DNA of 64,000 nt from Pseudolabrys sp. (GCA_030684935.1 JAUXXH010000031.1:1-64000); one strand, 5' to 3'. Counted from the first letter of the stretch, positions 1 to 64,000 are shown. Numbers and translations: made by a program. The notes: generated from the letters alone by a model not told the origin.

Positions 1-166
1 GGGCGGTCCCGTCGATAGTGTGCGCGAGTGGTCCCAGTCCAGGCCATCGTGATCTCCCTCGAATCTTTGCAAATCCGATGGAATCACAGCCCGCTGGGAT
101 CACTCACCGCTTTTTCAGTCAGGCTCTCAGGATGAGGCGGATTGAGTCTGTGACGATGGAATACCC

Positions 167-541
167 ATGATCGATCACGTCTCCATTCCGGTGCGCGATC
201 TGGAGGCTGCGGCGCGGTTCTATGACGCCGTGCTGGATACGCTCGGGTTGACCGCGTTGGAGCGGCGGCCGGCCACTATCGGCTTCGGCAAAACCTACCC
301 GGAGTTCTGGATCAATCTGCGGGTTGATACGTCCACGCTGCCGGATGGCCACGGTGCCCACGTCTGCTTCCGCGCCCGCAGCACCGGCCTGGTCGATGCG
401 TTTCACGCCGCAGCGCTGGCGGCCGGCGGTGCGAGCGACGGCGCGCCGGGTCTGCGGCCGCAGCACGGCGAGGGCTACTACGCCGCCTTCATCCGCGATC
501 CCGACGGCAACCGCATCGAGGCGGTCACCTTCGTCAAATGA
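167..541 (+). CDS. VOC family (glyoxalase/bleomycin-resistance-like) protein
   Basis: MIDHVSIPVRDLEAAARFYDAVLDTLGL...GYYAAFIRDPDGNRIEAV is the typical VOC start and end. Confidence 0.88.
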   Translation: MIDHVSIPVRDLEAAARFYDAVLDTLGLTALERRPATIGFGKTYPEFWINLRVDTSTLPDGHGAHVCFRARSTGLVDAFHAAALAAGGASDGAPGLRPQHGEGYYAAFIRDPDGNRIEAVTFVK

Positions 542-544
542 CGC

Positions 545-1177
545 TCAGAGCTTTTCCGGCTCGACCGCTTTCATGTCCTTGGCAGACTCCGGCGTTTCGG
601 CAGCCGCCGCCTGCAGCGTCGGCAGGATGTCCTCGACTTCGTCTGCGACCAGCAGGTTGAAGTTGAAATCGCCGCGGATGAATTCGAGCGCCCGCATGTG
701 GTCCAGCAAAGCGCACAGCGGCTGCCAGAAGTCTTCGATGTTGGCGAGCAAAATAGGCTTCTTGTGGCGGCCGAGCTGGGCCCAGGTCATCTGCTCGACG
801 ATCTCTTCCAGCGTGCCCACGCCGCCGGGCATGGCCACGAAGGCGTCCGACATCTCGAACATCTTCTGTTTGCGCTCGTGCATGTCGCGGGTGACGATCA
901 GGTTATCGGCGCCGTGCCGCCCGGCGCGTTCCTTGGTCAGCAGGAATTCCGGGATGATGCCGACCACCTTGCCGCCGTTTTCCATGACCGCGGCGGAGAC
1001 CGTGCCCATCATGCCGATATTGCCGCCGCCATAGATCAGGGTGATGCCGTTGTCGGCGAGCACCTTGCCGAAGGCCTTGGCCGAGGCGACGAAGGCCGGG
1101 CTGGTGCCGCCGCCGGAGCCGCAATAGACGCAGACGGTGCGAATTTGGCTCGATTGGTCCATTTTGTTCATGCCCAT
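545..1177 (-). CDS. LOG family / TIGR00730 Rossmann-fold protein (cytokinin riboside monophosphate phosphoribohydrolase-like)
   Basis: VCVYCGSGGG, GGGNIGMMG and MPGGVGTLEE (PGGxGTxxE) motifs; an internal Met start is also possible. Confidence 0.88.
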   Translation of the reverse strand: MGMNKMDQSSQIRTVCVYCGSGGGTSPAFVASAKAFGKVLADNGITLIYGGGNIGMMGTVSAAVMENGGKVVGIIPEFLLTKERAGRHGADNLIVTRDMHERKQKMFEMSDAFVAMPGGVGTLEEIVEQMTWAQLGRHKKPILLANIEDFWQPLCALLDHMRALEFIRGDFNFNLLVADEVEDILPTLQAAAAETPESAKDMKAVEPEKL

Positions 1178-1316
1178 TTATGTGCATTGCAGCAATGACC
1201 GCGTCAAGATGGTCGCCGGAATAGCCGTTCCGCGGAAGGGTGATTATGGGAAAGAATCTCCCTATATCAGAGGCCTCGACGGCGCCGGTTCCAGGCCCGT
1301 CCGTTCCGGGCCCTGA

Positions 1317-3287
1317 ATGAGCGACTATCACCATCGATCCGCGCCGCCGACGTCCGCCCCTGGCGAACGCGGGGCGTTGCTGGCGACCGTCATCCGGCTG
1401 TGGCCCTATATCTGGCCGTCGGACCGCCGCGACCTCAAGCTGCGCGTGCTGTGGGCGTCGATCCTGCTGCTGGCGGCCAAGCTCGCCACCGTGGCGGTGC
1501 CGTTCACCTACAAATGGGCGACCGATGCGCTGGCCGGCACGGGGTCTGCGCCGGTGGCGTCGTCCGACTGGCTGCTGTGGGCCATGGCCGCGCCGATCGC
1601 CATGACCATCGCCTATGGCGGCATGCGCATCCTGATGGCGGCGCTGACGCAATTGCGCGACGGCCTGTTCGCCAAGGTGTCGATGCACGCGGTGCGCCGG
1701 CTCGCCTACCGCACCTTCGTCCACATGCACGAACTGTCGCTGCGCTTCCATCTCGAGCGCAAGACCGGCGGCCTGACCCGGGTGCTGGAGCGCGGCCGTA
1801 ACGCCATCGAGACCATCGTGCGGATGGTGATCCTGCAGTTGTCGCCGACCATCATCGAACTGGCGCTGATCGTCGGCGTGCTGATGTGGCAGTTCGACTG
1901 GCGCTACGTTGTGCTGATCCTGGTCACCGTCAGCGCCTACATGGTGTTTACCTATTACGCCACCGAGTGGCGCATCGGCATCCGCCGCAAGATGAACGAC
2001 AGCGACGCCGACGCCAACGTCAAGGCGATCGACTCGCTGCTCAACTACGAGACGGTGAAGTATTTCTCCGCCGAGGAGCGCGAGGCGCAGCGCTACGACA
2101 AGTCGATGGCGCGCTACGAGAGCGCCAGCGTCAGCGCCTATACCTCGCTTGCGGTGCTCAATGCCGGGCAGGCAGTGATCTTCACCTTCGGGCTTGGCGG
2201 CGCCATGGTCATGTGCGCGCTGGAAGTCCGCGCCGGCACCAAGACGGTCGGCGACTTCGTGCTGATCAACGCCATGATGATCCAGCTTTACCAGCCGTTG
2301 AATTTCATGGGCATGGTCTACCGCGAGATCAAGCAGGCCATCACCGACATCGAACTGATGTTCTCGATCCTGTCGCGCGAGCCGGAGATCAAGGACGCGC
2401 CCGCCGCGCCGCCGCTTGCCATAACGTCGGGCGCGGTACGCTTCGAGAACGTGGCATTTTCCTATGAGCCGGACCGCCGCATCCTCAAGGGCATCAGCTT
2501 CGAGGTGCCGGCCGGCAAGACGGTGGCGGTGGTCGGCCCGTCCGGCGCCGGCAAGTCGACCATCTCGCGGCTCCTGTTCCGGTTCTACGATCTGGCCGGC
2601 GGCCGCATCCTGATCGATGGCCAGGATATCGCCAAGGTGACGCAGAAGTCGCTGCGGCAGGCGATCGGCATGGTGCCCCAGGATACCGTGCTGTTCAACG
2701 ACACCATCCGCTACAACATCCGCTATGGCCGCTGGGAGGCCAGCGATGCCGAGGTCGAAGAGGCAGCCAAGCTGGCGCAGATCGACCCGCTGATCCGCAT
2801 GGCGCCGAAGGGCTACGAGACGGAAGTCGGCGAGCGCGGGCTGAAACTGTCCGGCGGCGAGAAGCAGCGCGTCGCCATCGCCCGCACGATTCTCAAGTCG
2901 CCGCCGATTCTGGTGCTGGACGAAGCGACCTCGGCGCTCGACAGCCATACCGAACGCGAGATCCAGGACGCGCTGGAACGCGTCTCGCGGGGCCGTACCA
3001 CGCTGGTGATCGCGCACCGGCTGTCGACCATTGTCGGCGCCGACGAGATCGTGGTGCTGGACCAGGGCGAGATCGTCGAGCGCGGCACCCATCAGGCGCT
3101 GCTGGCCAAAAGCGGGCTTTACGCCAGCATGTGGAACCGTCAGCGCGAGGCCGAAGAGGCGCGCGAGAAACTGGCACGGGCCGGCGAGGAGGCTATGGCG
3201 CCGAACCGCAATCCGCCGCCGGTCGAGGACGAGATCACCGCCGTCGCCAGAAAGCCGGTCGAGGCGCCGGTGGACGCCGCGGAGTAG
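1317..3287 (+). CDS. ABC transporter, fused permease/ATPase of Atm1/HMT1 type
   Basis: Walker A GPSGAGKST, signature LSGGEKQR, Walker B ILVLDEATSALD; N-terminal TM domain with NYETVKYF, typical of the Atm1 family. Confidence 0.9.
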   Translation: MSDYHHRSAPPTSAPGERGALLATVIRLWPYIWPSDRRDLKLRVLWASILLLAAKLATVAVPFTYKWATDALAGTGSAPVASSDWLLWAMAAPIAMTIAYGGMRILMAALTQLRDGLFAKVSMHAVRRLAYRTFVHMHELSLRFHLERKTGGLTRVLERGRNAIETIVRMVILQLSPTIIELALIVGVLMWQFDWRYVVLILVTVSAYMVFTYYATEWRIGIRRKMNDSDADANVKAIDSLLNYETVKYFSAEEREAQRYDKSMARYESASVSAYTSLAVLNAGQAVIFTFGLGGAMVMCALEVRAGTKTVGDFVLINAMMIQLYQPLNFMGMVYREIKQAITDIELMFSILSREPEIKDAPAAPPLAITSGAVRFENVAFSYEPDRRILKGISFEVPAGKTVAVVGPSGAGKSTISRLLFRFYDLAGGRILIDGQDIAKVTQKSLRQAIGMVPQDTVLFNDTIRYNIRYGRWEASDAEVEEAAKLAQIDPLIRMAPKGYETEVGERGLKLSGGEKQRVAIARTILKSPPILVLDEATSALDSHTEREIQDALERVSRGRTTLVIAHRLSTIVGADEIVVLDQGEIVERGTHQALLAKSGLYASMWNRQREAEEAREKLARAGEEAMAPNRNPPPVEDEITAVARKPVEAPVDAAE

Positions 3288-3427
3288 GCGCTTTGGCCGC
3301 CCGGCAGCGATATTGCGTGGCGGGCATTTCCGGCGCATGTACGGGCTCGAAGATCCGATCCTGGCGCGTCTGGCGCCACCCTTGGCCCGCAAAGGCGAGG
3401 GGAACTTAGCAGCACCGAGATAGGCCT

Positions 3428-4126
3428 ATGTCGATTGCCAATTCCATCCGCCAGCAAATGGTGCCGATCACGCCGGAGGGCTATCCGTTCATCGGCGCCT
3501 TCGCGCTGGCGAGCCTGATCCTGTTCTGGATCTGGAGCCCGCTCGGCTGGATCGGAACGGTGCTAACATTGTGGTGCGTCTATTTTTTCCGCGATCCACC
3601 GCGGGTGACGCCGGTGCGCGAGGGCCTGGTGGTGGCGCCGGCCGACGGCCGCATCAGCCAGATCACCACCGCCGCGCCGCCGCATGAACTGGGCCTCGGG
3701 GCCACGCCGCTGCCGCGCGTCTCGATCTTCATGAGCGTGTTTGACTGCCACGTGAATCGCAGCCCGGTCACCGGGCGGGTCGAGCGCATCCTGTATCAGC
3801 CCGGCAAGTTCTTCAACGCCGACCTCGACAAGGCCAGCCTCGACAACGAGCGCAATTCGCTGGTGATTTCCACCGCCGGCACGCGTATTGCCGTGACGCA
3901 GATCGCCGGCCTGGTGGCGCGGCGCATCGTCTGCTTCGTCAAGGAGCAGCAACCGGTCGGCGCCGGCGAGCGCTTCGGCATGATCCGCTTCGGTTCCCGG
4001 CTTGATGTCTATCTGCCGGAAGGCACCACGCCGCTGGTGGCGGTCGGGCAGACCTCGCTGGCCGGCGAGACCGTGCTGGCCGACCTGAAATCGGCCGACG
4101 GCGACCGCGCCTACCGCGCCGGCTGA
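3428..4126 (+). CDS. psd: Phosphatidylserine decarboxylase
   Basis: [40 protein letters not shown]-terminal [12 protein letters not shown] contains the GS processing site. Confidence 0.92.
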
Positions 4127-4205
4127 ACCATCCGTTCCCGACACGCGTTGGCATGGTGTCGCAGCGCCATGGCGGCGCCGCCGCAATGCCGCTATATTGG
4201 AACTT

Positions 4206-5099
4206 ATGGTGTTTCCGCCTTTCGACCCCGCCCCGTCGCCCCGCCGCCGCCGCTTCAAGGCGATCCCGGTGCGCACGCTGCTGCCCAATCTGATCACGCT
4301 GCTGGCGCTGTGCGCCGGACTGACCGCGATCCGCCTTGCTATCGAAGCCAAGCTCGAACTGGCGCTGGCGGCGATCGTGTTCGCCGCGTTGCTCGACGCC
4401 ATCGACGGCCGCGTCGCCCGCATGCTCAAGGGCACCTCGCGGTTCGGCGCCGAACTCGACAGCCTGGCCGACTTCGTCAATTTCGGCGTGACGCCGGCGC
4501 TGATCCTGTATTTCTGGGGCCTGCATGCGCTGGGCTCCGTTGGCTGGATCGTGGCGCTGATCTTTGCCATCTGCGCGGCGCTGCGGCTGGCCCGCTTCAA
4601 CGTGATGATCGACGATCCGAACAAGCCGGTCTGGGCCGACAACTTTTTCACCGGCATTCCGGCGCCGGCCGGCGCCATCGTGGTGCTGCTGCCGATCTAT
4701 CTCAGTTTCCTCGGCCTGTCGGGCGGCCTGTTCGGCACCTGGCTGGCGCTGCTGTTCACGCTGACCATCGGGCTCTTGATGGTGTCGCGGCTGCCGGTGT
4801 TCTCGGGCAAGCGGGTCGGCAAGAGGGTGCCGTCCGAAATGGTGCTGCCGGTGTTCGTGGCGGCGGTGCTGTTTATCGCGCTGCTGGTCAGTTACCCGTG
4901 GCAGGTGCTGAGCATCGGTTCGGTGGTGTTTCTCGCCTGCCTGCCGCTCGGCTGGATGTCGTACCGCGACCACCAGCGCAAGGATGCGGCCGCGGCGCCT
5001 GTCACGCCCGAGGGCGAGACGGCGCCGGCCGACGATGCCGGCACGGTGGTTGAGCCGGTGGCGGGCGAGGCCGGCGACCGCCCGCCGCGGCTGAACTGA
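4206..5099 (+). CDS. pssA: CDP-diacylglycerol--serine O-phosphatidyltransferase
   Basis: CDP-alcohol phosphotransferase motif DAIDGRVARMLKGTSRFGAELDSLADF; directly downstream of psd; an upstream TTG start at 4197 is possible. Confidence 0.9.
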   Translation: MVFPPFDPAPSPRRRRFKAIPVRTLLPNLITLLALCAGLTAIRLAIEAKLELALAAIVFAALLDAIDGRVARMLKGTSRFGAELDSLADFVNFGVTPALILYFWGLHALGSVGWIVALIFAICAALRLARFNVMIDDPNKPVWADNFFTGIPAPAGAIVVLLPIYLSFLGLSGGLFGTWLALLFTLTIGLLMVSRLPVFSGKRVGKRVPSEMVLPVFVAAVLFIALLVSYPWQVLSIGSVVFLACLPLGWMSYRDHQRKDAAAAPVTPEGETAPADDAGTVVEPVAGEAGDRPPRLN

Positions 5100-5112
5100 T
5101 CGCCGGACAGCC

Positions 5113-5607
5113 ATGCCGCGCGCCGTGAGTGTCATTGCCGCCGCCGAGCGCACGCAACAGCCGGTCGCCGACACCGTGATCCTCGACTATGCCCAGCGCA
5201 GCGCTGGCCTTATTTCGGTCACCAGTGTTACGGGCGCGCGCATCGACATCGACCTCCACGCGGCGGTGCGGCTGCGCACCGACGATCTGCTGGTGCTTGA
5301 TGACGGGCGTTTTGTCGAAGTGGTGGCGGCGCCAGAGCCCTTGCTCGAGGCACGGGCACCGGATGTGGCGGCGCTGTCGCGGCTCGCCTGGCATCTCGGC
5401 GACCGCCATGTGCCGGTGCAGATATTGCCGAACCGCATCCGGGCGCGGCGCGAACCGGCGAGCGAGGCCTTGCTTACGGCGCTTGGCGCGCGGGTGGTGG
5501 CCATCGACGCGCCCTTTGATCCCGAAGGCGGTGCCTATGCGACGCCGGCGGCGCATGGGCATCATCACGGGCATCATCATGCCCATGGGCATGACCACGA
5601 GCATTAA
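5113..5607 (+). CDS. ureE: Urease accessory protein UreE-like nickel-binding protein with His-rich tail
   Basis: LAWHLGDRHVPVQI motif and C-terminal HGHHHGHHHAHGHDHEH. Confidence 0.82.
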   Translation: MPRAVSVIAAAERTQQPVADTVILDYAQRSAGLISVTSVTGARIDIDLHAAVRLRTDDLLVLDDGRFVEVVAAPEPLLEARAPDVAALSRLAWHLGDRHVPVQILPNRIRARREPASEALLTALGARVVAIDAPFDPEGGAYATPAAHGHHHGHHHAHGHDHEH

Positions 5608-5640
5608 CCGCCGCCCGTAGCCTGCGGATGGCCCGCGCCG

Positions 5641-6291
5641 CTACCCCTTGGTCCCGAGCGGATAACCCGGCATCAGATCGTACGGATGCCCCCAGCCGGG
5701 CAGCGCCTTGATGCGATCGAGGAAGGCGCCGATGGCCGGATGATCCTTGGCGATGTCGAAGCCGAATTCGTCGGCTGGGTAATACAGATAGCCGCACATC
5801 GAGATGTCGGCGATGGTCGGCTTGTCGCCCAGCAGGAATGGCGCCTTCTCCAGCCGCTTGTTGACGATGGCGAGATTGCCATCGATGCGCGCTTTCAGGA
5901 ATCCCATCACCGCCGGATCACCGGCGGGCTTGGCGAAGTTCTTCAGGAACCGGTACGGGCCGAGAAAACCGTTGACCTTCTGGTTGTCGAAGATGATCCA
6001 GCGCAGCGATTCCAGTTCCTGGTCTTCGCCCTGCGGCAGAAACTTGCCGGACTTGCGCGCCAGATAGGTGAGGATCACGCCGGACTGCGTCAGCCGCTTG
6101 TCGCCGTCGATCAGCACCGGTACTTCGCCCATCTCGTTGACGCCGTCCCGGTATTCCGGCTTGCGTTGGACGCCTTCGCCGAAGAAATCGACCCATTGCG
6201 GTTTCCACGAGGCGCCGATCAGATTGAGCATCAGCGCGGCGCGATAGGCATTGCCGGACTGGGCGAAGCAAATGAGCTGGTAGTCGGACAT
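5641..6291 (-). CDS. Glutathione S-transferase family protein
   Basis: N-terminal thioredoxin-like GST fold (EVPVLIDGDKRLTQSGVILTYLARKSG) and C-terminal TIADISMCGYLYY. Confidence 0.88.
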   Translation of the reverse strand: MSDYQLICFAQSGNAYRAALMLNLIGASWKPQWVDFFGEGVQRKPEYRDGVNEMGEVPVLIDGDKRLTQSGVILTYLARKSGKFLPQGEDQELESLRWIIFDNQKVNGFLGPYRFLKNFAKPAGDPAVMGFLKARIDGNLAIVNKRLEKAPFLLGDKPTIADISMCGYLYYPADEFGFDIAKDHPAIGAFLDRIKALPGWGHPYDLMPGYPLGTKG

Positions 6292-6305
6292 GCGTGGTTT
6301 CCCGA

Positions 6306-6686
6306 TTAGCGTGACAGAGTGAGCGGCACGTCGGCGGCGGAGCGGCCGTCGAAGCGGCCTGCGGCGAAGCTGAATTCGCCGAGCGCGGTATTGTCTTCAT
6401 CGCCGATGGTGAGGGCCTGGTCGTTCAGGGTCCAGCGCCGCGCCAGAAAGAAGCGTTCCGGGCAGCCGCCTTCCGGCGCCAGTCGGCCCTCGCGCGCCGC
6501 CGTCGTGCCGGTGAAATTCAGGCCGCAGGTCGGCGCGTTCGGCGCCGCCAGAATCCAGCGGCCGCTCATGGTGTCCGGCGCTTTCGCCAGCACCGCCGCC
6601 GGCTGCGATGCGCCGGTGGCGAGCTGGTCGCCGGCGCAGCCGCCGGTGAGCAGCGCCAGCATGCCGATGATCGCCACCTTGCGCAT
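6306..6686 (-). CDS. AprI/Inh-type metalloprotease inhibitor-like lipoprotein
   Basis: Lipobox LLTGGCAG; MSGRWILAAPNAPTCGLNFTG and ERFFLARRWTLNDQALTI resemble the Inh/Omp19 domain. Confidence 0.65.
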   Translation of the reverse strand: MRKVAIIGMLALLTGGCAGDQLATGASQPAAVLAKAPDTMSGRWILAAPNAPTCGLNFTGTTAAREGRLAPEGGCPERFFLARRWTLNDQALTIGDEDNTALGEFSFAAGRFDGRSAADVPLTLSR

Positions 6687-6696
6687 GGCAGCGGCC

Positions 6697-8193
6697 TTAC
6701 TTCATCGTCGGGATCACGAACTCGGCGCCTTCTTTGGTGCCGGTCGGCCAGCGCGCGGTGACGGTCTTGGTCTTGGTGTAGAAGCGGATCGAGTCCGGAC
6801 CGTGCTGATTGAGGTCGCCGAAGCCCGAGCGCTTCCAGCCGCCGAAGGTGTGATAGGCCAGCGGCACCGGAATGGCGAAGTTCACGCCGACCATGCCGAC
6901 CTGCACCTTGTTGACGAAGTCGCGCGCGGTGTCGCCGTCGCGGGTGTAGATGGCGACGCCGTTGCCGTATTCATGCTCCGACGGCAGACGGACCGCCTCG
7001 TCGTAATCCTTGGCGCGCACCACCGACAGCACCGGGCCGAAAATCTCTTCCTTGTAGATGCGCATGTCGGGGGTCACGTTGTCGAACAGGCACCCGCCCA
7101 TGAAGTTGCCGTTCTCGTAACCCTGCATCTTGAAGCCGCGGCCGTCGACCGCCAGCGTGGCGCCTTCCTTGACGCCGAGGTCGACGTAGTCGCGCACGCG
7201 GTTGAGAGCGGCCTTGGTCACCAGCGGACCGTAATCGGCCTGCGGATCGGTCGAGGGGCCGATCTTCAGTGCTTCGACGCGCGGGATCAGCTTCTTCATC
7301 AGCGCGTCGGCGGTCTTCTGGCCGACCGGCACCGCCACCGAGATCGCCATGCAGCGCTCGCCGGCCGAGCCGTAGCCGGCGCCGATCAGCGCATCGACCG
7401 CCTGGTCGAGGTCGGCATCCGGCATCACGATCATGTGGTTCTTGGCGCCGCCGAAGCACTGCACGCGTTTGCCGTGGGCGCAGCCGGTCGAATAGATGTA
7501 TTGCGCGATGTCGGACGAGCCGACAAAGCCGATCGCCATGATGCGCGGATCGGTGAGCAATGCGTCGACCGCTTCCTTGTCGCCGTTGACGACATTGAGG
7601 ATGCCCGGCGGCAGGCCGGCCTCGAGGAACAATTCGGCGATGCGCATCGGCACGGATGGGTCGCGCTCCGACGGCTTGAGGATGAAGGCGTTGCCGCAGG
7701 CGATGGCCGGCGCGCATTTCCACAGCGGGATCATCGCCGGGAAGTTGAACGGGGTGATGCCGGCGACCACGCCGAGCGGCTGGCGCACCGAATAGAGATC
7801 GGTGCCGGGGCCGGCGCTTTCGGTGTATTCGCCCTTCATCAGGTGCGGAATGCCGCAGGCGAACTCGACCACTTCGAGGCCGCGCTGGATGTCGCCCTTG
7901 GCGTCGGGGAAGGTTTTGCCGTGCTCGGACGAGAGCAGGCGGGCCAGATCGTCATATTCCTTCGCCACCAGTTCCAGGAATTTGAACATCACCCGCGCGC
8001 GGCGCTGCGGATTTGTGGCGGCCCAGGCCGGCTGCGCCGCCTGCGCGTTGGCGATGGCCGCCTCGACCTCGGCCTTGGCCGCCAGCGCCACCTTGGCCTG
8101 CACCTCGCCGGTATTGGGGTCGAATACGTCGCCGGATCGGCCAGAGGTGCCTTTGACGGTCTTGCCGCCAATGAAATGGCCGATATCGCGCAT
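6697..8193 (-). CDS. mmsA: CoA-acylating methylmalonate-semialdehyde dehydrogenase
   Basis: ALDH fold with GVVAGITPFNFPAMIPLW, GSAGERCMA and FGGWKRSGFGDLNQHGPDSIRFYTKTKTVT; start set at MRDIGHFIGGK. Confidence 0.9.
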   Translation of the reverse strand: MRDIGHFIGGKTVKGTSGRSGDVFDPNTGEVQAKVALAAKAEVEAAIANAQAAQPAWAATNPQRRARVMFKFLELVAKEYDDLARLLSSEHGKTFPDAKGDIQRGLEVVEFACGIPHLMKGEYTESAGPGTDLYSVRQPLGVVAGITPFNFPAMIPLWKCAPAIACGNAFILKPSERDPSVPMRIAELFLEAGLPPGILNVVNGDKEAVDALLTDPRIMAIGFVGSSDIAQYIYSTGCAHGKRVQCFGGAKNHMIVMPDADLDQAVDALIGAGYGSAGERCMAISVAVPVGQKTADALMKKLIPRVEALKIGPSTDPQADYGPLVTKAALNRVRDYVDLGVKEGATLAVDGRGFKMQGYENGNFMGGCLFDNVTPDMRIYKEEIFGPVLSVVRAKDYDEAVRLPSEHEYGNGVAIYTRDGDTARDFVNKVQVGMVGVNFAIPVPLAYHTFGGWKRSGFGDLNQHGPDSIRFYTKTKTVTARWPTGTKEGAEFVIPTMK

Positions 8194-8408
8194 GGGTCGC
8201 TCTCCTGATCTTGAACGGTGGTTATCGCCTCGATTTGCGACGACTTTTGCAGGTTTTGGCCGGCGGGTCACGGGCCGGCGGCGTCTCGGATGGCGACTTT
8301 TTCTTTCACCAACGGTTAGCCTTTACCGCCTCTTAACAGCGGCAGTCTAGGGTCGATCCGTGTCGATGCCGGCATTGTGCACGTGATGCGCGTGGGTGGG
8401 GTACAGTC

Positions 8409-9194
8409 ATGGATATTGCGACCGGTCTAGGGCTCGTTTCGGGCATGGTGGTGTTGGCCGCCATGATTCTGATGGGCGGCAACCTGAGCATGTTCCTCGA
8501 CATGCACGCCTTCGTCGTCATCTTCGGCGGCGCCTCCGCCGCCACGCTGATCCGCTTTCCGCTGACGGCGATTTTCCATGGCCTGCCGCTCGGCATGAAG
8601 TTCGCCTTCACGATCCGCCGCATGAGCCAGCGCGATCTGGTCGACGAACTCGCGGGGCTTGCCGAAATCGCCCGCAAGCAGGGACCGATCGGCCTGGAAA
8701 AAGTCGACATTGACGACCCGTTTCTGGCCAAGGGCATCCGTTTCGTGGCCGACGGCTACGACACGGCGTTTATCCGCGACAACCTCGAGCGCGACCGCGA
8801 CAACTTCCTGACGCATCTCGACGAAGGCCAGAAGATCTACCGCGGCATCGGCGACTGCGCGCCGGCCTTCGGCATGATCGGCACGCTGATCGGCATGGTG
8901 CAGATGTTCGCCAACATGACCGATCCATCCAAACTCGGCCCCTATATGGCGGTGGCGCTGCTTGCGACGTTCTACGGCGCGGCCGTCGCCAACCTGTTCT
9001 GTCTGCCGATCGCCGACAAGCTGCAGCTCAAGCTGCACGACGAGGAAATCAACCGCACGCTGATCATCGACGGCATCCTGATGATCCGCGAAGCCAAGAG
9101 CCCGAGCCTGGTGCGCGAGATGCTGCTGGCCTATCTGCCGGAGAAGCATCGCCACGCCGCCGCGGATGACGACGCCGTCGCGGTCGCGGCCTGA
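8409..9194 (+). CDS. motA: MotA/PomA-type flagellar stator proton-channel protein
   Basis: MotA/TolQ/ExbB channel (GDCAPAFGMIGTLIGMVQM...GPYMAVALLATFYGAAVANLFCLPIADKL); next to motB. Confidence 0.85.
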   Translation: MDIATGLGLVSGMVVLAAMILMGGNLSMFLDMHAFVVIFGGASAATLIRFPLTAIFHGLPLGMKFAFTIRRMSQRDLVDELAGLAEIARKQGPIGLEKVDIDDPFLAKGIRFVADGYDTAFIRDNLERDRDNFLTHLDEGQKIYRGIGDCAPAFGMIGTLIGMVQMFANMTDPSKLGPYMAVALLATFYGAAVANLFCLPIADKLQLKLHDEEINRTLIIDGILMIREAKSPSLVREMLLAYLPEKHRHAAADDDAVAVAA

Positions 9195-9215
9195 TCCCAG
9201 GAAGCCGGGCGCACC

Positions 9216-10043
9216 ATGGCCAAGAAACATCGCGGCGGACACTCGGGCGGGCACGGCTGGTTCGTGACCTTCGCCGACCTGATGGCGCTGATGATGGCGT
9301 TCTTCGTCATGCTGGTGGCGTTCTCCACCCAGGACCAGGCCAAGCTTCAGGTCGTCGCCGGCTCGATGCGCGATGCTTTCGGCGTTCAGGACAAGGTGCG
9401 TTATTCCGGCGTCATCGAGGTTATGGGACTGCCGACAAGGCCCAAGCTCAAGAATGCGGCGCCGATCGACCCTTCGGAGGCTTCGGCTAATCCGGCGCCG
9501 GACCAGAACGACAACAAGCGGACCTATGGCGGCCGCTTTGCCCAGGACCAGCAGTTCGCGCTCGCAACGGCCTCGCTGCGCCAATCTTTGCAGGCGATGC
9601 CGGAGATTGCGGAAGCCTCCAAGCACATCATGATGGAAGAGACCAAGCAGGGCTTCAACATCGCGATTGTCGATCAGGACGGCCGCTCGATGTTTCCCGA
9701 TGGCTCCAAAGTTCCCTACGAGCGCACCCGCAAGCTGATCGAGAAGCTCGCGCCCGCGCTCAAGGCGATGCCATACCGCGTCTCGATCGTTGGCCATACG
9801 GCCACCAGCCGGGTACCGGCGGCACCCGGATACGGACCCTGGGAACTGTCTGCCGATCGCGCCAACGCGGTGCGCCAGATTCTGGCCGCCGAAGGACTGC
9901 CGTCGGCCAATATCTTCCTGGTGGCCGGCAAATCCGATACCGACCCGCTGTTCCCGGATAATCCGTCGATGTCGCCCAACCGGCGCATCACGATTACCCT
10001 GATGAAAGAAGAGCCGCCGCTTCCGGCCGATCTGAAGCCCTGA
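9216..10043 (+). CDS. motB: MotB/OmpA-domain stator protein
   Basis: GWFVTFADLMALMMAFFVMLVAFST plug/TM segment with conserved Asp; C-terminal OmpA-like domain. Confidence 0.87.
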   Translation: MAKKHRGGHSGGHGWFVTFADLMALMMAFFVMLVAFSTQDQAKLQVVAGSMRDAFGVQDKVRYSGVIEVMGLPTRPKLKNAAPIDPSEASANPAPDQNDNKRTYGGRFAQDQQFALATASLRQSLQAMPEIAEASKHIMMEETKQGFNIAIVDQDGRSMFPDGSKVPYERTRKLIEKLAPALKAMPYRVSIVGHTATSRVPAAPGYGPWELSADRANAVRQILAAEGLPSANIFLVAGKSDTDPLFPDNPSMSPNRRITITLMKEEPPLPADLKP

Positions 10044-10179
10044 CCTGCGCCAGGCGATCCTGCCCCGGAGGTTATCCCCCGGCCGCGTCCTGCCCATATA
10101 GGCCAGTATTTTCTCTCGATTTGCGGTGATATAAGCCCCGGCTTCAGGGCCGGTGCTGGTCAGTCAGAGCGAACATTTC

Positions 10180-12102
10180 ATGAGCGAAGGCGCGAACAAA
10201 GCCGCCGAGACCGCAGATTCCAGCACGGGCGAAACCAGCCGGGAGACGCGCAAGAAATTCGCCGCGCTCACGCTCGGCAGCGTCGGAGTCGTCTACGGCG
10301 ATATCGGTACCAGTCCGCTCTATGCCTTTCGCGAGGCGGCGCTCGCCGCCAGCGGCGAGCAGATCGTCACGCGCGAGGTGGTGCTCGGCGTGCTGTCGAT
10401 GATCGTCTGGTCGCTGATCATCGTCGTCACCGTCAAATACATTCTGGTCCTGCTGCGCGCCGACAATAACGGCGAAGGCGGCACGCTGTCGCTGACGGCG
10501 CTGGCGTTCCGTGCGCTTGGCCACCGCAGCACGCCGGTCCTGATGCTCGGCATTGTCGGCGCCGCGATGTTCTACGGCGGATCCTTCATCACGCCGGCGC
10601 TGTCGGTCATGTCGGCGATCGAAGGTCTCAAGGTGGCGACGCCGGCTCTGGAGCCCTACGTGCTGCCGCTGACCACCGCCATCCTTGTTGCATTGTTCGC
10701 CGTGCAATCGCATGGTACCGGGCGGGTCGCGACGTTCTTCGGCCCGATCATGGTGGTCTGGTTTGTGGTGATTGCCACCGCCGGCGCCGTGCACATCGTC
10801 GACAATCCAGGCGTGCTGGCGGCGTTCAATCCATATTACGCCGTCAGCTTCATGCTCAGCAACGGCACTATCGCGCTGGTGACGCTGGGGGCGGTGTTTC
10901 TGGTGATCACCGGTAGCGAAGCGCTCTATGCCGATCTCGGCCACTTCGGCCGCAGGCCGATCCAGACCGCCTGGGTGGTGCTGGTGCTGCCGTGTTTGCT
11001 GCTGAATTATTTCGGCCAGGGCGCGTTGGTGCTCGCCGATCCCCTGGCGATGGTCGATCCGTTTTACCGGCTAGTGCCGGAGTCGCTGCTGTTGCCGCTT
11101 GTCGGCCTCGCCACGCTGGCGACAGCGATCGCCAGCCAGGCGGTGATCACCGGCGCCTATTCGCTCACCCAGCAGGCGATCCAGCTCGGCCTCTTGCCGC
11201 GCTTCGAGATCCGCCACACCTCGGCGGCGCATTACGGCCAGATCTACATGCCGCGGGTGAACCTGACGCTGCTGATTGGCGTGCTGCTGCTGGTGATTCT
11301 GTTCCGCACCTCAAGCGCGCTGGCGCACGCCTATGTTCTGGCGGTGACGACCACCGGCTTCGTCGCCGGCATTCTCGGTTTCATCGTGATCTGGAAGCTG
11401 TGGCGCTGGTCGTTCTGGACCACGGCGCTGCTGATGACGCCGCTGATCGCGCTCGACGGACTGTTCTTCGTCGCCGCGTCGATGAAGATTCTGGAGGGCG
11501 CCTGGGTGCCGGTGTTGTTCGGCATCCTCATCGTGGTGATCATTCTGACGTGGCGGCGCGGCACCGCGATCCTGCTCAACAAGACGCGGCGCACCGAAGT
11601 GCCTGTCGACACGCTGATCCGCAGTCTGGAAAAGAAACCGCCGCATATCGTCAAGGGCACCGCGGTGTTTCTCACCAGCGATCCCGATTTCGCGCCAACC
11701 GCGATGCTCCACAATCTCAAGCACAACAAGGTGCTGCACGAGCACAATGTGATCCTCACCATCGTCACCGCCGACACGCCGCGGGCGAAGGAGGAGGAGA
11801 GGGTGCAGATTACGCCGCTGTCGGACTTGTTCTCGCGGGTGTCGCTGAAATTCGGCTACATGGAGCAGCCGAACGTCCCGAAAGCACTGGCGATCGCGCG
11901 CAAGCACGGCTGGCAGTTCGACATCATGTCGACGTCGTTCTTTTTGTCGCGGCGCTCGCTGCGGCCGTCGCCGCAATCGGGCATGCCGTACTGGCAGGAT
12001 CACCTCTATATCGCGCTGGCCCGCTCGGCGAGCGACGCCAGCGGCTTCTTCCAGATTCCGACCGGGCGCGTGGTTGAGGTCGGCACGCAGGTGACGGTGT
12101 AG
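10180..12102 (+). CDS. kup: KUP family potassium transporter
   Basis: [22 protein letters not shown] and [18 protein letters not shown], typical of Kup; start chosen at MSEGANK. Confidence 0.92.
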
Positions 12103-12167
12103 GCGGGCGGGGTGCGGTGCAGGCCAATTTCAGGTAAGCAGCGGAATAGTCACAGGGAGTAGCCGTT

Positions 12168-12506
12168 ATGGCCGACGAAATGCCGCGCGCCGACGAGGTG
12201 CGAAATCTGACGCCGGACGAGGTGGCCCGCGGATTGAAAGAAGGCAGCATGCTGCTGGTCGATGTCCGCGAGCCGAACGAGACCGCCGTCGAGCGCTACC
12301 CCGGCGCGGTCATCGTGCCGCTGTCGGCGTTCGATCCGGCCGCCATTCCCGAACCGCGCGGCAAACAGGTTGTGTTTGCCTGCCGCTCCGGCCGCCGCTC
12401 GATCACCGCTTCGGTGGCGGCACAGGACGCCGGCTATCCCTACAGCGCGCATCTGGCTGGCGGTATCATTGCCTGGAAAGAGGCTGGGCTGCCGACCGAA
12501 AGCTGA
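12168..12506 (+). CDS. Rhodanese-like domain protein
   Basis: LLVDVREPNETAVERYPGAVIVPL and active-site loop FACRSGRRS. Confidence 0.88.
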   Translation: MADEMPRADEVRNLTPDEVARGLKEGSMLLVDVREPNETAVERYPGAVIVPLSAFDPAAIPEPRGKQVVFACRSGRRSITASVAAQDAGYPYSAHLAGGIIAWKEAGLPTES

Positions 12507-12513
12507 ACGCAAA

Positions 12514-12546
12514 ACCCCTGGCCAGGCGAGGGGCCGGGCCAGGGGC
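12514..12546. terminator. GC-rich stem-loop between convergent rhodanese and omp genes
   Basis: cccctggcc...ggccagggg inverted repeat with adjacent short A run. Confidence 0.55.
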
Positions 12547-12563
12547 ATTACGGATGGAGCGGA

Positions 12564-13274
12564 TCAGAACAGGTTGAACCGGTAGTTCAGGCCGACTTTG
12601 ACCAGATGGGTCTGCAGTTTGACGTCGGGCGTCCCGGCCACAGTCAGCGTTCCTGTGGTGGTCAAAGTCTGGGAAATCGACTTGAACCACAGGTAATTGT
12701 ACTCGAGTTTAGCCGACAGGTTGCCCCAGAAGGCATACTCGACGCCGGCGCCGATCACCCAGCCCTGGCGGTTGAAATCGCCGGTGGCGGTGCCGCCAGT
12801 GCCGTCGGTGACGTCCCATTTGTCGCGGGTCCAGGCCGCGCCGCCTTTGCCGTAGACCAGGATGTTGTCGAAGGCGTAGCCGAGCCGGCCCGTCAGCGTG
12901 GCGTAATAGTCGTTCTTGAGCGTCAGATTGCCGGCAAACAAAGCGGTTTCGTGTTTGACGTTGGCCCATGAGTAGTCGCCCTCGATACCGAGGACGAACC
13001 TGCCGGTCTGGAAATTGTAACCGATCTGGCCGCCCGCGAGCCACCCGTCCCCGTTCACGGAGTCGGTGCCAAGCGGGCCGGTGCCGGTCCATCTGCTCCA
13101 GCCATAGCCGCCGTGTACGCCTAGATAGAGGCCCGACCAGCTGAAGATGGAGACGGGGCTATAGTAGGCAGGCGCTTTATAAACGGGCCGCGGCAAATCG
13201 GCGGCATGAACTGAAGTAACCAACGAAAACGCTACAAACGCACCAACTGCACAAATCTTTGTGGTCAGGCGCAT
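12564..13274 (-). CDS. Outer membrane beta-barrel protein (Omp25/Omp31-like porin family)
   Basis: Signal peptide ending HAA; FSWSGLYLGVHGGYGWSRW, YDNILVYGKGGAAW, ending VKVGLNYRFNLF. Confidence 0.87.
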   Translation of the reverse strand: MRLTTKICAVGAFVAFSLVTSVHAADLPRPVYKAPAYYSPVSIFSWSGLYLGVHGGYGWSRWTGTGPLGTDSVNGDGWLAGGQIGYNFQTGRFVLGIEGDYSWANVKHETALFAGNLTLKNDYYATLTGRLGYAFDNILVYGKGGAAWTRDKWDVTDGTGGTATGDFNRQGWVIGAGVEYAFWGNLSAKLEYNYLWFKSISQTLTTTGTLTVAGTPDVKLQTHLVKVGLNYRFNLF

Positions 13275-13416
13275 GTGAGTCCCCTGAAAGGTTTAATTCG
13301 AAGAAGCGATCCTCATCTCAAAAATACGGGTAAATAATACCTATCTGATTCGCAGGGGAAAAAAGCATTATTTCAGTTGCGAATCGGCTGCCAACAGGGT
13401 CCCGACGCGCGGTCGA

Positions 13417-14382
13417 TCAGCCGGCCGTAACTCCGTCAGACTGCTTCGCATCGTCTTCCGGCCGCCAGCGCCGGTGTTGCCAGAGCCATTGCTCCGGATG
13501 CTCGCGGATCCAGCCTTCGACCACAGTGATGATGACCTGGGTGGTGCCTGCGATGTCGATCCTGCCCTCCGCGTCACGCACCGGCGCGATTGCTTCGGTC
13601 AATTCCGGGCGAAACCGGTTGCCGGGCAGCCGCACCACCCGCACACCGTGGATTGGGCAGTCGAAATGCTGCGCCAGCCGCGCCAGCAGCGGATTGGCCC
13701 GGGTCCTGCGGCCGAAGAACGTCACCGGCACGCCGCGCACGTAATACTGGTCGACCAGCATGCCGACATGGGCGCCGCGCTCCAGCGCTTCGGCGATCTT
13801 CATCGGCGCATCGAGGCTGGTGGCGATCAGTGTGCCCATGCTGGCTGCCCGCGTTTCCTGCAGCCAGCGGTCGATGCCGGCAATGTTGGGGCGGCGGTAC
13901 AGCACGGCGCTGTCGAGCTTGTAGGTGGCGGCGGCGATGGCGGGCAGTTCCCAATTGCCGAGATGGGCGGCGAAAATCAGGGCCGGCTTGCCGTCCTCGA
14001 GCAAATCCTTGAAGTGCGCGACGTGTTCATCGCGGATCTCGATGCGGCTCGGCCGTTCGGGATGATCGGGGTCGAAATCCCACAGCCGGTCGAGATGGGC
14101 GAACTCCGCCCCCATGCGGCCGAGATTGTCCCAGGCGCCGCGCAGAATGGCGTCGATTTCGGCCGGCGATTTCTCCGGAAAGGCGGTAACCAGATTGGCG
14201 CGGGCGATGCGGTGCTCGCGAAACAACGGCCCGACCTGGCGCATCAGCCAGCCGCCGGTATTGATCATCCAGTCCGGCTTGACCAGGCGAAGGCCTTTGA
14301 TGAGGCCGATCGCCAGCGCTCCCACCAGCGCATCGCCGGCGCGCTTGGCGCCGCGGCGCAGCCGCCGTTTGATCGCGCTCAT
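13417..14382 (-). CDS. lpxXL: Lipid A very-long-chain / lauroyl acyltransferase (HtrB/LpxXL-like)
   Basis: LPLAT motifs AAHLGNWEL and VPVTFFGRRTRANPLLARLA; last gene of the acpXL-type cluster. Confidence 0.82.
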   Translation of the reverse strand: MSAIKRRLRRGAKRAGDALVGALAIGLIKGLRLVKPDWMINTGGWLMRQVGPLFREHRIARANLVTAFPEKSPAEIDAILRGAWDNLGRMGAEFAHLDRLWDFDPDHPERPSRIEIRDEHVAHFKDLLEDGKPALIFAAHLGNWELPAIAAATYKLDSAVLYRRPNIAGIDRWLQETRAASMGTLIATSLDAPMKIAEALERGAHVGMLVDQYYVRGVPVTFFGRRTRANPLLARLAQHFDCPIHGVRVVRLPGNRFRPELTEAIAPVRDAEGRIDIAGTTQVIITVVEGWIREHPEQWLWQHRRWRPEDDAKQSDGVTAG

Positions 14383-14392
14383 GGTTCGCGCC

Positions 14393-15415
14393 TCAGAAGT
14401 TGACGATGACCTTGCCGAACACCTGGCGGCCTTCGAGGCGCGCCAGGCCTAGTTCGAAATCGGCCAGCGCGAATTCGCTGTCGATGATCGGCGCCATGCC
14501 GGCCGCGATTTTCGACAGGCTGTCGCGGACGTTGCGGATGACGCAGCCGAACGAGCCGAAGATCTTGTACTGCTGCTGGAACAGCTGCATCAGGTTGATG
14601 GTCACGGTCGGTCCCGCCGTCGAGCCGCAGGTGACCAGCCGGCCGCCGCGCTTGAGCACGAAAAGCGAGGCGTTGAAGCCTTCGCCGCCGACATGCTCGA
14701 ACACGACATCGACACCTTTCTTGGCAGTGAGCTTGCGCGTGACGCCTTCGAAGCGCTCGGTCTTGTAGTTGATGACGTGGTCGGCACCGAGCGCCTTCGC
14801 CTTTTCCGCCTTGGCGTCGTCGCCGATGGTGGTAATGACGGTGCAGCCGATGGCCTTGGCCATCTTGATGGCGACGGAGCCGATGCCGGAGCCGCCGGCA
14901 TGCACCAGAATCGTCTCGCCCGGCCGCAGCTTGGCGTTGTCGAACAGCATATGTTCGGTGGTGCCGAAGGCGATCGGGGCGCAGGCGGCATCGCGCAGCG
15001 ACACACCGTCAGGAACAGGAATGATCAGACGCGCCGGCAGGTTGATCAGTTCACGGGCGAAGCCGTCGATATGAAAACCCATGATGCCGGCGACGTTCTC
15101 GCACAGATTGTCGCGGCCCTCGCGGCAGGCGGTGCACTTGCCGCAGGTCATGGCGCCGTAGGACACCACCTTGTCGCCGGCCTTGAAGCCGGAGACGCCG
15201 GCGCCGACAGCGGCGATCTCGCCCGACGCTTCGGCGCCGACCACGAGCGGCAGCTTGCGCTTGGCGAACGCCATGCCGCGGAAGCCCCAGACGTCGAGGT
15301 GATTGAGCGCGACCGCCTTGATGCGGACCTGCACTTCGCCGTCGCCGGGCGGCGGCGGCGCGGGCAAGTCGACCAGTTCAAGCTGGCGGTCGCCGATAAG
15401 CTGTAATGCGCGCAT
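14393..15415 (-). CDS. Zinc-type alcohol dehydrogenase/quinone reductase-like protein of the acpXL cluster
   Basis: MDR fold: GAEASGEIAAVG, CGKCTACREGRDNLCEN, VHAGGSGIGSVAIKMAKA; position matches adh2 of acpXL clusters. Confidence 0.85.
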   Translation of the reverse strand: MRALQLIGDRQLELVDLPAPPPPGDGEVQVRIKAVALNHLDVWGFRGMAFAKRKLPLVVGAEASGEIAAVGAGVSGFKAGDKVVSYGAMTCGKCTACREGRDNLCENVAGIMGFHIDGFARELINLPARLIIPVPDGVSLRDAACAPIAFGTTEHMLFDNAKLRPGETILVHAGGSGIGSVAIKMAKAIGCTVITTIGDDAKAEKAKALGADHVINYKTERFEGVTRKLTAKKGVDVVFEHVGGEGFNASLFVLKRGGRLVTCGSTAGPTVTINLMQLFQQQYKIFGSFGCVIRNVRDSLSKIAAGMAPIIDSEFALADFELGLARLEGRQVFGKVIVNF

Positions 15416-15484
15416 CGCGGGGTTGCTGCCTTTTTAGATGAGAATGCGGAGAGCCCGGTCCGACAGCGGCCCGGGATAGTCCGG

Positions 15485-16756
15485 TTACGCGGGCTCAAGC
15501 CCCATGACCAGCGAGACGTTCTGCCCGCCGAAGCCGAAGGAGTTGGAAATGGCGTGGGTGACGCGCGCATCGCGCGCCTTGAACGGCACGACGTCGAGCG
15601 GAATCGCCGGGTCGGGTTGTTCGTAGTTGATGGTCGGCGGAATGCGCTGATGCTGCAATGTGAGAATGGAAATCACCGCCTCGATGGCGCCGGCCGCGGA
15701 CAGCGTGTGTCCGATCATCGACTTGTTCGACGAGATTGGCACGCTCTTCATGCGCTCGCCGAGCACTGTCGAGACGCCAAGATACTCCATCTTGTCGTTT
15801 TCCGGCGTGCCGGTGCCGTGCGCGTTGACGTAGTCGATGTCCGCGGGCGTCAATCCGGCGTCCTTGATGGCATTGGCAATGCATCCGATGATCGGCTTGC
15901 CGTCCGGGCTCGAGCGGGTGCGGTGGAAGGAGTCGGCCATTTCACCGCAGCCTTCGAGCACGCCGAGAATGGTCGCACCGCGCGCGCGCGCCGCGTCGTA
16001 GCTTTCCAGCACCAGCGCGCCGGCGCCCTCGGCCATCACGAAGCCGTCGCGGTTCTTGGCGAAAGGACGGGCGGCGCCGGCCGGCGCGTCATTGCTGGTC
16101 GACAGCGCCGACAGCAGCGAAAAGCGAATGACCGATTCCGGATTGATCGAGCCGTCGGTGCCGATGCAGAGCGCGGCATCGGTCTCGCCGCGCCGGATGG
16201 CCTCGACGCCGAGCTGGATCGCGCTCGCGCCGGAGGCGCAGGCGGTCGACAGCGAAATCGGCGAACCCTGGGTGCCGAACTTTTCCGCCAGCGTTTCGGC
16301 CACCGAGCCGAACATGAAGCGGCGGTGGAAGGCGGGAAACTGCGCGCTGACGCGCAACAGATCATTGTAGTCGACTTTGTCGTTGGCGCCGGTCTGGGCG
16401 CCGACCTCAAGCCGCTGCGGCCATTCCACCTCGATCGGCGGCACGGCAACGAACAGCGGGCCGGGGAAGGCGCCCCGCGTGCCGATGCCGGATTGGGTCA
16501 CGGCTTCCTCCGCCGCCAGATCGGCGAATTGCTCGGACAACGCCGCGGTGCAGGACTGCGGCGGCAGGAAATCGATGGTGCCGGCGATGCGGGTCTTGAG
16601 GCCGTCGGTGGCGAAGCGGGTGATGGCGCGGATGCCGGATTCGCCGGCGGTCAGCTTGGCCCAGTTATCGACCTTGCCGGCGCCCAGCGAGGTGACAACG
16701 CCGACGCCGGTGACAACGACAACGGGTCGGCCGAACTTGTCCTTGCGCGATGTCAT
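15485..16756 (-). CDS. Beta-ketoacyl-ACP synthase (FabF-like, VLCFA cluster copy 1)
   Basis: STACASGASAIQLG active-site Cys; NAHGTGTPENDKMEYLG; SNKSMIGHTLSAAGAIE. Confidence 0.88.
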   Translation of the reverse strand: MTSRKDKFGRPVVVVTGVGVVTSLGAGKVDNWAKLTAGESGIRAITRFATDGLKTRIAGTIDFLPPQSCTAALSEQFADLAAEEAVTQSGIGTRGAFPGPLFVAVPPIEVEWPQRLEVGAQTGANDKVDYNDLLRVSAQFPAFHRRFMFGSVAETLAEKFGTQGSPISLSTACASGASAIQLGVEAIRRGETDAALCIGTDGSINPESVIRFSLLSALSTSNDAPAGAARPFAKNRDGFVMAEGAGALVLESYDAARARGATILGVLEGCGEMADSFHRTRSSPDGKPIIGCIANAIKDAGLTPADIDYVNAHGTGTPENDKMEYLGVSTVLGERMKSVPISSNKSMIGHTLSAAGAIEAVISILTLQHQRIPPTINYEQPDPAIPLDVVPFKARDARVTHAISNSFGFGGQNVSLVMGLEPA

Positions 16757-16770
16757 CGCCGTGCGCTCCT

Positions 16771-17964
16771 TCAGTCAACCCGCTCGATCAACGCGAGCCC
16801 TTCGCCGCGCCAATGACCGACGCCGGTCACCAGCACCTGGCTTAGATCCCCGGTCATCGGCCGTTCGAGGCCGGTCGTGTCAGAGGGCGGAAACAGACTA
16901 CCATGGGCGAGCGCGATCGTGGCCAGCGCCACATTCATGGGAAACTGCGTATCCGGTCCATGTCCGAGATAGGAGCCGGTAGCGCGCACGGCAAGGTCGC
17001 TGTGCCGCTCCAGGAAGGCCCGCTCTTCGGCGGTGGCCGGGCCCGCGCCGCTGGCGCCGGACAGGACCGCGGCGCGGTCCGGCACGATCTTGTTCTTGAT
17101 CGAGCTCCACAGCTTCTCGAGCATAGCGGTGATGCCGCCCGGTTCGCGCTTGGCGCGGTCGGCGACAACGGCGGTCAGACGCGCCATCGGTTTGGCGCCA
17201 CGTGCTTCGGCGTGTTCGCGCGCTTCAATCACCAGAAACGCGCCGATCGAGCCGAGCGCAAAGCCGCCTTCGGCGCCGCGCTCCCAGACAGGGGCGTACT
17301 TGTCTTTCATGCCGAGACCGGCGAATTCGTAGAGCATCAGAAGGTCGGGCCGCTCGCCATTATGCGAGCCGCCGACCAGCGCGATATCGCTCTGTCCCGC
17401 GGCGATGCGCGACAACGCGATCCGCACCGCGTTCACGCCGGCCGATTCCTCGCCCATGAACGTTCGGGACGAGCCGGTGACGCCGTGCACGATCGAGATA
17501 TTGCCCGCCAGCAGATTGGAGAGCTGCGCCAGGAACAGCGTCGGACGAAGATCGCTCATCAGCCGCTCATTGAGGAAAGCGGCGGGATTGGCGGCTTTCG
17601 GCATGCCGGTCAGAATGGCGCCGTCGACCGCGAGGTCGCGTTCGCCGCCGGCGGCGGCGACGATCATGTCCATGCGGGAGAGGATGTCGGTCTGGCCTTT
17701 GACGCCGGCCGAGTCGAGGGCCAGCCCGGCGGCATAGGTGCCGATCCGCTGCCACATCTCCATCTGCCGCTGATCACCCTTCTTGGGGATCTGGGCGTCG
17801 AAATTGATCGGGGCAAGCGGATGCACAAGGAAGGGCGCGAACGCTGTCGCGTCGGCGCCGGGCTGCGCCTCCATCAGTTTTTGCCAGTGAGCCTGCGGCC
17901 CTTCGCCGAGGCAGGAGACGATGCCGATGCCGGTGATCCAGGTTTCCCGTCCGACATCAGCCAT
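16771..17964 (-). CDS. Beta-ketoacyl-ACP synthase (divergent FabF-like, VLCFA cluster copy 2)
   Basis: Thiolase-fold KAS, partly degenerate motifs (GSSRTFMGEESAGVNAVR); position matches fabF2 of acpXL clusters. Confidence 0.82.
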   Translation of the reverse strand: MADVGRETWITGIGIVSCLGEGPQAHWQKLMEAQPGADATAFAPFLVHPLAPINFDAQIPKKGDQRQMEMWQRIGTYAAGLALDSAGVKGQTDILSRMDMIVAAAGGERDLAVDGAILTGMPKAANPAAFLNERLMSDLRPTLFLAQLSNLLAGNISIVHGVTGSSRTFMGEESAGVNAVRIALSRIAAGQSDIALVGGSHNGERPDLLMLYEFAGLGMKDKYAPVWERGAEGGFALGSIGAFLVIEAREHAEARGAKPMARLTAVVADRAKREPGGITAMLEKLWSSIKNKIVPDRAAVLSGASGAGPATAEERAFLERHSDLAVRATGSYLGHGPDTQFPMNVALATIALAHGSLFPPSDTTGLERPMTGDLSQVLVTGVGHWRGEGLALIERVD

Positions 17965-18430
17965 TGACCGGCGCCTCAAGGGCAAGCCCGATGCGAGAGG
18001 CGAGCTTGCGCATCTCCGTTTCCATCTCGGCGTTAGGAAAATCCATAACCCGCAGCGTCAGGGTCGCATCGCAGACCGGTTTGCCTTTGGCCACGATCTT
18101 GGCCTTGGTGACGGCGTAGCCGGACCCCTCGTGCATCAGTTGCGCTTCGACCGACAGGACTTCGCCCGGGGTGACAAATGTGCGCAGCTTGGCCTCCTTG
18201 ACCGAGGCCAGGAAGGGCACGCGTTCGAACCGGTTGGCGGCGATCACCAGCCAGCCGGAGGTCTGCGCCATCGCTTCAATCAGCAGCACGCCGGGCATCA
18301 ATGGATAGCCCGGGAAATGTCCTTCGAAAATCGTGCTGGCCGTGGGAACCGTGGCCTCGCTGCAGATCTTTCGGTCGGCAAGACTGAGGTCGACGATCCG
18401 GTCGATCAGCTGGAAGTACTCGAGGCGCAT
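17957..18430 (-). CDS. 3-hydroxyacyl-ACP dehydratase FabZ-like (VLCFA cluster)
   Basis: FEGHFPGYPLMPGVLLIEAMAQTSGWL is the FabZ/FabA hotdog active-site signature; start at MRLEYFQLID. Confidence 0.88.
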   Translation of the reverse strand: MRLEYFQLIDRIVDLSLADRKICSEATVPTASTIFEGHFPGYPLMPGVLLIEAMAQTSGWLVIAANRFERVPFLASVKEAKLRTFVTPGEVLSVEAQLMHEGSGYAVTKAKIVAKGKPVCDATLTLRVMDFPNAEMETEMRKLASRIGLALEAPVNG

Positions 18431-18438
18431 GGACGGCG

Positions 18439-18720
18439 CTAGGCCCCCTTGGCGGCGACGAGTTCGTCGATGCGGGCGCTGAGGTTTTTCAGCACGAAGT
18501 ACTGATCGGTGGTGGCTTTGCCGTCGTTGACTTCCTGGGTCCACTGTTCGAGCGGCAATTTGATGCCGAACGCCTTGTCGATGGCAAAGGCGATATCGAG
18601 GAAATCGAGGCTGTCGATGCCCAGATCGTTAATCGCATGGCTTTCGGGCGTAATAGAATCGCGCGGGATATCGCACGTCTCGGCGATAATATTGGCGATC
18701 GTGTCGTAGGTGGTGGACAT
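18439..18720 (-). CDS. acpXL: Acyl carrier protein AcpXL
   Basis: [67 protein letters not shown] phosphopantetheine site typical of AcpXL. Confidence 0.9.
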
Positions 18721-18962
18721 CGTTAACTCTCTGATTTCTTATGAATTCTTGCGATCTGGTGGGGCGGCGCGCTGGACGTCTGCCGCTGGGCCCCCGAGCC
18801 CGGCCTTCCACCGGCAAGCGTGGCAGCCCGTATAGCGAAGCGTCGCCGCAAGTTCAATGGTGCGGGCTTTTTCAGGCTGGAACTGGCTAACAGGCCGGGC
18901 GGCTGCCGAAAAGCTCTGGTTTGGCCGTGGACGGCCACGGCCGGCTGGCCTAAATACGGCCG

Positions 18963-19319
18963 ATGCACGGGACCAGCGCCTCTCGCCGGGTATTCGCTTT
19001 GCTCGCGGCCTATGTGGTCGTGCTGCAGGCGTTGCTGTTGCCGCTGACCGTCGCGGCCGGGGCCCATTTCGATTCGTCGATCTGCGTGGCCTCTGAGCCC
19101 ACAGGCAAGAGCGCACCGGCCTCCCACGACCCCGGCTGCGGCTGTGCCGCCGGCTGCGGCATGCATTGTGGTGCGCAGTCGATGGGTGAGCCGCCGCCCT
19201 CGTTTACCGGATTGCTTCCTGCCTTTGCGCAGGTCACGGCGCCGGCACCCCCGATCGAAGCGGTGGCCCGGACGTGCGAGAAACGCCCGCAGAACCCGCG
19301 CGCGCCCCCCGTCGCCTGA
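18963..19319 (+). CDS. DUF2946-like small secreted/membrane protein
   Basis: N-terminal hydrophobic segment and Cys/His-rich CGCAAGCGMHCG; directly upstream of PCu(A)C. Confidence 0.55.
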   Translation: MHGTSASRRVFALLAAYVVVLQALLLPLTVAAGAHFDSSICVASEPTGKSAPASHDPGCGCAAGCGMHCGAQSMGEPPPSFTGLLPAFAQVTAPAPPIEAVARTCEKRPQNPRAPPVA

Positions 19320-19393
19320 CGCCGTCCTCACCCTTCTCGAAATAATTGCCGGCCGCGCCAAAGAACGCGTGCCTGCACCGTCAGGAGCAATCC

Positions 19394-19876
19394 ATGTTGA
19401 ATCGTGCTGTCATTTTCGCCGCCTTGGCCAGCTACTTCGTGTCCGGAGCGGTGTTCGCTCACGACTACTCAATTGGCGGTCTGAAGATCGACCACCCCTG
19501 GGCGCGGGCGACGCCCAAGGGCGCCAGCGTCGGTGGCGGCTATCTCAAGATCGCCAACACCGGCGAGACCTCGGACCGGCTTGTCAGCGGCACTTCCGAC
19601 GTGTCGCAACGCTTCGAGATCCATGAGATGAGCATGGATGGTGGCGTCATGAAGATGCGCGCACTGCCAAAGGGCCTAGAGATCAAGCCGGGACACACAC
19701 TCGAACTCAAGCCTGGCGGCTATCACGTGATGTTCGTCGGCCTCAACAGGCCGCTCGAGCAAGGTCAGCGCATCAAGGCGACGCTGGAGTTCGAGAAGGC
19801 CGGCAAGGTTGAGGTCGAGTTCGCCGTCGAAGCGATCGGCAGCCAGCCTTCCGGACACGGCGCACACGGCCACTAG
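19394..19876 (+). CDS. Periplasmic copper chaperone PCu(A)C family protein
   Basis: Signal peptide; IDHPWARATPKGASVGGGYLKIANTG, EIHEMSMDGGVMKMR, LKPGGYHVMFVGL (H-x-M copper ligand pattern). Confidence 0.9.
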   Translation: MLNRAVIFAALASYFVSGAVFAHDYSIGGLKIDHPWARATPKGASVGGGYLKIANTGETSDRLVSGTSDVSQRFEIHEMSMDGGVMKMRALPKGLEIKPGHTLELKPGGYHVMFVGLNRPLEQGQRIKATLEFEKAGKVEVEFAVEAIGSQPSGHGAHGH

Positions 19877-19885
19877 CCGGCGCAG

Positions 19886-19922
19886 GCCGAAGGCGCGAGG
19901 CTACCAGCCGCTCGCCTTCGGC
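19886..19922 (+). terminator. Stem-loop after the PCu(A)C gene
   Basis: GCCGAAGGCG-17 nt-CGCCTTCGGC, perfect 10-bp stem 10 nt after the stop codon; no strong T run. Confidence 0.45.
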
Positions 19923-19934
19923 AAGCCAGGTGGC
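19899..19934. repeat. Direct repeat copy 1, near-identical to the dctM 3' end
   Basis: ggctaccagccgCtcgccttcggcaAgccaggtggc; differs from 21926-21960 by one substitution and one inserted base. Confidence 0.85.
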
Positions 19935-20195
19935 AAAGTCGGGACAGTCAAGTCCACCGGCGAATAGGCACACAAGCCTAATTCACGCGGATGATCTGGG
20001 AATGTGAAATTTCTTTTTTGGAACAACGCGTTGAGCCAGACTGGGCGCGGGACCAAAAAGACAACAACGCGGTCCTGCCTTTCATCAGGCATGCTTTAAT
20101 CGTGGGGTCGGCGGTTGGGGAACCGCCGCGCGTGAGTGATATTCGGTCTTTTCGCTGATAAAGGACGTTCTGGGGGGACGCACTTGTTTCAGTCC

Positions 20196-21893
20196 ATGGC
20201 TGTGGTGGGAGAGATAGCGCTCGATATTTCCGCCTTTGCTCGATTCACATCGCTGTTGATCCTGCCTTTTGCGCATGAGGATCTTGCGATCATTCTCGGC
20301 GGCTATCTTATTGTGAACAACGTGATGCCGGTCAGCATGGTCGCTGTCAGCATCTATATCGGCATGGTGGCCAGCGATTTTGCGCTCTATGGCATTGGCG
20401 CTGCAGCGCGGCGTGTGCCCTGGCTCCACCGTTACGCCGTTGACGATCGCGTGCTCCAGTTCAGTGACACCTTGCAGCGAAACGTGTTCGGCATCGTCGC
20501 ATTGTCCAGGGTGGTGCCGGGCGTGGTGTTTGTCGCCTTCGTGGCCTGCGGCTGGGCCCGGGTTTCGCTAGCCCGGTTCGCCGCCGCCAGCCTGATCGTT
20601 TCGGCGATATACCTGCCGTTAGTGCTGTATCTCGTGATCGAGTTCGGCGCCGTGCTCAGTGACTGGATCGGGATCTGGGCCTGGCCGCTCTTGTTCCTTG
20701 CCATCGTTGCATCGAGTTTGCTGCGGAAGTGGATATTCTCGTTCCGCGGCTCCTCGGAAGCCGTATCCGCCGTCGATACCGTAATGACCGAAACCTGCCT
20801 CGGCATGCCGCCTTTGTCGCGCAATGATTGCAGGGTGGCGGTGGCCGAGCGTATTCCGCCAGCATTGTTCTATTTGCCGCTGGTGATCAACTGGCTTTGC
20901 CTCGGTCTGCGCTACGGCTCATTGACGCTGCCGACCGCCGCCAATCCGAAAATCATGACCGGGGGGATGTGGGGCGAATCCAAAAGCTCCTATTTCGACG
21001 ACGTCGCTCCTTCAGAGCGCGGCTGGATCGCGGACTATGTGGTGGTGAAGCGTGCGTCCGGCCTCGCCGCCGACGTCGGGCAAGCCAATGACGCCATCCT
21101 CAGAGCCGGTCTGACGTTTCCGCTGATGGCTAAGCCCGACATCGGGTGGCATGGCCACGGCGTCCGCCGGATCGACGAGCCGGCGCAACTGGCGCACTAC
21201 TTGGCGCACTTCCCGCACGATCACGCACTGATGCTGCAGCGCTATGTGCCCTATGCCGCGGAAGCGGCCGTGCTCTATGCCCGGCTGCCGGGCGAGGCGA
21301 CCGGCCGTATTCTGTCACTTACGCTGAGGTACTTCCCGCACGTCGTCGGCAACGGTCGCAACACCGTGCGCGAACTGATCCGGCGCGACGCCCGGGCAAG
21401 CTGGAAGTCAGACCTGCATCTCGGAATCGACCCGACCCACCGCGGCATCTGCGATCTCGACCGGAATCCGGCTTGCGGCGAAGTGGTGCAGATCGCGTTG
21501 ATCGGCAACCAGCGCGCCGGCGCGCTGTACCGCGACGGCCGTTCGTACATTACCCCCTCGCTGGAACAGCGATTCGATGCCATCGCCCGCAGCATGACCG
21601 AGTTTCACTATGGCCGCTTCGATCTGCGCTTCGATAGCATCGCGGCGCTGATGCGCGGCGAGGATCTGTCGATCGTTGAGATCAACGGTATCGGTGGTGA
21701 GGGCATCGACTGCTGGGATCCGCGGCTGTCGGTCCGCGAGGTCTACCGCCGACTGATGGAGCAGCAGCGGCTGCTGTTCCAGATCGGCTGCGGCAACCGA
21801 GCGCGCGGCTTCAGGCCAACCGGGACCGGCGATTTCATCGGCAGCCTGATCCGGCAAACCCGGTTGATCCGGCGCTATCCGGCTTCCGCGTAG
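20196..21893 (+). CDS. Fusion protein: N-terminal DedA/VTT-type membrane domain plus C-terminal ATP-grasp domain
   Basis: SRVVPGVVFVAFVACGWARVS DedA-like segment; C-terminal PLMAKPDIGWHGHGVRRI...LMLQRYV...GRFDLRFD...IVEINGIGGEG ATP-grasp-like motifs; alternative GTG/TTG starts upstream. Confidence 0.75.
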   Translation: MAVVGEIALDISAFARFTSLLILPFAHEDLAIILGGYLIVNNVMPVSMVAVSIYIGMVASDFALYGIGAAARRVPWLHRYAVDDRVLQFSDTLQRNVFGIVALSRVVPGVVFVAFVACGWARVSLARFAAASLIVSAIYLPLVLYLVIEFGAVLSDWIGIWAWPLLFLAIVASSLLRKWIFSFRGSSEAVSAVDTVMTETCLGMPPLSRNDCRVAVAERIPPALFYLPLVINWLCLGLRYGSLTLPTAANPKIMTGGMWGESKSSYFDDVAPSERGWIADYVVVKRASGLAADVGQANDAILRAGLTFPLMAKPDIGWHGHGVRRIDEPAQLAHYLAHFPHDHALMLQRYVPYAAEAAVLYARLPGEATGRILSLTLRYFPHVVGNGRNTVRELIRRDARASWKSDLHLGIDPTHRGICDLDRNPACGEVVQIALIGNQRAGALYRDGRSYITPSLEQRFDAIARSMTEFHYGRFDLRFDSIAALMRGEDLSIVEINGIGGEGIDCWDPRLSVREVYRRLMEQQRLLFQIGCGNRARGFRPTGTGDFIGSLIRQTRLIRRYPASA

Positions 21894-21927
21894 GACCACA
21901 ATTCATGCGCTGACGCCGGACAATGGG

Positions 21928-23250
<1,323 letters not shown>

Positions 23251-23252
23251 GG

Positions 23253-23756
23253 TCAGGCCTTGCGGTATGCGAGCCAGTGCTTGATGGCTTCGGAGAGCGA
23301 CTGGAGAAAATAGAGGGCGAAGCCGATCGGGATCAGTGACTTGATGATGTACCGGGCCTCGATGCCGCCGGGATTGGCGGTGCCTTCATTGTTGCTCCAC
23401 GACTGATACACGTAGGCGATCGACAGCCAGATCACCGCCGCCGCGAATAGCATGCCGAGCACGGCGCTGATTGCCTCAACGAGGCTCTTGGATTTGGGCG
23501 GGAGGTACTGAAAAACCACGTCGACGCGGACGTGCTCGCGGTTGAGCAGCGTGTAGGAGATCCCGAGCAGACAGATCGGCACCAGAAGGTGCCACTCGAG
23601 TTCCTGCATCCAGATCGATCCGATGGAGAAGGCGTAGCGCAACAGCACATTGGCGCCCATCACCAGCGCCAGGGTGAGGCACAGCCATGCAGCGGCGCGG
23701 CCGATGAGATCGACAACCGTGTCGATCCCACCGGCCAGGCGTTCGGCGAAGCTCAC
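23253..23756 (-). CDS. dctQ: TRAP transporter small permease (DctQ)
   Basis: 4-TM protein with WMQELEWHLLVPICLLGISYTLLNREHVRVDV; between dctM and dctP. Confidence 0.88.
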   Translation of the reverse strand: MSFAERLAGGIDTVVDLIGRAAAWLCLTLALVMGANVLLRYAFSIGSIWMQELEWHLLVPICLLGISYTLLNREHVRVDVVFQYLPPKSKSLVEAISAVLGMLFAAAVIWLSIAYVYQSWSNNEGTANPGGIEARYIIKSLIPIGFALYFLQSLSEAIKHWLAYRKA

Positions 23757-24845
23757 TTAGGACGCCTTGCGGATCTTGTTGTGATAGACCGTTTCGCTCT
23801 TGTCGGCCCACTCGTCGTACTTGGCCTTGTAAGCGAAATAGGAGTCGTGAACCTTCTTGGTGACCGGGTCCTTCGCGACAGCTTCCGCGAGGATCTTGGT
23901 GGTCGCTGTGCGCAAAGCGGCAACGACGTCGTCGGGCAGCGGTCCGGCGATCACGCCGTGGTTCTTGACCAGGTCCTCGTAGGCCTCGGCGTTGTTCTTC
24001 TGGCACCAGGCCTCGCTTATGACATTGCAGGCGGCGCAGGCGTTCGAGACGATGGCCTGCAGGTCTGGAGGCAGACTCGCCCACTTGGCCTTGTTGATGA
24101 TCAGTTCGCTGGCGGTCGCCATCTCGTGCCAGCCGGTCGTGTAATAGTATTTGGCGACCTTCTGCAGGCCGAGTTGGCGATCAAGATAGGGACCGACGAA
24201 TTCAGCGGCGTCGATCACACCGCGCTCGAGGTTGGGGAAGATTTCGCCCGGCGCGATCAGGCGCGCATCGACACCGAGTTCGCGGTAGACGCGGCCGGCC
24301 AGGCCCGGGATGCGCATCTTGATGCCCTTGAGGTCATCGACCGTCTTGATCTCCTTGCGGAACCAGCCGGTCATCTGCACGCCGGTATTGCCGCAGGCGA
24401 ACGGCACCAGATTGAAGCGGTCATAGACCTCGCGCCACAGATCGGCGCCGCCGCCGTCGTAATACCAGCCGTTGAAGCCCTGGAAATTCAGCCCGAACGG
24501 CACCGCGGTGAAATACTGCGCAGCGAAGCTCTTGCCGGTCCAGAAATAAGAGTTGGCGTAGTTCATTTCGACGGTGCCGGACGATACCGCGTCGAAGCCT
24601 TCCGCTGCCGGGATCAGCTCGCCGGCGCCGTAGAACTGAATCTTCAGCCGGCCGCCGGACATGTCCTCGATGCGCTTGCAGAGATCCTTGGCGCCGCCGG
24701 GGCCGGTCGAATAGAACGCGGCGTTCGGGCCATAGAAGCTGGTCATTTTCCAGTTGAAACTGGTTTGCGCCTTGGCAATCGCAGGCGCGGCGATCGTGCC
24801 GGCGGCGCCGGCCAAAGCCATACGGGTGAAGTCTCGACGTCGCAT
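23757..24845 (-). CDS. dctP: TRAP transporter substrate-binding protein (DctP family, Tat-type signal)
   Basis: MRRRDFTRMALAGAAGTIAAPAIAKA signal; GGRLKIQFYGAGELIPAAEGFDAVSSGTVEM. Confidence 0.9.
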   Translation of the reverse strand: MRRRDFTRMALAGAAGTIAAPAIAKAQTSFNWKMTSFYGPNAAFYSTGPGGAKDLCKRIEDMSGGRLKIQFYGAGELIPAAEGFDAVSSGTVEMNYANSYFWTGKSFAAQYFTAVPFGLNFQGFNGWYYDGGGADLWREVYDRFNLVPFACGNTGVQMTGWFRKEIKTVDDLKGIKMRIPGLAGRVYRELGVDARLIAPGEIFPNLERGVIDAAEFVGPYLDRQLGLQKVAKYYYTTGWHEMATASELIINKAKWASLPPDLQAIVSNACAACNVISEAWCQKNNAEAYEDLVKNHGVIAGPLPDDVVAALRTATTKILAEAVAKDPVTKKVHDSYFAYKAKYDEWADKSETVYHNKIRKAS

Positions 24846-25029
24846 GCGAACCCTCCAAGTCTTGCTGACAATGCAGGGATCGCTCGCAAACCACGTGCCA
24901 TCATCCGAATTTGAGGGGTGTGGCGTGGAACAAGCCTTCCAAACAGGTAGCCCCCTCCTGCTTGCATAAAAAATGGCCGCCGCTGCTCAATTAATAGGCA
25001 GAGACGGGCATGCGTCTGAGGCGAGGGGG

Positions 25030-25671
25030 CTATTTGCTGGACGGCTCGGCAAATCCGAGCGGGGCGTCTTCCGGCGGCATCATCTGGAAGACGTTCAGGA
25101 CCATCGCCACCAGCGAATAGTAGCCCAGAATCGTGACCAGCTCGACGGTCGCCGCGTCGCCCAGGATTGCACTGACGCGCTTGTAGGTGCGGTCGCTGAC
25201 ACGCTTGTTCTGGTAAAGCTCGGTGATGAAATCGTAGACGGCGCGCTCGTCCTTGGCCGCCGATTTCGGCACCCGACCGGCGCGCAGGTCGGCGATTGTC
25301 TTCGGCTTGACCCCGGCCTTTTCGGCAATCGGCGCATGCGCGAACCACTCGTATTGCGCGCGCCAAAGCCGCGCCGTGCAGAGAATCGCGAATTCCGACA
25401 GCCGCGGCGACACCGCGGTTTGATAGCGGCAGAAACCGCCCAGCTGTTGCGCCAGCTGTCCGACAGCCGGAGCATGCATCCAGACCGCGAACGGCCCACG
25501 CGGGATCACGCCTTTGCCCCGGGGCCCGGAACGCATCGATTCGAGCAGCGCGCGCTGTGTAGTGTCGAGATTGTCTTCGTTCAGCACCGCGAGGCGGGGT
25601 GTAGGGCGCTTGGCAGGGCGCTGTGGTGCGGGTTTGGCGGGGCTCTTCTTGGCAGGGCGTTTGGCCGGCAT
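25030..25671 (-). CDS. Carboxymuconolactone decarboxylase-family-like protein with Lys/Pro/Ala-rich N-terminus
   Basis: SPRLSEFAILCTARLWRAQYEWFAHAPIAEKAGV resembles the CMD/AhpD family. Confidence 0.75.
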   Translation of the reverse strand: MPAKRPAKKSPAKPAPQRPAKRPTPRLAVLNEDNLDTTQRALLESMRSGPRGKGVIPRGPFAVWMHAPAVGQLAQQLGGFCRYQTAVSPRLSEFAILCTARLWRAQYEWFAHAPIAEKAGVKPKTIADLRAGRVPKSAAKDERAVYDFITELYQNKRVSDRTYKRVSAILGDAATVELVTILGYYSLVAMVLNVFQMMPPEDAPLGFAEPSSK

Positions 25672-25754
25672 GGGATGTCCTTGGCAGGGGAGGGTATGAG
25701 GCGGGTCAGCGGCAGATTAGGATGAGCAAAAGCGACATAACACGGGGAAACGCA

Positions 25755-26507
25755 ATGGACGACGTCACCGCATTCAAGCCCAATCTCGCGCGCTACCACG
25801 CTCTGATGGATGTGGTCCGCAACCGGCTGACCACGCGCGCCTTCCGGCAGGACATTCCGGTGCCGCGGGAGCATATCGAGATGGTGCTGGAGGCGGCCCG
25901 TCATGCCCCGTCCGGCGCCAATGCACAGCCTTGGCACTACATCGTCGTGACCGATCCGGCCGTCAAAAAGCAGATTGCGGACTATTTCGTTGCCGAGGCG
26001 ACCAAGCGGGCGAAGATGAAAATGAAGTTCCCCACCCCGAATTATCGCGGGTTGGAGAATGCGCCGGGCTTTGTGGTGGTGGCGGCCGATTTCCGCTTTC
26101 TGCGGGCCTTTCCGGTGCTGCTCGACGGCTCTGAACTGGACAAGCTCTATCAGGCCAATGCCGAGCGCATTCTGCTGCAGAGCGTGGCCGCCTCGACCAT
26201 GTCGGCGCATCTGGCCGCCGCCGCGCTCGGCTATCAGGTCTGGTGGGTGACGGCGATCGGCCAGGACGATGCGCAGGCCTCGCTGCGGCCGCTGCTCGGC
26301 GTGCCGGACGACCTTGCCATTATCGACATCATGCTGTTTGGCGTGCCGGCCAAGCCCCCATACAAGCGCTGGAAAAAGACGCTGCCGCAGATCATGAACT
26401 GGGATCGTTTCGACATGGCGAACTACATGACGGTGGAGGACATCGATGCCTGGGTGCGCGAAACCCGCCACAAGGTGATGTACCGCGACGAGACCAAGGT
26501 CGACTAG
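25755..26507 (+). CDS. Nitroreductase family protein
   Basis: RLTTRAFRQDIPVPREHIEMVLEAARHAPSGANAQPWHYIVVTD; start at MDDVTAFKPN. Confidence 0.88.
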   Translation: MDDVTAFKPNLARYHALMDVVRNRLTTRAFRQDIPVPREHIEMVLEAARHAPSGANAQPWHYIVVTDPAVKKQIADYFVAEATKRAKMKMKFPTPNYRGLENAPGFVVVAADFRFLRAFPVLLDGSELDKLYQANAERILLQSVAASTMSAHLAAAALGYQVWWVTAIGQDDAQASLRPLLGVPDDLAIIDIMLFGVPAKPPYKRWKKTLPQIMNWDRFDMANYMTVEDIDAWVRETRHKVMYRDETKVD

Positions 26508-26890
26508 GGCTCAGGCTCCACCGCCGCCGTCACCTTGATAAGGCCGCGGTCGACCATCTGCAGTTCCTTGGCCGCGGCCATCGACAGGTCGAGCACGCGA
26601 CCTTTGATGAACGGCCCGCGGTCATTGACCACCACCACGACGCTGCGCTTGTTGTGCGGAGCGGTAACGCGCAGGCGGGTGCCAAAGGGCAAGGTGCGAT
26701 GAGCAGCGGTGAAATCTGAGCCGTCATAGGCGACGCCGCTGGCCGTGCGGCCTTTGTGGTTGACGCCGTAGAACGAAGCTATGCCAACGATCTGGGTTGG
26801 TGCAGGAACGGGGCTCGGCGCATCCTGCGCAAACACAGAAACGCCGCTCCACATGAGTGCAGCAGCGACCACGACCCAACGGCCCGGCAT
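26504..26890 (-). CDS. RlpA-like septal ring / double-psi beta-barrel protein
   Basis: GIASFYGVNHKGRTASGVAYDGSDFTAAHRTLPFGTRLRVT, VNDRGPFIKGRVLDLSMAAAKEL. Confidence 0.87.
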   Translation of the reverse strand: MPGRWVVVAAALMWSGVSVFAQDAPSPVPAPTQIVGIASFYGVNHKGRTASGVAYDGSDFTAAHRTLPFGTRLRVTAPHNKRSVVVVVNDRGPFIKGRVLDLSMAAAKELQMVDRGLIKVTAAVEPEP

Positions 26891-26941
26891 TTGCAATGTC
26901 CTGTGCGTCGAGGTTTCAGCTGATGACGCACGTATCAAAGA

Positions 26942-26973
26942 AATCGGAGGCCCGCAATTGCGGGCCTCCGATT
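26942..26973. terminator. Perfect 32-bp inverted repeat
   Basis: aatcggaggcccgcaa|ttgcgggcctccgatt, downstream of the minus-strand glycine-zipper lipoprotein gene. Confidence 0.75.
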
Positions 26974-26986
26974 CATCACGTCAAAA

Positions 26987-27250
26987 TTAGCAAGCCACGC
27001 GAACAGTGCGGCCCGAACGCGTCCGCGTATAGCAGTTCTGCGGAGCGGTGGCGCCGCCGATCATCGCACCACCGGCAGCGCCAATAACGCCACCTGCAAC
27101 CGCGCTGCCGACCGAACCGCCGGCCGCCGCGCCGACCACGGTACCGGCAACGCCGCCGATCGCCGCGCCGGTCAGAGCGCGATCCTGTTGCACGGTGTTA
27201 CAGCCAGCCAGCGCGAACGCCGCAACGCCGATAATGAGAAACTTCTTCAT
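26987..27250 (-). CDS. Glycine-zipper lipoprotein (17-kDa-antigen/YMGG-like)
   Basis: MKKFLIIGVAAFALAGCNTVQQ lipobox, then AAIGGVAGTVVGAAAGGSVGSAVAGGVIGAAGGAMIGG. Confidence 0.82.
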   Translation of the reverse strand: MKKFLIIGVAAFALAGCNTVQQDRALTGAAIGGVAGTVVGAAAGGSVGSAVAGGVIGAAGGAMIGGATAPQNCYTRTRSGRTVRVAC

Positions 27251-27345
27251 CTGGTATCTCCCTAAAATGGTAGTGCCCGATCCCGACAACCGAATGGCAC
27301 GCGCGCCGCAAACGCGGGTCGGTCCAGCCTGAATGCCGCCTCGAT

Positions 27346-27370
27346 AACGCCACGGTGTATCGATGGTTCC
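27346..27370 (-). promoter_or_regulatory. EcfG-type promoter motif upstream of the glycine-zipper lipoprotein
   Basis: Minus strand GGAAC(27370-27366)-N16-CGTT(27349-27346), 95 nt before the start codon. Confidence 0.7.
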
Positions 27371-27396
27371 ATGGCGGGCGTGCAGCTTTTTTCGGG

Positions 27397-27849
27397 CTAC
27401 CGGCGCCGTGATTTGCGTTTTGCCAGGTGGTGCGAGGCCATTTCCGCGCGGGAGCGAAATTCGCGATGCAAAGCCTCCAGTTCCTCGTCATCGAGATCCT
27501 CGATTGAGGCAAACTCGTTCTTGGCGCCTTTCATGGCCAGCACCAGTTCGGACAACTTGAGCTGCACCGCCATCATGTCGCGGTTCTGGGTGTTCTGAAT
27601 CAAAAACACCATCAGGAACGTCACGATCGTGGTGCCGGTATTGATCACCAGTTGCCAGGTGTCGCTGTAGTTGAAGATCGGTCCGGTTACGACCCATGTG
27701 ACCACGACCGCCACGGCCACGATGAATGCTGTCGGATGTCCGCTCCACATCGCCGTCGCCTGGGCAAACTTGGTGAATCGCCGGGTCAGCGCATGCGTGC
27801 CGTTGTATTCTTCAAGGCCGTGGGGATGGTGATCCGTCGCTGACGGCAT
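27397..27849 (-). CDS. Low-affinity iron permease family protein
   Basis: FIVAVAVVVTWVVTGPIFNYSDTWQLVINTGTTIVTFLMVFLIQNTQNRDMMAVQLKLSELV. Confidence 0.9.
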   Translation of the reverse strand: MPSATDHHPHGLEEYNGTHALTRRFTKFAQATAMWSGHPTAFIVAVAVVVTWVVTGPIFNYSDTWQLVINTGTTIVTFLMVFLIQNTQNRDMMAVQLKLSELVLAMKGAKNEFASIEDLDDEELEALHREFRSRAEMASHHLAKRKSRRR

Positions 27850-27924
27850 GGGTGTCTCCGGTGTCTGCTATCGTCAAAAAGTTGGATGGCCGGCCAATGG
27901 TAGATGGCGGCCGGGCGCAGACGG

Positions 27925-30522
27925 CTATTTCAACCTGGGCAGTTTCTGCTTGAACCGTCCGATCGTCGCCCACGGATCCTTGCGCTGACGCGACAGCCGC
28001 GCCGGGAGATTGAGCACGGTGTACGCGTTCGCGCCTTTGAGGCTGCCTAACTCTGCCCAGTCGATCGGTACGGACACCGGCGCGCCGGGCCGGGCGCGGG
28101 TCGAGTAGGGCGCCACGGCCGTGGCCTCGCGGCTGTTGCGCAGGTAGTCGATGAAGATGCGATCGTTGCGTTTGCTTTTGCTGATCGCTGCGGTGTAGCG
28201 ATCCGGCGAATCCGCCGCCATCGCCTCGGCCACGCCGCGCGCGAAGGCCTTCGCCTCGTCCCACGGCGTTGGCGCAATCGGCAGCACGACATGCAGGCCT
28301 TTGCCGCCGGTGGTCTTGAGGAATGTGGTGAGCTTGATACCGGCGAGGCGTTCGCGGACATCGCGGGCCGCCGCAACCACGTCTTTCCAGCCGGTGCCGG
28401 GCCCGGGATCGAGGTCGAACACCAGCCGGTCGGCATTGGCGAGATTATCGCCTTTGCTGCCACGGACATGGACCTCCAACACGCCTGCTTGCACCAGGGA
28501 GATCAGGCCGTCGATGTCCTCGATCGAGATAATCTTGTCGTCGTCCTCCGGGATCAGACTCAGATGATCGGCCGAGATGCCGGCGGCGGCGTGTTTCTGG
28601 AAGAAGCACTGACCGGCGGCACCTTCCGGACAGCGCAGCAGCGAGATCGGCCGGCCCGCGACGTGCGGGCGCATCCATTTCCAGATCGCCTTGTAGAATT
28701 CGGCGAGGTCCCGTTTGGTTACGCCGGCATCTTCCCAGTAGACGCGCTCGGGATTGCTGAGCGCGATGGCGCCGACCGACACCTTGGAGTTGCTCGATTT
28801 GACGGCAGTGGTTTTTTTCGCCGTTTGCTTTTTGGTTTTGGTGACGGGGGCACTTCGTCGCTTGTCCGTTGCAGCCTTCGCTGCGGCGACTTTCTTCACT
28901 TCGCGCACAACTTCTCGCGCATCCTTGTCTTCCCGCAATCCCTGGTACGACGCGTGCCGGACGCGGTCGCCGTGGGTCCAGCCGCGAACGTCAACTTCGA
29001 CGACGGTTGTCGGCGCGACCCAGACCGGGCCGCGGACGCCGCGCTCCTCCGCCGGCAGACTGGCGAATGGCGTGTCGCTCCGCCGCAGCGCCTTCAGTTT
29101 GCGATACAGGTCACGCGCGATTTGGTGGGTGAAGCCGGTGCCGGTGCGTCCGGCATAGCGCAGTTTGTCGCCTTCGTAGACGCCGAGCACCAAGGCGCCG
29201 ACCGCGCGGGCATCCGCCGTCGAGGGCATGAAACCGGCCACGACGAATTCCTGCCGGTCGGAGCATTTGGTCTTGATCCAGTCACGGCTGCGGCCCGACC
29301 GGTAGGGCGCATCTTCGCGCTTCGAGATGATGCCCTCAAGATTCATGCGGCAGGCGTGTTTGAGCAACACCGAGCCGGTTTCGTCGATCGACTCGCTCAG
29401 GCGTATGGCGCCTTTGGCCGGCGCGCGCTTGAGTAACTCGGTCAGCGCCGCCTTGCGCTCACTTAACGGCCGCTGACGCAGATCGGCACCGTCGAGATGC
29501 AGCAGGTCGAACACATAGAACACCATACGATCATGACGGCCAGCCTTGAGGTCCTGCTGCAGTAGCGAGAAACTGGAGACGCCGTCGTCGTCCTCCACCA
29601 CGATCTCGCCGTCAATTAGCGCCGTTTCCGCGGGCAAGTCCGCGACCGCCCCGGCCACGGTGGCGAACTTGCCGGTCCAGTCGAGGCCGTTGCGAGTCAG
29701 CAGTTTGACCTTGCCGCCATCGAGTCGGGCCTGGATGCGGTAGCCGTCGAATTTGATCTCGTGAATCCAGTTGGCGCTGTCGGGCGCATTCTCGGCCAGG
29801 GTTGCAAGGGAAGGGGGGACAAAGTCCGGCAGGGCCGCGCCGCGAGTGGCTTGCTTTTTGGCGGCCTTTTTTCGGGGCGTTGACGCTGTGCTGGCGCGCT
29901 TCGTCGGCTTTGCGCTCTTGGCCGGCTTTTCCGCCGTCGATTTTTTCTTCGCCGCGCCTTTGGCGATTTCGTCAAGAGTGCGGCCGGTCGTGACTGACAG
30001 CGGCATCTCGGCGAGAATATCCTTGTCGCGCTTGCTGCGCGCGGCGGCATCGTCCTGCTTGATCAGCAGCCAGTTGTCGCGCTTCTCGCCGGGCCGCCGG
30101 TGCATGCGCACCAGATGCCAGCCGCCCTGCAGCTTTTCGCCGTCGAGCGTGAAGGCGAGGTGGCCCTTCTTCATGCCCTTCTGCGGATCGGCCTCCGGCT
30201 GCCAGGTGCCGCGATCCCAGATCATCACCGTGCCGCCGCCATACTGGCCCTTGGGAATGGTGCCTTCGAACTTGTTGTAGTCGATCGGATGATCTTCGGT
30301 TTGCACTGCCAGCCGCTTGTTGCCGGGCACCATGCTGGGGCCGCGCGTAACAGCCCAGCTCTTCATGACGCCGTCGAGTTCAAGCCGCAGGTCATAATGC
30401 AGCCGCGTCGCGTCATGTTGCTGGACGACGAAAGCCTGGCCGCGCCTGCGGCCAACCTTGCCTTTCGGTTCGGCGGTGATGCCGAACGCGCGCTTCGAAC
30501 GATAGGTTGTCAGGCCGGCCAT
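27925..30522 (-). CDS. ligD: Multidomain DNA ligase D (phosphoesterase-ligase-polymerase)
   Basis: PE domain HYDLRLELDGVMKSWAVTRGPS; ligase motif IHEIKFDGYRIQARL; polymerase/primase segment VFDLDPGPGTGW...TGGKGLHVVLPI. Confidence 0.93.
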   Translation of the reverse strand: MAGLTTYRSKRAFGITAEPKGKVGRRRGQAFVVQQHDATRLHYDLRLELDGVMKSWAVTRGPSMVPGNKRLAVQTEDHPIDYNKFEGTIPKGQYGGGTVMIWDRGTWQPEADPQKGMKKGHLAFTLDGEKLQGGWHLVRMHRRPGEKRDNWLLIKQDDAAARSKRDKDILAEMPLSVTTGRTLDEIAKGAAKKKSTAEKPAKSAKPTKRASTASTPRKKAAKKQATRGAALPDFVPPSLATLAENAPDSANWIHEIKFDGYRIQARLDGGKVKLLTRNGLDWTGKFATVAGAVADLPAETALIDGEIVVEDDDGVSSFSLLQQDLKAGRHDRMVFYVFDLLHLDGADLRQRPLSERKAALTELLKRAPAKGAIRLSESIDETGSVLLKHACRMNLEGIISKREDAPYRSGRSRDWIKTKCSDRQEFVVAGFMPSTADARAVGALVLGVYEGDKLRYAGRTGTGFTHQIARDLYRKLKALRRSDTPFASLPAEERGVRGPVWVAPTTVVEVDVRGWTHGDRVRHASYQGLREDKDAREVVREVKKVAAAKAATDKRRSAPVTKTKKQTAKKTTAVKSSNSKVSVGAIALSNPERVYWEDAGVTKRDLAEFYKAIWKWMRPHVAGRPISLLRCPEGAAGQCFFQKHAAAGISADHLSLIPEDDDKIISIEDIDGLISLVQAGVLEVHVRGSKGDNLANADRLVFDLDPGPGTGWKDVVAAARDVRERLAGIKLTTFLKTTGGKGLHVVLPIAPTPWDEAKAFARGVAEAMAADSPDRYTAAISKSKRNDRIFIDYLRNSREATAVAPYSTRARPGAPVSVPIDWAELGSLKGANAYTVLNLPARLSRQRKDPWATIGRFKQKLPRLK

Positions 30523-30551
30523 GGCTTACGCGCACTCGGTTTAGCGACCTA

Positions 30552-30576
30552 AACGCCTGATTATACCGAGGGTTCC
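30552..30576 (-). promoter_or_regulatory. EcfG-type promoter motif upstream of ligD
   Basis: Minus strand GGAAC(30576-30572)-N16-CGTT(30555-30552). Confidence 0.75.
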
Positions 30577-30593
30577 GGTTTCCGGCCAGCCGC

Positions 30594-30618
30594 GGAACTT
30601 TCTTTTAGCGGTCGCGTT
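30594..30618 (+). promoter_or_regulatory. EcfG-type promoter motif upstream of the DUF1328 gene
   Basis: GGAAC(30594-30598)-N16-CGTT(30615-30618). Confidence 0.75.
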
Positions 30619-30666
30619 TTATCCGGCATGGAATTCATGTCGCAACCTTAGAGAAAGGGACCTGCC

Positions 30667-30843
30667 ATGATGGGTTGGGCCATTACGTTTTTGATCGTCG
30701 CGCTGATTGCCGCCTTGCTCGGTTTCGGCGGGATTGCCGGCATGGCCGTCGAGGCGGCCAAGATCGTGTTCTTCGTCGCGATCATTCTGTTCGTCATTTC
30801 CGCGATCGTGGGGCTCTTCCGGGGCCGCTCGACGGCGCCCTAA
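30667..30843 (+). CDS. DUF1328-family small membrane protein (58 aa; below the ORF-track size cut-off)
   Basis: Translated by eye: [58 protein letters not shown]. Confidence 0.88.
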
Positions 30844-30860
30844 CGGGAACGCACACAGAA

Positions 30861-30896
30861 AAGCCCCGCGCGACCCAGCGTCGCGCGGGGCTTTTT
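30861..30896 (+). terminator. Rho-independent terminator after DUF1328
   Basis: aagccccgcgcgac-ccagc-gtcgcgcggggcttttt. Confidence 0.9.
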
Positions 30897-30913
30897 CTCG
30901 TTCGGCACGCCGG

Positions 30914-31126
30914 TCAGGCGAACTCTTTTTCCGACAGGGTCAGTTCGCTTTCGGGGGCGACCCGCTCGTGTTTCTCGGTCGCGCTCTTGATGCGGTACAT
31001 CGGATCGCCCGGGTCCTTGTCGGACACCGGCACCAGAAACGTGATCTGATAGGCGCCGGCGGCGGCCTCACGCAGCACTTTCGGCATAAGATCGACGACT
31101 TGGCCGATACTGTATTTGTGCGTCAC
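30914..31126 (-). CDS. Hypothetical small protein (about 70 aa)
   Basis: GTG start: VTHKYSIGQVVDLMPKVLREAAAGAYQITFLVPVSDKDPGDPMYRIKSATEKHERVAPESELTLSEKEFA. Confidence 0.7.
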   Translation of the reverse strand: MTHKYSIGQVVDLMPKVLREAAAGAYQITFLVPVSDKDPGDPMYRIKSATEKHERVAPESELTLSEKEFA

Positions 31127-31398
31127 AAAAACTCCTTTCGTTCGAAAAAGGTAATCAGGTGCCCGATGGCAGGGCGCAGATTCGATTTTCATATATAGGG
31201 ATGGTACCAGCCGATTGCGACGGTCGACGGGAAATTGTCTTCCCATACGCCGGATGGCCGAGGCCCGGATTGTGGTAATCCTCGACTTCCTTGAGCGACG
31301 AGCGCATGCCTCTTATCTAAAAATCGTCGTGAAGGCTCGCAGCCGCGGGGACGCCGCAGCGGCCTTTGGGGCTAGCGAAACGAAAATGGACAGAGAAC

Positions 31399-31686
31399 AT
31401 GAGCAAGGCCAAGCCGACCACGCCACAAAGGAACGACATGAGCCCGGACGCCAAGAAAAGCGACGTCGGACAGGATCCGAAAAAGCCGGTCAATCTACGC
31501 GCCAATGCGATGCCGACGGATGGGTTTGTTCTGTCCGTCGACGGGAAACTGAAGACGCAGTTCGAGACCGAAGCGGATGCCACCGCGGCTGCCGAAAAGC
31601 TCAAGCAGGCGTATCCGGTGATCCAGGTCTCGGTCTATGACGCGATCAAGCGTGTCTATACGCCGGTTGAACTCGCTGGAAAGTAA
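31399..31686 (+). CDS. Hypothetical small protein
   Basis: MSKAKPTTPQRNDMSPDAKKSDVGQ...FVLSVDGKLKTQFETEADATAAAEKLKQAYPVIQVSVYDAIKRVYTPVELAGK. Confidence 0.7.
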   Translation: MSKAKPTTPQRNDMSPDAKKSDVGQDPKKPVNLRANAMPTDGFVLSVDGKLKTQFETEADATAAAEKLKQAYPVIQVSVYDAIKRVYTPVELAGK

Positions 31687-31905
31687 GCCACTCCCGATGT
31701 GCCGCGCCCAAGTCTGCGCGCGGCTTTGGCGGTATACGTATTCATGACCGGGAATTCTGGCGGCGTGACCGGAACCAAGCGTCACCGGTCGGCTTGATAG
31801 ACGTAACCCCAGCTTTCACGACACTCTGCAACGGCATTGGCCGCGGCTTTGCCGCACGGCGGATTGGCGTGTGCTCACGGGTTAAGCTCAGCCAGGAGAA
31901 ATCGA

Positions 31906-32154
31906 ATGCGCAATATGTTCACGGCAGGATTGGTGGCGTTCACGCTGGTTGCGATACCCGTCGCGGTTCAGGCCGGCACGCTGGAAGGCGTCGCCATCGG
32001 CGCCGGTTCCGGCGCGCTGATTGCTGGGCCTCCGGGCGCCATTGTCGGCGGCGTGATTGGCGGTGTGGTCGGCGGCCCGAATGTCGTGCCGCGCAAGCGT
32101 TACCGCCAGTGCTGGACCAATCGCAACGGCAACAGGCAGTGCCGCTGGCGTTAG
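31906..32154 (+). CDS. Hypothetical secreted glycine-rich protein
   Basis: Signal peptide MRNMFTAGLVAFTLVAIPVAVQA; glycine-zipper-like stretch; C-terminal YRQCWTNRNGNRQCRWR. Confidence 0.75.
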   Translation: MRNMFTAGLVAFTLVAIPVAVQAGTLEGVAIGAGSGALIAGPPGAIVGGVIGGVVGGPNVVPRKRYRQCWTNRNGNRQCRWR

Positions 32155-32346
32155 AACCGTCTGATCTGTCAGCAGATTCCGGGGTGGCGACGGCCGCTCC
32201 GGGTCGCTGACGGCGCTGCCAATCGCGCAGCGAAGTTATCCACCAGTTGTATAATATAGCTCAGACGGGAAGCGGCCGGCGCGTCAGAATTTCACTGTTG
32301 CCCGAACGTATCCGATTCCCCCATCGATCCCCCGCGTTCGGTCAAC

Positions 32347-32375
32347 GACCCCGGCTGGCGACCCCAGCCGGGGTC
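32347..32375 (+). promoter_or_regulatory. Strong stem-loop upstream of the DUF3309 gene
   Basis: gaccccggctgg-cgacc-ccagccggggtc, perfect 12-bp stem ending 34 nt before the ATG; no T run follows. Confidence 0.5.
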
Positions 32376-32409
32376 ATGCTTATGGCCCCGAGGAAATGGA
32401 GATCAGGCG

Positions 32410-32574
32410 ATGTCACTAGGGCTCATTCTGGTCGTCGTGCTTGTCATCTTTTTGCTCGGCGGTTTCAGCGGCCGCTTCGGCGGCTACGGCTACGGCTATG
32501 GCCACGGCGGCGTCGGTATCATCGGTGCAGTGCTGATTGTCATTCTGATTCTGCTTCTGCTCGGACGAATTTGA
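32410..32574 (+). CDS. DUF3309-family small membrane protein (54 aa; below the ORF-track size cut-off)
   Basis: Translated by eye: MSLGLILVVVLVIFLLGGFSGRFGGYGYGYGHGGVGIIGAVLIVILILLLLGRI*. Confidence 0.82.
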   Translation: MSLGLILVVVLVIFLLGGFSGRFGGYGYGYGHGGVGIIGAVLIVILILLLLGRI

Positions 32575-32648
32575 GCTGCAGGCGCTGCGAAAAACAACGC
32601 CGGCGTCCATCCGCTCAACATCACGCGGTGTTTGACGACGGACCGGGC

Positions 32649-33188
32649 TTACTCGCCGCCGGCGAGCACGGCGCGGGTCTGTTCGTCCGGGCCGAAGTCA
32701 TTGACGCCGTCGATCGAGAGCAACTCGGCCAGCCGGGTGCGGGCCCGATTGACGCGCGACTTGATGGTGCCGACCGCACAGCCGCAGATGTTGGCGGCTT
32801 CTTCGTAGGAGAAGCCCGACGCGCCGACCAGGATCAGCGCTTCACGCTGGTCCGAGGGCAGTTGCGCCAGCGCCTTGCGGAATTCGGTGAACTCCACCTG
32901 GCCATGCTGCTCGGGCTGCGACTTCAGCGAGTCGGCGTAATGGCCATCGCTGTCCTCGACCTCGCGGCGCCGCTTGCGGTATTCCGAGCGGAAATGGTTG
33001 CGCAGGATCGTGAACAGCCAGGCCGACATGTTGGTGCCGGGCTGAAATGAGTCGATGTTGGCCAGCGCGCGAACCATCGTTTCCTGCACGAGATCGTCGG
33101 CGCGATCAACGTTCCCGCACAGCGAGATCGCAAATGCGCGGAGACTTGGCACCGCGGCAAGGACAGACTTGCGGACTGATTCATCCAT
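32649..33188 (-). CDS. ecfG: General stress response ECF sigma factor EcfG
   Basis: ECF sigma: LVQETMVRALANIDSFQPGTNMSAWLFTILRNHFRSEYRKRRREVED, QREALILVGASGFSYEEAANICGCAVGTIKSRVNRAR; co-located with nepR/phyR. Confidence 0.93.
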   Translation of the reverse strand: MDESVRKSVLAAVPSLRAFAISLCGNVDRADDLVQETMVRALANIDSFQPGTNMSAWLFTILRNHFRSEYRKRRREVEDSDGHYADSLKSQPEQHGQVEFTEFRKALAQLPSDQREALILVGASGFSYEEAANICGCAVGTIKSRVNRARTRLAELLSIDGVNDFGPDEQTRAVLAGGE

Positions 33189-33415
33189 CAGTGCTTGTCC
33201 TTCTTGTCAGTGCCGTCCAGACGGCTGACCAGATCGGCGAACCGGTCCGGCACGCCCTGGTTGACCACGTCATCATACATGGCGCGGAGTTGCTGGCCGA
33301 GACGGGCCTGGACCTCTCGGCCCAGTTTTGCCGGCTTGGCCTCTGACTTTTTTCGACTGGCCGCGCTTTCCATTGGTTTTTGCTGTCCCACGGGCTTACG
33401 ATCTTCTTCGTTCAT
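33188..33415 (-). CDS. nepR: NepR anti-sigma factor
   Basis: LGREVQARLGQQLRAMYDDVVNQGVPDRFADLVSRLD is the NepR core; stop overlaps the ecfG start. Confidence 0.92.
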   Translation of the reverse strand: MNEEDRKPVGQQKPMESAASRKKSEAKPAKLGREVQARLGQQLRAMYDDVVNQGVPDRFADLVSRLDGTDKKDKH

Positions 33416-33478
33416 GTGTGGCCCCAATTCCCTTTGCCCCAACCGGAGCTTAGGTTTCCCCCTCTGACGTTTATTCAA

Positions 33479-33503
33479 AACCGCTGACCGGACAGTTGGT
33501 TCC
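33479..33503 (-). promoter_or_regulatory. EcfG-type promoter motif (one mismatch) upstream of nepR-ecfG
   Basis: Minus strand GGAAC(33503-33499)-N16-GGTT(33482-33479). Confidence 0.6.
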
Positions 33504-33511
33504 ACAATGAG

Positions 33512-33536
33512 GGAACTTTTTTCAAAGGACGACGTT
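33512..33536 (+). promoter_or_regulatory. EcfG-type promoter motif upstream of phyR
   Basis: GGAAC(33512-33516)-N16-CGTT(33533-33536). Confidence 0.78.
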
Positions 33537-33613
33537 GGGAGCTGTGAACAGCTTACGAATGTTCGGGGCGATGCCCATCTAAGCAGGGCTCTAATCGGTT
33601 TCGGGAGGGATTT

Positions 33614-34423
33614 TTGTCGACATCTCAATCAGTTGCGCAACATCTGCCGTATCTGCGGCGCTATGCCCGGGCCTTGTCCGGCAGCCAGCCGTCCGGTGAT
33701 GCCTATGTAGCGGCCACGCTTGAGGCGCTGGTGCAGGATCCCAAGGTCCTGGAGGACAACGCCTCGACCCGGATCGCCCTGTACCGGCTTTTCACCAAAA
33801 TCTGGAATTCGGTCGCTCTGAACGGCCGGCCAACCGTGGCCCCAGGCATCGACCCGAACCAGCCCGTCGAACGGCATCTCGCCCAAATTGCGCCGATGCC
33901 GCGTCAGGCGTTCCTGCTGGTGGCGCTGGAAGGCTTGTCGGAGGATGATGCCGCCAAGGTGCTGGACATCGATGTGCCGAAGCTGCGCGAACTCGTTGAA
34001 GAGTCCGGGCGCGAACTGGCCGCCGAAATCGCCACTGACGTTTTGATCATCGAAGACGAGACTTTCATCGCGCTCGATCTCGAGGGTCTGGTTGAAGGTC
34101 TCGGCCATAAGGTGCTGGGCGTCGCCCGGACCCATTCCGAAGCCATCGCTCTGGCCAAAGTGAAGCGGCCGGGCATCATTCTCGCCGATATCCAGCTCGC
34201 CGACGGCAGCTCGGGTCTCGATGCGGTCAACGAAATGCTGCGCACCTTCGAAGTGCCGGTGATCTTCATCACAGCCTATCCGGAGCGCTTCCTGACCGGT
34301 GAACGTCCTGAGCCGGCGTTCCTGATCGCCAAGCCGTTCCAGCCGGCAACCGTGTCGGCCGTGCTCAGTCAGGCGCTGTTTTTCGAGCGCAACGCCAAAC
34401 GGCGCGAGCGCAAGGCCAGCTAA
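33614..34423 (+). CDS. phyR: PhyR response regulator (sigma-like domain plus receiver)
   Basis: LPYLRRYARALSGSQPSGDAYVAATLEAL, C-terminal receiver DVLIIEDETFIALDLEGLVEGLGHKVLGVARTHSEAIALA; TTG start. Confidence 0.94.
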   Translation: MSTSQSVAQHLPYLRRYARALSGSQPSGDAYVAATLEALVQDPKVLEDNASTRIALYRLFTKIWNSVALNGRPTVAPGIDPNQPVERHLAQIAPMPRQAFLLVALEGLSEDDAAKVLDIDVPKLRELVEESGRELAAEIATDVLIIEDETFIALDLEGLVEGLGHKVLGVARTHSEAIALAKVKRPGIILADIQLADGSSGLDAVNEMLRTFEVPVIFITAYPERFLTGERPEPAFLIAKPFQPATVSAVLSQALFFERNAKRRERKAS

Positions 34424-34445
34424 CCAGCGCACGGCCTTAAAAGAA

Positions 34446-34480
34446 AAGCCCGCCGCGGGAGTGTCCGCGGCGGGCTTTTT
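34446..34480 (+). terminator. Rho-independent terminator after phyR
   Basis: agcccgccgcgg-gagtgt-ccgcggcgggcttttt. Confidence 0.9.
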
Positions 34481-34501
34481 CGTGGGGCGTTCAAACCGAA
34501 T

Positions 34502-34858
34502 TCAGGGGACGCGATCCTTGCGCGCCAGCGCATAGCCGAGCAGTCCAGCTTCGACCAGCATGGCCAACTGCATTTGATGTTGCGGCGCCAGGGCCGGGGC
34601 GGTGGCCTCGGCGGTTTTGCGGCGCATCGCCCAAAAGACGATCAGCGCAATCAGCGCCACGGTGCCATAAATCCCGCCAATGATCAGCCGGGCGTTGATC
34701 AGCCCGTACTGCAATTCCAGCGCCAAGGTGGCGGCGATGGTAAAATGATAAATCGCAATCAGCGCCGCAATCCCGATGACAGCGGCCACCAAGCAAATAC
34801 GCAGCACGCGGCCGAGCAACTGCCCGGCCGCCGCCGTGACCATCTGATCAAGTCGCAT
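34502..34858 (-). CDS. Hypothetical membrane protein (2-3 TM)
   Basis: MRLDQMVTAAAGQLLGRVLRICLVAAVIGIAALIAIYHF...; directly downstream of the DUF883-like gene. Confidence 0.75.
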   Translation of the reverse strand: MRLDQMVTAAAGQLLGRVLRICLVAAVIGIAALIAIYHFTIAATLALELQYGLINARLIIGGIYGTVALIALIVFWAMRRKTAEATAPALAPQHQMQLAMLVEAGLLGYALARKDRVP

Positions 34859-34862
34859 GGGA

Positions 34863-35210
34863 TTACCGGCGGTTGGCCAGCCCGGCGAGAAAGCCGATGC
34901 CGGCGGCAATGCCCAGCATCAGCAGTGGCCGGTGCTCGACCTCATCGGTGATTTTCTTGAACGCATCGGCGCCGATCTTGGTCGCCTCGTCGGCGACGGA
35001 CTTGCTGACCCCGGAGGCGCTGTCACGGACCCGCTCCATGATGCCGGCCAAAGCCTCGCTGACGAAGTCACCGACATCGCTGGAGGCGCCGGAAGCTTCG
35101 GTCTTGGCGGTGCTGGAGAGCCGGCGCAGCCGCTTTTCCAGATCGCCCATCAGGTCTTCGATCGCCGCGATCTCATCGGCGGCCACGGATTTAGCTGTAC
35201 GCGCGCTCAT
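34863..35210 (-). CDS. DUF883/ElaB-YqjD-like membrane-anchored protein
   Basis: MSARTAKSVAADEIAAIEDLMGDLEKRLRRLS...amphipathic...C-terminal TM HRPLLMLGIAAGIGFLAGLANRR. Confidence 0.82.
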   Translation of the reverse strand: MSARTAKSVAADEIAAIEDLMGDLEKRLRRLSSTAKTEASGASSDVGDFVSEALAGIMERVRDSASGVSKSVADEATKIGADAFKKITDEVEHRPLLMLGIAAGIGFLAGLANRR

Positions 35211-35253
35211 TGAACACCTCAGGCGTTTGATTTGTCCTGCATCTCGCCGGGTG

Positions 35254-35278
35254 AACGATTGGTCGAGAGGAAAGTTCC
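35254..35278 (-). promoter_or_regulatory. EcfG-type promoter motif upstream of the DUF883-like gene
   Basis: Minus strand GGAAC(35278-35274)-N16-CGTT(35257-35254), 43 nt before the ATG. Confidence 0.75.
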
Positions 35279-35336
35279 GTAAGTGCTGGAACAAAGTTCC
35301 GCGTCCTTCGCGCGCAGCCTTCCGCATTAGCCCGTA

Positions 35337-35361
35337 GGAACATAACAGGACGATCGCGGTT
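35337..35361 (+). promoter_or_regulatory. EcfG-type promoter motif (one mismatch) upstream of the hypothetical at 35412
   Basis: GGAAC(35337-35341)-N16-GGTT(35358-35361). Confidence 0.5.
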
Positions 35362-35411
35362 GTTCTTCTGATATCGGCACGGCGAAGTTCGCCGGTGGAT
35401 GGAGCAAACCG

Positions 35412-35705
35412 ATGCGCGATTTCGTGTCCTACTTCTCGGCCGGTGCGCTGGCTGCCTTGGCCATCGTTGTCATCGCGCAACCGGGCGACGCCAATACCGC
35501 GTCCGAACGGGCCTCCATGACCTCGATGTCCAAGGCGCCGCTGCAAACGGTCGATCGCAGCAACAAGGGCGACCGCCTGGCGCCGGCCACCGCCGTGCGC
35601 CCGCAGCCGCTGGAGCGGCCGCGCATGATGGCAGGTTGCGATCCGGCCTTCAGCCCGCTATCGACCTCGGCCGCTGTCAATTTTGCCGCCCGCTGCGTTG
35701 CTTAG
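35412..35705 (+). CDS. Hypothetical exported protein
   Basis: MRDFVSYFSAGALAALAIVVIAQPGDANT...PRMMAGCDPAFSPLSTSAAVNFAARCVA. Confidence 0.7.
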   Translation: MRDFVSYFSAGALAALAIVVIAQPGDANTASERASMTSMSKAPLQTVDRSNKGDRLAPATAVRPQPLERPRMMAGCDPAFSPLSTSAAVNFAARCVA

Positions 35706-35758
35706 CCAACTATTCGTTCTATGATCGAGGCCGGCGCAGTTTCGCACACAGGGCCGCG

Positions 35759-36232
35759 ATGCATAATCATCTGATCGCTTGTCTTGCTATCGGGATGTTG
35801 GCGGCAGCCGCGGTGCCGGTCGACGCCGCGGCTCAGGCTCCGCTGCGAGCCAAGACCGGCACGCTCACCTGCGACACTTCAGGCGATATTGGACTGATCG
35901 TCACGGCGAAGAAACGTCTGATCTGCCTCTTCACACCTGCGCGGCCCGGCCCTCGCGAGGTTTATTCGGGAGCCATCGTCAAATTTGGTGCCGATGCCGC
36001 CAAAGCGGCGGGCGCTGAAATGGTCTGGACCGTCTATGCGCCGGCCAATCGCCGGTTTGGCATATTGGCTGGGCAATACGGTGGGGCCGCTGCCAGAAAA
36101 AGCGCCGGTGGCAATACGCTTGTGGGCGGTTCGGCATCGGCCGTTACCTTGCAACCGATGGTGACGGAAGGGGAGGGCGGCGCAAATCTGGCCACCAGCG
36201 TCGTTGCCCTGGAATTGCATCCCGCACGGTAA
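35759..36232 (+). CDS. DUF992-like secreted protein
   Basis: Signal peptide; GTLTCDTSGDIGLIVTAKKRLICLFTP...YSGAIVKFGADAAKAAGAEMVWTVYAP. Confidence 0.78.
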   Translation: MHNHLIACLAIGMLAAAAVPVDAAAQAPLRAKTGTLTCDTSGDIGLIVTAKKRLICLFTPARPGPREVYSGAIVKFGADAAKAAGAEMVWTVYAPANRRFGILAGQYGGAAARKSAGGNTLVGGSASAVTLQPMVTEGEGGANLATSVVALELHPAR

Positions 36233-36428
36233 AATTCGACAAAGCAGCGGCCGGCGGTGCGCTTGTATTCTACAAGACGCCACTAATGCAGCGCGGCTGC
36301 ACGCCTTTGCGTGTTTGTACTTAGGGGTTTAGCTGCTGCCCTTCATGATATGTAGACGGCCGCATTTTAGGTTTCGACGACAATTTCGATAAATGCGGGG
36401 CGGAGAGCTTACGCCAAAAAGAGGCAGC

Positions 36429-36881
36429 ATGACCGTATTGCGAGTCCTGCACGTCGATGACGAACCCGACATTCGCGAGTTGGTGGAGATCTCCCTCGGC
36501 CTCGATCCCGAACTGTCGCTGAAAAGCTGCGCATCCGGTCTGGCCGCATTGTCGGCGGCCGCTGACTGGTCGCCGGACGTTATCCTGATGGATGTGATGA
36601 TGCCGGTCATGGACGGGCCACAAACGCTCGGCCGTTTGCGCGGGCAGCCGAGCACAGCGGCTATCCCGGTGGTGTTCATGACGGCGCGGGCACAAACGCT
36701 CGAACTGGCGCACTTCATCTCGCTCGGCGCCGCCGGCGTCATTCCCAAGCCGTTCGATCCGATGACGCTCGCCGGTGCAGTGCGACGACTATGTGCAGCC
36801 GGCGCCGCCAAGAACGGCTCAGGCGCCGCTCTCGCGAACGCTGATTCTCGTTACCCGGCCGCTGCGGTCAGTCGAACGTAA
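36429..36881 (+). CDS. Single-domain CheY-like response regulator
   Basis: RVLHVDDEPDIRELVEISL, DVILMDVMMPVMDG, VFMTARAQ, PKPFDP. Confidence 0.87.
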   Translation: MTVLRVLHVDDEPDIRELVEISLGLDPELSLKSCASGLAALSAAADWSPDVILMDVMMPVMDGPQTLGRLRGQPSTAAIPVVFMTARAQTLELAHFISLGAAGVIPKPFDPMTLAGAVRRLCAAGAAKNGSGAALANADSRYPAAAVSRT

Positions 36882-37893
36882 AGGCGTCGTGATAGGCGCC
36901 CTGGACGCTACCGCCGGGAACGGGACCGCCGCCCGGCACATGCACCATGTTGCCGATCACCGCCACCGTCTGACCATGCAGTCCGTGACGGGGGATCGCC
37001 ATTGGCGTCAGTTCTTCCCAAGTGTCGGTCTTCGGATCGTAGCCTTCGTTGGTGCCGAACACCTTGCCGGTGGCTTCGCCGCCGAACACGATGATCCTGC
37101 CGCCGATGTAGACCGCTGAGACGCCGCTGCGCGGTGTCGGCAGCGGCGCGCGGAATGACCATGCATCGGTCTTGGGGTCGTAGACCGCGTTCAGGCTGGT
37201 GTTGAAGTCGTAGGAATCCATGCGGCCGGCGATGGCGTGGATTTTTCCATCTACAAGCGCCACACCCATGTGGTCGCGCTGTCCGACATAAGGTTGCGTG
37301 GCGGTCGAGCCGCGCATGCCGCCGAGCGTCGTGTACTTGTTGGTCGCCGGATCGTAGATCTCGTGCCACTCCACCGAACGCACGTCGCGGCCGCCAAGCA
37401 AGTGGATGACCCCATCGACGGTGATCGCCGAGATGGCGCCGCGCGGCCGCGCCAGCGGCGCGATCGGCGCCCACTGGTCGGTTGCGGTGTCATAGACAAA
37501 GCACTTGGAGTGGGGGCAGCGGTTCTGCTCCAGGAAGCCGCCGAAGGTGTAGACCTTGTTGCCGACCGCGGCGCCGGCGACATGGTTGCAGGCAATCGGA
37601 AACGGCGCCTTCAGCGACCAGCTCTTGGCCTTCGAATCGTAGACCTGATGAAAATTGCCGTCGACGCGATGCCGCGCATAGCCGGCGATGCAATGAATTT
37701 TGCCCTCGCATTCGATCACGGCATGCTCGCCAGTCGCGATCGGCATGCGCGGCTGTTCGACCCAGCGGCCGGGATTGGCCGCCTTCGGCGCCGAACTGAC
37801 ATTGTGCCGCTGCTTCTCGACCGTGGCGGGAATGGCCGTGATCGACTTGTCGTTCAGGCCGGCGAACAAGGTGTCGGTGGCAGTGTCGCTCAT
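36868..37893 (-). CDS. Kelch-repeat beta-propeller protein
   Basis: Repeated VYDxxTDxW/APxxxPRG/GGxxxIHxxGG motifs (e.g. KVYTFGGFLE, VIHLLGGRD, RIIVFGGEA). Confidence 0.87.
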   Translation of the reverse strand: MSDTATDTLFAGLNDKSITAIPATVEKQRHNVSSAPKAANPGRWVEQPRMPIATGEHAVIECEGKIHCIAGYARHRVDGNFHQVYDSKAKSWSLKAPFPIACNHVAGAAVGNKVYTFGGFLEQNRCPHSKCFVYDTATDQWAPIAPLARPRGAISAITVDGVIHLLGGRDVRSVEWHEIYDPATNKYTTLGGMRGSTATQPYVGQRDHMGVALVDGKIHAIAGRMDSYDFNTSLNAVYDPKTDAWSFRAPLPTPRSGVSAVYIGGRIIVFGGEATGKVFGTNEGYDPKTDTWEELTPMAIPRHGLHGQTVAVIGNMVHVPGGGPVPGGSVQGAYHDAFTFD

Positions 37894-37903
37894 GGTCGCT
37901 TCC

Positions 37904-38743
37904 TCAAACGGAGTAGGTGGGCACTGCTTCGTTGAGCAGCTTGCGGGTCAGTTCGACGCCTTCGCGGCAGACGTCATAGGGCGATTGCGCCCACAGATCG
38001 GGGTTGGGAGCCTCGTAGCTCAGGTAGCCGGTGTAGCCTTTCTCGGCCAAGAGCCCGAGCATCTCGCGCCATTTGACTACGCCTTTGCCGGGCGGCAGGC
38101 GGTCGGTCGGGCGGCGGACGCCGACCGACGGATTGGGCGAGACATCGCTGTACTGGAAACAGAAGATTTTATCGGCCGGAATGCTCTCGAAGCTTCTTCC
38201 GCCGAATCCGCTGCGGGTGAAGTGATAGGCATCGATCAGATAGCCGCAGTTCGGCTTGGCCGCGCCTTCGATCAGTTCGGTCAGCACCGGCAGGCTGTTG
38301 AGCACGTCGTGCTGCGAGTTGTACTCGATCGCGAGCTTGAGCTTGTACTCGGCCGCGATGTCGCCGGCCTCCTTGAGATACTTGATCGCGTCCTTGATCG
38401 GGCCTTTGACCTGGCCGGGCGCGCTCATCAGCGTGTCGCAGCCGAGGGCGACCGCGTTCTCGCAGGACTCGCGGAATACCTTGAACAGACGCTTGCTCTC
38501 GTCACCGGTCTCGAACAGCCAACCGTATTCGACGCCGAGCACGCCGACCGGAATGCCGGACTCGCGGATCAGGTCGAGCACCTGATCGTTGCTCATGCCT
38601 TCATCGAAGCAGCGCTTGAAGTCGGTGCGGCGCAATTCGACCGCGTCGAAGCCGCCTTGTTTGGCGGCATCCAAAGCGGTGGCCAGCGGCGTGGTGTCGA
38701 TGGTCCAGGTGTGCAGGGCCAGCCGGCCGAATTTGGCAGTCAT
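37904..38743 (-). CDS. Sugar phosphate isomerase/epimerase (AP endonuclease-2-like TIM barrel)
   Basis: FGRLALHTWTIDTTPLATALDAAKQGGFDAVELRRTDF...NCGYLIDAYHFTRSG...GYTGYLSYEAPNP. Confidence 0.85.
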   Translation of the reverse strand: MTAKFGRLALHTWTIDTTPLATALDAAKQGGFDAVELRRTDFKRCFDEGMSNDQVLDLIRESGIPVGVLGVEYGWLFETGDESKRLFKVFRESCENAVALGCDTLMSAPGQVKGPIKDAIKYLKEAGDIAAEYKLKLAIEYNSQHDVLNSLPVLTELIEGAAKPNCGYLIDAYHFTRSGFGGRSFESIPADKIFCFQYSDVSPNPSVGVRRPTDRLPPGKGVVKWREMLGLLAEKGYTGYLSYEAPNPDLWAQSPYDVCREGVELTRKLLNEAVPTYSV

Positions 38744-38897
38744 TTTTTGGCGCTCTCCCGTTCCGGCTACCGTCTTTTTTTGCCCGCTCGTTGACCGTGA
38801 AGATGGAGGACAATTGGCGGCCAAGCCAGACCCATTTGGCGGCAATTGCCGAATATCTTGCCTCGGAGGCGGGCCTGCGCTGTGCTAATTTCGGCCG

Positions 38898-40313
38898 GTG
38901 AAAAACACAGATGCGCATCTGGCCAAAGGCCGAACGAAGTACGGCGCCACGATCGGTGCGCACCGCTATGGCTTCGACGATCTGAAGGATCTGCTGGCCA
39001 AGGCCTCGCCGCAGCGCAGCGGCGATCGGCTTGCCGGCTTGGCCGCCGAAAGCCGCGAGGAGCGGGTGGCGGCGCAGTTTGCGCTGGCCGATCTGCCGCT
39101 AACCACCTTCCTGAACGAGGCGGTCGTTCCTTATGAGAGAGACGAGGTCACCCGGCTGATTGTCGACGGCCATGACCGGACGGCGTTCGCGCCGGTGGCC
39201 CATCTGACCGTCGGTGGCTTGCGCGACTGGCTGCTGTCCGACGCGGCGACAACGCCGGTCCTGACCGCCTTGGCGCCCGGCGTCACGCCGGAGATGGCGG
39301 CGGCGGTCAGCAAGATCTGCCGGCTGCAGGATCTGATGGTGGTGGCGGCTAAATGCTCGGTGGTGACGAAATTCCGCAACACCATCGGTCTGCCCGGCGG
39401 CCTGTCGGTGCGGTTGCAGCCCAACCATCCGACCGACGACGCCCGCGGCATCGCCGTCAGCATTCTCGACGGCCTGCTGCTCGGTTCGGGCGACGCCGTG
39501 ATCGGCATCAACCCGGCCACCGACAGCCCGGAGCGGACGCACCGGCTGCTGTCGATGCTGGAAGAGATCAGAACCAGGCTCGACATTCCGACCCAGAGCT
39601 GCGTGCTGGCGCATGTCACCACCACGCTTGAACTGATCCGCAAGGGGTCGCCGGTCGACCTGGTGTTTCAGTCGATCGCCGGCACGCAGGCCGCCAACAA
39701 AAGCTTCGGCATCGACCTCGCCTTGCTGAAGGAAGCGCGCGAGGCGGCGCTGTCGCTCCAGCGCGGCACGGTCGGTACGAACGTGATGTATTTTGAAACC
39801 GGGCAGGGCAGCGCATTGTCGGCCAATGCGCACCACGGCGTCGACCAGCAGACCATCGAGGCGCGCGCCTATGCGGTGGCGCGCTCGCTCGATCCGTTGC
39901 TGGTCAACACCGTGGTCGGCTTCATCGGCCCGGAATATCTGTACGACGGCAAGCAGATCACCCGGGCCGGCCTTGAGGATCATTTCTGCGGCAAGCTGAT
40001 GGGCCTGCCGATGGGTGTCGACGTCTGCTACACCAATCACGCCGAGGCCGATCAGGATGACGCGGATGGGTTACTGGCTTTGCTGGTCGCTTCAGGCGTC
40101 AACTTCGTCATGGGCGTGCCGGGCGCCGACGACGTGATGCTCGGCTATCAGAGCACGTCGTTCCACGATGCGCTGGCGATGCGCGATCTCCTGGGCCGCC
40201 GTCCGGCGCCGGAGTTCGAAGCCTGGCTGCAACGTCAGGGCTTGATGGACGAAGCCAACCGCATCCGTCCGGGCGAATTGCCAGCCCGCTTCCAGGCGCT
40301 GTTGCCGGCATGA
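38898..40313 (+). CDS. eutB: Ethanolamine ammonia-lyase large subunit
   Basis: RNTIGLPGGLSVRLQPNHPTDDARGIAVSILDGLLLGSGDAVIGINPATDSPE; MYFETGQGSALSANAHHGVDQQT. Confidence 0.94.
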   Translation: MKNTDAHLAKGRTKYGATIGAHRYGFDDLKDLLAKASPQRSGDRLAGLAAESREERVAAQFALADLPLTTFLNEAVVPYERDEVTRLIVDGHDRTAFAPVAHLTVGGLRDWLLSDAATTPVLTALAPGVTPEMAAAVSKICRLQDLMVVAAKCSVVTKFRNTIGLPGGLSVRLQPNHPTDDARGIAVSILDGLLLGSGDAVIGINPATDSPERTHRLLSMLEEIRTRLDIPTQSCVLAHVTTTLELIRKGSPVDLVFQSIAGTQAANKSFGIDLALLKEAREAALSLQRGTVGTNVMYFETGQGSALSANAHHGVDQQTIEARAYAVARSLDPLLVNTVVGFIGPEYLYDGKQITRAGLEDHFCGKLMGLPMGVDVCYTNHAEADQDDADGLLALLVASGVNFVMGVPGADDVMLGYQSTSFHDALAMRDLLGRRPAPEFEAWLQRQGLMDEANRIRPGELPARFQALLPA

Positions 40314-41092
40314 GCGACGAACTCCTTCCGGTGTCGCCCGCCGATGACGACGCGCTGTGGGTGCGCCTGCGCAAGCTGACCGCGGCGCGCATTGGCTTGA
40401 AGCGCTCGGGGGCGTCGCTGGCGACCGCCCCGCTGCTCGCGTTTCAGCTGGCGCATGCGCAGGCGCGCGATGCGGTGCATCAACCGCTGGATTTGGAGCA
40501 ACTGGCCGCCGATCTCGCCGGCTTCGGTTTGCCGGTGCTCGACGTCGCCAGCAAAGTCGAGGACACCCAGACGTACCTGATGCGGCCCGATCTTGGCCGT
40601 ACGCTGGCGCCGGACGCGGCCGTCCGACTTGCGCCGCAGACCGGCGCTTGTGATCTTTCCATCGTCATCACCGGTGGCCTGTCGGCACGGGCGGTGCAGT
40701 CGCATGCGGCGCCGGTGCTTAAGGCGCTGCTGCCGCTGTTGCGTAAGGAAAGTTGGCGCATCGCGCCGCTGGTTCTGGTGCGCTACGGCCGCGTTGCCAT
40801 CGGCGATGCCATTGCAGGGGCGCTGAATGCGGATATCGCGCTGGTGCTGATCGGCGAGCGACCGGGCCTCAGCGCGCCGGACAGCATGGGCGTCTATCTC
40901 ACCTGGCAACCGGGCGCCGACACGACCGATGCTGACCGAAACTGCATCTCCAATATCCGACCCGAGGGCATTGGCTATGCTGACGCCGCCTTCAAGATCG
41001 GCCATCTGCTGAAGGCGATGCGAGAACGCCGGCTGTCCGGCATCCGGCTCAAGGACGATTCCGACCGGCTGCTTCTGGGCAGCACCGATTAG
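40310..41092 (+). CDS. eutC: Ethanolamine ammonia-lyase small subunit
   Basis: LTAARIGLKRSGASLAT, YLMRPDLGRTL, LIGERPGLSAPDSMGVYLTWQPG; ATGA overlap with eutB. Confidence 0.94.
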   Translation: MSDELLPVSPADDDALWVRLRKLTAARIGLKRSGASLATAPLLAFQLAHAQARDAVHQPLDLEQLAADLAGFGLPVLDVASKVEDTQTYLMRPDLGRTLAPDAAVRLAPQTGACDLSIVITGGLSARAVQSHAAPVLKALLPLLRKESWRIAPLVLVRYGRVAIGDAIAGALNADIALVLIGERPGLSAPDSMGVYLTWQPGADTTDADRNCISNIRPEGIGYADAAFKIGHLLKAMRERRLSGIRLKDDSDRLLLGSTD

Positions 41093-41095
41093 CGT

Positions 41096-41470
41096 CTACT
41101 TTTCTTTTAGAAAAGATGCGCACAGTACCGGGTCGAATTCACGGTAATTATTGGTGATCTCGGTGCCCTTGGGGATGCGGCGGTTGGCAATGCTGTAGCC
41201 GGCGCGCCAGAATGTATTGGCGTCGTCGGAGTGATTGATGTGGCGGTCGTTGTCGACGGTAAACAGAACTTCGCCGTCGACGCGGTAACCGTACAGCTTG
41301 AGAAAATCGCGGGCAGGCTTCGGCAGGCGCGCGAACTGCTTCGGCGAGTAGCAGCGGTCATAGCCTTCGACGAAGCGCCAGATCTTCTTGCCCTTGGGAA
41401 TGGTCTCGCCGGCAAACAGGCCGAGGCCGTGGATCGGGCTGCGGTCGACATAGGTTTTGACGAGAAGCAT
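41096..41470 (-). CDS. SET domain-containing protein
   Basis: DRSPIHGLGLFAGETIPKGKKIWRF...HINHSDDANTFW...IPKGTEITNNYREFD (NHS and GTEIT.Y motifs). Confidence 0.88.
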   Translation of the reverse strand: MLLVKTYVDRSPIHGLGLFAGETIPKGKKIWRFVEGYDRCYSPKQFARLPKPARDFLKLYGYRVDGEVLFTVDNDRHINHSDDANTFWRAGYSIANRRIPKGTEITNNYREFDPVLCASFLKEK

Positions 41471-41537
41471 GGCGGGGATACATCCGGTGTGCGGTTCTGC
41501 ACTGAGATGTATCCCCGATTCGCGGGCGCGGCGCCGC

Positions 41538-42215
41538 CTAAAGCTTGATTTCGCTCACAACGATGAGGTTGGCCGAGTCGACCACCAGCAGCCGGCCGTC
41601 GGCCTTGAGGTATTTGTAGCGGGCGCCCATCGGGATCGCCTTCTGCACGTCGTCCGAAAACGCCACCAGCGGCAGGTCGTTGGTGACGAAATTGGCGACG
41701 CCAAGGTTCTTCAGGTCGCCTTGCGCATTCGGCGCGTTGGCGACGCTGGCGACGATCAGTTTCTTCTGGTCGTCGCTGATCCGGAACGCCCATGCGGTGG
41801 TCGACAATTTGTCGAGCGCGGCATTCTCCGGCGAAATGGTCGACGGGGTGGTCTGGCGGGTCGAGCCCATTGGCGCCTTCGGGCCTTCAGCATTGTCGGT
41901 CGTGGCGGCCTGGGCGGGGCCGACTGCCGCGGGCGCGAGCTGATCGGCGATGGGCGCCTGCGGCTGGCTCTGCCCGGGCGCCGGCGTGGTGCCGTCCGGC
42001 GCGGTGGAGGTGGATTGCGGCTGCGGCTGGGCCGGGAAACTCTGCTTTTGCGACTCCTGTACCGTATCCTGCGCCGGCGCGGCCTTGTTGGCCGAGTCGG
42101 ACTGAGCCGGCGTCATCTCCTTCGATTCCGTCGGAGCTTTGGTGTCCTGCGCGGAGGCCGCCCCCGTCGCCAGCAAAAACACGGCAATAGCGCCTCCGCA
42201 CATCGTCTTGCGCAT
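41538..42215 (-). CDS. Hypothetical periplasmic protein, Pro/Gln/Ala-rich linker with C-terminal conserved domain
   Basis: Signal peptide MRKTMCGGAIAVFLLATGAASAQ; low-complexity middle; C-terminal GARYKYLKADGRLLVVDSANLIVVSEIKL. Confidence 0.7.
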   Translation of the reverse strand: MRKTMCGGAIAVFLLATGAASAQDTKAPTESKEMTPAQSDSANKAAPAQDTVQESQKQSFPAQPQPQSTSTAPDGTTPAPGQSQPQAPIADQLAPAAVGPAQAATTDNAEGPKAPMGSTRQTTPSTISPENAALDKLSTTAWAFRISDDQKKLIVASVANAPNAQGDLKNLGVANFVTNDLPLVAFSDDVQKAIPMGARYKYLKADGRLLVVDSANLIVVSEIKL

Positions 42216-42321
42216 GGTCGTCTCCCCTGTGAGTTCCAGTTCCAACGCGTGAAGCCCGAATCCGTTGCATCGTTTTTGTGCGGCCGTTAGACGAAGGCAG
42301 GGCAGGTATCGGGAAGACGCC

Positions 42322-43608
42322 ATGGCGAGAGCGAAGGTCTCGATCGCAACTGGATTGCTGGTGACTTTGTTGCTGGCGCCAGCGCAGGCGCAATTGCGCG
42401 GCCATGGCGGGCCGGTGAAGGCGCTTGCGGTATCCGCCGACGGCGCCACCGCGATGTCGGGCAGCTTCGACACCTCGGCCATCGTCTGGTCGCTGGCGCG
42501 CAATTCGGCCGAGCAGGTGCTGCGCTTCCATGAAAGCGCCGTGAATGCGGTCGCGATGGTGCCGGACGGCGGGCTGGTCACCGGCGGCGAGGACGGCAAG
42601 ATCGCCATGTGGCGGCCGGGTGTCGCGCAGCCCCATACCGTGTTCACCGGCCACACCGCGCCGATTGCGGCGCTGGCGGTGTCGCCGGACGGCAAGCGCA
42701 TCGCCTCCGCCTCCTGGGACCGCACCGTGCGCGTCTGGCCGGTCGACGGTGGCGCGCCGCAGGTGCTGGAAGGTCATCAGCAGAACGTCAACGGCGTCGC
42801 CTTCACGCCCGATGGCAAATCGGTCGTCAGCGTCAGCCACGACCCGCAACTGCGCATCTGGCCGCTTGGCGGCGGACAGACCATCATCGTCACGCTGCCG
42901 ACGCCGCTGAATGCGGTGGCGGTGTCGCGCGACGGTGAGATCGTCGCCGGCGGCGCCGACGGCCGCGTGTTCTTCTTTTCGGCTTTGGGCGAGCCGCGCG
43001 GCGATTTCGCCGCCACCGACACGCCGCTGATATCTGTCGCGATCACCAATGATGGCCGACTGATCGCCGCCTCCGGCATTCGCGGTTCGGTCGCCATCGT
43101 CGACCGCGTGGCGCGGACGCTGACCCGCACGCTGGTTGGCCCCGGCCTGCCGGTCTGGGCGGCGGCATTCCTGCCCGATAATGAGACGCTGGTCACCGGC
43201 GGCACCGACCGCATGGTGCGCCGCTGGAACGCGGTCACCGGCGATCACATCGGCGCGGTGGCGATGGCGGCCGCCGACGATCCCCTGGCGGAACATGCCG
43301 GCGATCGCGGCGCCGAGGTCTACCGCGCCTGCATCGCCTGCCACACCCTGACGCCCGACGCCGGCAACCGCGCCGGGCCTACGCTGCACGGCATTTTCGG
43401 CCGCCGCATCGCCAGCCTCGAGGGGTATCGCTTCTCGGATGCACTGAAGAAACTCGACATCGTCTGGACGCCGGAAACGGTCTCGAAGCTGTTCGAGGTC
43501 GGGCCGATGGCATACACGCCCGGCACCAAGATGCCGGAACAACGCATCGGTTCGGCCGAAGACCGCGCCGCGCTGGTGGAATTCCTCAAGAAGACGACGA
43601 CCAAATAG
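42322..43608 (+). CDS. Periplasmic WD40 beta-propeller fused to a C-terminal class I cytochrome c
   Basis: Signal peptide; WD40 repeats (LRGHGGPVKALAVSADG, FTGHTAPIAALAVSPDGKRIASASWDRTVRVW); heme motif CIACH in ACIACHTLTPDAGNRAGPTLHGIFGR. Confidence 0.9.
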   Translation: MARAKVSIATGLLVTLLLAPAQAQLRGHGGPVKALAVSADGATAMSGSFDTSAIVWSLARNSAEQVLRFHESAVNAVAMVPDGGLVTGGEDGKIAMWRPGVAQPHTVFTGHTAPIAALAVSPDGKRIASASWDRTVRVWPVDGGAPQVLEGHQQNVNGVAFTPDGKSVVSVSHDPQLRIWPLGGGQTIIVTLPTPLNAVAVSRDGEIVAGGADGRVFFFSALGEPRGDFAATDTPLISVAITNDGRLIAASGIRGSVAIVDRVARTLTRTLVGPGLPVWAAAFLPDNETLVTGGTDRMVRRWNAVTGDHIGAVAMAAADDPLAEHAGDRGAEVYRACIACHTLTPDAGNRAGPTLHGIFGRRIASLEGYRFSDALKKLDIVWTPETVSKLFEVGPMAYTPGTKMPEQRIGSAEDRAALVEFLKKTTTK

Positions 43609-43611
43609 ACG

Positions 43612-45639
43612 TCAGCTCTTGCTGTCGTGTTCGGCCTTGAGACGCTCGCGCTCGCGCAGATAATCGTCGGTGGTGCGTGGGCTCGGCCGCGGCGCGGCGT
43701 AGGGGTCGAAATCGGATTCGGTCATCACCGCCACGCGGCAGTCGTCGCACATCTTGATGACATCGAGGCGCTGCGCCGAGCCCTTGAACATCCAGTGCTT
43801 GCCTTCGAGTTTGGCCAGTACGCGCTCGACCGAACTCTTGACGCCGAACGGCTTGCTGCAGCGGATACAGGCGAACGGCTCTTCCTGCTTGATCACCCGC
43901 GCCGACGCGGTGGCGGCGCGGAAGTCGATCTGCGGCGTCAGGCTGATGACCTTCTCCGGGCAGGTCGACGCGCACAGGCCGCATTGCACGCAGGCGTCCT
44001 CGGCAAAGCGCAGCGTCGGCCGCTCCGGATCGTCGGACAGCGCGCCGGTCGGGCAGGCGGAGACGCAGGACAGGCACAGCGTGCAGCCGGCGACATTGAT
44101 GTTGAGGGTTCCAAACGGCGCGCCGGCGGGCAGAGGGACGATGTCCACCGGCGTGGGTGCCGCGCGCTGCAGTTCGCGCAGCGCCAGCCGCATCACGTCG
44201 CGCTTGCCGCCGACCGGGGCAAAGCTCGCCGGCCGCGGTGCGCCATCAGCCGGTGCAATCGCGCGCAGCTGCGCGCCGAGCGCATCCGGATCGTCGGTCT
44301 CGATCTTGCCGGCGCGGCCGGTGCCGAAGCCGAGGCCGGAGAGGATCGGTTCAGCCAGCGCCAGCGTCTGGTTCAGGCCAGTGATGTCGTGGCGCGCCTT
44401 GCCACGCAGCAGGAAATGCAGGCCGGTGGCGCCATAGGCAAAGGCCGCCGCAATCGCCTCGAGACCGACCTGGGTGATCTCATTGACGGCAACCGGCAAC
44501 ACGTTGGCCGGCAGCCCGTCGCCGTGACGGGCGAGCGCGTCGATCAGCTCGGCGCCGTGCGTCTCGTCATGCAGCAGCACCACCGCATGCGCGCCACCGG
44601 CTTCGCGATATGTTGAGAGCATCGTGCGCAGCTTGCGCATCAGCGCATCGGCGGGGGGCAGCGCATAGGCGGCGGCACCCGTCGGGCAGGCGGCGGCGCA
44701 CTGGCCGCAGCCGGCGCAGATTTGCGGATCGATGGCGACATGATTGCCGGCCGGCGTGATCGCGCCGGTTGGGCACAGGTCAAGGCAACGGCGGCAGCCG
44801 ACGATTTTGGAGCGCGAATGGGCGCACAGGTCCTCGGTGAACTTGATGTAGCGCGGCTTGTCGAAGGTGCCGACCATGTCGCGCGCCTTCAGCACCGCGC
44901 GCAGCACCGCCGCCGGATCGCCCGGATCGGCGCGCAGATAGCCGTCGCGCAGGTCGGCGGCCGGAAACAGCGCCGGATTGCCGGAGATGTCGAGGATCAG
45001 ATCGCAGCGCGACACCGCGCCGTTGCGCGGCGTGCCGAACACCAGCCGATCGCGCGACGACGGCGCCGGGGCGGCGTAATTGTCGATGACGAGTTCGAAG
45101 GCGCCGAGATAACCGCGCGCCGATTTGGCGGTGCCGCGCACGACGGGAAATTCAGTGACGCGCTGTGGCGATACAGTATCCGGCCGCGTCAGCAGCACGG
45201 TGACGTCGAGGTGTTCCTTGAGCAATGCGGCCGCTTCCAGTGCCTGCTCGTCGCGCCCGTAAACCAGGATTACGCCTTCGCTGTTCATCGTGACGAAGGG
45301 AATTTCCGGCAGCGGCTCGGCGGCAGCGGCGAGCAGGGCCGCCATTTTCGGGCCGGCTTTGGCCGCATCGGTCGACCAGCCGCCGGTTTCGCGCACATTG
45401 GCGAAGGTGAGGGTGGCGCGGTCGCCGGCGACTTCGGCAAACAGTGGTGCTTCCTGTGTGCAGGCGACCGTCAGCGGCGTTCCCGCCGCCGCAATGGTGC
45501 GAAAGCGGTCGAGCTGATCGCGACACAGATACCGCGCCGTCTCCACGGTCGCGCCCTTGCAGCCGCGGCCGATTGCGCCGGCGTCGATCGCCATGGTGTC
45601 TTCGCAAGAACACACCAATATGGTCCGCTTTTCCGTCAT
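43612..45639 (-). CDS. Multi-cluster 4Fe-4S ferredoxin-type protein (about 675 aa), FDH-locus associated
   Basis: Cys motifs CRRCLDLCPTGAI, CAGCGQCAAACPTGA, CTLCLSCVSACPTGAL, CVQCGLCASTCPEKVI, plus CIRC and CDDC. Confidence 0.87.
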   Translation of the reverse strand: MTEKRTILVCSCEDTMAIDAGAIGRGCKGATVETARYLCRDQLDRFRTIAAAGTPLTVACTQEAPLFAEVAGDRATLTFANVRETGGWSTDAAKAGPKMAALLAAAAEPLPEIPFVTMNSEGVILVYGRDEQALEAAALLKEHLDVTVLLTRPDTVSPQRVTEFPVVRGTAKSARGYLGAFELVIDNYAAPAPSSRDRLVFGTPRNGAVSRCDLILDISGNPALFPAADLRDGYLRADPGDPAAVLRAVLKARDMVGTFDKPRYIKFTEDLCAHSRSKIVGCRRCLDLCPTGAITPAGNHVAIDPQICAGCGQCAAACPTGAAAYALPPADALMRKLRTMLSTYREAGGAHAVVLLHDETHGAELIDALARHGDGLPANVLPVAVNEITQVGLEAIAAAFAYGATGLHFLLRGKARHDITGLNQTLALAEPILSGLGFGTGRAGKIETDDPDALGAQLRAIAPADGAPRPASFAPVGGKRDVMRLALRELQRAAPTPVDIVPLPAGAPFGTLNINVAGCTLCLSCVSACPTGALSDDPERPTLRFAEDACVQCGLCASTCPEKVISLTPQIDFRAATASARVIKQEEPFACIRCSKPFGVKSSVERVLAKLEGKHWMFKGSAQRLDVIKMCDDCRVAVMTESDFDPYAAPRPSPRTTDDYLRERERLKAEHDSKS

Positions 45640-45734
45640 CCCGCTCCCGATAAGACCTGCGGCCTTGCCCCCCGGCTGGCCGCGACCAAACTAGGTTATA
45701 GTTATCCCAAAGAAAAAGTACTAATCGAGGCGCA

Positions 45735-46484
45735 ATGGCTACTCAGTTTCGCACCAGTTCGCCGCTCGGCCCCGAACTCGACCTGCCGCCAGGATTTCGC
45801 CTGGTGATGCTGCGCGAGATGGGCGACGCCTTTGCCCACGCCAAGGCGAACGCCGCGGAACTTGGCGCCGGGACGCTGGTGTTCGTCGGCCGCTTCGACA
45901 TGTCGGAATTCGCCGTCGTGCTGGAACCGGACGAGCCGTTGCGTACCGCGCGCCGCGCTTTCTATGCCGGCATGTCGGCGCTGGCGGACGCGCTGGCAAC
46001 CCATGCGCCGCCGGAAAAACCCATCGCCTTTGTCTGGCCCGATGCGGTTCACGTCGACAGCGGGCTGGTCGGCGGCGGCCGGTTGGCGTGGTCCGACGGC
46101 CCCGAGGACGAGCCGCCGCAGTGGCTCGTATTCGGCGCCACCATCCGCACCGTGTCGATGGTGGAGGGTGAGCCGGGTCTGCGTCCGCTCGCCGCGGCGC
46201 TCGACGATGAGGGCTTCGATCCCCTGGCGGCCGGTCATCTGGCGGAAAGTTTCACGCGCCATCTGATGACGCTGGTCGATGCCTGGCAGGAAAAAGGTTT
46301 CAACGCCGTCGCCAAGGACTATCTGCCGCGGCTTGAGCCGGAAAAAGGCGTCAGCCGCAACATCGCCGACAATGGCGATCTGCTGGTGCGGCGCATGGGC
46401 AAGGTCGACATCGAACGCCGCAATCTGCTGCCGCTGCTGGCGGCGCCGAGCTGGCTCGACCCCATCACCGGAGCGCCGCGATGA
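45735..46484 (+). CDS. Biotin/lipoate protein ligase-fold family protein, apparently lacking canonical catalytic motifs
   Basis: FVWPDAVHVDSGLVGGGRLAW aligns by eye with the BirA-type KWPND...KLAG region without the lysine; first gene of the accessory operon. Confidence 0.65.
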   Translation: MATQFRTSSPLGPELDLPPGFRLVMLREMGDAFAHAKANAAELGAGTLVFVGRFDMSEFAVVLEPDEPLRTARRAFYAGMSALADALATHAPPEKPIAFVWPDAVHVDSGLVGGGRLAWSDGPEDEPPQWLVFGATIRTVSMVEGEPGLRPLAAALDDEGFDPLAAGHLAESFTRHLMTLVDAWQEKGFNAVAKDYLPRLEPEKGVSRNIADNGDLLVRRMGKVDIERRNLLPLLAAPSWLDPITGAPR

Positions 46485-47020
46485 AGCTGTTGCGCACCAT
46501 AAGGCTCGATCCGTCGGACACCTTCGTGTTCGAGCGGGCGGCCGAGCCTGGCGAATGGGCGGTGTCCGGCTCGTTCCTGTTCTGGAATGAGGATCCGGCG
46601 AACCTCGAGGGCAAGGCGCGCTCCGCATTTCGCAGCGGCTTTCTCGGCGTGCAGTCGCTCGGCTGGTCGACGCTGGTGCAAATTGTCGAGGCGAGCGACG
46701 AGGACCGGCTGGCGGCGGTCGACACGCTGGCGCAACATTTGCTGGAAACATTCGGCGCGCCGACGCCGGCCGATGCCAAAGCCGCGGCGGAGGAGGAATT
46801 CGCCTTCGCCAACTCGCTCTGCGTCCATCCGATCGACACCTTGATTGCAATCCACCGCACCCAGGACAATGGCGAGATCCGCGAGGCGTTTCGCAGCCTG
46901 CGCGCCAAGGATGGTCCCAAGCCATCGCGGGCCTTTGCGTTCCTCGACGTTGAAGGCGAGGATGATACGGTGGAAGAGCGCATCGATCTCGCCACCCTGG
47001 GCCAGGAGACCAAGCCATGA
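46481..47020 (+). CDS. DUF6505-like protein of the FDH accessory operon
   Basis: MKLLRTIRLDPSDTFVFERAAEPGEWAVSGSFLFW; ATGA overlaps on both sides; DUF number from memory. Confidence 0.65.
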   Translation: MKLLRTIRLDPSDTFVFERAAEPGEWAVSGSFLFWNEDPANLEGKARSAFRSGFLGVQSLGWSTLVQIVEASDEDRLAAVDTLAQHLLETFGAPTPADAKAAAEEEFAFANSLCVHPIDTLIAIHRTQDNGEIREAFRSLRAKDGPKPSRAFAFLDVEGEDDTVEERIDLATLGQETKP

Positions 47021-48021
47021 AGGATTTCTGGCTGTCCTGCGGCCATCATCTGCTCGACCGCGACGAGGGTGGCGGCCTGCTGCCGACCGACGAGTTTCTT
47101 AAGGTCTACCTGGCGCGGCCGGAACTGACGCCGCCGCCGGAGGCCTGCGACGCCGAGCGCGCGCTGCACGCCGCGCTGCTGGCCGATCCGCGTCGGCCAG
47201 TGTCGGCTGCCGACATTGCCTCGCTGGCCGACGCCGACGCGCGCGAGAACTGGGAGGTGATGCTGGCCTTTCGCGCTTTGCTGGCCGCTCATCGGACGCT
47301 GGAAGCCGCCTATCTCGATATCATCCGGCGTGGCGTGAAGGTGCCGCATCTGTTCCTGAACCAGCTGGTGCACGTCATCCTGCGCAACGCGCTGGACGGC
47401 TGCGAAGACCCTTATGTGCTGCGCGCTGCCGAACTGTTCTTCCGGCCGCAGAAGATGACGCTGCACGAAGGCTCGCTGGTCGCCGGCGACGAGGAAACCA
47501 TTGCCGGCACCAGCACCAAACCGGTGTCGCCGCTGGTGTCGATGCTGGGGATTCCGGACGAGGCGCAGGTCGACGTTATCAATGACGATAATGCCGATCA
47601 TTATTTCGAGCACAGTGACCAGTTCCACATGGCGCTTGATCTCACTGGCGGCAAGCGCGGCCATGAGGCGCTGGCACGGGCGATGGAAATGTGGATCGCG
47701 CATCTGCTCTCGGTCGATGTGACGATCGAGCCGTTCACCGAGGTGAACGACGCCACGCTTACCTGGTACGTGGGCCTCGATTCCGACGGCACCAAGATCG
47801 GCGATGCGCTGTGGCGCGGCGAGGAGTTGGATGAGGCGAAACGCGCCAGCGTGGTCGGGCTTTATCGGCTGACGTTCCGCGATCCATCGGTGATGACCGA
47901 GCGCGAGCGCGGCGAGCCGGTCTATTTGATCCTGGCGCAGGGCGCCGACAAGGTGGTGCGTTTCAAGCCGCAGAATCTGGTCACCGGCCTGCCGATCAAG
48001 CATCTGGAGGTGGTGACATGA
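47017..48021 (+). CDS. DUF6352-like protein of the FDH accessory operon
   Basis: MKDFWLSCGHHLLDRDEGGGLLPTDEFLKVYLARPEL; ATGA overlaps; DUF number from memory. Confidence 0.7.
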   Translation: MKDFWLSCGHHLLDRDEGGGLLPTDEFLKVYLARPELTPPPEACDAERALHAALLADPRRPVSAADIASLADADARENWEVMLAFRALLAAHRTLEAAYLDIIRRGVKVPHLFLNQLVHVILRNALDGCEDPYVLRAAELFFRPQKMTLHEGSLVAGDEETIAGTSTKPVSPLVSMLGIPDEAQVDVINDDNADHYFEHSDQFHMALDLTGGKRGHEALARAMEMWIAHLLSVDVTIEPFTEVNDATLTWYVGLDSDGTKIGDALWRGEELDEAKRASVVGLYRLTFRDPSVMTERERGEPVYLILAQGADKVVRFKPQNLVTGLPIKHLEVVT

Positions 48022-48524
48022 GCGCCGCGGTGCGCATTCAAGTCGGCGTGGTGATCGAGCGGCGCAAGGCCGACTCGCCGTGGATCGACTTCACCTGGCA
48101 GCCGGTGTCGGTAATGTACGGGGTGCCGGCGGCGGAGCGCTGGACGAAGCTGAGCGAAAGCGGGGAGGCGGCAACGTTCTATGCCGGCACCGTGGAAATC
48201 GAACTGCATCCGTCCGATACCGGCAATTACCGCGACAATCTTTCGACCGGGCAACCGAAACTCTGGGTCGTGATGCGGCCGACTGGCCTTGAGCCCCCCT
48301 ATGATGTGGTGTGTGTGACCGCCGACGGCTCCGAGGGCGAAGGGTTCATGTCGGCCGGCGACGATATAGTCGATACGGTGCCGATGCCGGAGCCGATCTG
48401 GGACGCGATCGATGCCTTCATCGCTCAGCACCATGTCGACAGGCCGTTCTTCAAGCGCAAGCGCAACCGCGCCGATCCCGAGGCGATGAGCCGCCGCGGT
48501 ATTGTCGATGAGTATGACACATGA
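48018..48524 (+). CDS. DUF3305-like protein of the FDH accessory operon
   Basis: IQVGVVIERRKADSPWIDFTWQPVSVMYG; ATGA overlaps. Confidence 0.78.
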   Translation: MSAAVRIQVGVVIERRKADSPWIDFTWQPVSVMYGVPAAERWTKLSESGEAATFYAGTVEIELHPSDTGNYRDNLSTGQPKLWVVMRPTGLEPPYDVVCVTADGSEGEGFMSAGDDIVDTVPMPEPIWDAIDAFIAQHHVDRPFFKRKRNRADPEAMSRRGIVDEYDT

Positions 48525-49294
48525 GCGAGCCGGAAAATTTCCTGACGCGCTGGTCGCGCCGCAAGCAGCAGGCCGAACTTAAACCGGATGAGCCTGACGT
48601 TGCGCTCGATCCCCAGGCGGCTCCGGCTGAGCCCGGCGCGGTTGCCGCGACGGATGAGCCGCAAGAAATTGTCGACGGCGAACCTGGTGACAAAGAAAAG
48701 GAACCGGAGGTCGATCTGTCCACGCTGCCATCGCTGGACACGATCGGCGCCGACACCGATGTCCGGGGCTTCCTGCAAAAGGGTGTGCCGCTCAACCTGA
48801 CCCGTGCGGCGCTTAGCCGCGCGTGGACGGCAGATCCCGCCATCCGCAACTTTATCGGCATCGCCGAGAACCAATGGGACTTCGCCAGCGGCGACATTCC
48901 GGGTTTCGGCCCGCTGACTGCGTCGGACGATATCGTTCGCATGGTGTCGCAGATCACCACCGAGGGCTTTCCGCGGACGCTGCCCAAGGCGGAATCCGCG
49001 CCGGAACCGCACCCCGCCCGGGACGGCGAGCAGGAGGAAAAACCGGCAGGCGAGCAGCAAACCACGGAGTCTGAAACACAATCCGATCCGGTGAACGAAC
49101 CGGGCGCGGTGGACATAGCGCCGACCGAAGAGGAACGGCCTCCCGCTCCGCCCCCCGAAGAGGCGCTCGTCGAGTTCCGCCCAACTATTGTGCATCGCGA
49201 AGTGGAATTTGTTGCGTCACAGCATGTTGACGCCGATCCGAGTCAATCAGAGGCGCCGCCGAGACGCCTGCATGGCCGTGCATTACCTCAGTAA
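48521..49294 (+). CDS. DUF3306-like protein of the FDH accessory operon
   Basis: MSEPENFLTRWSRRKQQAELK N-terminus; ATGA overlap with the previous gene; acidic low-complexity C-terminus. Confidence 0.78.
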   Translation: MSEPENFLTRWSRRKQQAELKPDEPDVALDPQAAPAEPGAVAATDEPQEIVDGEPGDKEKEPEVDLSTLPSLDTIGADTDVRGFLQKGVPLNLTRAALSRAWTADPAIRNFIGIAENQWDFASGDIPGFGPLTASDDIVRMVSQITTEGFPRTLPKAESAPEPHPARDGEQEEKPAGEQQTTESETQSDPVNEPGAVDIAPTEEERPPAPPPEEALVEFRPTIVHREVEFVASQHVDADPSQSEAPPRRLHGRALPQ

Positions 49295-49398
49295 TTTTCG
49301 ATCCTATAGCTTTTGACTATTGCTCTGGTTGCGGAGCGGAAGTACCGTTTCGAACTGTTCTTATGTGAATCTATCTGCCGTTAATTTAGGCAAAAGCG

Positions 49399-50172
49399 AT
49401 GCGAGACTCCGGACTGCAGGAAGCGATCCAAGCCGTTGGCGGTGTGAGCGAGCTCGCGCGCCGCATTGGCATCGCGCAACCGTCAGTCTCGAACTGGGAT
49501 CGCATACCCGCTGAGCGCGTTCTCGCGGTGGAGACCGCTACGGGCATCAATCGCGCCACGTTGCGCCCCGATTTGTTCGCCAGCTTCAGTGGCGGCGATG
49601 TCGACGAGATCGATGTCGCGCGTGCCCAGGAGTACGCGTTGTTGTCGGCTTTGCTGGCGCGCGCGCCGGATGCGGCCTTCCTCAGCAAGGTGGCGCAATT
49701 GCGCGGCGACGCCAGTCCGCTTGGCATGGCGCATATCGCTCTTGCTGAAGCGGCTGCGGGCGCAAAGGTCGAAAACGTTGAACGCGAATATTTCGATCTG
49801 TTCATCGGGCTCGGTCGCGGTGAACTGATGCCCTACGGCTCCTATTATCTCACCGGATTCCTGCACGAGCGTCCGCTGGCGCGCCTGCGCGCGGATCTGC
49901 AGATGCTTGGTGTCGAACGCGCTGAAGGCGAGATCGAACCGGAGGATCACGCCGCGATTCTCTGCGAGATCATGGCCGGGTTGGCGTCACGCCGCTTCGG
50001 CACCCCGACTGGTAGCGACGAACAGGTTTTCGAAAAGCACATTGCGCCCTGGATGGGGCGTTTCTTCAGCGATCTGGAGCGGACCGAAACCGCGAAGTTT
50101 TATCGTCACGTCGGCGCGCTCGGGCGTGTGTTCATCGAGATAGAGACCGAGGCGTTCGCGTTGTCCGCTTGA
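49399..50172 (+). CDS. Fusion: N-terminal YdaS/Cro-like HTH plus TorD-family molybdoenzyme chaperone
   Basis: HTH LQEAIQAVGGVSELARRIGIAQPSVSNWDRIPAERVLAVETATG; TorD-like EREYFDLFIGLGRGELMPYGSYYLTGFLHERPLARLRADLQML. Confidence 0.82.
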   Translation: MRDSGLQEAIQAVGGVSELARRIGIAQPSVSNWDRIPAERVLAVETATGINRATLRPDLFASFSGGDVDEIDVARAQEYALLSALLARAPDAAFLSKVAQLRGDASPLGMAHIALAEAAAGAKVENVEREYFDLFIGLGRGELMPYGSYYLTGFLHERPLARLRADLQMLGVERAEGEIEPEDHAAILCEIMAGLASRRFGTPTGSDEQVFEKHIAPWMGRFFSDLERTETAKFYRHVGALGRVFIEIETEAFALSA

Positions 50173-50210
50173 GGACGCCGCTTTCGCCCTACGTCATGGA
50201 GGGAACGACA

Positions 50211-50414
50211 ATGAAAACGGACAGCAAGACCGGAATCGGCCGTCGCGATCTGTTGAAGGGATTGGGCGCAGGCGCTGGTGTCGCAGCGGCCGCGGTGCCG
50301 CTTGCCACCGTGGCCAAGGCCGACACCGAGACCAACGATGAAAAGCGCAAGGCTCGCTACAAAGAGACCGATCACGTGAAGGCGTATTATCGCACGAACC
50401 GTTATCCGGCCTGA
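50211..50414 (+). CDS. Small Tat-signal protein of the formate dehydrogenase region (FdhX/TIGR02811-like)
   Basis: IGRRDLLKGLGAGAGVAAAAVPLATVAKA Tat signal; KARYKETDHVKAYYRTNRYPA. Confidence 0.85.
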   Translation: MKTDSKTGIGRRDLLKGLGAGAGVAAAAVPLATVAKADTETNDEKRKARYKETDHVKAYYRTNRYPA

Positions 50415-50428
50415 GGGGAGACGCGCAC

Positions 50429-53374
50429 ATGCTGATCAAGAGAACAGAACGTCAGGCCCGCCGCGCCACGCTCGCCGGTGCACTGGCCTCGCAATCGGGC
50501 GGCGCGCTCGATCGCCGTACCTTCCTGCGCCGCTCCGGTCTCGCCGCGGGCGCGCTCGCCACCGTCGGCGCGCTGCCGCTCGTCAGCATGCGCAAGGCCG
50601 AGGCTGGTCCGCCGGCCGCGGCCGGCGCGCAGGTAACGATCCGCAAGAACATCTGCACCCATTGCTCGGTCGGCTGCACGGTGATCGGCGAAGTGTCGAA
50701 CGGCGTCTGGATCGGCCAGGAGCCGGCCTGGGACAGCCCGATCAACCGCGGCTCGCATTGCGCCAAGGGCGCCTCGGTGCGCGAACTGGTGCACGGCGAC
50801 CGCCGCCTGCGCTACCCGATGAAGCTGGTGAACGGGCAGTGGACCCGCGTCTCCTGGGATGTCGCGATCAACGAGATTGGCGACAAGCTCGGCGAAATCC
50901 GCGCCAAGTCCGGCCAGGAGTCGGTGTACTGGCTCGGCTCCGCAAAGTTCTCCAACGAGGGCGCCTATCTCTATCGCAAGTTCGCGGCCTTCTGGGGCAC
51001 CAACAACGTCGACCACCAGGCCCGTATCTGCCATTCGACCACCGTCGCCGGCGTCGCCAATACCTGGGGCTACGGCGCCCAGACCAACAGCTACAACGAT
51101 ATTCGCAAGTCCAAGACCTTGATCATCATGGGCGGCAATCCGGCCGAGGCGCATCCGGTGTCGCTGCAGCATCTGCTGGAAGGCAAGGAACTGCAGAAGG
51201 CCAACTTCATCGTCATCGATCCGCGCCTGACCCGCACCGCCGCGCATGCGACCGAATATGTCCGCATCCGTCCCGGCACCGACATTCCGGTGATGTGGGG
51301 CATCCTCTGGCATGTCTTCAAGAACGGCTGGGAGGACAAGGAGTTCATCCGTCAGCGCGTCTACGGCATGGATGACGTACGCAAGGAAGTCGAAAAGTGG
51401 ACGCCGGAAGAAGTCGAGCGCGTCACCGGCGTACCCGGCGCCCAGCTTGAGCGCGTCGCCAAGCTGTTCGCGACCGAGAAACCGGCGACGCTGATCTGGT
51501 GCATGGGCGCGACCCAGCACACCGTCGGCACCGCCAACGTCCGCGCCTTCTGCATTGCGCTGCTCGCCACCGGCAATGTCGGCGGCGTCGGCGTCGGCGC
51601 CAACATCTTCCGCGGTCACTGTAACGTGCAGGGCGCCACCGATCTCGGCCTCGATATCGGCACCCTGCCGCTCTATTACGGTCTGGCCGAGGGCGCCTGG
51701 CGGCATTGGAGCCGGGTCTGGGAAGTCGACTACGCCTTCCTTGAGGGGCGTTTCGAAACCCCGAAGAACATGGGCATCCCGGGTATTCCGTCGACCCGCT
51801 GGTTCGACGCCACGTTGCTGCCGAAGGATCAGGTCAGCCAGAAAGACAACATCAAGGCGATGATGGTGTTCGGCCATGGCGGCAATACCGTCACCCGCAT
51901 GCCGGAAGCCGCCAAGGGCATTGAAGCCCTCGAGCTTCTGGTGGTCGCCGACCCGCATCCGACCACCTGGGCGGCTTTGTCCGAGCGCAAGAACGGCACT
52001 TACCTGCTGCCGATCTGCACCCAGTTCGAATGCTCGGGCTCGCGCACGGCCTCGAACCGCTCGATCCAATGGGGCGAACAGATCGTCAAGCCGGTCTTCG
52101 AATCGAAGAACGACTACGAAGTGATGTATCTGCTGGCGAAGAAGCTCGGCCTGGCCGACCAGATGTTCAAGAACATCAAGGTCGAGAACAACGTGCCGGT
52201 GGCCGAGGATATTCTCCGCGAGATCAATCGCGGCGGCTTCTCGACGGGCTACTGCGGCCAGTCGCCGGAACGCCTCAAGGTCCACATGGCCAACCAGAAG
52301 GACTTTGATCTGGTCAGCCTGCGGGCCGCCGATGGTCCGGCCAAGGGCGACTATTACGGCCTGCCGTGGCCGTGCTGGGGTACGCCGGAGATCAAGCATC
52401 CCGGCACGCACCAGCTCTACAACACCCATCTCCACGTCAAGGACGGCGGCGGCACCTTCCGCGCCCGTTTCGGCGTCGAGCGCGTCATCAAGACCAAGGT
52501 GATGGAGAACGGCGTCGAGGTCGAAAAAGAAGAAAAGCACAACATGCTGGCCGAGGGCTCGTACTCGCTCGGCTCGGAAATCCAGGACGGCTATCCGGAG
52601 TTCACCTACGCCGTGCTGCAGAAGCTCGGCTGGGACAAGGACCTCACCGAACCGGAACTCGCCACCATCCAGAAGATCGGCGGCAACAATCCCGGCGCGG
52701 TGTCCTGGGCGATCGATCTGTCCGGCGGCATCCAGCGGGTCTGCCTCAATCACGGCGTGATCCACTACGGCAACGGCAAGGCGCGCGCCAATGCGTTCGG
52801 TCTGCCCGACGCCATCCCGGTGCATCGCGAACCGATCTACACCCCGCGCATGGACCTGGTGGCGAAATATCCTACGCTGCCAAGCCGGCGTGAATTCCGG
52901 CTGCCGAATATCGGTTTCGATATCCAGAAGGCCAACGTCGAGAACAAGGTCGGCGAGAAATTCCCGATCATTCTTACGTCGGGACGTCTGGTCGAATACG
53001 AAGGCGGCGGCGAAGAAACCCGGTCCAACAAGTGGTTGGCCGAGTTGCAGCAGGATGCCTTTATTGAGATCAACCCGGCCGACGCCGGGGCCCGCAGCAT
53101 CAGGGACGGCGCCTGGGTCTGGGTCGACGGCCCGCTCGGCGCCAAGGCCCGGGTCAAGGCGCTTGTGACCGAACGCGTCGGCAGGGGCGTAGCCTGGATG
53201 CCTTTCCACTTCGCCGGCTGGTTCCAGGGCGTCGATCAACGCGACAAGTATCCGAAGGGTGCCGATCCGATCGTGCTCGGCGAAAGCGTGAACACGCTCA
53301 CCACCTACGGCTACGACCCGGTGACCGGTATGCAAGAACCCAAGGCCACCCTCTGTCAGATCAGAGCGGCTTAA
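50429..53374 (+). CDS. fdhA: Formate dehydrogenase catalytic (molybdopterin) alpha subunit, Tat-exported, Cys-type active site
   Basis: RRTFLRRSGLAAGALA Tat signal; ICTHCSVGCTVIGEV 4Fe-4S motif; QARICHSTTVAGVANTWGYGA active-site region with Cys. Confidence 0.92.
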   Translation: MLIKRTERQARRATLAGALASQSGGALDRRTFLRRSGLAAGALATVGALPLVSMRKAEAGPPAAAGAQVTIRKNICTHCSVGCTVIGEVSNGVWIGQEPAWDSPINRGSHCAKGASVRELVHGDRRLRYPMKLVNGQWTRVSWDVAINEIGDKLGEIRAKSGQESVYWLGSAKFSNEGAYLYRKFAAFWGTNNVDHQARICHSTTVAGVANTWGYGAQTNSYNDIRKSKTLIIMGGNPAEAHPVSLQHLLEGKELQKANFIVIDPRLTRTAAHATEYVRIRPGTDIPVMWGILWHVFKNGWEDKEFIRQRVYGMDDVRKEVEKWTPEEVERVTGVPGAQLERVAKLFATEKPATLIWCMGATQHTVGTANVRAFCIALLATGNVGGVGVGANIFRGHCNVQGATDLGLDIGTLPLYYGLAEGAWRHWSRVWEVDYAFLEGRFETPKNMGIPGIPSTRWFDATLLPKDQVSQKDNIKAMMVFGHGGNTVTRMPEAAKGIEALELLVVADPHPTTWAALSERKNGTYLLPICTQFECSGSRTASNRSIQWGEQIVKPVFESKNDYEVMYLLAKKLGLADQMFKNIKVENNVPVAEDILREINRGGFSTGYCGQSPERLKVHMANQKDFDLVSLRAADGPAKGDYYGLPWPCWGTPEIKHPGTHQLYNTHLHVKDGGGTFRARFGVERVIKTKVMENGVEVEKEEKHNMLAEGSYSLGSEIQDGYPEFTYAVLQKLGWDKDLTEPELATIQKIGGNNPGAVSWAIDLSGGIQRVCLNHGVIHYGNGKARANAFGLPDAIPVHREPIYTPRMDLVAKYPTLPSRREFRLPNIGFDIQKANVENKVGEKFPIILTSGRLVEYEGGGEETRSNKWLAELQQDAFIEINPADAGARSIRDGAWVWVDGPLGAKARVKALVTERVGRGVAWMPFHFAGWFQGVDQRDKYPKGADPIVLGESVNTLTTYGYDPVTGMQEPKATLCQIRAA

Positions 53375-53386
53375 GGAGCAACGACC

Positions 53387-53983
53387 ATGGCTCGAATGAA
53401 ATTTCTTTGCGACGCCGACCGGTGCATCGAGTGCAACGCCTGCGTCACCGCCTGCAAGAACGAAAACGAGGTGCCGTGGGGCATCAACCGCCGGCGCGTC
53501 GTCACCATCAATGACGGCAAGCCGGGCGAACGGTCGATCTCGATGGCCTGCATGCACTGCACCGACGCGCCCTGCGCGGCGGTGTGCCCGGTGAGCTGCT
53601 TCTACACCACCGCCGACGCGGTGGTGCTGCACTCCAAGGATCTCTGCATCGGCTGCGGCTACTGCTTCTATGCCTGCCCGTTCGGCGCGCCGCAGTATCC
53701 GAAGGTCGGAAACTTCGGTTCGCGCGGCAAAATGGACAAGTGCACTTTCTGCGCCGGCGGCCCCGAAGCCGATGGCTCGCAGGCCGAGTTCGTCAAATAC
53801 GGCGCCAACCGTCTGGCCGAGGGCAAACTGCCGCTGTGCGCGGAAATGTGCTCGACCAAGTCGCTGCTGGCCGGCGACGGCGACATCATTGCCCAGATCT
53901 ACAAGGAGCGGGTGGTGAAGCGCGGTTACGGCTCCGGCGCGTGGGGCTGGAAGACGGCTTACAAAGAGACGATCGCTTCGTAA
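53387..53983 (+). CDS. fdhB: Formate dehydrogenase iron-sulfur (beta) subunit
   Basis: Four Cys clusters: CIECNACVTACKNEN, CMHCTDAPCAAVCPV, CIGCGYCFYACPFGAP, CTFC...C. Confidence 0.91.
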   Translation: MARMKFLCDADRCIECNACVTACKNENEVPWGINRRRVVTINDGKPGERSISMACMHCTDAPCAAVCPVSCFYTTADAVVLHSKDLCIGCGYCFYACPFGAPQYPKVGNFGSRGKMDKCTFCAGGPEADGSQAEFVKYGANRLAEGKLPLCAEMCSTKSLLAGDGDIIAQIYKERVVKRGYGSGAWGWKTAYKETIAS

Positions 53984-53995
53984 GGCACGACTTAG

Positions 53996-54031
53996 ACGAT
54001 CGGCGCTGCCTTCGCGGCGCCGGTCGATCGT
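53996..54031 (+). other. Bulged stem-loop in the fdhB-fdhC intergenic region
   Basis: ACGATC-GGCGC-tgccttcgcg-GCGCC-ggtc-GATCGT. Confidence 0.4.
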
Positions 54032-54071
54032 TCGGTTCGGTGGGGCAGGAATTTTCAAGGGAGGACGAGGC

Positions 54072-55109
54072 ATGGCGGGATTTCTCGCACACGCTCGGCT
54101 CATCATCGGCGCTCTGGCGCTCATGTTCGTTGTTGCGGCCGCAGGGCCGGTCGCGGCGCAGCAGCCGAGTTCGGTCAACCCGTCGGGGCAGGCGGTTAGC
54201 GAGGACCAGTTGCTGAACGCGCTGCAGAACAGCGGCGGCATCATCAGCGGCCGGGTCACCATTCCGGACGCACGGTCGGCCACCCTGATTCAGCCGGCGG
54301 GTCAGGACTGGCGGTCGTTTCACGAACGGACGCTGAAATGGATCGGCGCCATCTCCGTTCTCGGCATGCTGGTTGTTCTGGTCGCCTTCTATCTGTTCCG
54401 CGGCATGATCAAGATCGAACGCGGCCGGTCGGGGCGGGTGGTGGTGCGCTTCAACGCCTTCGAACGCTTTGTGCACTGGATGACGGCGGCCTGCTTCATC
54501 ATCCTGGCGATCTCCGGCCTCAACATCACGTTCGGCAAGTCGCTGCTGCTGCCGCTGATGGGGCCTGAGGCCTTCACCGGCTGGTCGCAATGGCTGAAAT
54601 ACGCCCACAATTATCTCAGCTTCCCCTTCACCATCGGCGTGGTCCTGATCTGCCTGATCTGGATCGCCGGCAACGTCCCGAACAAGACCGACGTCGAGTG
54701 GCTCAAGCGCGGTGGCGGCATCATCGGCGACGATCACCCCCCGGCCTACCGCTTCAATGCCGGTCAGAAGATGATCTACTGGATCGTCGTCATCGGCGGG
54801 GCCGCGGTGGCCATCACCGGTTATCTGCTGATGTTCCCGTTCTACGGCACCGGCGTCGCCGGCATGCAGCTCTCGTCGACCATTCATGCCATTGTCGGCG
54901 TGCTGTTCGTGGCGGCGATGCTGGGCCACATCTATATCGGCACAATCGGTATGGAAGGTGCGTTCGAGGCGATGGGCACCGGCACGGTGGACGAAAACTG
55001 GGCCAAGCAGCATCACCGGCTGTGGCTTGAGGAAGAAGCCGCCCGCGTCGGTCCGAACGACACCGAGGCCCAGTCTCGGGCACGCACGGCGGCAACGCCG
55101 GCCGAGTAG
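54072..55109 (+). CDS. fdhC: Formate dehydrogenase cytochrome b (gamma) subunit
   Basis: RFNAFERFVHWMTAACFIILAISGLNITFG...YAHNYLSFPFTIGVVLICLIW; extra N-terminal secretion-like segment. Confidence 0.9.
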   Translation: MAGFLAHARLIIGALALMFVVAAAGPVAAQQPSSVNPSGQAVSEDQLLNALQNSGGIISGRVTIPDARSATLIQPAGQDWRSFHERTLKWIGAISVLGMLVVLVAFYLFRGMIKIERGRSGRVVVRFNAFERFVHWMTAACFIILAISGLNITFGKSLLLPLMGPEAFTGWSQWLKYAHNYLSFPFTIGVVLICLIWIAGNVPNKTDVEWLKRGGGIIGDDHPPAYRFNAGQKMIYWIVVIGGAAVAITGYLLMFPFYGTGVAGMQLSSTIHAIVGVLFVAAMLGHIYIGTIGMEGAFEAMGTGTVDENWAKQHHRLWLEEEAARVGPNDTEAQSRARTAATPAE

Positions 55110-55134
55110 CCTGCGGCACAGGCCAGAAAGCAAA

Positions 55135-55167
55135 AACGCCCGGCGGATGACCGCCGGGCGTTTTTTT
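55135..55167 (+). terminator. Rho-independent terminator after the FDH operon
   Basis: aacgcccggcgg-atga-ccgccgggcgttttttt. Confidence 0.92.
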
Positions 55168-55217
55168 GCATTCGATCGGTGTGTGGTGCCGTCCGACGCC
55201 GTCGCGGCTTCCTGGCG

Positions 55218-55343
55218 CTAGACGCGGGCGCCCGTGGGCGAGGAATACGCGTTCTCGGCCGTCTGATTGAACCGGTCCAGCACCACGGCGGATCCCAGAG
55301 CGACGACAATGGCGACCACGCAGGCGATGACGAATGACTTCAT
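55218..55343 (-). CDS. Small single-TM hypothetical protein (41 aa; below the ORF-track size cut-off)
   Basis: Translated by eye: MKSFVIACVVAIVVALGSAVVLDRFNQTAENAYSSPTGARV*. Confidence 0.6.
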   Translation of the reverse strand: MKSFVIACVVAIVVALGSAVVLDRFNQTAENAYSSPTGARV

Positions 55344-55562
55344 GGCGTCCCCCAATTTTTCTGCCGCAAATTCGTTAGGTTAGAATGATTATGCTTGAGG
55401 GAAGGCAAGATCAAGGGGTGCTTGAAGGCCGGCTTGCCGCACCTTGCCGGGCGCCGCGACGGCTGCGCTTATGGACTTGTCAAATCGGCTGAATTGCCCC
55501 ATGTCAGGGGCGCTGACGGCCCGGCGGCGGAACTCGTCGACTGCCCGTGCCACCGGCTCCGT

Positions 55563-55636
55563 TGGGGGATAGTTCAACGGTAGAACTGCGGACTCTGACT
55601 CCGTCAATCTAGGTTCGAATCCTAGTCCCCCAGCCA
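55563..55636 (+). tRNA. tRNA-Gln (anticodon CTG)
   Basis: tgggggatagttcaacggtagaactgcggactCTGactccgtcaatctaggttcgaatcctagtcccccagcca: paired acceptor, T-loop GGTTCGAATCC, encoded CCA. Confidence 0.96.
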
Positions 55637-55676
55637 TTTAATATAAATATTTCAATAGCTTAGATGTGGCGACGAC

Positions 55677-56894
55677 TCAGCCCGCCACCGTCCGCTTCGG
55701 CCCGGTCGCCACCAGCACGATGGCCAGCAGCGCGAACGCCGCCACCAGCATGAACACCAACTGCGGGCTGCCGTGGTCCATGATGGCGCCGAACATCAGC
55801 GGCGAGATGATGCCGCCAATATTGAAGCCGGTGGTGACGAAGCCGAACACCTTGCCGAAAGAGCCGGGCGGGGTAATGGCGCGCACGATCATGTCGCGCG
55901 ACGGCATGATGAAGCCGAAGAAGAAGCCGCCGAAGGCCATCGCCACCACGATCAAAGATGAACCGAGGTCGACATTGGCGATCAACGCGGTGCTCAGGGC
56001 AATAGCGACCAGCGACAGCGTGGCGACCAGCGCGTGGCGCGCGGTGTGCGTGGCGGCGTAGCCGCCGGCCAGCACGCCGATCGCCGACAGCAGCAGATAC
56101 ATCGACAGCGCCACGTTGGCGGTGGTCAGTGGCGTACCGTACAGGGCGCCGAGCGCGACCGCCGAATAGTTGTAAACACCGCCGCTCATCATCGCCAACA
56201 GCATGAAGAACACCAGATTGAGCAGTATTGGCGGCGACATCAGCAGCCGCCAGCCGGTGGCGCTGGCGTTGCCGCCGGTGCGCGCTGGCGCAGCCGGGGC
56301 CGGTGCGGCACCTTGCGCGCGCACCGCCAGCAGCAGGGCCGCCACTGCAAAGCCAAGCATGCCGGCGCCGATGAAGGCGCCGCGCCAGCCCCACAGACCG
56401 TGCATGGTCAGCAGCGTGACCGGTGCCACCGCGGAGCCCATCATGCCGGCGAAGCTGTGGATCGAAAACGCATGACCGATGCGGTCGTGCGGGATGTGTT
56501 GCGACAGCAGTGCGTAGTCGGCCGGGTGATAGACCGTGTTGCCGACACCGGCGAGCGCGAACATCGCCACCAGCACCCAGAACGAATCGACCAGGCCGGC
56601 GACGACGAAGGCGCAGGCGCCGATCAGGAGGCCGGCGATCAGCAGCGGCCGCGCGCCCAGCCGGTCGACCAGAAAGCCGGCCGGCGTCTGCAAAGCGGCC
56701 GACACCACGTTGAAGGCGGCGAAGGCGAGGCCGATCTCGGTGTAGCTGACATTGTACTCCGCGCGCACGAATGGCAGCAGCGGCGCCAGCAGCAGAATGT
56801 AGTAATGCGAGACGAAATGCGCGGCGCTGACCGCGCCAAGCACACGGCCGTAGGACGCGGGGCGGGCGCCCAGAGTTTCGGTCGCTTGGGTCAT
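55677..56894 (-). CDS. MFS transporter
   Basis: 12-TM-like; AAFNVVSAALQTPAGFLVDRLGARPLLIAGLLIGACAF; start at MTQATETLGA. Confidence 0.87.
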   Translation of the reverse strand: MTQATETLGARPASYGRVLGAVSAAHFVSHYYILLLAPLLPFVRAEYNVSYTEIGLAFAAFNVVSAALQTPAGFLVDRLGARPLLIAGLLIGACAFVVAGLVDSFWVLVAMFALAGVGNTVYHPADYALLSQHIPHDRIGHAFSIHSFAGMMGSAVAPVTLLTMHGLWGWRGAFIGAGMLGFAVAALLLAVRAQGAAPAPAAPARTGGNASATGWRLLMSPPILLNLVFFMLLAMMSGGVYNYSAVALGALYGTPLTTANVALSMYLLLSAIGVLAGGYAATHTARHALVATLSLVAIALSTALIANVDLGSSLIVVAMAFGGFFFGFIMPSRDMIVRAITPPGSFGKVFGFVTTGFNIGGIISPLMFGAIMDHGSPQLVFMLVAAFALLAIVLVATGPKRTVAG

Positions 56895-57025
56895 TATCGA
56901 TTCCCGGCAGGGAGGCAGACTATGACGTGGCCGCGCGCCGTTCCAGCGCGTTTGCCGCGGCCGCGCTATGTGCGGCGGGCAGGGCAGCACGGCCGAAGAG
57001 CCATGCTGCGCTGCACCAGTGTCGA

Positions 57026-59386
57026 TCAGGCCGTCTGCTTTTTCCGGGCGTCGTCGAGCGCGTGCCAGATGCGCGACGGCGTCATCGGCATTTCCAGATG
57101 GCGGATGCCGTGTTCCGCCAGCGCGTCGATCACCGCGTTGGCGACCGCGGGCAGGCCGCCGGAAGTTCCGGCTTCGCCGCAGCCTTTGGCGCCGAGCGGG
57201 TTGAGTTTGGTCGGCACGGGGTGGTTGGCAACCGCAATCGACGGCAGGTCGTGGGCCCGCGGCATCGCGTAGTCCATGAACGAGCCGCTGACGAACTGGC
57301 CGTCGGCATCGTAGACCGCGTTCTCCAGCAGCACCTGGCCGAGGCCTTGCGCCACGCCGCCATGGATCTGGCCTTCCACCAGCATCGGATTGATCACCGT
57401 GCCGAAGTCGTTGACGGCGCTGTAGCGCACCACCTGTGCGGCGCCGGTCTCGGGATCGATCTCCACTTCGGCGATGTGACAGCCATTGGGGTAGGTGCCC
57501 GGCACGGCTTCGGTCACATGCGTGACGTCGAGAGTCGCCGCCACGCCGTCCGGCAGCGTCAGGCCGCCGCGGACGCGCTCCGCCAGTTCCATGATGCCGA
57601 CGGCGCGGTCAGTCCCGGCAATGACAAAGCGTCCCGCCTTGAACTCGATGTCGCCGGCGGATGCTTCCAGCACATGCGCGGCGATCCGCTTGCCGTTCTC
57701 GATCACCTTGTCGGACGCCTGCACGATGGCGGTGCCGCTCATGGTGGCCGAGCGCGAGCCGCCGGTGCCGCCGCCGGTCACCAGTTCGTCACTGTCGCCC
57801 TGCAACAGGCGGATGCGGTCGAACGGAATGCCGAGCTTGTCGGTCAGGACCTGCGCAAAGGTCGCGGCGTGGCCCTGGCCGTAGTCGAGTGTGCCGGTGA
57901 CGATGGTGACGGTGCCGTCGGCCTCGAAGCGAATGCCGCCTTGTTCGGTGGTCATCGCCGCCGTGGTTTCGACATAGCAGGCGAGGCCGAGGCCGCGCAG
58001 CTTGCCGGCGCGCTTGCTGTCGCGCTTGCGCGCCTTGAAGCCCTTGACGTCGGCGCGCTCCATCGCGTCCTTGAACAGGCCGGGGAAGTCGCCGCAGTCA
58101 TATTCCACGCCGGACGCCGCCTTGAACGGCATCTCCTTGGCCTTGATGAAGTTGCGCCGGCGCAACTCGAACCGGTCGATGCCGAGTTCGGCCGCCGCGA
58201 AGTCCATCGCGCGTTCCATGCTGAGCGAGCCTTCAGGGCGTCCGGCGCCGCGATAGGCCGACACCAGCGTGGTATTCGTGAACACGCATTGCGTCGCCAC
58301 TTCCAGAAGCGGCGTGCGGTACATGCTGATGATGTTCTTGGTGACGTTGACGGTCGGCAGCAGCGGCCCGAAGGCCGAGCAGTAGCCGCCGAGATTGCCG
58401 TAACCGGAAAGCCGCACCGCCTGGATCAGGCCGTCTTTATCGAACGCCACCTCGACGGTCATGTCGTAGTCGCGGCCATGATGGTCGGACACGAAACTCC
58501 CGGAGCGATCGTCGGTCCATTTCACCGGCCGGCCGAGGGTGCGCGCGGCGTGCAGGACGCAGACATATTCCGGATAGACCGCGGCCTTCATGCCGAAGGA
58601 GCCGCCGACATTGCCGGTGAGAACGCGCCCCTTGTCGGCCGGCGCGCCGAGAATGTCGCGCAGCATGTTCTTCAGGCCGAACACGCCCTGGCTGCACGAG
58701 TGCAGCGTCCATTTTTCGCTGCCGGCCTCATATTCGCCGATCGCGGAACGCGGCTCGATCGACGCCACCACCAGACGCTGGTTGATCAGCGGCAGCCGTG
58801 TGACGTGCGCGGCTTTTGAGAACGCCTCGGCGACCTTGCCGGCGTCGCCATAGTGGTAGTCGAGCGCGATATTGCCCGGCACTTCGTCATAGAGCACGGG
58901 CGCGCCGGCCTTGGCCGCGTCACGGGCGCTGACCACGGCCGGCAGCGGCTCGATGTCCAGCGCGACCGCTTCGGCGGCGTCCCTGGCCTGGCCCGCGGTT
59001 TCGGCGATGACGCAGGCGACCGGATCGCCGACGAAGCGCACTTTGTCGGTAGCGAGGGCCGGCCGCGGCTTGTAGCGGAGCGGGGTACCGTCCTTGTTCT
59101 TCAGCGGCAGCGTGCACTTCAGGCCGCCATAGGCAGCCAGATCCGCGCCGGTCAGCACCGCCAGCACCCCGGGCATCGCCCGCGCGGCGCTGGTATCGAT
59201 CGAATTGATCACGCCATGGGCGTCCCGGCTGCGCACCATGACCGCATAAGCTTGCCCCGGCCGGTTGATATCGTCGTTATAGCGGCCGTGGCCGCTGACC
59301 AGTTTGGGGTCTTCGGTGCGCCGAACCGGCTGGCCGACCCCGAATTTGGTCAGCGAAAGCGTGTTTTCGGAGGTTCTGTCGTCCAT
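57026..59386 (-). CDS. Xanthine dehydrogenase/CO dehydrogenase-family molybdopterin-binding large subunit
   Basis: VGQPVRRTEDPKLVSGHGRYNDDI...VSAYRGAGRPEGSLSMERAMD...GAKGCGEAGTSGGLPAVANAV; start at MDDRTSENTL. Confidence 0.9.
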   Translation of the reverse strand: MDDRTSENTLSLTKFGVGQPVRRTEDPKLVSGHGRYNDDINRPGQAYAVMVRSRDAHGVINSIDTSAARAMPGVLAVLTGADLAAYGGLKCTLPLKNKDGTPLRYKPRPALATDKVRFVGDPVACVIAETAGQARDAAEAVALDIEPLPAVVSARDAAKAGAPVLYDEVPGNIALDYHYGDAGKVAEAFSKAAHVTRLPLINQRLVVASIEPRSAIGEYEAGSEKWTLHSCSQGVFGLKNMLRDILGAPADKGRVLTGNVGGSFGMKAAVYPEYVCVLHAARTLGRPVKWTDDRSGSFVSDHHGRDYDMTVEVAFDKDGLIQAVRLSGYGNLGGYCSAFGPLLPTVNVTKNIISMYRTPLLEVATQCVFTNTTLVSAYRGAGRPEGSLSMERAMDFAAAELGIDRFELRRRNFIKAKEMPFKAASGVEYDCGDFPGLFKDAMERADVKGFKARKRDSKRAGKLRGLGLACYVETTAAMTTEQGGIRFEADGTVTIVTGTLDYGQGHAATFAQVLTDKLGIPFDRIRLLQGDSDELVTGGGTGGSRSATMSGTAIVQASDKVIENGKRIAAHVLEASAGDIEFKAGRFVIAGTDRAVGIMELAERVRGGLTLPDGVAATLDVTHVTEAVPGTYPNGCHIAEVEIDPETGAAQVVRYSAVNDFGTVINPMLVEGQIHGGVAQGLGQVLLENAVYDADGQFVSGSFMDYAMPRAHDLPSIAVANHPVPTKLNPLGAKGCGEAGTSGGLPAVANAVIDALAEHGIRHLEMPMTPSRIWHALDDARKKQTA

Positions 59387-59583
59387 ATTGATTTTTGCCA
59401 ATGCGGTTGAGCCGGGAGCTTCCCAAATAAAGCAGACCGGGGGCTTCCACAAGAATGCCAGATGGTTACGAGGGTTGCGCGAAGCCGGGGCGCTGTTACA
59501 CTTTTCGCCATAAGGAACAATGCCGTGGGCCGTAGGACGTCGGGAGGCGAAGGCGGTCGGACGCGGTAGGAAGGTTAGAGGCT

Positions 59584-60702
59584 ATGAGCGGCGAGGCCGG
59601 GGACATCCCGGGCCTCGACCCTGCTATCGATCGGGTGCCGCCGCTGCGGCCCCGGTGGGGTCGGCGGTCGGCTGAGCGGATCGAGCCTGGTTTTACCGGG
59701 GATCGGGGCGGACCGACCTATGCCGCGCTCGATCTCGGCACCAATAATTGCCGTCTGCTGGTGGCGCGCCCGGCTGGCGACGGTTTCCGCGTCATCGACG
59801 CGTTTTCCCGGATTATCAGGCTGGGTGAGGGCGTCACCGCCTCCGGCCGCCTCAGCGAGGCGGCGATCGACCGCGCGCTCGGCGCGCTGGAAATCTGCCG
59901 CAACAAGATGAAAAACCGCGGCGTGACCCGCGCCCGTCTGATTGCCACCGAAGCCTGCCGCGCCGCCGAAAACGGCGCCGCGTTTCGGGACCGCGTCGAG
60001 CGGGAACTCGGGCTGGTGCTGGAGGTCATCGATCGCGGTACCGAAGCGGCGCTGGCCGCCACCGGCTGCACGTCGCTGATGGATCCGGCTGCCGACGGCG
60101 TTGTGCTGTTCGACATTGGCGGCGGCTCTTCCGAACTGGTGCGGCTCAGCCGCTCTCGGGCAAGCCGGCGCGGGCCGCCGCTGCCGCAGATCCGCGGCTG
60201 GGTATCGCTGCCGCATGGCGTGGTGACGCTGGCCGAGCGCCATGGCGGGCACAATGTTACCCGTGAAACATATGAATCCATGGTGGCCGAGGTGGCGGTG
60301 TCGATTGCGCCTTTTGCCGACCAGCATGGCGGCGACAGCTTGCGCGGCGTGCATATGCTGGGTACGTCCGGGACCGTGACAACCATCGCCGGCGTTCATC
60401 TCAACCTCACCCGCTACGACCGCAGCCGCGTCGACGGCTGCTGGCTGAGTGCGCAGGACATCGATGGGGTGTCGGAGTCGCTTTTGGCCATGACCTACCA
60501 GGAACGGGTGGCGAGCCCCTGCATCGGCGCCGAACGCGCCGACCTGGTGCTGGCCGGCTGCGCCATCCTGGAGGCGATCCGCCGCGCCTTCCCGGTGGCG
60601 CGTCTGCGGGTCGCCGATCGCGGCCTGCGCGAAGGCATGCTGGTGCAGATGATGCGCGATGACGACGTCTGGGGCGGCGGCAGCCAGGTGGCGGCGTCGT
60701 GA
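59584..60702 (+). CDS. Ppx/GppA-family exopolyphosphatase/guanosine pentaphosphatase-like
   Basis: [17 protein letters not shown]...[13 protein letters not shown]; actin-like ATPase fold motifs. Confidence 0.9.
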
Positions 60703-61385
60703 CCGCGCCCGGCGGCAAAGGCAGCGGCTCGCGCGAACTGGCGGTGCGCGTCAAGACCGGCAAGGGCCGGAAGCTGTCATCCAAGCTGTGGCTGGAGCGC
60801 CAGCTCAACGACCCTTACGTCGCCCGCGCCAAGCGCGAGGGCCTGCGCTCGCGTGCCGCCTTCAAGCTGTCGGAAATCGACGACAAGGCGCGCTTCCTGA
60901 AGAAGGGCCAACGCGTCATCGATCTCGGCGCCGCGCCCGGCGGCTGGAGCCAGGTCGCCGCCAAACGCGTCGCCGCCCCACAGCAGGGCCGCGTCATCGC
61001 GATCGACCTGCTGGAGATCGATCCGCTCCCCGGCGTCGAGTTCACCCGGATGGATTTTCTCGATCCCAGCGCGCCCGACCAGCTCAAGGAGATGCTGGGC
61101 GGCAAAGCCGACGTGGTGCTGTCCGACATGGCGGCCAACGCCACCGGCCACCGCAAGACCGATCACATCAAGATCGTGGCGCTGGTCGAGGCGGCCGGCG
61201 AATTCGCCCGCGAAGTGCTGGCGCCGGGCGGCACGTTTCTCGCCAAGGTGCTGCAGGGGGGCGCCGAGACCGAACTGCTGGCCGGGCTCAAGCGCGACTT
61301 CACCACCGTCAAGCATGTGAAGCCCGGCGCGAGCCGGTCGGATTCGGCCGAGCTCTACCTGCTGGCGACAGGTTACCGCGGTTAG
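60699..61385 (+). CDS. rlmE: 23S rRNA (uridine-2'-O)-methyltransferase RlmE/FtsJ family
   Basis: [37 protein letters not shown]...[18 protein letters not shown] overlap with the upstream gene. Confidence 0.92.
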
Positions 61386-63778
61386 CGCCAGATATCGGTG
61401 AAGCGGGTTTCGCGGCGGCGCGCCTCACTGGAACCGGCGCGATAGTAGCGCACGTCGGCAGGCGCCTGACGCGGGACCACAGGTGCTGCCGTTCGCTGCC
61501 GCTGAACGGCGTCGCGACGGGCATCGCGCGCACGCTGCTGCCGGCGTTCGGCGATCGCGCGCTCGCGTTCTCGTTCCTGGGCGCGTTCGGCCATCTGGCG
61601 TTCGCGCGCAGTTATCCTTTTCTGTGCCGGTTCGCTGCGTCGCGTCTCCCGCTCGTCGTTGATGGCTGGACGAACGGCGGTGCGCTCAGTGACAGGCTCG
61701 ACCGTCGGCGATTCAGCCACCGGCCGCGGGTTCGGAACCGGGACATCGCGGCGGGCCGGTGTGCTCTCGGCGACCGGAGCAACCGGTGCGACGGCGTTCG
61801 GCGCCGTCCGGGGCAGGGGGATCGACGCTGTGACCGTTGGCTCGGCAGCCGGCGGCACCTGCACCGGTGCTCGTGCCGCTTCGACATTCGGAAGGCGCGT
61901 GGGGGCCTGCTGTTTCAGCCGGCGTTGTTCGGCGGCGGCCAGAGCGGCTGCTCTGATGCGCGCCTCTTCTTCGGCCTTTTTGATGCGGCGCTCTTCGGCG
62001 GCGATGCGGGCCAGCCCCTTGCCGGCGTCGGCCATGGTACGGTCGCGGGCCAGCGCCAGTTTGTAGTCGGCAATTGCCTTGTCACGCTCGCTGTTCTGTT
62101 CGCGCGCCAGTCCACGCAGGTAATACGTCTGCGCGTTGCGCGGATCGAGCCGGATCAGGCGGTCGTAGTCCTCCGCCGCCCGGGCGTAGTCCTTGCTTTC
62201 CATCAGCAGCGCCACACGTGCGCGCAACGCGCCGGCATTGTTGGCCTCGCGGGCGATGATCGCATCGTAGTCGGCGATGGCGCCGGCGGTATCGCGCTTG
62301 CCTTCCTTGATCTGCGCGCGGGCGAGCAACGCCGCGATATTGGCGGGCTGACGCGACAGGCCGTCATTCAGGTCGGCCAGCGCCCGTTCGGTATCGCCTT
62401 TGGCCTGCCAAAGTTCGGCGCGCATGAAATAAGCGTCAGCCGGCTTCGGCTCACGCTTGATGGCAATGTCGAGATCGCCGATCGCCTTGGCGGCATCGCC
62501 TTTGCTTTTGAAGATGGTGGCCCGCGCCCGATACGGCGCCGCGCCTTCCACGCCCAGCGCGATGGCCTGGTTGAAGTCGATCAGCGCCCGCTCGGTGTCG
62601 TTCTTGGCAAAATAGACATGGCCGCGCTCGGCAAAGACGGACGCGTCCTGGGAATCCTCGGTCAGTACCTTGTCGAGATCGGCCAGCGCCGCGGCATAGT
62701 CTTTCTTGCGGGCATAGGCGGTGCCCCGCAGCGTATAGGCATCGCGGTTCTGGGCGTCGATCTTGAAGATGCCGTTGGCGTCGCTGATGGCGCCGTCGAG
62801 GTCGCCGTCTTCCAGCCGCAGCGTGCCGCGCACCCGTAAGCCGTTGATTGACCACGCCAGGCCGAGCGCCTTGGCAATATCGGCGTAGGCGCGCTTGCGA
62901 TCGCCCTTGGCGATGTAAGCCTCGGCGCGCAACCGGTAGCCGAGCGCCGGACGCTCGTCGACGGCAATGCCGCGATCATAGGCCGCGATCGCTCTGTCGA
63001 TGTCGCCCTTGCGCCGCCAGATCTGGCCCTGCGCGTTGAACGCGGCCGGGTTCTTGGGGTCGATCCGCGCCGCTTCCTGGTAGTCGCGCAGCGCGCCATC
63101 GAGATCGTCGGCGCCTTCACGGGCCTCCGCACGCAGCAGATAATGCGCCGCATCCGGGTCCAGCCGCACCGCCCGGTCGAAGTCGGCCGCCGCCATCGCG
63201 TAGTTGCGTTGCCGCAGATAAAGCTGGCCGCGGCCGCTATAGGGCGCGGCGCGGTTGGCGCCGAGGGCGATTGCCTTTTCGAAATCCTCCAGCGCGCCTT
63301 CGGTGTAGCCGAGATCGCGGCGCGCAATGGCGCGATTGATGTAAGGCGAGGGGGACTCGGGTTCGAGCCTGATCGTCGCGTCGTAGTCGGACAGCGCCTC
63401 GCCGTAATTGCCGCGCGCATACCAGGCATTGCCGCGGTTCTGATAGGCGGGTGCGAATTCGGGCGCAAACTTAGTCGCGTTGTTGAAGTCGGCGATGGCG
63501 TTCGGAATATCACCGCGGTCGAGGAAGGCGAGACCGCGCAACGCGTAGGCGACACCGAGCGGTTCGCCGCGCAGGCGTCCCGACTTCAATACGGCACCGC
63601 AGGCATTGATGCGTTCGGTCGAAAGAGATTCGGTTTGCGTTGCGCACATGCGCAAGTCGCGCGTGCTGTTCGTTTGCGTTTGCCTTTGGGCCAGCGCGTC
63701 ATCGGACCAGACGGCGGCAACAGCCAGCGCCGCAAGTGCGGTTGTCCCGATCAGCCACTGTGGCCGTGTCGCACGCAT
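61382..63778 (-). CDS. Large tetratricopeptide-repeat protein with basic/Arg-rich C-terminus
   Basis: Many TPRs ([42 protein letters not shown]...); C-terminal [28 protein letters not shown]. Confidence 0.9.
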
Positions 63779-64000
63779 TGAACTGTAACCTTAATTTCCA
63801 GCGAACCTACGCAACCATTAACCATCGAGACGCCAAAATAGCTGCAACGACAGGCGCTTTCCATACGTTAACGTCGGAATATGGTTAACGCGTTGTCGCA
63901 CGTGACCGGGATGCAACAGTGACGAGAGGCGGCAGATCACGCGTCGCGCCGATCAGTTGTTTCTTTGTTTGCGGGAAGGCGATTGGCCAATTCCGCGCCG

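Follow-up and report, generated by a model that had tools for sequence, protein, structure and literature searches.

Background

In the Alphaproteobacteria, the general stress response (GSR) is controlled through a partner switch between PhyR, NepR and the sigma factor EcfG, which is an established mechanism (PMC8103513). At the described locus nepR and ecfG form an operon that is divergent from phyR, and both units have GSR-dependent promoters; such autoregulation of phyR and nepR-ecfG is textbook knowledge (PMC8103513). The EcfG promoter motif is likewise known (PMC3892343, PMC7083833). In Sphingopyxis granuli TFA it is GGAAC-N16-CGTT, with a flexible -10 box, and ku-ligD is a direct target (PMC7083833). 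EcfG control has also been published for ku (PMC6599016). In the ecfG1-phyR region of Rhizobium etli, where the motif is again GGAAC-N16-CGTT, an extra EcfG target lies beside the core genes; this is the ncRNA ReC64, the start of which was mapped by 5' RACE (PMC3892343).

An earlier note, made from sequence, described seven EcfG-type motifs in about 8 kb around phyR-nepR-ecfG in a Pseudolabrys sp. and suggested that the regulator is located within the regulon it controls. Are these motifs promoters of the sigma factor encoded among them? Or, are they promoters of another sigma factor, operators, or matches to a short motif that arose by chance? Here we investigate the 64-kb stretch of DNA that contains them (GCA_030684935.1 JAUXXH010000031.1:1-64000), referred to as the window, in the context of its genome (3.67 Mb in 59 contigs, 89.6% complete) and of 80 phyR loci. 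These are mostly from Xanthobacteraceae and are related, hence not independent, and their genes were called with a home-made gene caller trained on all loci.

The regulator genes

Three genes in the window make up the regulatory core. The start codons given for nepR and phyR are inferred ones.

32649-33188, minus strand: ecfG, encoding a sigma factor of the ECF type that has both region 2 and region 4 (profile matches)
33191-33415, minus strand: nepR, encoding the anti-sigma factor and sharing an operon with ecfG (PF18557)
33614-34423, plus strand: phyR, sigma-like domain and receiver domain, TTG start (profile and structure matches)

NepR matches PF18557 with 56 bits against a cut-off of 25.7, and is below the cut-off of the narrower Caulobacter-type NCBIfam model; no second nepR was found in the assembly, which is 89.6% complete. 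PhyR is above the cut-offs of PF22029, PF22233 and PF00072, scores 361 bits with the NCBIfam PhyR model NF006623 (cut-off 240), and in the PDB is closest to 4g97 and to 4qic, an entry that bears the name PhyR. The sigma regions, the intergenic gap of 2 bp behind nepR and the best PDB match (5uxx at 199.6 bits, the next match having 81) identify the sigma factor, as far as such comparisons go, as ECF15-type and part of the nepR operon. Judged from these matches, the trio of NepR, PhyR and an EcfG-like sigma factor is genuine, and EcfG-type promoter motifs precede both nepR-ecfG (33479-33503) and phyR (33512-33536), as expected of a GSR core.

No sensor kinase gene lies beside phyR, and there is no HWE_HK match within the 64-kb window. 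The genome has eleven matches to this HWE-kinase profile, on contigs C25, C1, C59, C55, C13, C34 and others, and the eleven proteins are candidates for the PhyR kinase. One of the matches, at C34:76788, is on the window's own contig, just past the window edge.

Seven promoter motifs and the genes behind them

A pattern search of the window returned the five GGAAC-N16-CGTT and two GGAAC-N16-GGTT sites with exactly the coordinates and strands reported before. The distance from -10 box to start codon is given for each.

27346-27370, minus strand: EcfG-type promoter GGAAC-N16-CGTT of the Gly-zipper lipoprotein gene (exact match; boxes unchanged in sister species L031); 27346 to 27250, 95 nt
30552-30576, minus strand: EcfG-type promoter GGAAC-N16-CGTT of ligD, probably also of the PF04120 gene (exact match; boxes kept and spacer altered in L031); 30552 to 30522, 29 nt
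30594-30618, plus strand: EcfG-type promoter GGAAC-N16-CGTT of the DUF1328 gene (exact match); 30618 to 30667, 48 nt
33479-33503, minus strand: EcfG-type promoter GGAAC-N16-GGTT of nepR-ecfG (exact match); 33479 to 33415, 63 nt
33512-33536, plus strand: EcfG-type promoter GGAAC-N16-CGTT of phyR (exact match); 33536 to 33614, 77 nt
35254-35278, minus strand: EcfG-type promoter GGAAC-N16-CGTT of the DUF883-like/holin-like pair (exact match; boxes kept in L031); 35254 to 35210, 43 nt
35337-35361, plus strand: EcfG-type promoter GGAAC-N16-GGTT of the 97-aa exported protein gene, possibly also of DUF992 (exact match); 35361 to 35412, 50 nt

All seven read towards the downstream start codon and, given the start codons chosen here, all are intergenic and within about 100 nt of that codon (29-95 nt), as had been claimed. 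Each thus has the sequence of an EcfG-dependent promoter, with GGAAC and [C/G]GTT 16-17 nt apart upstream of a start. The scan covered spacers of 15-18 nt and several variant -10 boxes. There is no eighth GGAAC-N16-[CG]GTT site anywhere in the 64-kb window, nor any version with a 15- or 17-nt spacer, and the weaker variants outside the island number three, each having an 18-nt spacer.

The genes in and beside the island, other than the regulators, are as follows.

26987-27250, minus strand: small Gly-zipper lipoprotein with lipobox PF08139 (profile match)
27397-27849, minus strand: membrane protein of family PF04120, named 'low affinity iron permease' (profile match)
27925-30522, minus strand: LigD, full-length, its 3'-phosphoesterase, primase-polymerase and ATP-dependent ligase domains all complete (scores exceed the DNA ligase D cut-offs)
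30667-30843, plus strand: DUF1328 small membrane protein of the YtjA type (profile match)
32410-32574: DUF3309 protein (Pfam/NCBIfam)
34502-34861, minus strand: membrane protein with two helices and a weak likeness to Phage_holin_3_6, PF07332 (best orthologue E-value 1.8e-4)
34863-35210, minus strand: ElaB/YqjD-like protein with a DUF883 C-terminal Gly-zipper (weak profile match, under the Pfam cut-off)
35412-35705, plus strand: predicted 97-aa exported protein without a Pfam family
35759-36232, plus strand: DUF992 protein (profile match)

The genes served by the seven sites span about 26987 to 35705, slightly wider than the 27346-35361 first described. The PF04120 gene is probably co-transcribed behind ligD, from which it is separated by a 75-bp gap, and the holin-like gene at 34502-34861 probably comes second in the operon downstream of the 35254 promoter. 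A perfect 30-bp palindrome, ATCGGAGGCCCGCAATTGCGGGCCTCCGAT (26943-26972), separates the Gly-zipper lipoprotein gene from an RlpA-like gene. It is terminator-like, so the RlpA-like gene is probably outside the reach of the 27346 promoter.

Two further places in the island resemble parts of the motif. At 31771-31795 a degenerate GGAAC-N16-GCTT lies upstream of a Gly-zipper gene at 31906, the orthologue of which in locus L034 has an exact motif 83 nt upstream; this may be a weak eighth site. Between the divergent promoters at 35254 and 35337 is a palindrome, GGAACAAAGTTCC (35288-35300), which amounts to two additional -35-like boxes lacking a matching -10 box.

The promoter pairs stand back to back. 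The -35 boxes of the ligD and DUF1328 promoters are 17 bp apart and those of nepR and phyR 8 bp, and one may speculate that with the latter spacing two polymerases cannot occupy both promoters at once.

Conservation of the motif around phyR

Across the 80 loci the motif density is 1.7 per kb directly upstream of phyR and 0.3-0.8 per kb for several kb downstream of it, compared with 0.02-0.10 per kb for a reversed control motif. Where the loci reach 6.5 kb to either side of phyR, the motif occurs at 0.38 per kb within that distance and at 0.037 per kb beyond it. Upstream regions carry the motif in about 20-50% of cases at +1 to +6 kb from phyR and in 6-26% in most bands from -1 to -6 kb, with none at -2 to -3 kb and 0-4% farther than 7 kb. 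The spacing, examined without bias in upstream non-coding DNA of the 80 loci, is also restricted: among 169 GGAAC sites in the 0.3-3 kb band, [CG]GTT follows at 16 or 17 nt in 47 and 26, and at any other spacing in 0-5.

The motif stays with orthologous genes even when gene order differs. It precedes nepR in 64/76 and phyR in 63/80 of the loci, the 97-aa protein gene in 25/30, the DUF883-like gene in 15/23, DUF1328 in 14/19, PF04120 in 15/29 and the Gly-zipper lipoprotein gene in 4/4, while DUF992, whose own motif is absent here, yet has one in 19/26 relatives. In each of these families the reversed control motif was found 0 times across the 80 phyR loci. The divergent nepR/phyR pair is kept in 67/80 loci when any first -10 base is allowed. 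In sister species L031 the boxes are unchanged at six sites and the spacers altered at several; the 30594 site of DUF1328 has no counterpart there. Altogether, 250 genes are preceded by the motif in the 80 loci, and almost all belong to 16 families of at least three members. Those that are absent or without an exact motif here include CsbD-like, DUF3309 and L,D-transpeptidase-like families, the CsbD and transpeptidase names coming from our reading of the sequences.

Could the sites belong to another ECF sigma factor that recognises a comparable -35 box? Boxes that contain AAC are read by many ECF sigma factors, but we consider this very unlikely, given the clustering of the sites round phyR-nepR-ecfG in 80 loci and the identity of the full motif with published EcfG promoters (PMC3892343, PMC7083833). 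It is more improbable still that the GGAAC pairs are inverted repeats acting as transcription-factor operators rather than sigma-factor promoters. The divergent -35 boxes do form GGTTCC-N8-GGAAC at 33498-33516, and GGAACAAAGTTCC would fit the same pattern, but the site at 27346 is single and unpaired, the second element is fixed at 16/17 nt, and relatives show gaps of 6 to 25 bp between paired -35 boxes.

These gaps had looked bimodal (6-10 and 16-21 bp; 67 loci), which led us to consider helical phasing of back-to-back promoters. This was rejected on order-wide divergent pairs, which have a strong mode at 7-11 bp and no further 10.5-bp periodicity (p = 0.53). In genus g102 (e.g. G219, G262 and G299) divergent EcfG-type pairs have a constant gap of 29-31 bp with an A/T-rich, TTTTTT-like core, where elsewhere 7-11 bp is usual. 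One locus, L045 (JACRAS010000244.1), is titled Betaproteobacteria bacterium and contains an alphaproteobacterial phyR locus 91% identical to that of the window; it is probably a mislabelled bin.

Clustering in the genome

The earlier note had argued from 4^9 that the motif should occur by chance well under once in 8 kb. This is too simple: across its 3.67 Mb the genome has 81 SGTT sites, and the reversed control has 75, which is no excess, so the 9-base pattern by itself does not discriminate, and the genome-wide count was dropped as evidence. Position and clustering do discriminate, and the conclusion about the cluster survives proper nulls. Dinucleotide shuffles give 0.58 CGTT and 0.26 GGTT sites per 64 kb, or about 0.1 in 8 kb. 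When 81 sites were placed at random 20,000 times, the largest 8-kb cluster was six, reached twice, and seven never occurred. Seven sites within 8 kb are far beyond chance. A weight matrix trained on the relatives ranks exactly these seven first in the window, where they alone score at least 15 (shuffles: mean 0.83, largest 6). The reversed window sequence has six sites at that score, so the matrix score alone is not decisive.

All seven sites lie in one 8-kb region, between genes and correctly oriented; their spacing is fixed and conserved, and the control pattern is nearly absent from orthologues. The notion that GC-rich DNA yields them by chance as matches to a short degenerate motif, which the genome-wide and reversed-window counts would favour, is refuted by the footprinting and hardly deserves credence.

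A search of the genome by pattern, in which 3-8 kb stretches around the hits were examined, gave 73 hits outside the island. Most of these, 52, are intergenic, and in 37 cases a gene starts no more than 250 nt downstream, mostly at 23-54 nt. The island makes up 0.2% of the genome yet accounts for about one in six of the well-placed sites. Behind the outside hits are genes for Ku and for proteins that, on our reading of their sequences, resemble CsbD, YciF/DUF892, a general-stress short-chain dehydrogenase and general stress protein 26.

End joining

LigD here has the ligase, polymerase and phosphoesterase domains of bacterial non-homologous end joining (NHEJ). There is no ku gene in the island of this genome, though ligD is kept there; its Ku partner is encoded on contig C38 (L111, C38:71557-75105), with GGAAC-N16-CGTT 39 nt upstream. 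This is the sole ku found in the genome, the 89.6% completeness limiting what can be said of a second. It is divergent, about 52% identical to the island ku of relatives, and apparently a paralogue replacing the island ku. Adjacent ku and ligD, present in the island of many Pseudolabrys-group relatives, occur near ecfG in 12/80 phyR loci, where 5 of the 12 ku genes have the motif, and in the genus 14 of 30 ku genes have it. Of 19 relatives that have ligD in the phyR locus, just one, the sister species, has a ligD motif.

A stress response core among its probable targets

The locus is very probably an alphaproteobacterial GSR core with an adjacent cluster of its own EcfG targets. The placing of the regulator within its own regulon, as first suggested, is supported: we infer it from the identity of the trio and from footprinting, since in the 80 loci the fixed-spacing bipartite motif clusters at distances up to about 6-7 kb from phyR. 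The motif also agrees with mapped EcfG promoters (PMC3892343, PMC7083833, PMC6599016); against this reading, two of the seven sites have GGTT as the -10 box, the ligD motif recurs in the sister species alone, and the genome-wide count barely exceeds that of the reversed control.

Under stress, phosphorylated PhyR would bind NepR and so free EcfG. RNA polymerase with EcfG, which presumably binds these sites, would then read the seven GGAAC-N16-[CG]GTT promoters. Two of them, back to back, would amplify nepR-ecfG and phyR and reinforce the switch; the others would turn on the Gly-zipper lipoprotein gene, ligD with the PF04120 gene, DUF1328, the DUF883-like/holin-like pair and the 97-aa exported protein gene. 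On this scheme, transcription would start at these sites and be induced by stress.

We suggest, tentatively and with some doubt, that in this family the region of about 12 kb around phyR could be a selected chromosomal neighbourhood in which stress genes, including ku-ligD, are brought together and kept near the regulator despite gene turnover, perhaps for joint local activation or for joint inheritance of target and regulator.

Comparison with known systems

The cluster is real and is largely an expected feature of a known stress system, recurring in dozens of related species. In the open-access literature we found neither a target cluster centred on phyR nor a core locus containing ku-ligD described. 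For Pseudolabrys and its relatives, a group that has been little studied, the cluster offers a regulon map based on sequence, and it links DNA end joining with the general stress switch through both location and promoter. The 97-aa exported protein, DUF992, DUF1328 and the DUF883-like/holin-like pair become testable core stress genes, and the conservation of the cluster raises the question of why general stress targets assemble round their own regulator.

In the enterobacterial RpoS regulon, DUF883-like (ElaB; PMC6389858), DUF1328 (YtjA) and CsbD (YjbJ; PMC5437024) proteins are also under a general stress sigma factor; the sigma factor and switch are unrelated, and the parallel is in gene content only. 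The arrangement of nepR-ecfG and phyR is that of the described EcfG/PhyR/NepR locus (PMC8103513), but here at least five further motif-bearing transcription units lie within about 6.5 kb, and the sensor kinase gene is missing from beside phyR. Whereas the extra target beside ecfG1-phyR of R. etli is an ncRNA (PMC3892343), the extra targets here are several protein genes. Unlike in S. granuli TFA (PMC7083833), ligD, and in relatives also ku, is inside the core regulatory locus itself.
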